NCBI GenBank assembly: GCA_947629475.1
Contig: CANRDV010000013.1
Coordinates: 1-33,886 of the forward strand
Length of the DNA stretch: 33,886 nt
Source: an uncultured Bacilli bacterium
GTDB taxonomy: Bacteria > Bacillota_I > Bacilli_A > RF39 > UBA660
Direction of reading: 5' to 3'
Shown: piece by piece, positions 1 to 33,886 of the stretch
How positions within the stretch are numbered: the first letter of the stretch is position 1
How the letters are laid out: each line of letters opens with the position of its first letter
Position numbers and translations under genes: made by a program
Notes under the pieces: model-generated
The model's input: only the letters and a program-made list of their open reading frames with translations
Databases searched by the model: none
Told to the model about the DNA's origin: nothing

Positions 1-1
1 T

Positions 2-192
2 AAACAGGTTGAGCGATAGTCAGCAAGTTTCTAGCCTCGGTTTTTGCTAGCGACCCTGATTTGATCAACCTGCTTATTAAAAATAACTTTTAACTAGTAT
101 TCTAGTAAAAAGCCTAAAAAACAGGTTGTTGACAAGCCAGCAAGTTTCTAGCCTCGATTTTGCTAGCGACCCTGACCAGCCAACCTGTTTTT
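2..192. repeat. Two tandem copies of a ~75-nt hairpin element
   Basis: Copy 1 spans about 2-76 and copy 2 about 118-192. Each is closed by a terminal inverted repeat (ACAGGTTG near the left end, CAACCTG near the right end). Each carries an almost identical ~38-nt core (21-59 and 138-175) containing CTAGC...GCTAGC and ending GACCCTGA. The 5-7 nt linkers between core and outer stem differ completely. The core can form CTAGC/GCTAG or, alternatively, AGCAA/TTGCT. Copy 2 is followed by T-runs on both strands, so either strand could be a transcribed RNA or a terminator. A conserved core with variable linkers suggests a structured RNA or a mobile hairpin. I do not recognise the family. Confidence 0.6.
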
Positions 193-257
193 AAAGCAGA
201 TTTTTCAAAATCAACCTAGTCCACATTGGAAAGAGTTGACCGAATATCTGCTTTTTC
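193..257 (+). terminator. Hairpin element followed by a T-run
   Basis: AAAGCAGAT (193-201) pairs with ATCTGCTTT (246-254) and is followed by Ts on the plus strand. The interior holds a second stem, TCAAC/GTTGA, and a small CCA/TGG hairpin, giving a stacked structure. It adjoins the two tandem hairpins but does not share their core. It may be an intrinsic terminator for a transcript entering from the left edge. Confidence 0.45.
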
Positions 258-304
258 TATTCTATTATATCGTTAAATATATAAGCAATTATTTAAACAA
301 ATTA

Positions 305-333
305 TTGACATTAAAGTCATATTATGATATATT
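305..333 (+). promoter_or_regulatory. Promoter for a small RNA
   Basis: TTGACA (305-310), a 17-nt spacer and TATATT (328-333) with an upstream TG (extended -10). The predicted start is near 340, immediately before the left arm of the hairpin at 342-411. No plus-strand coding region follows before that hairpin's T-run. Confidence 0.6.
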
Positions 334-339
334 ATTATC

Positions 340-416
340 AGAAATCAATGTCTCGAAAGCTCGATCTGCGTTAGTATTTATTACTGATGTTCCGAGTTGA
401 GATATTGATTTTTTTC
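340..416 (+). ncRNA. Probable ~75-nt structured small RNA, antisense to the end of the neighbouring gene
   Basis: A strong promoter ends just upstream. The closing stem AAATCAATGTCTC (342-354) with GAGATATTGATTT (399-411) is followed by a T-run to 415, so the RNA would end with its own terminator. An inner hairpin TTAGTA/TACTGA (371-387) fits inside. The right half overlaps the last ~35 nt of the minus-strand gene ending at 381 and could act in antisense or serve as that gene's 3' structure. I considered a hammerhead fold because of GAAA and CTGATG, but the order and core do not fit. Confidence 0.45.
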
Positions 417-1253
417 TAATCGTTGAACTCTATACTGATTTGTACCATCATGCATAGACCTAACTTCAATTTCTAAACTATATTTTATTCCGTTTATTTC
501 TAAATTATCAAAATAATAATTCCAATAAAAAATTTCATCTCTGTTTTTATTTTCGTTACTTTGACTAACCAATTTTATATGATTAATAATATTTCCTAAT
601 TCTGAAAATACTAATAAATGTTCTTTTAATAGGCTTCTTTGTTTACTACTATTAAATATTTTATTAATGCTTTCTTCTATTCCGTTATTTGATACTAAAA
701 TAAAATTATTTTTATTATTAAATATATTTTTTAAATTATAATTTTTGAAAATTTTTTTAGCAAGGGTTTTAGTATTATTTGAAGTCAAAGTATTAATATC
801 TATTTCTTCTAATTCTTTTATACTAGTATTCCATATTTTTACATTATCATTATAATTATTACCTTCATACGCAAATATTTCTTCAAAATTTTTATACCTA
901 TTTAATAAATTTAAATCAATAGGAATATTACCTTTAGTAACTTTAATCTTACTCCATACTTTATCTACTTTATTCCACATAGACTTAACATCTATTAATA
1001 AATCTTTAGTAATAAGATTATCCTTTAAAGATAAAATAGTCTTATATATCCTTTCAAATAAACTAGGACATTCTTTATAGATAACTTTAATAAACTCTTG
1101 ATTACAAAATATATTATCATTAATATAATTCATAATATCATTAGATATATAATTTATACCATATGATTGTTTTAAAGAATCTATTAAATAATTAAATTCT
1201 AAATTTTTATTTATATAGATTAAAAGTAGTCTTTTAAAACATGTATTTATCAT
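381..1253 (-). CDS. Protein with phage polyvalent-protein-like (LPD3/PBECR-type) C-terminus
   Basis: 290 residues, soluble, no signal peptide. Residues about 200-280 resemble the small domain at the end of phage polyvalent/MuF-associated proteins (LPD3, barnase-EndoU-ColicinE5/D-RelE-like group). The cues are a segment around LLVFSELGNIINHIKLV, then a beta-rich stretch with FDNLEINGIKYSLEIEV and HDGTNQYRVQRLE. The N-terminal 150 residues are helical and unrecognised. Start: ATG at 1253 has an AAGGAG Shine-Dalgarno and a TTGTAT-16-TATAAT promoter (1274-1301). No phage genes surround it, so it may be a phage remnant or a stand-alone nuclease/toxin-like protein. The last ~10 residues are encoded inside the small RNA hairpin. 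Domain assignment is from pattern memory and is moderate. Confidence 0.6.
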   Translation of the reverse strand: MINTCFKRLLLIYINKNLEFNYLIDSLKQSYGINYISNDIMNYINDNIFCNQEFIKVIYKECPSLFERIYKTILSLKDNLITKDLLIDVKSMWNKVDKVWSKIKVTKGNIPIDLNLLNRYKNFEEIFAYEGNNYNDNVKIWNTSIKELEEIDINTLTSNNTKTLAKKIFKNYNLKNIFNNKNNFILVSNNGIEESINKIFNSSKQRSLLKEHLLVFSELGNIINHIKLVSQSNENKNRDEIFYWNYYFDNLEINGIKYSLEIEVRSMHDGTNQYRVQRLEKNQYLNSEHQ

Positions 1254-1273
1254 TTTTAACTCCTTGTTTAAAT

Positions 1274-1301
1274 ATTATACAAGAATAAAATAATAATACA
1301 A
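1274..1301 (-). promoter_or_regulatory. Promoter of the 381-1253 gene
   Basis: On the minus strand TTGTAT (1296-1301), a 16-nt spacer and a perfect TATAAT (1274-1279). The start codon lies about 20 nt beyond the -10, giving a short leader with AAGGAG. Confidence 0.5.
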
Positions 1302-1371
1302 GGTTCATTTTAAATTTTTCTTGATATTTTTAAAAAAATAGTTCATACTAGTAATGTAGTAGGTGTTGTAT

Positions 1372-2667
1372 ATGAAAAAAAAGTTATTTGGAGTATTTAG
1401 TTTAATGATAGTAATTATAATTGTCTTAGTGATTACTACTATTAATAAAGATACTAACAAAACTAAAGTTAAAAATGATAATTTAAATAAAGAAAAAGAA
1501 ACTATAGAAGAAGATAGTTATATAGAAGTTATTCCTGATAATGCTAAAATTTATATAGAAGATTTAGATAATGAAGTTTTAAAAAGTCCACTTGAAATAA
1601 GTAATTTAAATGAAATTATCTTTAATAAAAGTGAATCGATGTATAATCTTGATGCTATTACTAGTATAAGCAGAAATGAAATTTTAAAACTAATAGATAC
1701 TTATAATTTACCAAGTCTTCCAAAATATAATAAAGATAAAGAAATTACAACTAATGATACTAAAGTAATTCTTGATAATAGAAATCTTGATGAAGTTAAA
1801 GATTTAGAAAGTATTCCTGATGGCGTTATAATTAAAAGAGCTAATTTAAGAAGTTTTCCTAGTAGTATAAACTTTTTTGAAAGTCCTAATCTTGAAAACT
1901 TTGATATGTTACAAGAAACTGAATTACTAGTTAATACAAGAGTCTTGATTTTACATGAAAGTAAAGATAGTAAATGGTATTTTGTTATTTCTCCTACTTA
2001 TGTAGGTTGGGTTTTAAAAGAAAATATTGCTTTATTAAATGATGAGGCCAGAGAGTTCTTCTTAAAACCTGAAAAATTTATTGTTATAACAGATGCTAGT
2101 CTAACTATTGATGATATTATTTTAGATATGAGTGTTAAATTACCTTATTTAGGAACTTCTGGTGATTTCTATCAAGTAAGTATTCCTGTTTTAGGTGCCA
2201 ATAATTTAGCAGTAAGAAAAACAATTAATATAAAAAAAGATAAAGCCCATATTGGATATCTTCCTTATACTAAAAGAAATGTTATAATAGAAGCATTCAA
2301 GTATGAAGGTGTTCCCTACTCTTGGAGTGGACTTGATAAAAATGTTGATTGTTCAAGTTTTGTTTCTAATATTTACAGAACCTTTGGCATTGAGTTTCCT
2401 AGAAATACTAGTAGTCAAAATAAAAGTGTTGGAGTAATTACTAGTCTTAAAGATAAAACAAATGAAGAAAAATTAAAACTTATTGAAAATAAAGCCCCAT
2501 TACTTTTATATCAATCAGGACATGTCCTTCTTTATATCGGAGAACATGATAATAAACATTATGTAATTCACGCATCAGGTGATAAAGCCAATTTAAAAGT
2601 TTTAGTTAATGACTTAGAAACTTCAAGACATTTAGCTAAAATCTATCAATTTAATGAAATTAAATAA
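1372..2667 (+). CDS. Membrane-anchored NlpC/P60 peptidoglycan endopeptidase with SH3 domains
   Basis: Cleaves peptide stems of peptidoglycan (family knowledge: gamma-D-Glu to diamino acid bond). 431 residues: a membrane anchor or uncleaved signal at about 5-24, a charged linker, an N-terminal stabilising region, SH3b-type segments around residues 145-220 and 235-305, then the NlpC/P60 domain. The triad is visible: Cys327 in VDCSSF, His384 in SGHVLLYIG and His400 in IHASG. The architecture matches the N-NLPC_P60/SH3/SH3/NLPC_P60 family. Start: an upstream in-frame GTG at 1363 is possible, but AGGTG at 1361-1365 places initiation at ATG 1372. It is monocistronic, with a terminator directly after the stop, and divergent from the 381-1253 gene. 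The role is probably wall remodelling or turnover outside the membrane. Confidence 0.88.
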   Translation: MKKKLFGVFSLMIVIIIVLVITTINKDTNKTKVKNDNLNKEKETIEEDSYIEVIPDNAKIYIEDLDNEVLKSPLEISNLNEIIFNKSESMYNLDAITSISRNEILKLIDTYNLPSLPKYNKDKEITTNDTKVILDNRNLDEVKDLESIPDGVIIKRANLRSFPSSINFFESPNLENFDMLQETELLVNTRVLILHESKDSKWYFVISPTYVGWVLKENIALLNDEAREFFLKPEKFIVITDASLTIDDIILDMSVKLPYLGTSGDFYQVSIPVLGANNLAVRKTINIKKDKAHIGYLPYTKRNVIIEAFKYEGVPYSWSGLDKNVDCSSFVSNIYRTFGIEFPRNTSSQNKSVGVITSLKDKTNEEKLKLIENKAPLLLYQSGHVLLYIGEHDNKHYVIHASGDKANLKVLVNDLETSRHLAKIYQFNEIK

Positions 2668-2687
2668 ACTCTTTGGAGTTTTTTTTC
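2666..2687 (+). terminator. Intrinsic terminator of the NlpC/P60 gene
   Basis: AACTC (2667-2671), a TTTG loop and GAGTT (2676-2680), followed by a run of eight Ts. The stem overlaps the TAA stop. Confidence 0.8.
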
Positions 2688-2695
2688 ATATTTGC

Positions 2696-2730
2696 TTGAC
2701 AAATGTTATATACTGTTATATAGTGTATAT
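2696..2730 (+). promoter_or_regulatory. Promoter and probable GntR operator
   Basis: TTGACA (2696-2701), a 17-nt spacer and TATAGT (2719-2724). An interrupted palindrome, ATATAC then 11 nt then GTATAT (2707-2729), covers the -10. YtrA-subfamily GntR repressors typically bind such sites in front of their own operon, so autorepression is inferred. Confidence 0.6.
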
Positions 2731-2742
2731 ATGAGGTGATGA

Positions 2743-3126
2743 ATTATTAAAATTATTATTAGTAATAGTAGTCCAATTCCTATCTACGAACAAATAAAAA
2801 ATGCTATCATCGAAGATATCATGAATGAGGAATTAAAAGAAAACGAACCTCTTCCTTCGATTAGAAATCTGGCAAGTGACCTAAAAATAAGTATCATGAC
2901 AATTAAGAAAGCTTACGATGAATTAGAAAATGATGGATATATCATGAGTGTTCAAGGAAAAGGAACTTTTATAGCACCCAAGAATAAAGAATTAATTAAG
3001 GAAAATGCTTGTAAAGAAATGGAAGACTACTTATTAAAAGCAAGTTTAATTGCTAAAAACTTTGAAATTAGTTTAGCTGAAATGAAAGAATTATTAAATA
3101 TTATTTATAGGAGTGATGAAAATTGA
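2743..3126 (+). CDS. GntR-family (YtrA-like) transcriptional regulator, start codon irregular
   Basis: A winged-helix repressor of the ABC cassette that follows. The protein reads IIKIIISNSSPIPIYEQI, then LPSIRNLASDLKISIMT, then YIMSVQGKGTF, the classic GntR DNA-binding domain with a short YtrA-type C-terminal helix (127 residues, normal length). The first ATG in this frame (2821) would delete about 26 conserved N-terminal residues. The conserved N-terminus instead begins at ATT 2743 or 2746, behind AGGTG (2734-2738). An ATG at 2739 lies in another frame and stops after three codons. Either ATT is the start codon or one extra A after ATG has broken the gene. Its stop overlaps the next start (TTGA at 3123-3126). 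Confidence 0.8.
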   Translation: MIKIIISNSSPIPIYEQIKNAIIEDIMNEELKENEPLPSIRNLASDLKISIMTIKKAYDELENDGYIMSVQGKGTFIAPKNKELIKENACKEMEDYLLKASLIAKNFEISLAEMKELLNIIYRSDEN

Positions 3127-3974
3127 AAAATGTAATTGAAATTAAAAATTTAGTAAAAAAGTATGATGAATTTACTTTAAAAGCTAATTTGGATATTCCA
3201 AGTGGCTTAATTATTGGTTTAATTGGAGAAAATGGAGCTGGGAAAACAACTTTGATTAAATGTATTTTAAATATTATTAATAACTATAAAGGTGAAGTTA
3301 AAATTTTTAACCTAGATAATAAAAAAGATTCTTTAAAAGAAGATATTGGAGTTGTTCTTGATAATTCTTTTTTTCCTGAAATTTTAAAAGTTAAAGATAT
3401 TAATACAATTATGAAAAGTATTTATCAAAAATGGGATTCTAATTTATTTTTTAAATATTTAAAGGAGTTTGAACTTCCAAATGACAAAATTTTAAAGGAA
3501 CTTTCAAAAGGAATGCTCAAAAAATTAGAAATAGCAACTGCTCTATCCCATCATCCAAAACTACTTATCTTGGATGAACCAACAAGTGGCTTAGACCCTG
3601 TTGTTAGAAGTGAGGTTTTAGAAATATTTCAAAACTTTATCTGTGATGAAGAGCATTCAATTATTTTATCAACCCATATCACGAGCGATTTAGAACATAT
3701 TGCTGATAGAATAATCTTTATTGATAATGGTAATATTGTCTCTAACCTAGAATACAACGAAATATTAGATAACTATGGTATTTTAAAGTGTGATTCAAAA
3801 ACATTTGAAAAGTTAGATAAATCAGATATTATTAAATATAAAAAGAATAAATATAACTATGAAGTATTAGTTAATAATAAAACTAAAGTAAAGAAAAAAT
3901 ATAAAGATGTTGTTGTTGATAAAATAACTTTAGAAGACTTTATGGTCTTAATGATTAAAGGAGGTAATGAATAA
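3123..3974 (+). CDS. ABC transporter ATP-binding protein (YtrB-like)
   Basis: Energises export through the adjacent permease. 283 residues with Walker A GENGAGKTT (near 36-44), a divergent signature LSKGM where LSGGQ is usual, Walker B LLILDEPTSGLDP and an H-loop ILSTH. The C-terminal ~70 residues form the usual accessory tail of ABC-2 type ATPases. TTG start at 3123, nine bases after AGGAG, overlapping the regulator's stop by four bases (TTGA). The following gene starts on the last base of its stop. The GntR-ATPase-permease arrangement is typical of YtrA-controlled cassettes that respond to cell-wall antibiotics or peptides in Firmicutes. The substrate is unknown. Confidence 0.88.
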   Translation: MKNVIEIKNLVKKYDEFTLKANLDIPSGLIIGLIGENGAGKTTLIKCILNIINNYKGEVKIFNLDNKKDSLKEDIGVVLDNSFFPEILKVKDINTIMKSIYQKWDSNLFFKYLKEFELPNDKILKELSKGMLKKLEIATALSHHPKLLILDEPTSGLDPVVRSEVLEIFQNFICDEEHSIILSTHITSDLEHIADRIIFIDNGNIVSNLEYNEILDNYGILKCDSKTFEKLDKSDIIKYKKNKYNYEVLVNNKTKVKKKYKDVVVDKITLEDFMVLMIKGGNE

Positions 3975-4600
3975 TGTTAGGTCTAATTAAAAAAGATTTA
4001 TTAATGTCAAGAAATACTTTAAAATTATATATAATAATCTTTATCTTTTATATCTTTTTAGCACTAAACGGCAATGATAGTTTATCTTTTATTCCCCCAT
4101 TTATAAGTGTTTTAGTAATGTTTACTACTTTTAGTTATGATAATTATAATAAGTTTGAAAGTTTTGCTTTTAGTTTTCCTAATGGAAGACGTGATATAGT
4201 AATCTCTAAATATCTAGCAACTATTATTTTAATGATTGCAACAACTCTTGTAACAATTATAACTTCACTTTTAATTGGAATAATTAATAATACCATTAAT
4301 TATCAAGAAACTATTTTTACTTTCTTTTATACCATTATGTTCTCAGTTATCTTTCTTGCTATTATATACCCTTTTATATTTAAATTTGGAATTGAAAAAG
4401 CAAGAATTATTATCTTTATCTTAATATTTGGTTTATCATTTATAATTGGAACTTTATTTAATTATCTAGATACTAATTTTCTAAATAATGTTCTTAATTT
4501 TATTTCTTATAATTACTTATTGTTACCTATTATCACTATAGCTATATTAATAATTTCTTATTTAATATCTAAACATTTTTATCTAAAGAAAGAATTTTGA
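3974..4600 (+). CDS. ABC-2 type transporter permease
   Basis: 208 residues with about six hydrophobic segments: near 14-32, 38-52, 78-103, 116-133, 142-162 and 178-197. The start MLGLIKKDLLMSRNTLK and the SFPNGRRDIVISKYLATI segment are typical of the small ABC-2 membrane protein family encoded beside GntR/ABC ATPases. The ATG overlaps the last base of the ATPase stop and has a good GGAGG. It is translationally coupled as the third gene of the cassette. I see no convincing terminator. The next promoter, for the antisense-type RNA, lies immediately downstream at 4609. Confidence 0.82.
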   Translation: MLGLIKKDLLMSRNTLKLYIIIFIFYIFLALNGNDSLSFIPPFISVLVMFTTFSYDNYNKFESFAFSFPNGRRDIVISKYLATIILMIATTLVTIITSLLIGIINNTINYQETIFTFFYTIMFSVIFLAIIYPFIFKFGIEKARIIIFILIFGLSFIIGTLFNYLDTNFLNNVLNFISYNYLLLPIITIAILIISYLISKHFYLKKEF

Positions 4601-4608
4601 AAATATAC

Positions 4609-4637
4609 TTGATTTTTAAAATAAAATATGATAATAT
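4609..4637 (+). promoter_or_regulatory. Promoter of the antitoxin-like RNA
   Basis: TTGATT (4609-4614), a 17-nt spacer and TAATAT (4632-4637) preceded by TG (extended -10). Transcription should start near 4644, nine bases beyond the permease stop plus the promoter length. No open reading frame of note follows. Confidence 0.65.
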
Positions 4638-4643
4638 GTATAC

Positions 4644-4764
4644 ATGAAGAGTTACTTCATAAAATAATAAAGGATATACCTAATTGTCAAGAGTTAGGTA
4701 CTAATCCAAATTAAGGTTTCAGCACACTAACAATCTATAGACAAAATCGTTAGTGTGCCTTTTA
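4644..4764 (+). ncRNA. Antitoxin-like RNA of a type I toxin-antitoxin locus
   Basis: A predicted ~120-nt RNA starting with a small hairpin ATGAAG/CTTCAT (4644-4660). A longer hairpin follows (4672-4707) with arms GGATATACCTAA and TTAGGTACTAATCC. It ends in the strong terminator at 4722-4764. It converges on the minus-strand peptide gene at 4765-4842 and the two transcripts overlap in the terminator. The leader of the peptide mRNA carries a closely similar hairpin sequence (4914-4943 on the minus strand). Because each hairpin is nearly self-complementary, the two RNAs could pair at both ends. Role inferred from layout. Confidence 0.55.
4722..4764. terminator. Shared bidirectional terminator of the convergent RNAs
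   Basis: GCACACTAAC (4722-4731) pairs perfectly with GTTAGTGTGC (4749-4758) and is followed by CTTTT on the plus strand. It lies directly after the stop of the minus-strand peptide gene, so it can end both transcripts, although the minus-side T-run is weak. Confidence 0.75.
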
Positions 4765-4842
4765 CTACCTAAGTAGTAGTAAAACGATTATGATGATTAA
4801 ACCTAAGATGATAACATTAAGAAATAACTCTCTTCCTGTCAT
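4765..4842 (-). CDS. 25-residue hydrophobic peptide, putative type I toxin
   Basis: The peptide starts MTGRELFLNV, continues as one unbroken Ile/Leu/Val membrane segment and ends LLLLR then TAG. ATG at 4842 sits nine bases behind a perfect GGAGG (4852-4856). Upstream is a perfect promoter, TTGACT-17-TATAAT (4952-4980), and a ~100-nt leader. In the leader, bases 4903-4916 are complementary to 4854-4867, which includes part of the ribosome-binding site, so translation is probably self-occluded. A tiny membrane peptide, structured leader, occluded RBS and convergent RNA are the features of Fst/TxpA/BsrG-type toxins. The sequence itself matches none I recall. Function (membrane toxin) is inferred. 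Confidence 0.65.
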   Translation of the reverse strand: MTGRELFLNVIILGLIIIIVLLLLR

Positions 4843-4853
4843 TCCACATCGCC

Positions 4854-4916
4854 TCCTTCGTAATATATTTTTTGGATGAAGTCCTAAGTTGGTAAAAGCG
4901 TCTATATTATAAAGGA
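4854..4916 (-). promoter_or_regulatory. Leader stem that sequesters the toxin ribosome-binding site
   Basis: On the mRNA, TCCTTTATAATATA (4916-4903) can pair with TATATTACGAAGGA (4867-4854) with one wobble and one mismatch in 14 positions. The right arm takes in the AAGGA of the Shine-Dalgarno. The loop holds GGACTTCATCC, partly complementary to the first hairpin of the convergent RNA. Confidence 0.55.
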
Positions 4917-4943
4917 TTAGCATCTAACGAATTAAGTATATCC
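4914..4943 (-). repeat. 5' hairpin of the toxin mRNA, inverted copy of 4672-4707
   Basis: Read on the minus strand it starts GGATATACTTAATT and ends GCTAATCC. The convergent RNA has GGATATACCTAATT and ends ACTAATCC at 4672-4707. Both are the first sizeable structure in their transcripts. The locus is therefore bounded by inverted copies. Confidence 0.6.
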
Positions 4944-4951
4944 ATGATTTA

Positions 4952-4980
4952 ATTATATAACAATGATATACTTAAGTCAA
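4952..4980 (-). promoter_or_regulatory. Promoter of the toxin-like mRNA
   Basis: Minus strand TTGACT (4975-4980), 17-nt spacer, perfect TATAAT (4952-4957). The spacer and flanks (ATTGTTATATAATTAA) are shared with the toxin-like promoter at 22359-22387, which supports common ancestry of the two loci. Confidence 0.8.
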
Positions 4981-5078
4981 CTAAAAAATACAAATATTTC
5001 ATAAAAAGACACTTTAAATGTAACTATGATACATAAAATTATAACCTAAAAAATTTTTTTAATAATAATAAAAAAATA

Positions 5079-5107
5079 TTGTCAAAATAAATACTTTATG
5101 GTAAACT
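5079..5107 (+). promoter_or_regulatory. Promoter of tRNA-Glu
   Basis: TTGTCA (5079-5084), 17-nt spacer and TAAACT (5102-5107) with TG one base upstream (extended -10). The tRNA begins 23 bases after the -10. The preceding ~100 bases (4981-5078) are AT-rich with nothing recognisable. Confidence 0.5.
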
Positions 5108-5129
5108 ATTAATATCATTTTTAAGAAAT

Positions 5130-5205
5130 GGTCTGTTGGTGAAGCGGTTAACACACCACCCTCTCAAGGTGGCATCCACGGGTTCAAACCCCGTACAGAC
5201 TACCA
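5130..5205 (+). tRNA. tRNA-Glu (anticodon CUC)
   Basis: 76 nt including encoded CCA. The 7-bp acceptor stem GGTCTGT/ACAGACT starts with a G-U pair, followed by discriminator A. The anticodon stem CCACC/GGTGG encloses the loop CTCTCAA, giving CUC, which reads GAG. The T-arm is GGGTTCAAACCCC-like. The body resembles Bacillus tRNA-Glu(UUC). A CUC isoacceptor is unexpected in such an AT-rich genome, where the UUC form normally suffices. Confidence 0.93.
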
Positions 5206-5212
5206 AATGAAA

Positions 5213-5236
5213 ATAACACCCTTAGGTGTTTTTTAT
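5213..5236. terminator. Bidirectional terminator between tRNA-Glu and the TPR operon
   Basis: AACACC (5215-5220), a CTTA loop and GGTGTT (5225-5230), followed by Ts on the plus strand and preceded by As that give a U-rich tail on the minus strand. It ends the tRNA transcript and the convergent operon. Confidence 0.8.
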
Positions 5237-5454
5237 TTTATCTTTTTAACTTTACTTCCATAAAAGATACCATCAGATGTTGCTGGTAAAAATATTTCTC
5301 CCATTTTATTTATAACTAAATTAGATTCAAAACCATCTACTCCCATCTTACTTAAAACATAATTACTTTTATATTCTTTAATATACATATAAAACTCAAT
5401 TAAATTATTATATATTTCTTGTAAATAAAGAAATAATCTATCTTCTAACATCAT
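5233..5454 (-). CDS. Small hypothetical protein
   Basis: 73 residues, MMLEDRLFLYLQ at the start, an amphipathic N-terminal helix and a GFESNLVINKMGEIFLP segment that looks beta-rich. No domain recognised, no membrane segment. AGAGGT lies just upstream and either of two adjacent ATG codons (5454 or 5451) could initiate. It is 13 nt after the TPR gene and is the last gene of that operon, before the shared terminator. Function unknown. Confidence 0.6.
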   Translation of the reverse strand: MMLEDRLFLYLQEIYNNLIEFYMYIKEYKSNYVLSKMGVDGFESNLVINKMGEIFLPATSDGIFYGSKVKKIK

Positions 5455-5467
5455 TCTTACCTCTTTC

Positions 5468-6790
5468 TTATAACTTATTATTTTTATTTGTTAAACTTAA
5501 TTTTATAGTTAAAGAACTATCTATATTACTATCATATCTATTTAATATTTTTTCTAAAACATTAACTTCTGTAAAATCATATCCTAATCTCCAAGCATTT
5601 TTTATTATATCTAAATAAATATGTGTCTCACTATATCTTTTATTTACTAAACTATTATAAAAATAATTAATATATTCTCCTAAACTAAATTCATAAATAT
5701 CTAAAGTTAACTTTTTTATAAGTTCTTTAACTTTATCTAAATCTCCTAACTTAATTAAATCTATTATTAAAAAACGATAATTTACTTTATTAATACTATT
5801 TAATAATTTATCTATTTCATTATATAATTGATATAAATCATTATCATTTAAATACTTAACTATATTTGAAAAAACTAACTCATAATCAAGATTATTTTCT
5901 AAACTAGAATTATTATCTTCAAATATTTCTCCTAAATCAATATCAAATATATCTTCATCATTAATTATTTTAATAACTTTAAGTTCTAAAACAATTTTAC
6001 TTAATAATAAATATAATATATCACTATTTATATCTTCTTTAGTTTTATAACAATTATTCTTTTCTAATTGTAATGCTCTTTCATAGTCTTTACAATCAAT
6101 AGCTTTATATACAGAATTAGTTTTAAAATTAATTTTATCTACTGACTCTAAGTTATCTTTTAAATTAATTAGTTCCTTAACTAATTTTAAGCAATATTCT
6201 AAATATTCATTTAATTTCCTTACCTTTTGAGAATTTTCTAAATAATCAATAATCTCTTGATAAGATTGATTTTTTATTAAATTACGTAAATATTTATTTT
6301 CTTCTTTTTTAAATTTTATTATTTTAGTAACTAATTCTTTAATAATTAAATTAAATATATTAGATGTAAAATCAGGGTTTGAAGTTATATAATCATTTAC
6401 TAAAGTAAAACTTTGATTTAATAATAAATTTCTAATCTTATTACTAAACTCTATATCTTGATAACCTATATCAGTTTCTAATATTTCAATATCTTCAATA
6501 GTCATATTTAAAACACTATCTAAGTATTCATCAGGTAAATTAATTAACATACTAAATAAATATAATCCTAAATTATAATCTATATTAATATAATCAGAAT
6601 CTATTTGATAACTATTTATAAAGTAATAACAAGAAGTTTCATAATCATTAAGTAATAAATATAAATAACTTAGTTTTAATTTAATATAACTATTATCTTT
6701 TATTTCTAAACATTTTAAATAACATTTAATAGCATTATTATAATCTTTATTTTCTATATAATAATTACCTTCTTTAATTAATTCTTCCAT
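5468..6790 (-). CDS. TPR-repeat protein
   Basis: 440 residues, all helical and very rich in Asn, Ile, Lys and Leu. The first 60 residues contain a clear tetratricopeptide repeat (GNYYIENKDYNNAIKCYLKC) followed by a second, SYLYLLLNDYETSCYYFINS. Weaker helical pairs continue, including KAIDCKDYERALQLEKNN near residue 230. No catalytic motif, signal or membrane segment. ATG at 6790 follows AGAGGG and lies inside the preceding TPR gene (13-nt overlap), so the two are translationally coupled. Probably a cytoplasmic scaffold or adaptor working with the upstream protein. Partner unknown. Confidence 0.72.
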   Translation of the reverse strand: MEELIKEGNYYIENKDYNNAIKCYLKCLEIKDNSYIKLKLSYLYLLLNDYETSCYYFINSYQIDSDYINIDYNLGLYLFSMLINLPDEYLDSVLNMTIEDIEILETDIGYQDIEFSNKIRNLLLNQSFTLVNDYITSNPDFTSNIFNLIIKELVTKIIKFKKEENKYLRNLIKNQSYQEIIDYLENSQKVRKLNEYLEYCLKLVKELINLKDNLESVDKINFKTNSVYKAIDCKDYERALQLEKNNCYKTKEDINSDILYLLLSKIVLELKVIKIINDEDIFDIDLGEIFEDNNSSLENNLDYELVFSNIVKYLNDNDLYQLYNEIDKLLNSINKVNYRFLIIDLIKLGDLDKVKELIKKLTLDIYEFSLGEYINYFYNSLVNKRYSETHIYLDIIKNAWRLGYDFTEVNVLEKILNRYDSNIDSSLTIKLSLTNKNNKL

Positions 6791-7746
6791 TTTAAATCCC
6801 TCTTTAACATTAACTCTTTACTTTCTTTTAATCCTTCTAAATTAAATTCATTAGATAAAATACAAGGATACATTGTTATTATCTTATTAGTTCCTAAAGC
6901 TACAACTACTTTTATACTATTAGTTGGTATTTGCATATTATAACCAATTAAATGGGGAAATTTGATATTATAAATTAAAGCATTTCTATCAAAATTAGGA
7001 TTTAAATCCTTAATCATTAATTTTACAATATCTATTAAATTTATTATATCAGTATTTTTTAAGAAAAAACTTGCAGTTTCATCATGTTTATTTATATGTC
7101 GTACTTTTATATGTTTAACTAAAATACTTTCATCATCTAATAATAATCTTTTTACACAATAAGTATGTTTATTTAATTTTTTGGTATCATGAATAGTTCC
7201 TATATGATAAGTAATAAGTGATTTAATTTGATTATAAGTATCACTATCTAAAGAATCTTCAATTGTTTTAAATAACTTTAAAGCATTTACAAAATCTCTT
7301 TCAATAATATCTAAATAAATTAATTTAATAGTTGCAGATACATAATTATAAGTTAAAGATAAAGTTTCTAAAACTAATCTTGCTTTATTATAATCTCCTA
7401 ATTCTATATAAAAATCTGCTAGAAAAGATAACTTTTTATTTTGATTATCTATATTTTTAAAACTATCTAAAATTATATCAAAACCTTTATTTAAATTAAA
7501 TTCTATTTTTTCAATAAAAGAATAAGTAGTAGTATATTCAAAATATAATTCATCTTTATATGTATTTAAAATATTTCTTGCTTTTTGATAATTAGATGTA
7601 TATATTTCAATTAGGGCTAAAGCATTTAAAGATTTTTTTCGATATTCAATACTATCTTTAGATATCATAAAATAAGACTTAGCATTATAAAAATCTCTAT
7701 TTTCAAATAAACTTAATCCTTTGTTATAAGCATCAGTATAATCCAT
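6778..7746 (-). CDS. TPR-repeat protein with distinct C-terminal domain
   Basis: 322 residues from ATG 7746. An in-frame TTG at 7764 lacks a ribosome-binding site, whereas AGAAGAG precedes 7746. Residues 1 to about 185 are TPR-like helical pairs (AYNKGLSLFENRDFYNAKSYF; DFYIELGDYNKARLVLE). The last ~120 residues change character: KHIKVRHINKHDETASFF, then a helical span, then VVVALGTNKIITMYPC, a beta hairpin ending reminiscent of small RNase-toxin folds (H...KH...G.ITMYP). No such function is shown. First gene of a three-gene operon; promoter at 7776-7804. Confidence 0.7.
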   Translation of the reverse strand: MDYTDAYNKGLSLFENRDFYNAKSYFMISKDSIEYRKKSLNALALIEIYTSNYQKARNILNTYKDELYFEYTTTYSFIEKIEFNLNKGFDIILDSFKNIDNQNKKLSFLADFYIELGDYNKARLVLETLSLTYNYVSATIKLIYLDIIERDFVNALKLFKTIEDSLDSDTYNQIKSLITYHIGTIHDTKKLNKHTYCVKRLLLDDESILVKHIKVRHINKHDETASFFLKNTDIINLIDIVKLMIKDLNPNFDRNALIYNIKFPHLIGYNMQIPTNSIKVVVALGTNKIITMYPCILSNEFNLEGLKESKELMLKRDLKWKN

Positions 7747-7775
7747 AACTATCTCTTCTTTCAAACATAGTTAAT

Positions 7776-7804
7776 ATAATACAACAATTACTCTAAAAAG
7801 GCAA
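7776..7804 (-). promoter_or_regulatory. Promoter of the TPR operon
   Basis: Minus strand TTGCCT (7799-7804), 17-nt spacer and TATTAT (7776-7781). The leader to ATG 7746 is about 22 nt. Confidence 0.55.
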
Positions 7805-7963
7805 GTATAAATAAAATAATACGCATTAGGCTTAAGGGTTTATTAGGTAAAAATTTTTAAGATATTAATATTATCCATAAGGGTTAAATTGTAGTAGTAC
7901 AAAAAATTAAAGTAAAGAGTAAAAATATGAAAGCCTAATGCGTTGTTCCTAATTAGCAGGAAC
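7805..7963 (-). ncRNA. Probable ~150-nt structured RNA of unknown class
   Basis: Driven by TTGACA-17-TATAGT (7970-7998, minus strand, extended -10), with a start near 7963. The RNA would open with a hairpin GTTCCT/AGGAAC (7963-7945). It is then closed by a perfect 13-bp stem: ACGCATTAGGCTT (minus strand 7943-7931) with AAGCCTAATGCGT (7833-7821), followed by a T-rich tail. The ~95-nt interior is AT-rich and has no translatable ORF beyond about 11 codons. The 5' hairpin outside the closing stem argues against 6S RNA. It ends just before the TPR operon promoter. Confidence 0.5.
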
Positions 7964-7969
7964 AATTAA

Positions 7970-7998
7970 ACTATATCAAAGAGTTTTTATTTTGTCAA
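7970..7998 (-). promoter_or_regulatory. Strong promoter of the 7805-7963 RNA
   Basis: Minus strand TTGACA (7993-7998), 17-nt spacer, TATAGT (7970-7975) with TG one base upstream. The -35 falls in the left arm of a 12-bp inverted repeat that spans 7990-8145. Confidence 0.7.
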
Positions 7999-8145
7999 AT
8001 TTAATTTTATCAAGATTAGTACAAATTTCAAGAGAAAATATGTCCAATTTCGGAATTTGCCCTAGGGAAATTTTAGTAAATTCAAGGGTATTTTTAGAGA
8101 AAATTGGAAATTGGGCTATTTTTAATTTGACACAATTTGACAAAA
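7990..8145. repeat. 156-bp segment bounded by 12-bp perfect inverted repeats
   Basis: TTTTGTCAAATT (7990-8001) and AATTTGACAAAA (8134-8145) are exact inverses. Inside, CCAATTTC (8044-8051) pairs with GAAATTGG (8107-8114), and the palindrome CCCTAGGG lies at 8060-8067. It has no ORF. It may be a MITE-like insertion or a large folded RNA. I see no clear target duplication. Confidence 0.4.
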
Positions 8146-8172
8146 AAAACTAACTATTTTTTCCTAGTTAGT
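8142..8172 (-). terminator. Terminator of the dnaG-rpoD-trmK operon
   Basis: Minus strand ACTAAC (8172-8167 side) and GTTAGT (8154-8149 side) form a stem across the trmK stop codon, followed by eight Ts. Confidence 0.75.
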
Positions 8173-8819
8173 AAAAATTTTTTAATTTTTTTATTCTCAT
8201 ACCTTAATTTTAATCTCTTAATTAAATATTTCTTAGGCATTTTTTTTAAAATATTGGTATTAGTATTTAAGATATTTGTATAATAATAAATTGTTTCTAA
8301 AGAATTACTCTTTAAAGTTCCAAAGAAATAATTTATCTTTTTACTATCTCCTTTAATTGCTTTTAATACTAAATATGTTTTTTTACTATCTATTACTAAT
8401 TGTTCTTTTTCTATTTTATAACCTAAGTTAACTAATGTTTTTCTTACTAAAGGAAAATCATTATTTGGAGATAAAATTATATTTTTTATATTTTTTAAAT
8501 TATCTTTGTTATCTATTATTTTACTTATTAAAATACCACCCATACCAGATATTATAATAGTATCTATTTCTTTATCTAAATCTTCAATTCCATTTTTTAA
8601 TACTACTTTAATTTTTTTATCTAAGTTATATTTTTGGATATTTTCTTTAGCAATTTTTAAAGGATTAGGATTTATATCAGATGCAGTTACTTGAACATTT
8701 TTTAAAGTTTTATATAAATATATAGAAAGTAGGGCATGGTCACATCCAACATCAATGATATTAGTATTATCTGGAACAAAAGAGGCTACTAATTGTAGCC
8801 TTTTACTTAAATTTATCAT
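8154..8819 (-). CDS. trmK: tRNA (adenine-N1)-methyltransferase TrmK
   Basis: Methylates N1 of A22 in the D-loop region of tRNAs with S-adenosylmethionine (family knowledge). 221 residues. The Rossmann SAM motif is IIDVGCDHALLSIYL near 20-34, then ASDINPNPLKIAKENIQKY and the catalytic-region IDTIIISGMGGILISKI, all diagnostic of TrmK/YqfN. The C-terminal helical region is slightly shorter than in Bacillus. Its ATG (8819) is directly adjacent to the rpoD stop with one shared base. The rpoD-trmK order is conserved in Firmicutes. The usual next gene (Nif3-like yqfO) is absent here; a terminator follows. Confidence 0.9.
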   Translation of the reverse strand: MINLSKRLQLVASFVPDNTNIIDVGCDHALLSIYLYKTLKNVQVTASDINPNPLKIAKENIQKYNLDKKIKVVLKNGIEDLDKEIDTIIISGMGGILISKIIDNKDNLKNIKNIILSPNNDFPLVRKTLVNLGYKIEKEQLVIDSKKTYLVLKAIKGDSKKINYFFGTLKSNSLETIYYYTNILNTNTNILKKMPKKYLIKRLKLRYENKKIKKFLLTRKK

Positions 8820-9928
8820 TAATCAGTTAAGAAGTCCTTTAACTTCCTAGACCTACTTGGATGTCTTAATTTTCTTAATGCTTTAGCTTCGATTTGTCTT
8901 ATTCTTTCTCTTGTTACATTAAATATTTGACCAACTTCTTCTAAAGTTCTGCATTGTCCATCATCAAGACCAAATCTTAATCTTAAAACTTTTTCTTCTC
9001 TTTCGGTTAAAGTTAATAAAACTCCGGATAATTCTTCTTTTAACATTCCAATTTCGGTATATTCTTCTGGAGACATTGTTCGTTCATCTTTAATAAAGTC
9101 TCCTAAATGTGAATCATCTTCTTCACCAATTGGAGTTTCAAGACTAACTGGGTCTTGACTTATTTTATAAACTTCTCTTACTTTATCAATTGGAATACCT
9201 AACTTTTTAGCAATTTCTTCATCAGTAGGTTCTCTATTTAATTCTTGCGTTAATTGTCTTTGGATTCTAGCTAATTTATTAATTGTTTCAACCATATGAA
9301 CAGGTATTCTAATGGTTCTGGCTTGGTCTGCGATGGCTCTTGTAATGGCTTGTCTAATCCACCAAGTTGCATAAGTTGAAAATTTATAACCTTTATCAGG
9401 GTCAAATTTATCAACGGCTTTCATAAGTCCCATATTACCTTCTTGAATAAGGTCTAAGAATAACATTCCACGACCTACATATTTCTTAGCAATACTTACA
9501 ACTAAACGTAAATTAGATTCAGCAAGCATCGTCTTAGCATACTCATCACCTTCAGTTGCTCGTCTTGCATATTCAAACTCTTCATCACTTGTAAGTAAGT
9601 TTATTCGTCCAATTTCCTTTAAATACATTCTAACTGGGTCATTTATTTTAATATCTTTAGAGGTTTCAAAATCTTCAAGAATTTGTTCAGGAGTTTCTAA
9701 TTCAATTCCTTCACTTTTATTATCATCAAATGATGATACTTCTTCTTCTGATTTAACTTCAATGTTATTAACCATAAAAACATTATAAAGTTCATCTAAT
9801 TCTTCTGCATCAATTTCAAGTCCTTTTAATTCATCTGCTAGTTGTTCATAAGTTACATATCCCTTTTCTTTTCCTGATTTAACAAGGTCTTCTTTTCTTG
9901 CTTCAAAAGTTTTAATTTCACTTATCAT
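8819..9928 (-). CDS. rpoD: Primary sigma factor RpoD/SigA
   Basis: The housekeeping sigma subunit that directs RNA polymerase to TTGACA/TATAAT promoters. 369 residues from ATG 9928. Region 1.1 remnant ([13 protein letters not shown]), region 1.2 ([16 protein letters not shown]), regions 2.1-2.4 ([53 protein letters not shown]), region 3, and region 4.2 helix-turn-helix ([20 protein letters not shown]). GGGGAG eight bases upstream favours ATG 9928 over the in-frame GTG at 9937. It overlaps the end of dnaG by 11 nt, the classical macromolecular-synthesis operon. The many near-consensus promoters in the window fit this sigma. Confidence 0.97.
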
Positions 9929-11663
9929 TATTTTCACTCCCCATTTTAAGTTTTCTAATTTGGTTACTTATCTTAATCTGTTCATCCAAGTCTAATTCTT
10001 CCATTATTAACTTTTCTAATCTTTTTATTTCTAAAGTTACATTATATTTCTTGATAACATCTAAGTATTCTAAGATAACCTCTTTAGAAACAGAACTATC
10101 TAAATCAAGATTTATAATCTCTTTAAAAGCTGAACTTATAGAAGATTGAGATTCTATATATGACATAAAGTCTGCAATATTAATATAACCATATTTATCA
10201 TAGAAATAAGCAATTTCTCTTGCTAAAATACGATAATTATCATTAGGAAAATAAACTCCACTATTACTAACTAATGTTATAATATCTTTATTTTCTAACA
10301 TATAGTAGATAATTAACTGCATAACTTTCTCATACTTATCCTTTTTCTTCATAGGCTTATTAAAAGTTATATCAACTTTAGTTATCTCTTGACTTTTCAG
10401 TAGTTCTTTTAACTTTTTTTCCAAAGTATTATACCATATATCTGTCTCTTTAGCAAGATTTTTTAACATAATTTCTCTTTTTATTTCATCTTTAACTAAA
10501 CTTATCTCTTTCAAAACAGAATTTACATACTCACTTTTCTCTTCTACACTACTTAAATTAACCCCTTTTTTTAACATTTTTATTTTAAAATCATTATAAT
10601 TAATAGCATTATTAATCAAAGAAATAAATTTTTCTTGACCATATTTTAAAATATAATCATCAGGGTCTAATCCATCACTTAAAGGAATAACTTTTACATT
10701 TAAATTAGCATTTTCAAGTAACTTTCCATTATTAATCGTTGCATTAATTCCAGCATTATCACCATCTAAACATAAATAAACATTATTAGTTAATCTTTTT
10801 ATTAAATTAATTTGTTCAGTAGTAAGGGCTGTTCCCATTGTTGCTATACAATTCTTAACTCCAATAGTATAAGCTCTAATAACAGCCATAAAACCTTCCA
10901 TTAAAATAACAAATTTATCTTTTCTAACTTCTTCTTTAGCTCTATCATAATTATAAATACTTTCTCCCTTTTTAAAAATAGGAGTTTCTTTAGTGTTTAA
11001 ATACTTATTAGTATTCTCACCATTAAATATTCTTCCAGAAAAACTATTTACTTCTCCTTTAATATTAAATAAAGGAAATATTATTCTATTAACATAAATA
11101 TCATGGTCACTATTTACAAGTCCTGCTTCTTCTAAAGACTTTAAACTATATCCTTTTTTAGTTAATAGTCTAGTTAAACTATCTCTTTCCTTTAAAGCAA
11201 GCCCTATTTGAAACTCTTTTACTATATCCATACTTAATTTTCGATTTTCTAAATATTCTCTTGCTTTAGCACCACTACTTGATAATAAATTATTTTGATA
11301 AAACTTATTACTTATATCATATATATCATAATATATTTTATTTTTATTTGGTTTTACTTGAACATTTTCAAAAACACTAATTCCAACTTCTTTAGCAAGA
11401 CTTGAAACAGCATCTTTAAAAGTTATATTATGAAACTTCATTAAAAAATTAAAAACATTACCAGCTTCTCCACAAACAAAACATTTATAAATTTGTTTTT
11501 CTCTTGAAACACTTAAGGAAGGATTATTATCATTATGAAAAGGACAAAGACCAAAATAATTTTTACCTTTTTTTTCTAAAGTAATATCTCGACCTATAAC
11601 TTCAACTATATCAACATTTTCTCGAATTTTTCTAATAGTATCATTATCAATTACACCATGCAT
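9918..11663 (-). CDS. dnaG: DNA primase DnaG
   Basis: Makes RNA primers for replication. 581 residues: the N-terminal CHC2 zinc finger has Cys40, His43, Cys61 and Cys64 (CPFH...CFVC). The RNA-polymerase domain has the TOPRIM core [10 protein letters not shown] (near 255) and [10 protein letters not shown] (near 298) with the acidic metal ligands. The C-terminal helical domain would contact the DnaB helicase. EGFMA replaces the more usual EGYFD/EGYMD and is a common variant. ATG at 11663 follows AAAGGAAGTG. First gene of dnaG-rpoD-trmK, divergent from rnjA. TGA is the stop. Confidence 0.96.
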
Positions 11664-11726
11664 TTAATCACTTCCTTTAACTAAACTTTATTTTACCACG
11701 AATTTATATATTTTAATAGGAAATTC

Positions 11727-11780
11727 TTTACTTTAGTAAAAAAAAATAGTATAATGTTAAAGTTAGTTCTTATAACTTAA
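11727..11780 (+). promoter_or_regulatory. Promoter and 5'-terminal hairpin of rnjA
   Basis: TTTACT (11727-11732), 17-nt spacer and a perfect TATAAT (11750-11755). The transcript, starting near 11762, would carry AAGTTA (11760-11765) and TAACTT (11773-11778) as a stem at or near its 5' end. A 5'-end hairpin hinders 5' exonucleases such as RNase J itself, so it may stabilise the mRNA. That function is inference. Confidence 0.55.
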
Positions 11781-11803
11781 AAAGAAAGGAGGATTATTTT
11801 TTA

Positions 11804-13474
11804 ATGAATAAAGAGTCAAAAACTCGATTTGTTATTTTAGGTGGATTAGGTGAAATTGGTAAAAATATGTATGCCTTAGAGCATGAAGATGAAATTATCA
11901 TTATTGATGCTGGTATCTCATTTGCTGAACTTACAATGTTAGGGATTGACTATGCAATTCCTGATTATACTTATTTACATGAAAATGAAAGTAAGATTAA
12001 AGCTCTTTTTATAACACATGGTCATGAAGACCATATCGGAGCTATTCCTGTTTTACTAAGTAGTATTGATGTAAAAAATATCTATGCACCTAATCAAGCA
12101 GTGGAACTTATCAAGTTAAAATTAAATGAAAAGAATATTCGTTTTGATAATTTATTTGCTTATAAAAGTGATGATGTTATTAAATTTAAACACTTTGAAG
12201 TTGACTTTTTTAGAACAACCCACTCTATTCCGGATTCACATGGAATAAGAGTTAAAACTCCAAATGGAGTTGTTGTTACAACCGGAGACTTTAAGTTTGA
12301 TTTTACTCCAATTGGTCCAATGGCTGATTTACATAAAATGGCAAGAATTGGAGAAGAAGGGGTTGATCTATTAATAAGTGATTCAACTAATGCTTTAAAT
12401 GATGGAATATCAAGAAGTGAATCATCAGTAGATGCTGCTTTAAATGATATCTTTGATGATGAAAGAAATTCAAGAATTATCATTGCAACCTTTGCATCTA
12501 ATATTTATAGATTAAAACATATAGTTGAAACTTGTTATAAACATAATAGAAAAATATGTATCTTTGGAAGAAGTATGGAAGCTAACATTGATATTTCTAT
12601 TAAAGGTGGTTATATAAATCATAAAGAACTATTTATTTCCCCAGAAGAAGCCAATACTTTAAAACCAAAAGATGTTTGTATTCTTTGTACCGGAAGTCAA
12701 GGAGAGCCTCTTGCTGCTTTATCAAGAATTGCAGACCTTGAACATAAACATATTAAATTAAGACCAGATGATGTTGTAATATTCTCATCTTCCCCTATTC
12801 CCGGAAATGGTTTAAGTATCTCAAGAACTATTAATAAATTATATTTACAAGGTGTTAAAGTTTATACTAATACAACTAATTCTAATATTCATACCTCAGG
12901 TCATGCTAATAAAGAAGAATTAAAGTTAATGATAAGATTACTAATGCCTAAATATATGTTACCATTTCATGGAGAATATAGAATGTTAAAAAGTCATGCT
13001 GACATTGCTAACATGTGTGGAGTTTCTAAAGAAAATATTTTTATCTTAGATAATGGAGATACTTTAGAACTTAATAAAGGTAAAATAACAATCGGTGAAA
13101 AGATAAAAATGGATGATATTTATATAGGTGGTTCAAGTGCTGGTGAGATTGCTACTCAAGTAGTAAGAGATAGAAAAATCATGGCAAGTGATGGTATCTT
13201 AGTAATAGTTGCTAATATTGATATTAGAAATCGAAAGTTATTAAGTAAACCAATTGTTGTAACCAGAGGATTTATTCAAGTAAATGAAAATGAAGAATTA
13301 ATAAAAATGTTAGAAATAAAATCTAGTTTATTAATTACTAATAAGTTAAAAGAAAGTATGATTACTTTCCAAGATATAAAAAGTTTTGTCCAAGCAAATG
13401 TAATTACTTACATAATGGAACTAACAGGACGTAAACCTATTATCTTACCAATTATATTGGATATTAAAAAGTAG
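11804..13474 (+). CDS. rnjA: Ribonuclease J
   Basis: A 5'-3' exo- and endoribonuclease central to mRNA turnover and rRNA maturation. 556 residues, matching RNase J1. Metallo-beta-lactamase motif THGHEDHIGAIP with His72, His74, Asp76 and His77. A beta-CASP insertion follows (RIIIATFASNIYRLKHIV; CILCTGSQGEPLAALSRIA), then NTTNSNIHTSGHANKEELK and PFHGEYRML, and a C-terminal dimerisation domain. AAAGGAGG lies upstream of ATG 11804. It is monocistronic between its own promoter and a strong terminator. I name it rnjA rather than rnjB by length and similarity. One homologue is visible here and a second could lie elsewhere. Confidence 0.95.
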   Translation: MNKESKTRFVILGGLGEIGKNMYALEHEDEIIIIDAGISFAELTMLGIDYAIPDYTYLHENESKIKALFITHGHEDHIGAIPVLLSSIDVKNIYAPNQAVELIKLKLNEKNIRFDNLFAYKSDDVIKFKHFEVDFFRTTHSIPDSHGIRVKTPNGVVVTTGDFKFDFTPIGPMADLHKMARIGEEGVDLLISDSTNALNDGISRSESSVDAALNDIFDDERNSRIIIATFASNIYRLKHIVETCYKHNRKICIFGRSMEANIDISIKGGYINHKELFISPEEANTLKPKDVCILCTGSQGEPLAALSRIADLEHKHIKLRPDDVVIFSSSPIPGNGLSISRTINKLYLQGVKVYTNTTNSNIHTSGHANKEELKLMIRLLMPKYMLPFHGEYRMLKSHADIANMCGVSKENIFILDNGDTLELNKGKITIGEKIKMDDIYIGGSSAGEIATQVVRDRKIMASDGILVIVANIDIRNRKLLSKPIVVTRGFIQVNENEELIKMLEIKSSLLITNKLKESMITFQDIKSFVQANVITYIMELTGRKPIILPIILDIKK

Positions 13475-13498
13475 AGATAACTTCCCTACTTTTTTTGT
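13466..13498 (+). terminator. Terminator of rnjA
   Basis: AAAGTAG (13468-13474) pairs with CTACTTT (13486-13492) across the TAG stop, followed by a T-run to 13497. Confidence 0.85.
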
Positions 13499-13510
13499 TT
13501 TTTAAAGATT

Positions 13511-13559
13511 AAAAGACACAATAAAGATTAGTATTAATATACTACTTTACTATGTCTTA
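13511..13559 (-). terminator. Possible terminator of the YihY operon
   Basis: In the ~190-bp convergent gap (13475-13666), AAGACA and TGTCTT close a long AT-rich hairpin with an inner AAAG/CTTT stem, followed on the minus strand by T-rich sequence. Nothing else is recognisable in the gap. Confidence 0.4.
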
Positions 13560-13666
13560 ATATATATTTTTTATTTATCATGAGAAGTCACATACTTTCT
13601 AACTTATATATAAATTTCTAAATAATCAAGTAGTTATTTTAAAATTTATGTAAAAAGATGTAAACT

Positions 13667-14470
13667 TTATTTCTTTTCTTTATAGAAATAGTTATCAGCA
13701 TTTAATGCTAAACCAATTGTAAAGAGATAAGATAGTAAATAGACCCAAACAAGTAAGATTAATATATTAGATAGACTTCCATAATAAAGATTATAAGAAC
13801 TATAATTATTTAAATGGAAAGAATAAATTCTTGTTAAGATAAACCAAGATATTGTTGTAAACCAAGAACCATTGTTAAAGTATTTTGGATTAATCTTAAT
13901 ACTTAAGGATATCATATATAATATTTTAATTAAAAAGAACATTAAGATAATTGAGATTGGATATTTTAATATATGATATAAATTAGTTAAAAATAGACTT
14001 TTACCAAATATATCTATTAAGAGATTAATAATAAAGTCTCCGAATATAGGTACTATTATAATAAAACCTATTAAGATAAAGAGAAATAAAACCATTAAGA
14101 AAGATTTTAAATATCTTTTTAAACCTTTAATTCCTTTTATTTTAAATAACATATCACTTGCTGACATAATAGCTCTTGAACCACTTGAGGCAATCCAAAG
14201 ACTAAATATTATAAATAATATTAAGTTAAAATTACCACTTTTAGTATTAATTGCTGATAGCATTATATCCATAACTGCATCAGGTATACTTGTATTAAGG
14301 GATGCTAAAATACTTGTTAAATCAAGATTGGAACCTAATACACCTATTAGTGAGAAAACCGGAACTACCATTAACACAATGTTAAAGGCTAAATGTCCCG
14401 GCAAAATATTCATTTCTTCTTTATTTATTAATTTTATTATTCTTTTAAGATAATTTTTAAATTTATTCAT
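13667..14470 (-). CDS. YihY/virulence factor BrkB family membrane protein
   Basis: 267 residues, about six membrane segments. The family signature is visible: GHLAFNIVLMVVPVFSLIG near the N-terminus (usual form: AAALAYYTLLSLVPLL), IASSGSRAIMSASDMLF in the middle (usual W...G...ai...n..y), and YYGSLSNILILLVWVYLLSYLF near the C-terminus. Cellular function is not settled; the family was once misannotated as ribonuclease BN. Its ATG overlaps the stop of the upstream GGDEF gene by one base (TAATG), so it is coupled to that signalling protein. Confidence 0.85.
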   Translation of the reverse strand: MNKFKNYLKRIIKLINKEEMNILPGHLAFNIVLMVVPVFSLIGVLGSNLDLTSILASLNTSIPDAVMDIMLSAINTKSGNFNLILFIIFSLWIASSGSRAIMSASDMLFKIKGIKGLKRYLKSFLMVLFLFILIGFIIIVPIFGDFIINLLIDIFGKSLFLTNLYHILKYPISIILMFFLIKILYMISLSIKINPKYFNNGSWFTTISWFILTRIYSFHLNNYSSYNLYYGSLSNILILLVWVYLLSYLFTIGLALNADNYFYKEKK

Positions 14471-16521
14471 TAGCGTAGACTCTCTTTATCACTTTGCATA
14501 TCAATCATAGCTTCATTGATAGCATCATCTATTGTTTTTATATTATCAAATATCATACTAAAGCCAACTGAAGCTCCAAATCCATATGGTAATTCTGCTA
14601 ATTCTTTTCTTAATTTCTTTAAATAAATATTTATTTGTTCTTCACTATAACCTACTAAGTAAATTATAAATTCTGTTCCATCACTTCTTATAATTTCTGT
14701 ATTTTCAAGTTGAGTATTAACTAAGATTGAAGCAGCTTTAATAATTAAACTATCTCCTTTTTCTCTTCCATAATTATCATTTATGTATTTTAAACTATTT
14801 AAATCTACTACTACAATAGTTTGGGGATAAACTTTATTTAAATTCCATGAATCTATTTGTAAATTTAAATAATTTCTATTTTTAAGTGATGTTAACATAT
14901 CTGTATATTTCTTTCTATCTTCTTTTCTAACTAATTTTAATTTATGTCTATTTTTAATTAAAGCAAATATAACAAGTGCTATTAAAATTGGTGCTAGAAT
15001 AATTCCTAAAATAAGTAAATACATTTCTTCAAAACTAGAGTTTTCAAAGATAGAAGTATTTAAGTTATTTAAACCACTATTTCTATACTTATAATAAGAA
15101 TTAGTATTAATTACATAGTTAAATAAAGTATAGAAAGAATTATTATCACTTTTAACCATAAATGAATAATCACTACTCATTATATCTGAATATATTACTT
15201 CATAATCTTTTAATTCTTTATTTCGATAATAAGTATAAACTTCTTTATCTAATATAATTAATCCTTTATTTTTCTTAGCTTCTTTAACTAAAGCTTTTAT
15301 ATCATCAACTAAGTTAACATTAACCATAGCTCCAGATTTAATATAATTTTCTAAGTATTTATTATTTTCTAACATATATACACTGCTACCTTTTAATCCT
15401 TCAAATGAAGATATTACATAATCATCTAAAGTTCTTCCTAAAACAACATAATTTTCTATAAAAGTAGAAACTGTTTTTAAATATTTACTATTTGAATTAC
15501 CTATATAATCAAAGTAAACATCAACTTCTCCTTGATTAATTGCTTTATTTAATTCTTCTATACTATTATATTTTTTATAAGAAAAATCTATATCTGTAAG
15601 TCTAATTAATCTATTTATATATTCAGCTGCAATTCCTGCTATTTTCGAAGTTTTAGTTATTTCATAAGGAGCATTTTCTACATAACCATAAACATAAGTT
15701 TTACTTAATAAATCTGCTCTTGTTTTATCATTTATTTCTCTTTCTTCTATATAATAATCAAGCAATAATTTATTATAATCATCTACATATTTAGTATTCA
15801 TAAAACTATCAAAGTATTTTTTTAAAATATTATTTAAACTAGTATTTTTATTATCAAGAGTTAAAACTAATTTTTTAGTAATATCTGTAAAGAAATAATT
15901 TAAGTAATATGAATCACTACTTATTGTATATTCTAAAGATAATATATTAGGAACTATTATTAATTTAACTTCTCCTGAATCTAATGCTTTAAATAATTCT
16001 TCCATATCACTATAGGAATTATATTTTATATTATCAGCACTTTTTAAATAATAACTTATATTAGATTCTTCTTTTGTTAAAACTCCAATTGTATAATCTG
16101 AAAAATCACTTATTCGATTAATTTTTAAACTTTTATCTTTAGATACTGCAACATAATTATCTTCAAATATTAATAATTGATTGGTTTTTAAATTAGTACT
16201 ACCATCAATAAACTCGAATTTATAATTATCATTACTTACTTTTTCATTTTTTAAATAAGGTATTTTATTAAATTGTAAATTAGTTTCTTTACTTACATAA
16301 TCTAAGTAGTTAAATATTACTCCTTTTCCATCCATTCCATAAACAGCAACATCATTTAATACTTCTATATCTATTACTTTAGTTCCATTTTCACTTATCC
16401 ATTTTTTATCATCTGATGTAAGTAAACTAGATTCACGATAATAATAAATGAAAAATAAAGCTACAAAGACTATAACTGCAATTATTAATATAAATATGAT
16501 TAACTTTTTTTTATTCTTCAT
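14470..16521 (-). CDS. Membrane sensor: solute-binding-like domains fused to a degenerate GGDEF domain
   Basis: 683 residues. N-terminal membrane segment (about 5-27), then an extracellular region of about 470 residues that looks like two family-3 solute-binding modules (DKKWISENGTKVIDIEV...; TRADLLSKTYVYGYVENAPYEI near 262). A second membrane segment (about 502-522) follows, then a cytoplasmic GGDEF domain with DMLTSLKNRNYL and VVDLNSLKYINDNYG. The active-site motif is SDGTEF (613-618), so the metal-binding acidic residue of GG[DE]EF is Thr and the first Gly is Asp. No RxxD inhibitory site is seen. Cyclase activity is doubtful; a GTP-binding or signalling role without synthesis is possible. 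It overlaps the upstream gene by 11 nt and the downstream gene by 1. Confidence 0.82.
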   Translation of the reverse strand: MKNKKKLIIFILIIAVIVFVALFFIYYYRESSLLTSDDKKWISENGTKVIDIEVLNDVAVYGMDGKGVIFNYLDYVSKETNLQFNKIPYLKNEKVSNDNYKFEFIDGSTNLKTNQLLIFEDNYVAVSKDKSLKINRISDFSDYTIGVLTKEESNISYYLKSADNIKYNSYSDMEELFKALDSGEVKLIIVPNILSLEYTISSDSYYLNYFFTDITKKLVLTLDNKNTSLNNILKKYFDSFMNTKYVDDYNKLLLDYYIEEREINDKTRADLLSKTYVYGYVENAPYEITKTSKIAGIAAEYINRLIRLTDIDFSYKKYNSIEELNKAINQGEVDVYFDYIGNSNSKYLKTVSTFIENYVVLGRTLDDYVISSFEGLKGSSVYMLENNKYLENYIKSGAMVNVNLVDDIKALVKEAKKNKGLIILDKEVYTYYRNKELKDYEVIYSDIMSSDYSFMVKSDNNSFYTLFNYVINTNSYYKYRNSGLNNLNTSIFENSSFEEMYLLILGIILAPILIALVIFALIKNRHKLKLVRKEDRKKYTDMLTSLKNRNYLNLQIDSWNLNKVYPQTIVVVDLNSLKYINDNYGREKGDSLIIKAASILVNTQLENTEIIRSDGTEFIIYLVGYSEEQINIYLKKLRKELAELPYGFGASVGFSMIFDNIKTIDDAINEAMIDMQSDKESLR

Positions 16522-17005
16522 TAGTCTTTTCCTCTTCTTCTTTAACTATATCTCTATCTTTAGTAAATACTAATTCTTTAGTAGCAGTTCCTTTATATCC
16601 TATAATAGGAAAATTATTTAATTCTTCGTTATCTTTTTTTACATAAACTTGTAAAGTATAAAATTTTAAATCATCATCTGAAAACATAGGAATAGTACTA
16701 TTAGCTATTTTTTTAGCATCTTCTATACTAGTATCATCACTTACTGTTATAATTAAATTAATAATTTTACCATGTAATTTATGACTAACTGCAACTACTT
16801 TTGTATCTTCTTTTAGTTTAGCTTCCATATCTTCATAGACATAGTCTTTAATCTTATGGTCTTCTATTCCATCAAGTCTATTTCCATAAGCAGCTTTTCC
16901 TTCATCAGGTACTAAAAGATTTTTAACCTCAGCAACTACAACTACTAAACCTAAAAATATTACAATAACAAATATTAAAACTTTATTTTTTTTCAAAAAT
17001 TTCAT
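16511..17005 (-). CDS. Small membrane-anchored protein, function unknown
   Basis: 164 residues. One N-terminal membrane segment (about 8-27) then a soluble extracytoplasmic domain of alternating strands and helices (VVAVSHKLHGKIINLIITV; LKFYTLQVYVKKDNEELN) and an acidic tail, KEEEEKTNEE. No catalytic motif. GGAGG precedes ATG 17005 and a TTGATT-17-TATAAT promoter lies at 17031-17059. It is the first gene of the operon with the solute-binding/GGDEF protein and YihY. Possibly an envelope partner of that sensor; this rests only on context. Confidence 0.7.
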   Translation of the reverse strand: MKFLKKNKVLIFVIVIFLGLVVVVAEVKNLLVPDEGKAAYGNRLDGIEDHKIKDYVYEDMEAKLKEDTKVVAVSHKLHGKIINLIITVSDDTSIEDAKKIANSTIPMFSDDDLKFYTLQVYVKKDNEELNNFPIIGYKGTATKELVFTKDRDIVKEEEEKTNEE

Positions 17006-17030
17006 AATATTCCTCCACTACGATATAAGT

Positions 17031-17059
17031 ATTATACAATAAATTTTATGATTAATCAA
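17031..17059 (-). promoter_or_regulatory. Promoter of the 17005-13667 operon
   Basis: Minus strand TTGATT (17054-17059), 17-nt spacer, perfect TATAAT (17031-17036). Confidence 0.7.
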
Positions 17060-17099
17060 TAACAATCATTAATCTATTTTATTATTTTTCAAAATATTA

Positions 17100-17128
17100 T
17101 TTACAATAATATAAATTTATATTATAAT
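17100..17128 (+). promoter_or_regulatory. Promoter of the small gene at 17154
   Basis: TTTACA (17100-17105), 17-nt spacer, perfect TATAAT (17123-17128). Transcription would start about 20 nt before ATG 17154. Confidence 0.65.
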
Positions 17129-17153
17129 TTATTTATAAATGAAAGGGGAATAT

Positions 17154-17417
17154 ATGGATATAGATATTAAAGATTTAGTTACTTTAGATAATAATATAGA
17201 ATATATTGTAACTAGTAAAACTACTTATGAAGATGATATTTATTATTATTTTGTTAATAATAATGATAATAAAGATTTTAAAATATTAAGACTTAATAAA
17301 GATAATAATAAGTTAGTTGAATTTGATAATCAAGAGTTAATAAAAAGACTTTTACCACTTTTTGTAAAAGAAACTTTATTTTCAATTAAAGATGAAAATA
17401 GCAATAATGTTGGTTAA
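17154..17417 (+). CDS. Small acidic hypothetical protein
   Basis: 87 residues from ATG 17154, chosen because AAAGGGG (17142-17148) sits six bases before it. An in-frame ATG at 17139 overlaps that site and lacks its own. The protein is beta-rich and acidic: DIKDLVTLDNNIEYIVTS, then DIYYYFVNNNDNKDFKILRL, ending in a helix. This loosely recalls DUF1292/YrzB-type small proteins, but I cannot assign it. It has its own promoter, is divergent from the sensor operon and convergent with the suf operon, and shares a bidirectional terminator. Confidence 0.62.
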   Translation: MDIDIKDLVTLDNNIEYIVTSKTTYEDDIYYYFVNNNDNKDFKILRLNKDNNKLVEFDNQELIKRLLPLFVKETLFSIKDENSNNVG

Positions 17418-17436
17418 ACTTATTGCTATTTTATAT
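17395..17436. terminator. Bidirectional terminator between the small gene and the suf operon
   Basis: AAAATAGCAATAA (17395-17407) is perfectly inverted at TTATTGCTATTTT (17420-17432). T-rich tails occur on both sides and the stem overlaps both stop regions. Confidence 0.8.
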
Positions 17437-17854
17437 TTTCATAAGTTTTAAAAGTTTTTTCTAAGGTTTGGAAAGGTAAGATAGCACATTTTTTTCGGCT
17501 TACTTGTTTTGAGATATCTGAGTAAGCATTTAACTCTCCTAATTCTTCTTCATTATACTTTTCTTCATTTAGCATTTTATAGTATTCTATCATAATTTTT
17601 CTTGCATCATCAACACTTTTTCCAATTATATTTTTTAACATAATACTAGTGGCACTGGTGGTAATAGCACAGGCTTCCCCATCAAAATAAGCATCGATTA
17701 TTTTATCATCTTGAATTTTTACATAAAGATTAATATTATCAATACAAGATTCATTATGGGTATTAGCTTTAATAAAATCTTCACCCCTAGTCTCTTTATG
17801 AAAAGGATTACTTGCATTATCTACGATTATTTCTCTTCTTAAATTATTATCCAT
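17426..17854 (-). CDS. sufU: SufU, zinc-dependent sulfurtransferase for Fe-S assembly
   Basis: Accepts the persulfide sulfur from SufS (Firmicutes-type partner). 142 residues. Zinc ligands are visible: Cys37 and Asp39 in ESCID, Cys62 in DGEACAI and Cys123 in RKKCAIL. The 18-22 residue insertion that separates SufU from IscU is present before the last Cys. The start is 13 nt after sufS, behind GGAGTAA-like bases. It is the last gene of the operon; in Bacillus sufB would follow, but here a terminator does. Confidence 0.92.
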   Translation of the reverse strand: MDNNLRREIIVDNASNPFHKETRGEDFIKANTHNESCIDNINLYVKIQDDKIIDAYFDGEACAITTSATSIMLKNIIGKSVDDARKIMIEYYKMLNEEKYNEEELGELNAYSDISKQVSRKKCAILPFQTLEKTFKTYENIK

Positions 17855-17869
17855 ATTACTCCTATTCTA

Positions 17870-19072
17870 TTATAAAATTATATCATATATATTTTTACTA
17901 TTTTTTAAAACTTCAACTAATTTGTCAATTTCTTCTTTGGTATTATATAAATATAGACTAATTCGACAAGTGTTTTTAACTTCTATTTCATCTTTAACCA
18001 TTTTACTACAATGGTTACCTGCTCTAACACAGATATTGTAATGGTTTAAGTATCTTGAGGTGTCTTCTGCAAATATATCTTTTAAGTTAAAGATTACGAT
18101 TCCTGATTCACTTAAAGGATTATAGACTTCTACGTTATCAATGTCTTTTAATTTTTCAAGTAAATATTTTTTTAAGGTTACTTCGTGTTCATGGATTTTA
18201 TCCATACCTATATTTTCTAAGTACAAAATGGCTTCTTTAAGTCCAAGAACACCTGCAATATTTTGGGTTCCGGCTTCAAGTCTTAAAGGTAATTCTTTGT
18301 ATTCTAATTCTTTAGTACTTTCAAAGAAACTATTCATTCCTCCTCCAAAGTTTAAAGGATGCATAACTTCAAGAAGTTCTTTTTTTCCATATAAAACTCC
18401 AACTCCTGTTGGACCTAACATTTTATGGGCTGAGAAGGCTAAGAAGTCAATGTCCAAGTCTTTAACATCTGTTTTTAGATGGGGTACACTTTGGGCTCCA
18501 TCAACAACTAGCATGATATCATTTGAGTGAGCATACTCGCTTATTTCTTTAATTGGTCTTATATCTCCTATTACATTAGTTACATGGGCTAAAGAGATTA
18601 CTTTGGTTTTAGGTGTTACAACTTTTTTTAAATTATCTAAAGTTACTTTATAATCACTCGTTAAAGGAATAAACTTAACAACAATTCCTATTTCTTTTTC
18701 AAGTTCAAACCAAGGTAACACGTTACTTGCATGTTCGGTTTTGGTTATTAAAACTTCATCATCTTTTTTTAGATAATATTTCATAAAACCAAATACTATC
18801 ATGTTCATACTATCAGTTGAGCCTTTCGTGAAGATTATTTCCGAGGTACTTTTAGCATTTATAAATTTTCGAACAACTTCTCTTGTACTTTCATATTCAT
18901 CGTCAACTTTTAAACTAATATCATAGTCTCCCCTGTGAGCATTAGCTGTATACTTTGAATAATAATCCACAATTTTGTGGATAACTTTTTTGGGTTTAAA
19001 GGTTGTTGCTCCATTATCAAAGTAAATTAAGTCTTTATTGTTTTCAAACATCAAGAAATCTTCCCTATTCAT
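17870..19072 (-). CDS. sufS: Cysteine desulfurase SufS
   Basis: PLP enzyme converting cysteine to alanine and enzyme-bound persulfide for Fe-S clusters. 400 residues, class V aminotransferase fold. PLP Schiff-base Lys217 in SAHKMLGPTG, His114 in TEHASN, catalytic Cys355 in RAGNHCS, and the small-domain RISLYLYNTKEEID. Length is normal for the group II (SufS) type. ATG 19072 follows GGAGGTGAT. It lies four bases after sufD and upstream of sufU, so the sulfur-donor pair is co-produced with SufC and SufD. Confidence 0.95.
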   Translation of the reverse strand: MNREDFLMFENNKDLIYFDNGATTFKPKKVIHKIVDYYSKYTANAHRGDYDISLKVDDEYESTREVVRKFINAKSTSEIIFTKGSTDSMNMIVFGFMKYYLKKDDEVLITKTEHASNVLPWFELEKEIGIVVKFIPLTSDYKVTLDNLKKVVTPKTKVISLAHVTNVIGDIRPIKEISEYAHSNDIMLVVDGAQSVPHLKTDVKDLDIDFLAFSAHKMLGPTGVGVLYGKKELLEVMHPLNFGGGMNSFFESTKELEYKELPLRLEAGTQNIAGVLGLKEAILYLENIGMDKIHEHEVTLKKYLLEKLKDIDNVEVYNPLSESGIVIFNLKDIFAEDTSRYLNHYNICVRAGNHCSKMVKDEIEVKNTCRISLYLYNTKEEIDKLVEVLKNSKNIYDIIL

Positions 19073-19076
19073 TTTA

Positions 19077-19772
19077 TCACCTCCATTTATTATTTTCTAA
19101 AAAATTCATAAAGTTATCTTTTTCTTCTACTCCTTTAAGTAAAGTAGCATTTATTAATATCTTCTCAATCTCATCTTTAGATATACCACGTGACTCCAAA
19201 TACCAAATATCTTCATTTTTAAAATTACCAATAAAGGCTGCATGATTAGCAACTACATCATGGTTATCAACAATTAAATTAGGTATTATTTTACTATCTC
19301 CATCCCCTATATTAATAATTAGACTATCTTCTTCTAAGAAAGATTCTTTAGCATCTTTAGTAATTACTCCATCTACTTCAAAATAAAATTTATTATTTCC
19401 TAAATTAATTCCATTATTAATATAAGTAGATTTACTAGACCATCCTAAATGATTAATTTTTATTTTATTAATAGTATCAACCATAGAGATTATACTTTCA
19501 ATAAATCTTAAATTAGTATTTTTTTCTAACGTAATTAAACTAGATATACCAGAATTTATTCCTAATGTATTGATAGTTAAATTACTATTTTCTTTTAGTT
19601 CTAAACTTAAATTAATGTTACTATCTTTTACCATATAGATAACTTTACTATTTATATTTTCTTCTACTATAATATTTAAATTAATAATATCTTTATTACT
19701 TTCTAAAAAGTAAGTTTCATTATCTTTTATTATTAATTCATAATTAGTAGTATCTATATATATTTTATTCAT
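19077..19772 (-). CDS. sufD: Short SufB/SufD-family scaffold protein
   Basis: Partner of the SufC ATPase in Fe-S cluster assembly. Only 231 residues, about half of typical SufB or SufD. It keeps the beta-helix core and the conserved C-terminal part: INHLGWSSKSTYINNG, DGDSKIIPNLIVDN, then VVANHAAFIGNF (His177, position of the conserved SufD His) and WYLESRGISKDEIEKILI. The N-terminal helical domain of normal SufD is missing, with no sign of a frameshift, so it looks like a natural compact form. It overlaps sufC by 8 nt. As no sufB exists in this operon, it may form a homodimer with SufC. The label sufD is by position. Confidence 0.82.
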   Translation of the reverse strand: MNKIYIDTTNYELIIKDNETYFLESNKDIINLNIIVEENINSKVIYMVKDSNINLSLELKENSNLTINTLGINSGISSLITLEKNTNLRFIESIISMVDTINKIKINHLGWSSKSTYINNGINLGNNKFYFEVDGVITKDAKESFLEEDSLIINIGDGDSKIIPNLIVDNHDVVANHAAFIGNFKNEDIWYLESRGISKDEIEKILINATLLKGVEEKDNFMNFLENNKWR

Positions 19773-20514
19773 TTATAATTTCCTCATTTATATCAAATGT
19801 CTGATTATAACCAAATTTTTCAATTAATTTAGCTAGTTTAAAATCACCACTTTGAATAATCTTACCATCTTTAACCATATGTACAAATTCAGGTTTTAAG
19901 TAGTCAAGTATTCTTGTATAGTGAGTTATTATCATAAGACTTGTTTTAGGATTTTCTTCTAAGTATTTATTTAGGGTATCTGTAACAACTTTTAAACTAT
20001 CAACATCAAGTCCTGAGTCTAGTTCATCAAGAATTATAAATTTTGGTTTTAACATAAGAAGCCAAAGAATTTCATTTTTCTTCCGTTCGCCTCCTGAGAA
20101 ACCAACGTTAAAGTCACGATGTAAATTTTTTTTATCCATTTCTAGTTTATCAGCATTACTTTCAAGGTCTTTCACAAAATCGTATAAACTTTTTCCACTA
20201 TCAACGCTTGCTTTAATTACTTCACGAAAAGATACTCCATCTATTGCAATAGGATTTTGATAAACTAAGAAGATTCCGAGTTTACTTCTTTCATTTATTT
20301 CTAAATTTAAGATAGAATTTCCATCTACTAAGATATCTCCATTTACTACTTTGTAGTTAGGATACCCCATGATGACTTTGGATAAAGTTGATTTTCCAAC
20401 GCCATTGGGACCCATGATGGCATGGATTTCTCCCTCATGAATTTTTAAATTGAAGTCTTTTAAAACACTTTTATCTTCAACTTTTACTTCTAAGTTTTTT
20501 AGTTCTATTTCCAT
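19765..20514 (-). CDS. sufC: SufC, ATPase of the Fe-S scaffold complex
   Basis: ABC-type ATPase that drives conformational change of the SufBD scaffold; it is not a transporter. 249 residues. Walker A GPNGVGKST (35-43), Q-loop VYQNP, SufC-type signature FSGGERKKNEI (139-149), Walker B FIILDELDSGLDVD and H-loop IITHYTRIL. The start codon at 20514 has AAGGGGGATGGGG just upstream, 15 nt after ffh. First gene of the suf group, apparently transcribed with ffh. Confidence 0.95.
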   Translation of the reverse strand: MEIELKNLEVKVEDKSVLKDFNLKIHEGEIHAIMGPNGVGKSTLSKVIMGYPNYKVVNGDILVDGNSILNLEINERSKLGIFLVYQNPIAIDGVSFREVIKASVDSGKSLYDFVKDLESNADKLEMDKKNLHRDFNVGFSGGERKKNEILWLLMLKPKFIILDELDSGLDVDSLKVVTDTLNKYLEENPKTSLMIITHYTRILDYLKPEFVHMVKDGKIIQSGDFKLAKLIEKFGYNQTFDINEEIINE

Positions 20515-20529
20515 ATATCCCCATCCCCC

Positions 20530-21837
20530 TTAAAATGGTAGTTTCATATTACCATTCATGACACTTTTCATCATCTTTTTATAGTTTTCAAATTGTTCAA
20601 GTAATTTGTTAACTTCCATGACAGATGTTCCTGAACCCTTAGCAATTCTTGTTTTTCTACTTGCTTTTATAATACTTGGATTAGTTCTTTCTTCTTTAGT
20701 CATGGATAAAATAATTGCTTCAATATGAGCTGTTTGTTTAGGGTCAATTTTTACTTTATTAAGTCCCATTTTACTTGCTCCGGGAATTAATTTAATTAGA
20801 TTTTCTAAAGGTCCTAATTTTTTAATTTGTTTCATTTGACTTAAGAAATCTTCTAAATCGTATTTTCCTCTTTGAAGTTTTTTAATAGAGTTAGTTGCTT
20901 CTTCTTCATCAATTGCTTCCGTTGCTTTTTCAACTAAAGAAACGATATCACCCATACCTAAAATTCTTCCGGACATTCTCTTAGGGTCAAATTCTTCAAG
21001 TCCATCCATTTTTTCACTTGTTCCCATGAACTTAATTGGAACGTTGGTTAAATGTCTAACCGATAAGGCAACACCACCACGGGTATCTCCATCAAGTTTG
21101 GTTAATATAACTCCAGTTAGGGAGATTGCTTCATTAAAACCAGTTATAACATTAATTGCATCTTGTCCCATCATTGCATCAATTACTAACATTATTTCAT
21201 CTGGATTAACAACTTCTTTAATGTTAACTAATTCATCCATTAACATGGAATCAATATGTAAACGTCCAGCAGTATCAATTAAAACATAATCATAACCATT
21301 TTCTTTAGCATAGTTAATTGCTTCTTTAGAGGTTTCAACTGGATTATTTAATCCTTTTTCAAAGACTTCTATTCCAAGTTCTTTTCCAATTTGTTTTAAT
21401 TGGTCAATAGCCGCAGGACGATAAACATCACAAGCAACAAATAATGGTTTCTTATGATATTTTTTTCTAAGTAAATTTCCAAGTTTTCCAATCGTTGTTG
21501 TTTTACCACTTCCTTGAAGTCCTACTAGCATTAAAACAGCAGGATTGCCAGTAGTATTAATATCTTTACTTTCTCCACCTAATAACTCCGTTAATTCATC
21601 ACTTACAATTTTTACAAAGACTTCCCCAGGTTTTAAGCTACTTGCTACTTCTTCTCCTAAGGCTTTTTCTCTAACTTTATTCGTAAATTCTTTAACAACT
21701 TTATAATTAACATCAGCTTCAAGTAAAGCAATTCTAACTTCTTTAACCATCTCACTTATGTTATCTTCTGTAATTTTTCCATACCCTCTTGCTTTATGTA
21801 AAACTTTTTGTAATCTATCTCCTAAACTTTCAAACAT
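20530..21837 (-). CDS. ffh: Signal recognition particle GTPase Ffh
   Basis: Binds signal sequences of nascent membrane proteins with SRP RNA and delivers them to FtsY. 435 residues. N domain (MFESLGDRLQKVLHKARG), G domain with G1 GLQGSGKTTTIGKLG (about 105-119), DTAGR, TKLDGD and the SRP-specific GTSEKMDGLEEF, then the methionine-rich M domain (KRMSGRILGMGD, KASRKTRIAKGSGTSVMEVN) for RNA binding. ATG 21837 follows AAAGGAGG. The linkage ffh-sufCDSU is not the usual ylxM-ffh-rpsP context of Bacilli. Confidence 0.97.
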   Translation of the reverse strand: MFESLGDRLQKVLHKARGYGKITEDNISEMVKEVRIALLEADVNYKVVKEFTNKVREKALGEEVASSLKPGEVFVKIVSDELTELLGGESKDINTTGNPAVLMLVGLQGSGKTTTIGKLGNLLRKKYHKKPLFVACDVYRPAAIDQLKQIGKELGIEVFEKGLNNPVETSKEAINYAKENGYDYVLIDTAGRLHIDSMLMDELVNIKEVVNPDEIMLVIDAMMGQDAINVITGFNEAISLTGVILTKLDGDTRGGVALSVRHLTNVPIKFMGTSEKMDGLEEFDPKRMSGRILGMGDIVSLVEKATEAIDEEEATNSIKKLQRGKYDLEDFLSQMKQIKKLGPLENLIKLIPGASKMGLNKVKIDPKQTAHIEAIILSMTKEERTNPSIIKASRKTRIAKGSGTSVMEVNKLLEQFENYKKMMKSVMNGNMKLPF

Positions 21838-21864
21838 AAAAAGACCTCCTTTATAAACATTACT

Positions 21865-21873
21865 ATTATATCA
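21865..21873 (-). promoter_or_regulatory. Extended -10 promoter of ffh-suf
   Basis: Minus strand TGATATAAT: perfect TATAAT (21865-21870) with TG one base upstream; the -35 is weak. The leader to ATG 21837 is about 22 nt and contains AAAGGAGG. Confidence 0.55.
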
Positions 21874-21902
21874 CTAAACTATTAAAATTCCTAAAGAAAT
21901 TT

Positions 21903-21933
21903 AAAAAAATAAGAAAACTTTTTTAAAGTTTCC
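21903..21933 (-). terminator. Terminator between the toxin-antitoxin cluster and ffh
   Basis: AAACTTT (21915-21921) and AAAGTTT (21925-21931) form a stem followed on the minus strand by TTCTTATTTTTTT. It would stop minus-strand RNAs from the cluster before the ffh promoter. Confidence 0.6.
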
Positions 21934-21940
21934 CTATTCC

Positions 21941-22020
21941 GTTATAACCTAAGTTATAACATCGCAATCATTTTAAAGAAATAGCACCTAACTTCATATT
22001 TGAAGTTTTGGTATTAGCCT
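21941..22020 (+). pseudogene. Fragment of a type I toxin-antitoxin module (copy C)
   Basis: Bases 21961-21984 read IAIILKK then TAG, matching the C-terminus of the intact peptide at 22539 (AVIIKK, stop). The following hairpin, CACCTAACTTC/GAAGTTTTGGT (21985-22012), is nearly identical to the shared hairpin of the intact copy at 22621-22653. The 5' part of the gene is gone. It is preceded by GTTATAAC twice (21941-21960). It is evidence of repeated duplication and decay at this site. Confidence 0.6.
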
Positions 22021-22124
22021 CCAAACTATTTCATTATTTATACCTCACATTTATTATATATAGTTTTGAAATTAGAGATGAGCAAACTATATATTTGTTT
22101 TAAAATAAGTCTCTCAATATTAAG

Positions 22125-22211
22125 GTGGAATACTTAGTATTTACTTTCTTGATATTAACAGTGATATTGTTCACGATTGTGACAATTTCAATTATTTTTC
22201 AAAATATTTGA
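22125..22211 (+). CDS. 28-residue hydrophobic peptide, altered copy A of the type I toxin
   Basis: GTG at 22125 opens MEYLVFTFLILTV, then LFTIVTISIIFQNI and TGA. The central part is almost identical to the intact copy (22539-22622), but the C-terminus differs because the shared hairpin is missing and the frame runs into the downstream region. There is no proper Shine-Dalgarno (only AAGG touching the start). A weak TTGAAA-16-TATATA promoter may exist near 22073. It is likely decaying or inactive. On the other strand an antitoxin-like RNA promoter is preserved (22256-22283). Confidence 0.45.
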   Translation: MEYLVFTFLILTVILFTIVTISIIFQNI

Positions 22212-22283
22212 AGACTACACCTAACCGACCAAATTAGGATATATTTCTTAAGATAATTATATCACATTAAAAATTTTTTGCAA
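22209..22283 (-). ncRNA. Antitoxin-like RNA of copy A with its promoter
   Basis: Minus strand TTGCAA (22278-22283), 16-nt spacer, perfect TATAAT (22256-22261) with extended TG. The RNA, starting near 22249, begins with a hairpin ATCCTAA/TTAGGTG (22212-22242), the family motif, and then runs antisense into copy A's peptide. The 3' end is uncertain because the usual terminator hairpin is missing. Confidence 0.5.
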
Positions 22284-22358
22284 GTGTTTTTTGGATATTT
22301 TTTATTTTTTTGATTTACCTCATATGAAATATTTTTTAACATTTTTTACTTATTATTC

Positions 22359-22387
22359 TTGACTTAGATGTTATATTGTTATATAAT
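22359..22387 (+). promoter_or_regulatory. Promoter of the toxin-like mRNA, copy B
   Basis: TTGACT (22359-22364), 17-nt spacer, perfect TATAAT (22382-22387). Its ATTGTTATATAATTAA stretch is identical to that of the toxin promoter at 4952-4980. Confidence 0.8.
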
Positions 22388-22395
22388 TAATTTTA

Positions 22396-22487
22396 GAGAA
22401 GTAACCTAGTAAGTTTAGGTGTTAGCCTCAATACTACTATTGTCCTGCTTATATTCTTACTAAGCAAGTATGTAGTAAAGGAGGTGC
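22396..22487 (+). promoter_or_regulatory. Structured leader of copy B: 5' hairpin and RBS-sequestering stem
   Basis: The first hairpin has ACCTA (22404-22408) with TAGGT (22416-22420), closed by GAG...CTC. Then CCTC-AA-TACTAC (22426-22437) is complementary to GTAGTA-AA-GGAGG (22472-22484), burying the Shine-Dalgarno. An inner hairpin GCTTA/TAAGC sits in the loop. This is the organisation expected of a type I toxin mRNA that needs processing or refolding before translation. Confidence 0.65.
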
Positions 22488-22538
22488 TTTATATGGATGA
22501 ACTACATATTTTTATGATAAATCATCTGTATCAAAGAA

Positions 22539-22622
22539 ATGGGATACTTAGTATTCACTTTCTTGATATTAACAGTAATATTGTTCACAATTGTGGCAAT
22601 AGCTGTTATTATAAAGAAATAA
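22539..22622 (+). CDS. 27-residue hydrophobic peptide, putative type I toxin (copy B)
   Basis: ATG at 22539 opens MGYLVFTFLILTV, continues as a single membrane span and ends AVIIKK then TAA, right at the shared terminator hairpin. The same peptide core is repeated in copy A and its end in fragment C, which supports it as the coding frame. The strong ribosome-binding site (AAAGGAGGTG, 22477-22486), however, serves ATG 22493 in another frame, which gives 63 non-hydrophobic residues. Either initiation is coupled through that overlapping frame, or one extra A near 22538 has separated an N-terminal extension (about 15 residues) from the membrane segment. Toxic function is inferred. Confidence 0.55.
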   Translation: MGYLVFTFLILTVILFTIVAIAVIIKK

Positions 22623-22765
22623 CACCTAACTTCATATTTGAAGTTTTGGTGTTACTTTCCAAAACATTTGGAGACTGCACCTAACGCGCAAATTAGGTTA
22701 CATCTCTTTTTTTATTTTATGGTATTTTTATTTAAATATACCTTAAAACCTTCTTTATAAGAATT
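22615..22765 (-). ncRNA. Antitoxin-like RNA (copy B)
   Basis: Starts near 22765 from a perfect promoter and ends at the hairpin 22621-22653, for a length of about 150 nt. It carries a hairpin at 22671-22706 with AACCTAA and TTAGGTG closed by GAGAT/GTCTC, the inverted counterpart of the toxin mRNA's 5' hairpin (22396-22429). Another small stem is CCAAA/TTTTGG. The convergent overlap with the peptide mRNA is confined to its 3' end. Pairing between the self-complementary hairpins could add a second contact. Confidence 0.55.
22621..22653. terminator. Shared hairpin terminator of copy B
   Basis: AACACC-T-AACTTC (22621-22633) pairs with GAAGTT-TT-GGTGTT (22640-22653). It starts one base before the end of the peptide stop codon. 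Tails are moderately T-rich on the minus strand and weak on the plus strand. Confidence 0.6.
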
Positions 22766-22771
22766 ACAAAT

Positions 22772-22800
22772 ATTATACAATTATTTTATTAAATTGTCAA
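22772..22800 (-). promoter_or_regulatory. Promoter of the copy B antitoxin-like RNA
   Basis: Minus strand TTGACA (22795-22800), 17-nt spacer, TATAAT (22772-22777): perfect consensus. A second minus-strand promoter, TTGAAA-16-TACAAT with extended TG (22845-22872), lies ~75 bp upstream and may be a remnant of another module. The rest of 22710-22890 is AT-rich with nothing else seen. Confidence 0.75.
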
Positions 22801-22891
22801 GGCACTTCAAAAATATAATTTATATATTTGCTTTTCTTAATATAATTGTATCATATTTAAATAAATTTTCAAGTGTTTTTTTATAATTTCT

Positions 22892-25024
22892 TTAAAATTT
22901 GTTTAAAATTTTATTTTCTATATCAAATATATATTCAGAAGTAGTTATTCCTGAACTATCTCTCATTATAATCCTATATTCCTTAAAATCATAATTATTA
23001 AAATTATAATTATCTTTATTATTCCAATAAAGGTCTAATTCAAAGGTATAGTTTAATTTTTCTTTTAAAATACTTTTATTATTTTTATCTAAAATATCTA
23101 TTTTCTTATTTTCTACTACTAAAACCAATTCTTCAGTTAATGGAAAAGCAAATTTATAAACTTTATCTAAAGTTCTAATAACTTCTCCTGTTGTAAAGTT
23201 TATTATTTTTCCTTCATTATTTGAAATAACATATACTAATTTTAATTTACGATTAGCTATTTCTTCATCAATAAAGATTCCTAAAGGACTAGATTCTTCA
23301 CCTTTGGAAAAACCATAAGAATCAAACTCTATTTTAGTTAATTCTTTGCCAGTTTTAATATCAACAAATCCATACTTTTTATTTTTTAAAACCGCTACTA
23401 CCCCATTATTTATAATACTTCCATATCCACTTGGTGCTGAACATCCTTCACAAATATCAATATCATCATATTTATCAAAAGGAATTATCGTTTTACCATA
23501 ACTATCAATTAAGCCAGTTTTATATTCTTCACCTTCATGCTGATTAACAAAAAAATATCTTGTATCATTTTCTCTATATACTTCCATTCCAAATCCCATT
23601 TCCGAAGTTAATTTTTTATTATTTTTAAAATCATATAGGAATAAATTTGAACTATAATCATCACTTTTTGTATCATAGATTGAAGCAATTCCTGTTTTAG
23701 AATTTATATAACTTACAAATGATTGACCAGCAACTAAATAACGACAATCAAGATTATCACACCTATAACAGTTTCCATCTGGGCATTCATATTTACCAAC
23801 ATAATTACTACATACTTCACTTTCTTGCTTTCCTTCAAGTGCCATTACTAATTCAAGATGACCAATATTTCCATTACTATCTTCTTCTATGCCTGGACAC
23901 AAAAACAAAGTATCCTTAGTTATTAAACTATTAGTTTTTTCACTTAATTTTCTAGTTTCTATATTAAATTCATAAATTTTATCTTTAGTAGTAATAATTA
24001 TATTTTTAAAAATATCCTCATTTAATTCAATGTCACCACCAGAAGTCCAATTAAAGTTAGCTTCTCCTTGAATTTTTTCTTTTAAAACACTTTTATTATT
24101 TTTATCTAAAATATCCGTTGTCTTATTATCATATACTAAAATTAATTCATCATCTAAAGGTAATACAAAGTCATATGTTTTATCTAAAGTTTTTACTACT
24201 TCTCCTGTTTTATAATTTATGATTTTACCTACTTTATCTTCTTCAACATATATTTGATTTAAGTTATAATTATCAACTTGGGAAAATACTTCATCTAATA
24301 AAGGTGTCACATATTCTCCATCATAACTATAATAACCTATTTTATCTAAATTCATTTTGGTGATTAATTTCTCTTCTTCTAAATCATATATCCCTAGTTT
24401 ATCTTTTAATCTTAAGAATATTATTCCTTTATTTTCAAGTAAGATATCTCTTGAATTATTTTCAAGTGAAGTTATATTAAATCCAACATCATCATATTTA
24501 AAATCAATTATAGTTTTACCATTATTATCAATTATTCCATAATCTTCATTTTTATTTTCAACTAAGAAATACGTTTTATCTTTCTTATTTTTATTATAAA
24601 CTATCATTAAAAAGCCTAAATCTTCGGTTAGTTTTTTATTATTTTTAAAGTCATATAAGAAACTATTTTTCCATGATGCTTCTTCACTTGCATCACGAAT
24701 TTTTACAATTCCTTTTTCATAATCTGCATACTCAGTCATCCATTGTCCTCCAATCGAAGAACCACAATATTCATTTTGACAAACATATTTACCAGTAAAT
24801 TCTCCATTACAAACATCTTTTTCATGCTTTTCTTCACTTGCTTTTACTAATTCAAGATGACCAGTATTTCCAACATAATCTTCTGTATCAGCTTTACATA
24901 AAAACAAGGTATCTGTAGTTATTAAATCAGATTGTTTTATATTAGTATAAACAAAATATACAGAAAAACCTAAAACTAAGGTTAATACTACAATTATAAC
25001 TATAATAACTCTTTTATCTTTCAT
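22892..25024 (-). CDS. Membrane-anchored WG-repeat protein with internal duplication
   Basis: 710 residues from ATG 25024; AAAGG lies at suitable distance, and the ATG at 25033 overlaps that site. One N-terminal membrane segment (about 6-26) leaves the rest outside. The exterior is two copies of a ~335-residue unit (from about residue 33 and about 367), each opening LIT.DTLFLC and containing GHLELV, a cysteine-rich patch (CQNEYC; CRYLV region), SFLYDFKNNKKL or LFLYDFKNNKKL, WG/KWG-type repeats (YGIIDNNGKTIIDFKYDD; TGLIDSYGKTI) and KNNKS(V/I)LKEK. Cysteines may form disulfides. WG repeats form beta-propeller-like surfaces of unclear role. Monocistronic. Confidence 0.78.
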   Translation of the reverse strand: MKDKRVIIVIIVVLTLVLGFSVYFVYTNIKQSDLITTDTLFLCKADTEDYVGNTGHLELVKASEEKHEKDVCNGEFTGKYVCQNEYCGSSIGGQWMTEYADYEKGIVKIRDASEEASWKNSFLYDFKNNKKLTEDLGFLMIVYNKNKKDKTYFLVENKNEDYGIIDNNGKTIIDFKYDDVGFNITSLENNSRDILLENKGIIFLRLKDKLGIYDLEEEKLITKMNLDKIGYYSYDGEYVTPLLDEVFSQVDNYNLNQIYVEEDKVGKIINYKTGEVVKTLDKTYDFVLPLDDELILVYDNKTTDILDKNNKSVLKEKIQGEANFNWTSGGDIELNEDIFKNIIITTKDKIYEFNIETRKLSEKTNSLITKDTLFLCPGIEEDSNGNIGHLELVMALEGKQESEVCSNYVGKYECPDGNCYRCDNLDCRYLVAGQSFVSYINSKTGIASIYDTKSDDYSSNLFLYDFKNNKKLTSEMGFGMEVYRENDTRYFFVNQHEGEEYKTGLIDSYGKTIIPFDKYDDIDICEGCSAPSGYGSIINNGVVAVLKNKKYGFVDIKTGKELTKIEFDSYGFSKGEESSPLGIFIDEEIANRKLKLVYVISNNEGKIINFTTGEVIRTLDKVYKFAFPLTEELVLVVENKKIDILDKNNKSILKEKLNYTFELDLYWNNKDNYNFNNYDFKEYRIIMRDSSGITTSEYIFDIENKILNKF

Positions 25025-25111
25025 AACTATCATCCTTTACTATCTACATTTTATAATAAATAGAAATAAGATACAATAGTTTTCTAATTAAAATTTAGTA
25101 GTTTACGTAAA

Positions 25112-25138
25112 GAAAAAAAGAACCACAATGATTCTTTA
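25112..25138 (-). terminator. Terminator of the MacB-type gene
   Basis: Minus strand AAAGAATCA, TTG loop, TGGTTCTTT then a T-run (25129-25137 with 25117-25125). The stem overlaps the TAA stop. Confidence 0.7.
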
Positions 25139-27589
25139 TTCAACTCTTAAAGCTTCAACTGGGTCTTTCTTACTTGCAACTCTGGCTGGAATTAAACCAG
25201 CAATTAAAGTTAAGATAATACTTATAATAATTAATATGATAGCACCTATAATAGGTAGACTTGCAATTCCACTTATACCAGTTATGTTCTTAATAACTAT
25301 ATTGATTGGAATATTAAGAAGGACTGTAACGATAATTCCCATTAAACCAGCTGAAAAACCAATTATAACTGTTTCAGCATTGAAAACTCTTGAAACATCT
25401 TTTTTACTAGCACCAATGGCTCTTAAGATACCAATTTCTTTAGTTCTTTCAATTACACTTATATAAGTAATAATACCAATCATAATACTAGATACAATTA
25501 AAGATATGGTAACAAAGGCAATTAGTACATAACTAATCGTGTTAACAATTGACGAAACACTTCCAATCATTGTTCCAACAACATCAGTATATCTAATAAC
25601 ATTTTCTTCTCTATTATTATCTCTTTCTTTTTTATTATAATCATCAATTATATTAATTATTTCTTCTTTACTATCAAAGTCTTTAGCATAAAAAGCTATT
25701 CCACTTGGACTTTCAAAATCATAAACATTTAAAGTATCTAAGTTTTTATCATAAGAACTTAAAGCATCAAACTCTTGACCTGTAAAGATATTAGTATCAG
25801 GATTTGCTTTTTGTTCTTTAACAATTTCACTTTCATTGATTAAATTAATCATTTTATTAATTAATTCAGATTTATAACCAATACTACCATTTATAGAAGT
25901 TGAAGTTGCTTCTTCATTTCCTCTTATAATACCAACTACTTTTAAATCTATTCCCTTAGAAACAACATTCTTTATATCTTCTTCCGTTTGAATTGGAGTA
26001 TAAACATTACCTACTTTTTTATACATATCGGTTGGTAAAACTAATTTATATTCTAAGTTTAATAAATCATCATATGTATAACTACTTGACTTAGTCTCAA
26101 CTTCCTTACCCATTTGCACCTTTTGCATAATCTCTTTAAGTTCATCTTGGTCTTTGATACCTAAAGTATATAAAATATAATCACTTATTTCATTATCCTC
26201 CGTCACAATTAAAACAACTTCATTTTCATTTTTAGGCCAAGAACCGGCAAGTAAATCGTATTGTCTTTTTAGAAGTTCATCATTATCAAGCATTTCGGTG
26301 AAGACTTGGTAACCCGTCATTTCCGAGATCGTTGCCATATTTTGACTTTGTTCTCCACCTGCTCCCATCATTGATGTAAAGATATTACTTGGATTAACTT
26401 GAATTACTTTATCCCCGTCTTCTTTAAAGATATTTAAACTAACATTATATTTATATTGAATATTTAAAGTTAAGTCTTTTAATCTTTGGTTATTATCAAC
26501 AAAAGTTTTAAATTCTTTTAAGTTATTAGTTTGTAAACCTTTAGTCATTGTACTTAACATATCAACTAGGATATCATTAGAATAAATTTTATCTTTTTCA
26601 TGACTTTCTTTATTATCACTTATTCCCATAAAAGAGTTCATAAGTTCTGAAACATCAATTGTATTTTTTTCAACTGTTAAAGGATAACTTGATAAAGCAT
26701 CTTCTTCAACTTTATCAATATAATTATTAACTCCACTTGATAAAGAAAGAATTAAAGCAATTCCAATTATTCCAATTGAACCAGCAAAGCTCGTTAAAAT
26801 AGTTCTTCCTTTTTTGGTTAATAAATTATTAAAACTTAAAGATAAAGCGGTTAAGAAACTCATCGAAGTTTTGGAACTATTAAGGGCTCCTGTATCTTCT
26901 TTCTCCTCATCATAAGGATTAGAATCACTTATAATACTTCCATCTAATAGTTTAATTACTCTTGTTGAATAACTTTCAGCTAATTCTTCATTATGAGTAA
27001 CCATGATAATTAGTTTATCTTTTGAAATATTTTTTAAGATATTCATTATTTGAACACTTGTTTTAGAGTCTAAGGCTCCTGTTGGTTCATCAGCTAAAAT
27101 AATATCTGGATTATTAACTAGGGCTCTTGCAATTGCAACTCTTTGCATTTGTCCACCTGATAGTTGATTTGGTCTTTTGTAAATTTGATCATGTAAACCA
27201 ACTTCTTCTAACGCTTCAATTGCTCTTTTGCGTCTTTCTTTTTTACTTACACCAGATAGTGTTAAAGCAAGTTCAACATTAGCAAGCACACTTTGATGAG
27301 AAATTAAATTATAACTTTGGAAAACAAACCCAATCTTATGATTTCTATAACTATCCCAATCACTATCTTTAAACTTTTTAGTTGATTTATTGTTAATAAT
27401 CAAGTCTCCATCCGTATAATTATCTAAACCTCCAATAATATTTAAAAGCGTTGTCTTACCACATCCAGATGGACCTAAGATAGAAACAAATTCACTTTCT
27501 CTAAAATTAATACTAACTCCCTTTAGAGCATGAACAACATCTTTTTCATTTAAATTATAATCTTTCTTAATATTGACTAATTTAAGCAT
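25136..27589 (-). CDS. MacB-type ABC transporter, ATPase fused to FtsX-like permease
   Basis: 817 residues. N-terminal ATPase (1 to about 225): Walker A GPSGCGKTT (39-47), LSGGQMQR signature, ILADEPTGALDS Walker B. A linker leads to the permease: first membrane helix near 270-290, a ~400-residue extracellular domain, then three C-terminal helices (about 700-800) with the FtsX motif ERTKEIGILRAIGASKKDV. Such transporters couple cytoplasmic ATP use to extracytoplasmic work, usually export of or resistance to antimicrobial peptides, or lipid/protein handling. In this family ATPase and permease are often separate. AAGGTGAT precedes ATG 27589. The promoter carries a palindrome (27630-27654), so specific regulation is likely. 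No two-component genes are adjacent. Confidence 0.9.
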   Translation of the reverse strand: MLKLVNIKKDYNLNEKDVVHALKGVSINFRESEFVSILGPSGCGKTTLLNIIGGLDNYTDGDLIINNKSTKKFKDSDWDSYRNHKIGFVFQSYNLISHQSVLANVELALTLSGVSKKERRKRAIEALEEVGLHDQIYKRPNQLSGGQMQRVAIARALVNNPDIILADEPTGALDSKTSVQIMNILKNISKDKLIIMVTHNEELAESYSTRVIKLLDGSIISDSNPYDEEKEDTGALNSSKTSMSFLTALSLSFNNLLTKKGRTILTSFAGSIGIIGIALILSLSSGVNNYIDKVEEDALSSYPLTVEKNTIDVSELMNSFMGISDNKESHEKDKIYSNDILVDMLSTMTKGLQTNNLKEFKTFVDNNQRLKDLTLNIQYKYNVSLNIFKEDGDKVIQVNPSNIFTSMMGAGGEQSQNMATISEMTGYQVFTEMLDNDELLKRQYDLLAGSWPKNENEVVLIVTEDNEISDYILYTLGIKDQDELKEIMQKVQMGKEVETKSSSYTYDDLLNLEYKLVLPTDMYKKVGNVYTPIQTEEDIKNVVSKGIDLKVVGIIRGNEEATSTSINGSIGYKSELINKMINLINESEIVKEQKANPDTNIFTGQEFDALSSYDKNLDTLNVYDFESPSGIAFYAKDFDSKEEIINIIDDYNKKERDNNREENVIRYTDVVGTMIGSVSSIVNTISYVLIAFVTISLIVSSIMIGIITYISVIERTKEIGILRAIGASKKDVSRVFNAETVIIGFSAGLMGIIVTVLLNIPINIVIKNITGISGIASLPIIGAIILIIISIILTLIAGLIPARVASKKDPVEALRVE

Positions 27590-27621
27590 CTAAATCACCT
27601 TCCTAAACACAGATATTAATA

Positions 27622-27654
27622 ATTATATGATACTTGCAAATTATATGCAAGTAT
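27622..27654 (-). promoter_or_regulatory. Promoter and operator-like palindrome of the MacB-type gene
   Basis: Minus strand TTGCAT (27645-27650), 17-nt spacer, perfect TATAAT (27622-27627). ATACTTGCA (27630-27638) and TGCAAGTAT (27646-27654) form a perfect 9-bp inverted repeat lying across the -35 and spacer, the usual position for a repressor. Confidence 0.65.
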
Positions 27655-27676
27655 TTTCACAAAAATTACATAAAAG

Positions 27677-27705
27677 TTGACACTTTTTAAAGAAAAGTTT
27701 ATACT
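27677..27705 (+). promoter_or_regulatory. Promoter of the DNA glycosylase gene
   Basis: TTGACA (27677-27682), 17-nt spacer, TATACT (27700-27705). The leader before ATG 27721 would be only about 10 nt, barely covering GGTGAT. Confidence 0.7.
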
Positions 27706-27720
27706 TAACTTGGTGATTTT

Positions 27721-28200
27721 ATGAAAGTTTATCATACTTTAGAACCTATTTATAATCAAAATTCCAAAGTTTTAATTTTAGGAAGCATGCCATCAGTTAA
27801 ATCAAGAGAAGAAAATTTTTACTATGCTCACCCAAGAAATAGGTTTTGGAAAACTTTAGCTAAAGTTTATAATGAAGAAATAACAGATAAGAAAGAATTT
27901 TTATTAAAACATAAGATAGCTTTATTTGATGTTATTAAAGAATGTGATATTGAAGCATCAAGTGATTCGACTATTAAAAATGTTGTTCCTAATGATTTAA
28001 GTGAAATTTTAAAAAATTCTAAAATTGAAGCAATTTTTACAACGGGAACGAAGGCTTATACTTTATATCAAAAATATATTTTTCCAAAAACTAATATTAA
28101 AGCCATTCCCTTACCTAGTACTTCTCCAGCTAACTCTAAGAAAGATATTGAAGAAATACTTGTTAAGGCATATTCGGAAATTAAAAAAAAGACTACTTAA
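27721..28200 (+). CDS. Uracil-DNA glycosylase superfamily protein (hypoxanthine/mismatch type)
   Basis: Removes deaminated bases, probably hypoxanthine or mismatched uracil, to start base excision repair. 159 residues, the compact size of the family 6 (HDG)/MUG-like group. Motif 1 is LILGSMPSVKSREENFYYAH, followed by PRNRFWKTLAKVY, DVIKECDIEASSDSTIKN and motif 2 PLPSTSPAN. It lacks the GQDPYH of family 1 Ung. Own promoter. Its last four bases overlap the end of the convergent DUF362 gene, with no terminator between. Confidence 0.85.
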   Translation: MKVYHTLEPIYNQNSKVLILGSMPSVKSREENFYYAHPRNRFWKTLAKVYNEEITDKKEFLLKHKIALFDVIKECDIEASSDSTIKNVVPNDLSEILKNSKIEAIFTTGTKAYTLYQKYIFPKTNIKAIPLPSTSPANSKKDIEEILVKAYSEIKKKTT

Positions 28201-29072
28201 TCAACATTGATAAGTTCGTAGTCTCTTGTTCCAATTCCAAGTTCTAGGGCTGCTTCAATTGTATGAAGTCCTTGTCTTGAATTAATTCTTTCAAGTAAAT
28301 GGTCACGTCCTGGGTCATCAGAATTTTTAACTAAATCAATACAAGCTTGGTCAATTGCAACGGGGTCAGTTGATGCAAGGATTCCAATATCTTTCATACA
28401 TGGGTCTTCAGCAACATTGCAGCAATCACAGTCAACTGACATATTGCACATAACATTAATATATAAAATATTATCCTTAAAATAATCAGTAACGGAACTA
28501 GCAGCATCCGCCATTGACTCTAAAAACATAAGTTGATTGGCTTTAAACATATCTTCATAAGACCCATCATTACCACAGCAATGGATATATCTTTTACCCC
28601 GACTTGAGGCAACTCCAATTGATAATTGCTTTAATGCTCCACCATATCCTCCCATGGGATGTCCTTTAAAATGTGATAACACAAGCATTGAGTCATAGTT
28701 TTCTAAATTTTTACCAACATAATTCTTTTTAATTACTTTACCATTTGGGATATCTAAAACCATATCCTCTTTACTATCCATGATATCAACATTAAAATAC
28801 TTACTCCATCCATGATTTTCCATTAACTTAAGATGTTTTTCCGTTGTATCCCTTTCTCCATCATAAGCTGTATTACATTCAACAACCGTAGCTTTTAAAT
28901 AATCAACAATTGGTTTTACAAACTCAGGTCTTAGGTAATTTTGATTTCCTTCTTCTCCTGAATGAAGTTTAACGGCAACCTTACCTTTTAACTCCTTATT
29001 TAAACACTTATACATCTTAACAACACTATCAGGTGTTATTTCTTTTGTAAAATATACTTTCGCTTTTTCCAT
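28197..29072 (-). CDS. DUF362 family protein, probable Fe-S-associated
   Basis: 291 residues. DUF362 signature: KLHSGEEGNQNYLRPEFV, then AYDGERDTTEKHLKLMENHG, LSHFKGHPMGGYGGALKQLS, and the Cys cluster NMSVDCDCCNVAEDPC followed by DIGILASTDPVAIDQACIDL. Members usually pair this domain with ferredoxin motifs. Here the only Cys-rich stretch is CDCC...C, which may bind a cluster. Biochemical role unknown. AGGAGG precedes ATG 29072. It is 40 nt downstream of the membrane HExxH gene and probably cotranscribed with it. Its end overlaps the opposing glycosylase gene by 4 nt. Confidence 0.85.
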   Translation of the reverse strand: MEKAKVYFTKEITPDSVVKMYKCLNKELKGKVAVKLHSGEEGNQNYLRPEFVKPIVDYLKATVVECNTAYDGERDTTEKHLKLMENHGWSKYFNVDIMDSKEDMVLDIPNGKVIKKNYVGKNLENYDSMLVLSHFKGHPMGGYGGALKQLSIGVASSRGKRYIHCCGNDGSYEDMFKANQLMFLESMADAASSVTDYFKDNILYINVMCNMSVDCDCCNVAEDPCMKDIGILASTDPVAIDQACIDLVKNSDDPGRDHLLERINSRQGLHTIEAALELGIGTRDYELINVD

Positions 29073-29112
29073 TTTCTTTCCTCCTAAACTTAATATATCA
29101 TTTTTTCAATTT

Positions 29113-30741
29113 TTATCTACTATTTTTTGAAACTTTTTGATAATTTCCTGGTACTTTGTAGTCAACTGCATGACCGCTAAAGTTTACTTTCATATAACCT
29201 TTATCGGTTAAAGGTAAATCTATATCACATAATCTATCATATTTTATTCCATCAATTCCCATCAATAATTCATCTTTTGTATAATAATTGGTTGTAACAT
29301 GTAAAGTATCTGGAAAATTAATAATCATACTTGCATTATCATCTTGATTAAAAATTTTATTTTCTTGAACTAATCTAACAGTATCTGGATACATTTTTAA
29401 ATTTTCAATAGTTTCATCACTAAGACTAGACTTCGTAGCAATTTCTAAAATAGCTCTTTCTTTATTAATATGATATAAACAAATTAAATTAAATTCATCA
29501 TTATTGGTATATTTAGAATCATAATAAACTTCTAAAGTTTGACTTAATTCTGTTATTACTTGATTCATTAATTCACCATATTGTTCTTGAAAATTAGCAT
29601 CATAACTATTTTTCCATAAATTATTAAAAGTATCTAAATTACTTAGTAAGCGATAAGCCATATTAAAATCAGGATTTATTTCCATTAAAGCTGTTGTTAA
29701 AATATTGGGATTAGGGTTCGCATAATAAGCTAAAAGAGTATCTCGTCCTAATAACTCCATTAATGGTTTAGCAAATCTATTTAACCAGTTATAACTTTTA
29801 TCATAATTACCAAAATATTCATTATTTAAAGTTGTTGTAATTGCTTCATATAAACTATTTCCAAGTGATAAGTTAGAAACATTACTAAAGATATGAATAA
29901 ATTCATGAGTTAAGTCTGTAACAGATGCTGTTTCTAAACCTTTTGTATTATAAACTACCATTTCTAAAAAGACATCTTGCCAAGTTGCCCTAGCATTATC
30001 AGGTCCTTCTTTATCTGTAAAATTAATTTTAAAATGATTTAAACTATATAATCTATCTGTATTAAAATAAGGAGATATATCTTCAATAAATTTAGTTGAT
30101 GATAAGAATAATCTTTTTTCTGGTTCATTTAAATTAGAGTTAGTAAGAATACTTCTAGAAATATTTTCAACATTATTTTGATTTATTTCGGATTGAACAA
30201 TAGGTTTAGCTTCATAATCAGCAAATGTCTCTTCAACAACCTCTCCCGAATTTAAAACAAGAGCTTCTTCTTTTGTAAGTCTTTCAATTCCTAATTTAAT
30301 ACCTGTTAAACTAACTAAAACAACTAAAGTTAAACTACCTATTCTAACTATTCTTTTAATAGTATTCTTTTTCTTATCATCTTGACTCATATACCTATAA
30401 GCAGAAACATAATCATTTTCATAGTTAAATACCATATTTAAGTTATATAAATCTTTATCATTAGGAGTTTTAAAATTATCTCCTTCATAAAAAACATGAA
30501 AACCTGTTCTTAAATCATAAAAATGTCTAAACTTCTTTTGATTATATTTAATATAACCTAAATCACTTAAATTACGAGATGGCATTATCTGAAGTAAAAC
30601 CTTAGTCATAACTTCTTTTTCTTCACTTGTTAAATCTTGACTTACATTATTATCTTGTTGTTTTAAATAAATAAACTTATTATTTTCTTCAAATATATAT
30701 AACTCTGTTCCTTTATAGTTAAATCTTAATACTTCATTCAT
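29113..30741 (-). CDS. Membrane protein with extracytoplasmic HExxH metallopeptidase-like domain
   Basis: 542 residues. Residues 1 to about 120 are a cytoplasmic domain (beta-rich, then FYDLRTGFHVFYEGDN), one membrane segment lies at about 130-150, and the remainder is outside. HEFIH (279-283) fits the zinc-binding HExxH, with Glu299 in LYEAITTTLNNEYF sixteen residues later as a plausible third ligand, a gluzincin-like arrangement. The rest is helical and Asn-rich. Substrate unknown; catalysis is a prediction from the motif. AAGGAGAG precedes ATG 30741. Promoter TTGAAG-17-TAATAT with extended TG lies at 30763-30791. Confidence 0.7.
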   Translation of the reverse strand: MNEVLRFNYKGTELYIFEENNKFIYLKQQDNNVSQDLTSEEKEVMTKVLLQIMPSRNLSDLGYIKYNQKKFRHFYDLRTGFHVFYEGDNFKTPNDKDLYNLNMVFNYENDYVSAYRYMSQDDKKKNTIKRIVRIGSLTLVVLVSLTGIKLGIERLTKEEALVLNSGEVVEETFADYEAKPIVQSEINQNNVENISRSILTNSNLNEPEKRLFLSSTKFIEDISPYFNTDRLYSLNHFKINFTDKEGPDNARATWQDVFLEMVVYNTKGLETASVTDLTHEFIHIFSNVSNLSLGNSLYEAITTTLNNEYFGNYDKSYNWLNRFAKPLMELLGRDTLLAYYANPNPNILTTALMEINPDFNMAYRLLSNLDTFNNLWKNSYDANFQEQYGELMNQVITELSQTLEVYYDSKYTNNDEFNLICLYHINKERAILEIATKSSLSDETIENLKMYPDTVRLVQENKIFNQDDNASMIINFPDTLHVTTNYYTKDELLMGIDGIKYDRLCDIDLPLTDKGYMKVNFSGHAVDYKVPGNYQKVSKNSR

Positions 30742-30762
30742 CTTTACACTCTCCTTATTTTA

Positions 30763-30791
30763 ATATTATCAAAATTAAGAGAATTCTTCAA
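30763..30791 (-). promoter_or_regulatory. Promoter of the HExxH-DUF362 pair
   Basis: Minus strand TTGAAG (30786-30791), 17-nt spacer, TAATAT (30763-30768) with TG one base upstream. Confidence 0.55.
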
Positions 30792-30796
30792 GAGAT

Positions 30797-31645
30797 TTAC
30801 TTTATTTTTTTATATATTTTTAAACTTGCATCATTAAAGTCTTCTAAATTTTCTTCTTCACCTATTTTCTTTAAAGTATAGTTAATTAATTTAACTACTT
30901 CATTTAAAAAGTATTCTTTTTGTTCCTTAGAAATTTGTCTTCTAGTTTCAATATCTTTAATTCTTAATCTTGGTTCTAAAACACCATTTGCAGATGCCAT
31001 CAAATCAGCAAGGTTTAATATTCTATCATAGTCTGTATATTCATAGTTTCTTAAAAATTCAGAGATATCATTTTTAATTGGTTTATTTGTTATTGGTTCA
31101 AAGATTGCATAGGTTTTGCCATTGATATATGAGTGTGTTAAAGCTCCAATTGCTTCTTCAAAGTATCCTAAATCATATAGTTTTTCAAAGCCAATTATTA
31201 CATGTTTAAAGTTTTGTTCGTATTTACGTCCATAGTCATGTAAAAGACCCATTCGGAATGCTTTATCAGAATCTAACCCCATCTTAGAAGCTAATGTTTC
31301 CGATAATCTTGCAACTTCTAAAGAATGAGCTAGATAATTACTAGTATTAAATCCATTAACTAAATTATTTCCTAACGGATTACCTAAATCTAAACATTTA
31401 TAAGCTAAATTTAAGAATTTATCTTTTAAAGCATAAGGAATTTTTTGATTTTGAAGTAACTTATAACACTCTTCCTTAGGTAAATCACTAAAATCAACCA
31501 TTAAATTAAGTAAATTATCTAAATCTTTACTATCTACATTATTAATTAAAAGATAAAAACAATCAGACTTACTATGAAAATTAACTATCTTACTATTTAT
31601 TAAATTATATAAACCTATCTTATATTTTTCATTACTAAAATTCAT
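30797..31645 (-). CDS. HD-domain hydrolase
   Basis: 282 residues from ATG 31645; GGAGGAG five bases upstream decides against the in-frame ATG at 31657, which is part of that site. The HD metal motif is NYLAHSLEVARLSETLASKM...MGLLHDYGRK, followed by KHVIIGFEKL and a downstream His (ALTHSYINGK) that could complete the site. Family members hydrolyse phosphoesters of nucleotides or act as phosphodiesterases; the substrate is not evident. It lies immediately downstream of tRNA-Arg with a terminator hairpin between, so expression may depend on read-through or an unseen promoter. Confidence 0.78.
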   Translation of the reverse strand: MNFSNEKYKIGLYNLINSKIVNFHSKSDCFYLLINNVDSKDLDNLLNLMVDFSDLPKEECYKLLQNQKIPYALKDKFLNLAYKCLDLGNPLGNNLVNGFNTSNYLAHSLEVARLSETLASKMGLDSDKAFRMGLLHDYGRKYEQNFKHVIIGFEKLYDLGYFEEAIGALTHSYINGKTYAIFEPITNKPIKNDISEFLRNYEYTDYDRILNLADLMASANGVLEPRLRIKDIETRRQISKEQKEYFLNEVVKLINYTLKKIGEEENLEDFNDASLKIYKKIK

Positions 31646-31660
31646 GCACTCCTCCATAAT

Positions 31661-31686
31661 AAAACCCTAAGAAGGGATTTTTTTTA
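31661..31686 (-). terminator. Terminator after tRNA-Arg
   Basis: Minus strand ATCCCT, TTCT-like loop, AGGGTTTT (31664-31677), with A- and T-runs on both sides; it can act in both directions. It sits in the 44 nt between the tRNA and the HD gene. Confidence 0.65.
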
Positions 31687-31688
31687 AA

Positions 31689-31763
31689 TGGTGTTCACAG
31701 CAGGAATCGAACCTGCATCTGTTCCTTCGGAGGGAACCATACTATCCATTGTACTATGCGAAC
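31689..31763 (-). tRNA. tRNA-Arg (anticodon CCG)
   Basis: 75 nt with encoded CCA. Acceptor stem GTTCGCA/TGTGAAC (one G-U), discriminator A, D-arm with GTACAATGGATAGTA-like loop, anticodon stem GTTCC/GGAAC around CTCCGAA (CCG, reads CGG) and T-arm with GGTTCGATTCC. Promoter TTGCAA-16-TATAAT at 31775-31802 on the minus strand. Confidence 0.93.
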
Positions 31764-31774
31764 GACTAATAAAT

Positions 31775-31802
31775 ATTATATATTTTTTTTAGAAAATTGC
31801 AA
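31775..31802 (-). promoter_or_regulatory. Promoter of tRNA-Arg
   Basis: Minus strand TTGCAA (31797-31802), 16-nt spacer, perfect TATAAT (31775-31780), 11 nt before the mature 5' end. Confidence 0.65.
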
Positions 31803-31820
31803 CTACTTTCCTAAAAATAA

Positions 31821-31849
31821 TTGATTAATCTTAAGTTATCCTTTATAAT
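31821..31849 (+). promoter_or_regulatory. Promoter of the second HD gene
   Basis: TTGATT (31821-31826), 17-nt spacer, perfect TATAAT (31844-31849). ATG 31867 follows after about 12 nt of leader with GGTGAT. Confidence 0.7.
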
Positions 31850-31866
31850 GAATTTGGTGATATACA

Positions 31867-32598
31867 ATGCTAGAACAAGATTTAGATAAATTTTTAGATG
31901 AAAATAACTTAACTCAAGAAGATAAAGAATTTTTTAAAAGTATCATTACTCCGATTATTAATCATCCCGAGTTTAAAAAGAGATTAGATAGTGGTATCTA
32001 TCCCCATCATGCGAAAGTTAGTTTAGGACGTCATATTTTAAATGATGCAATTGAAGCTTATAAAATTGCTAAAAAGAAACAAACAAAATATAATTTAAAT
32101 TTAAGACTTGTTATTTTAATTGCTATGTTTCATGATTTATATGAACTTCCTTGGCAAAATTCAGGTCTTTCTAAGAAACTTAGGAATAGACATGGGTTTA
32201 CCCATCCAATTGAAGCTGCTATTAACGCCGTTACTTGGTTTCCTGAATATTTTAGTGACCAAGATGAAGCTAAGATTATACTTGATGGAATAATTCATCA
32301 TATGTACCCCTTCCCAGTTCGAGCAATTACTAAAGATTTCAGGGATATTGATATTAATAATTTAAAGAAATTAGAAAACTTACCTCCTAATATAAAAGAG
32401 TTTATTATTAAATCAAGTTTAAGATATCATTTTCTTAAAGTTTCCCTTAGTAGAAGTAATTCTAAAGAAGGAAGAATTGTTTCAACTGCTGATACTTTAG
32501 TATCTGTAAAAAAAGAAAATAAAAACTTTAATGCTTATAAAGCAACAATTACAGGAAAAAATCCTGATTTATTAGAAAAAAGGCAACAGCGAGACTAA
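31867..32598 (+). CDS. HD-superfamily phosphohydrolase
   Basis: 243 residues, soluble. Metal site: YPHHAKVSLGRHILND, then AMFHDLYELPW with the HD pair, GFTHPIEAAIN and DGIIHHMYPFP, giving the H...HD...H...HH pattern. The distal part is KVSLSRSNSKEGRIVSTADTLVS, supplying the last Asp. It resembles predicted HD phosphohydrolases of Firmicutes; substrate unknown. Own promoter and terminator, divergent from tRNA-Arg. It differs from the HD protein at 30797-31645 in motif spacing, so the two are not recent duplicates. Confidence 0.82.
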   Translation: MLEQDLDKFLDENNLTQEDKEFFKSIITPIINHPEFKKRLDSGIYPHHAKVSLGRHILNDAIEAYKIAKKKQTKYNLNLRLVILIAMFHDLYELPWQNSGLSKKLRNRHGFTHPIEAAINAVTWFPEYFSDQDEAKIILDGIIHHMYPFPVRAITKDFRDIDINNLKKLENLPPNIKEFIIKSSLRYHFLKVSLSRSNSKEGRIVSTADTLVSVKKENKNFNAYKATITGKNPDLLEKRQQRD

Positions 32599-32610
32599 TT
32601 GCCCTTTTAT
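32577..32610 (+). terminator. Terminator of the second HD gene
   Basis: AAAAGGCAA (to 32586) pairs with TTGCC-CTTTT (32599-32608) across the stop codon. Confidence 0.7.
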
Positions 32611-32615
32611 TATTA

Positions 32616-32635
32616 TTTGCGAACTTTTTGCGAAC
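32616..32635. repeat. Direct repeat of TTTGCGAAC with 11-bp period
   Basis: TTTGCGAAC occurs at 32616-32624 and again at 32627-32635, one helical turn apart, in the short gap between the HD gene and the DUF4143 ATPase. Such helical-phase repeats are typical of protein-binding or recombinase arm sites. No partner site or integrase is visible. Confidence 0.4.
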
Positions 32636-32704
32636 ATTTAAATTTAAAAACCTATCCACTCCTTATTTATCAAGCATTTATTTGAAATTATTCCAATTAT
32701 AAGT

Positions 32705-33886
32705 TTATTTTTCTTTTAAAAATCTTTTAAGGAGAAAAGTCATAAAATAGGGAAAAGTATAGAATTTTCCATTAAAGCCAATATTTTTATTGCATAATTT
32801 AATTCCATATTTTATATCACTAGAAGCATTACTATCTATTAATTTATTAAGTGATGGGGTACTATTATCCGTTGCTTTTACTTCTACAGGAATTAATGAA
32901 TTAACATCTCTCACAAAAAAATCCATTTCAATTCTTTTATTATCATTTCTATAAAAATATAAATCATAACCTGCTTTTACCAACATATCTCCTATTAAGT
33001 TTTCATAAATAGCACCTTTATAAGTATTAAAATTTTCATTGTTTCTTAAATCATCTTGAGCTTCTTCATCTAAAGAGCATATAAGTAAACCAGTATCTCC
33101 AAAATATAGTCTATAATTTTCAGGGTTATAATTTCCTTTTAATGGTAAATTTAACCTTGATAAATCATAACTAATATTAATTATTCCAGCATTTTTTAAC
33201 CAATCTATAACTCCAATATACTCACGATTTCTAGCTCCTTCTTTAATTTTACTTATTTGAAACTTTTTATTATCTTTTCCTAAAAATACTGGTATTTGTC
33301 TATAAACACTTAATATTTTAGCTTGGTCTAAACCATTAGCATATTTTGTTATATCTTCTTCATAATCAATGAGAATTTGTTGTTGCATTTTTAAAATACC
33401 ACTATAATTTTTATTTTCAATAAAAAGACTAACAATCTTAGGCATTCCTCCTACTATCATATACTCTTTAAAATTTTCAAGTAACACATCATACATCAAT
33501 TTAGGTAAAGGTTTTAATTCTTTCATATAGGAATATATTTCTTCTATCTGGGAATCCTTATAGCCTTTTGCCCAAAGAAATTCTTCAAAATCCATTGAAC
33601 GCATTGTATAATCCATTTTATTACCAACACTATTAGATTCTATTTGTTTATAGTTAATCCCCATCAGTGAACCTGAACATATAACATCAAATCGCTTGTC
33701 CATATTAAATGCTTTAAGTGAGGTAGCTGTACTTGGGCATTCTTGCATTTCATCAAAGAAAATCAAGGTTTCATTAGGAATAATATCTATATTAGGTAAT
33801 TTTAAGGAAATATTTTTAATAATTGTATCAACATCAAATCCTTGTTCAAAAATATTTAAAAACTGAGGTTGTAAAGCAAAATTTAT
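32705..33886 (-). CDS. AAA+ ATPase with DUF4143 (5' end outside the window)
   Basis: The frame stays open to the right edge, so the start and Walker A lie beyond it; 394 codons are visible. Read from the edge: FALQPQFLNIFEQGFDVDTI, then Walker B TLIFFDEMQECP, sensor region DVICSGSLMGINYK, RSMDFEEFLWAKGY, and the C-terminal DUF4143 half with YFGDTGLLICSL and the nuclease-like EMDFFVRDVNSLIPVEVKAT. These ATPases are common in bacteria and archaea, often as lone, rapidly exchanged genes; their role is poorly known. A TTG at 33766 could look like a start but would remove part of the ATPase domain. No neighbour suggests a partner. Confidence 0.85.
   Translation of the reverse strand: MNFALQPQFLNIFEQGFDVDTIIKNISLKLPNIDIIPNETLIFFDEMQECPSTATSLKAFNMDKRFDVICSGSLMGINYKQIESNSVGNKMDYTMRSMDFEEFLWAKGYKDSQIEEIYSYMKELKPLPKLMYDVLLENFKEYMIVGGMPKIVSLFIENKNYSGILKMQQQILIDYEEDITKYANGLDQAKILSVYRQIPVFLGKDNKKFQISKIKEGARNREYIGVIDWLKNAGIINISYDLSRLNLPLKGNYNPENYRLYFGDTGLLICSLDEEAQDDLRNNENFNTYKGAIYENLIGDMLVKAGYDLYFYRNDNKRIEMDFFVRDVNSLIPVEVKATDNSTPSLNKLIDSNASSDIKYGIKLCNKNIGFNGKFYTFPYFMTFLLKRFLKEK

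Follow-up and report, generated by a model that had tools for sequence, protein, structure and literature searches.

The two hairpins at the left edge of the window (the whole stretch of 33,886 nucleotides analysed here, which is the entire contig C13 of an AT-rich genome) belong to an extensive and hitherto undescribed family of RNA genes tied to LPD3, a domain of polyvalent proteins (PF18798; PMC5512222, consulted in part) that we identify as the protein partner of the hairpin RNA. The association of the RNA family with LPD3 is solid: the RNA gene is located flush behind the domain and matches it in class, with further copies farther back. From the evidence in the DNA, we consider it probable (about 0.6) that the hairpins of the window, here termed class A, are orphan immunity RNA, i.e., an antidote to an LPD3 toxin. 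In the portions of the open-access literature consulted, we found no report of such a pairing between LPD3 and an RNA.

The paired hairpins and their copies

An earlier note, based on the letters of the DNA, had described a repeat of two units with a common core, and this description holds. Hairpin 1 (2–75) and hairpin 2 (119–192), both on the + strand with starts 116–117 nt apart, share a core of 38 and 37 nt (CAGCAAGTTTCTAGCCTCG..GCTAGCGACCCTG) and closing stems (AAACAGGTTG/CAACCTG), and their linkers are unrelated. The hairpin units are also richer in GC than their surroundings, as had been observed (37–43% vs. 12–29% across the following 1300 nt). On the + strand, each unit is more stably folded than dinucleotide shuffles (z −3.5 and −3.7; 1 and 0 of 200 shuffles as good). 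Of two stems proposed as mutually exclusive, CTAGC/GCTAG is present in both predicted structures and in the consensus, whereas AGCAA/TTGCT is conceivable on paper but absent from both MFE structures. A small linker hairpin at 85–112 (+; CTTTTAACTAG/CTAGTAAAAG), found in 6/6 double units, had been overlooked, as had the hairpin elements to the right (193–256 and 343–410) and the role of hairpin 2, whose closing stem and T-run form an intrinsic terminator. When positions 1–200 were folded whole, a competing structure emerged in which hairpins 1 and 2, instead of forming individually, pair mutually over a large part of their length (−58.8 kcal/mol, z −4.7).

Counting the window, six copies of the class A double unit are spread over two genomes of the genus, and chance is thus excluded. 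The other copies are located on contig C71 (one) and in genome G007 (four, on contigs C7 and C44), and a partial copy with a single unit lies near the end of contig C51. With the genome of the window counted in both cases, the double unit is present in 2/17 genomes of the genus, and the class A model finds matches at E ≤ 0.01 in 4/386 genomes of the family. One of these four, the match of model R1 in genome G102 (E 0.0025), was put down to a fortuitous terminator whose stem contains CTAGC; the core pattern had 0 matches in IMG/VR.

A promoter sequence, TTGACA-17-TAxATT, precedes the RNA by ~10 nt in each of the remaining five double units and on C51 (TTGACA-17-TACATT, starting at 13316), and a run of 5–7 T follows hairpin 2 in 6/6 double units. 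From these promoter and terminator sequences we infer that hairpins 1 and 2 are transcribed as one unit. For the copy in the window the promoter would lie beyond the left contig edge, which is an assembly junction: positions 1–61 are identical over 61 nt to 13352–13412 of C51 (G000, locus L020) and diverge beyond. Because these 61 nt are shared and C51 is syntenic with contig C7 of G007, C51 probably holds the missing left side of the window. Elsewhere on C51 (2023–2746), a direct repeat of ~450 nt with 92% identity bears no relation to the hairpins.

The class A consensus of 12 hairpins comprises 20 pairs, six of them with double compensatory changes, and its paired columns contain 9 G.T vs. 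1 A.C. Searches of Rfam returned only an unrelated, chance snoRNA match at 2027–2064 for window positions 1–3000 (E ≤ 5), and 0 matches at the gathering score for 20 loci with other RNA classes. Twister, hammerhead and preQ1-like motifs were considered and dropped. With promoter, terminator and compensatory changes, and no match in Rfam, the hairpins qualify as an RNA class, one of the possibilities raised originally. The counterevidence named alongside it, membership in a known RNA family or ordinary terminators at many loci, was looked for and did not turn up; hairpin 2 doubles as the terminator of its own RNA.

A probable antisense RNA gene behind the LPD3 domain

Contrary to the earlier view that no gene explains the hairpins, the convergent LPD3 gene does. 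It encodes a 290-aa protein on the minus strand (381–1253), in which residues 1 to ~120 are near-constant among loci and the C-terminal LPD3 tip is variable (domain at 432–770, minus strand). The domain scores 34 bits against a Pfam cut-off of 27; phage domains reach 101 (L113), 100 (L119) and 80 bits (L115), and two of six class members fall below the cut-off (23.3 and 21.9 bits). Conserved residues of LPD3 include H, K/R and W/YY. On the + strand, a promoter detected by scanning (TTGACA-17-TATATT, 305–333) precedes the class C hairpin-terminator RNA (343–410), which is flush with the domain end, overlaps the final codons of the gene and is presumably the cognate RNA of the window LPD3. Another element of orphan-like character is a class B hairpin (AAAGCAGAT..ATCTGCTTTTT; 193–256, + strand), for which the scan detected no separate promoter at this site; relatives with promoter occur at L049, L053, L060 and L081.

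Relatives of the window protein are found in 17/386 genomes of the family, six of them in open frames of >1000 aa. The contig of L060 carries a Pfam terminase gene, and L061 resembles a phage late region by eye. The 290-aa protein itself matched 0 families in PADLOC, and gave only E values of 0.07 and 0.14 in PHROGs and of 0.27 or worse among PDB sequences. Applied to 16 loci of such relatives, the class A model yielded weak matches in three (E 0.0003 and up), two directly behind the LPD3 end and one before the gene, with equal stem ends and different cores; inspection of these sites revealed several hairpin classes behind the LPD3 domain.

A scan of 23 sources for promoter, hairpin and T-run retrieved 25 units, all of which follow the LPD3 pattern or are its orphan copies except for four unrelated ones (L066, two in L068, one in L069). 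When loci from IMG/VR and GTDB genomes were included and up to three promoter mismatches allowed, an antisense promoter-hairpin unit lies ≤230 nt from the LPD3 end in 45/50 domain hits, which owing to overlapping loci (e.g., L053/L089, L060/L088) are not 50 independent cases but 40 distinct zones and include two weak hits in L110 (E 0.001 and 0.0003); 38 of the 45 units lie at −7 to +25 nt. The five hits without a unit comprise L021 (hairpin, no promoter), L055 and L103 (one locus with tandem hairpins), L077 (hairpin, weak promoter) and L105 (units farther out). The 50 are distinct from loci matching by their N-terminus only, from L049, L050, L109 and L111 (scanned, no LPD3 hit), from L075 and L076 (which passed Pfam and failed the local HMM) and from L112–L125, which were added later; L078 was discarded by eye as an unrelated gene.

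Strict promoters delimit 64 units in 340 kb, 48 of which are antisense at LPD3 ends, compared with 0 in sense orientation in the same zones. The spacer is 17 nt in 48/48 of these, with 16–18 permitted. A strict unit is present in 34/40 distinct zones, compared with 0.025 on average, and never more than 1, across 40 mononucleotide shuffles. Of the 16 strict units elsewhere, ten share the antisense orientation and lie farther behind an LPD3 end, at 264–465 nt; the class C copy in L022 accounts for one, and five are unrelated or unchecked. No promoter-hairpin unit was detected in L062, L063 and L064, giant-ORF loci that are N-terminal relatives with no LPD3 hit.

In the giant proteins the reading frame continues through both hairpin and promoter. 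A linker peptide, 'NSTTTNQNSQI' in L050 and 'NSTTNNQNSQI' in L060, reads TTGACT-17-TAGAAT on the opposite strand. Repeats of this peptide accompany three promoter-hairpin units in a degenerate array in L050 (G113:C55, 4465–5650), an orphan RNA array with no LPD3 hit. Two tandem LPD3/RNA cassettes occur on one contig in L098 (1361–2890), and in L055 (5009–5581) a protein with a PBECR3 domain (PF18812, E 2.5e-19), another phage nuclease family, is encoded behind the LPD3 gene.

Beyond the family, three other bacterial families of the class are represented by L075 and L076, which have the unit, and L077, with its hairpin and weak promoter; the hairpins ending LPD3 in these three and in L071, from the same family as the window, have z scores of −4.6 to −10.3. 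Burkholderia phage BgManors32, phage WC36-2 and six IMG/VR contigs have in common a class G hairpin behind LPD3, with antisense TATAAT/TATACT in 8/8 rows (seven distinct), poor −35 boxes, dinucleotide z scores of −0.9 to −2.6 (five measured) and a weak consensus fold, perhaps because flanks were included. Phage contigs L114, L115 and L117 combine hairpins (z −4.9 to −6.9) with antisense TTATCTTTG, which fits the Bacteroides promoter. Achromobacter phage L109 has a z score of −3.6 at one register (mononucleotide shuffles) and of −0.65 at another. LPD3 queries from two IMG/VR contigs had no match in GenBank phages, and one of them also none in plasmids; two other LPD3 queries matched two and five phage records. 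A scan of IMG/VR with the L071 domain gave 22 stretches, 0 of which were confirmed.

Class D gives indications of the functional strand. Among its 24 hairpins, 9/17 pairs are doubly changed, 16/408 cells are unpaired (eight of these being trimming gaps) and the paired columns hold 26 G.T vs. 3 A.C; in a subset of 20 hairpins the figures are 9/17, 4/340 and 34 vs. 1. The consensus fold has −19.8 kcal/mol on the promoter strand vs. −12.6 kcal/mol on the other. As G.T pairs exist only on the promoter strand, the RNA of that strand is what selection seems to keep. MFE alone failed as a strand indicator (32 vs. 32 across 64 hairpins); the mean MFE difference over these hairpins is −2.15 kcal/mol in favor of the promoter strand (p 0.02). 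Several unpaired bases are invariant, namely A19 and C56 in class D (20/20) and A24, A25, T29, C50 and C54 in class A (12/12). That the outer stem of class D varies beside such bases suggests that the core is recognized by a partner.

LPD3 is not known to be toxic. Two AlphaFold models were built from separate alignments, one for the window LPD3 (pLDDT 88.6, pTM 0.82) and one for an IMG/VR relative of the Burkholderia-phage LPD3 (pLDDT 79.8, pTM 0.71), and PDB chains ranked by Foldseek were re-aligned with VIA. For both models the top match is 6cp9, a CdiA (CDI) toxin-immunity complex (Z 5.2 over 93 residues and Z 5.8 over 89 residues, each at 3.3 Å); further matches include other CDI entries and MqsR (3hi2, MqsR/MqsA; Z 3.9 and 4.3). 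Judging from residue numbering, the matched chains are probably the toxins, and we take the 6cp9 and 3hi2 matches to be BECR RNase folds. All Z values are <8, the list for the second model includes unrelated chains at Z 4–5.3 and a Foldseek search of the PDB with the first model gave nothing at E ≤ 0.001, so that the models resemble BECR RNase toxins only weakly. Pfam gives LPD3 only, and ToxN, CptN and TenpN are not named in the VIA matches, which says little against these or other BECR families.

Joint exchange of tip and RNA

RNA class follows LPD3 clade. Across 34 pairs, which contain one duplicated contig (L065/L091), RNA similarity correlates with LPD3 identity (Spearman rho 0.75; 0/2000 permutations), a match that could reflect co-inheritance without contact. 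A stronger argument comes from a single orthologous locus. Window positions 409–2099 and 18318–19999 of contig C7 in G007 are one locus, in which residues 1–120 of the two proteins are 80–93% identical and the tips 31–53%. Behind the tip, the window carries class C and G007 carries class A. With the tip of G139, from another genus and likewise with class C RNA, the window tip shares 67% identity, vs. 48% with its own orthologous locus. Against three homologues, identity per 30 columns is 80–96% for residues 1–120 and 27–63% thereafter; in these alignments the protein has the constant N-terminus and variable C-terminal tip of polymorphic toxins.

Judged from the aligned loci, tip and RNA were switched jointly and the old RNAs stayed behind: in the window, class B and class A RNAs persist behind the new pair of tip and class C. 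A second place in C7 of G007 harbors an A-A-B-C array with no listed LPD3 ORF. L021 (G000:C71, 2528–2790) does not fit the pairing rule: a type A LPD3 is followed flush by a B-like hairpin without promoter, and class A hairpins are located behind it. The earlier suggestion of hairpin-type mobile repeats was partly right, in that the elements do move, but they do so as the 3′ half of a cassette of LPD3 domain and RNA.

Possible function and relation to known systems

One mechanism could account for these patterns. LPD3 would be an RNase toxin that phages carry within giant polyvalent proteins. Directly behind it, on the opposite strand, a small gene with its own promoter would specify an RNA composed of an irregular hairpin, in some cases a tandem of at least two, followed by a terminator. 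This RNA would bind LPD3 of its own class and keep the toxin harmless in the producing cell, in the way that ToxI restrains ToxN. After recombination of a new tip and its RNA into the locus, the old RNA genes would remain as an orphan array, and the orphans could continue to shield the cell from any phage or sibling that carries the old toxin. Within the window, class C (343–410) would be the cognate RNA, and class B (193–256) and class A (2–192) would be orphans. Some antitoxin or immunity role for the RNA appears likely, and direct binding of the toxin is the probable mode. The broadest form of the proposal has about even odds, namely that phages inject polymorphic LPD3 RNase toxins, each paired with an opposite-strand antitoxin RNA that often lies inside the toxin frame, and that displaced RNAs accumulate in the genomes of hosts and prophages, where they form a protective RNA memory of phage toxins met in the past. 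This form of the proposal would cover Bacilli at least and, to judge from similar hairpins, also phages infecting Burkholderia and Bacteroides-like hosts.

The main rival, which we regard as unlikely though deserving of attention, is an antisense antitoxin of the type I kind, in which base pairing of the convergent RNA within the 3′ region of LPD3 mRNA blocks this message or causes its degradation. The geometry is equal, convergent and 3′-overlapping as in B. subtilis prophage systems, complementarity to a read-through mRNA is automatic, and long bulged hairpins suit antisense RNAs. However, the RNA covers only the sequence behind the domain and neither the domain coding sequence nor the start; cis-antisense action needs neither invariant unpaired core bases nor the compensated stem drift of class D, and orphan RNAs retain promoter and core without an adjacent cognate gene.

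Alternatively, the RNA could be cargo or cofactor, carried by an RNA-binding LPD3 into the next cell or used as its guide or scaffold. Class-specific pairing, a predicted fold that could bind RNA, and the presence of LPD3 within giant phage proteins, as in L060 with its terminase gene on the contig, agree with this; yet it predicts neither orphan arrays nor tip swaps that leave RNAs behind, and nothing points to packaging, so that we consider it improbable. Slightly more doubtful still is a purely regulatory or structural element, i.e., bidirectional terminators or antisense promoters that tune expression of the polyvalent gene. A- and T-runs do flank many hairpins and antisense promoters could disturb the gene, but the conserved cores differ with LPD3 class, the structure covaries, giant ORFs read through the hairpins and the giant-ORF loci with no LPD3 hit (L062–L064) are devoid of the unit. 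Recombination or mobile hairpin sites acting as DNA (REP/attC-like), raised in the earlier note, are very improbable despite cassette exchange at LPD3/RNA loci and, at one locus (L049; G066:C19, 7210–8769), a serine recombinase gene (Resolvase/Recombinase) ~1.2 kb from a class A-like RNA, because the promoter with its fixed 17-nt spacer, the terminator and the one-strand excess of G.T over A.C in stems argue for a transcribed, folded RNA strand.

If the RNAs are antitoxins of LPD3, the domain gains a function that its defining paper of 2017 did not assign. LPD3 was defined there (Iyer et al. 2017, PMC5512222) among the domains of polyvalent proteins of phages and conjugative elements, for which 'precise functions remain elusive', and the parts of that account consulted name no RNA partner and describe no fold for LPD3. 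The antitoxin reading also explains unannotated hairpins within giant phage genes, and under it bacteria may keep orphan antitoxin RNA arrays as immunity to injected phage toxins. The rule 'behind LPD3, other strand' finds new RNA families mechanically.

Among known systems, type III toxin-antitoxin loci (ToxIN, CptIN, TenpIN) are similar in the proposed combination of a protein RNase toxin with a structured repeat RNA as antitoxin, in tandem hairpins per transcript and in class specificity. In type III loci, RNA repeats lie upstream of the RNase toxin gene in a shared operon, a terminator separating the two, and the antitoxin is pseudoknotted (PMC5086642, consulted in part). LPD3 RNAs are instead convergent, downstream and equipped with their own promoter, and they are long irregular hairpins, for which only nested structures were computed. 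The LPD3 toxin candidate is, in addition, often part of a giant phage ORF, and orphan arrays occur.

Type I systems of B. subtilis prophages, such as txpA/RatA and bsrG/SR4, share with LPD3 the prophage location and a convergent RNA overlapping the 3′ end of the toxin gene. In yonT/SR6, the antisense RNA of 100 nt overlaps at the 3′ end (PMC5848175, consulted in part). The corresponding overlap is found here, class C RNA covering the last codons of its gene and other units lying inside read-through ORFs. Whereas the type I toxin is a small hydrophobic peptide, LPD3 is a mixed alpha/beta domain of ~115 aa whose open frames span 182 to 1984 aa, apart from one 113-aa frame at a contig edge, and its RNAs, unlike those of type I, have conserved class-specific cores. 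As the LPD3 system has neither the type III gene order nor the type I peptide toxin, it would work like either and is a member of neither.

Polymorphic toxin systems such as CdiA/CdiI, Rhs and the MuF phage toxins are known for orphan immunity arrays. They combine a constant head and an exchanged tip with a matching immunity element flush behind (PMC5576092, consulted in part). The LPD3 loci likewise have a constant N-terminus, a swapped C-terminal tip, a flush matching element and displaced orphans, but immunity would be conferred by a non-coding RNA encoded opposite the toxin gene rather than by a small protein; if this is true, polymorphic toxins can be checked by RNA instead of immunity proteins.
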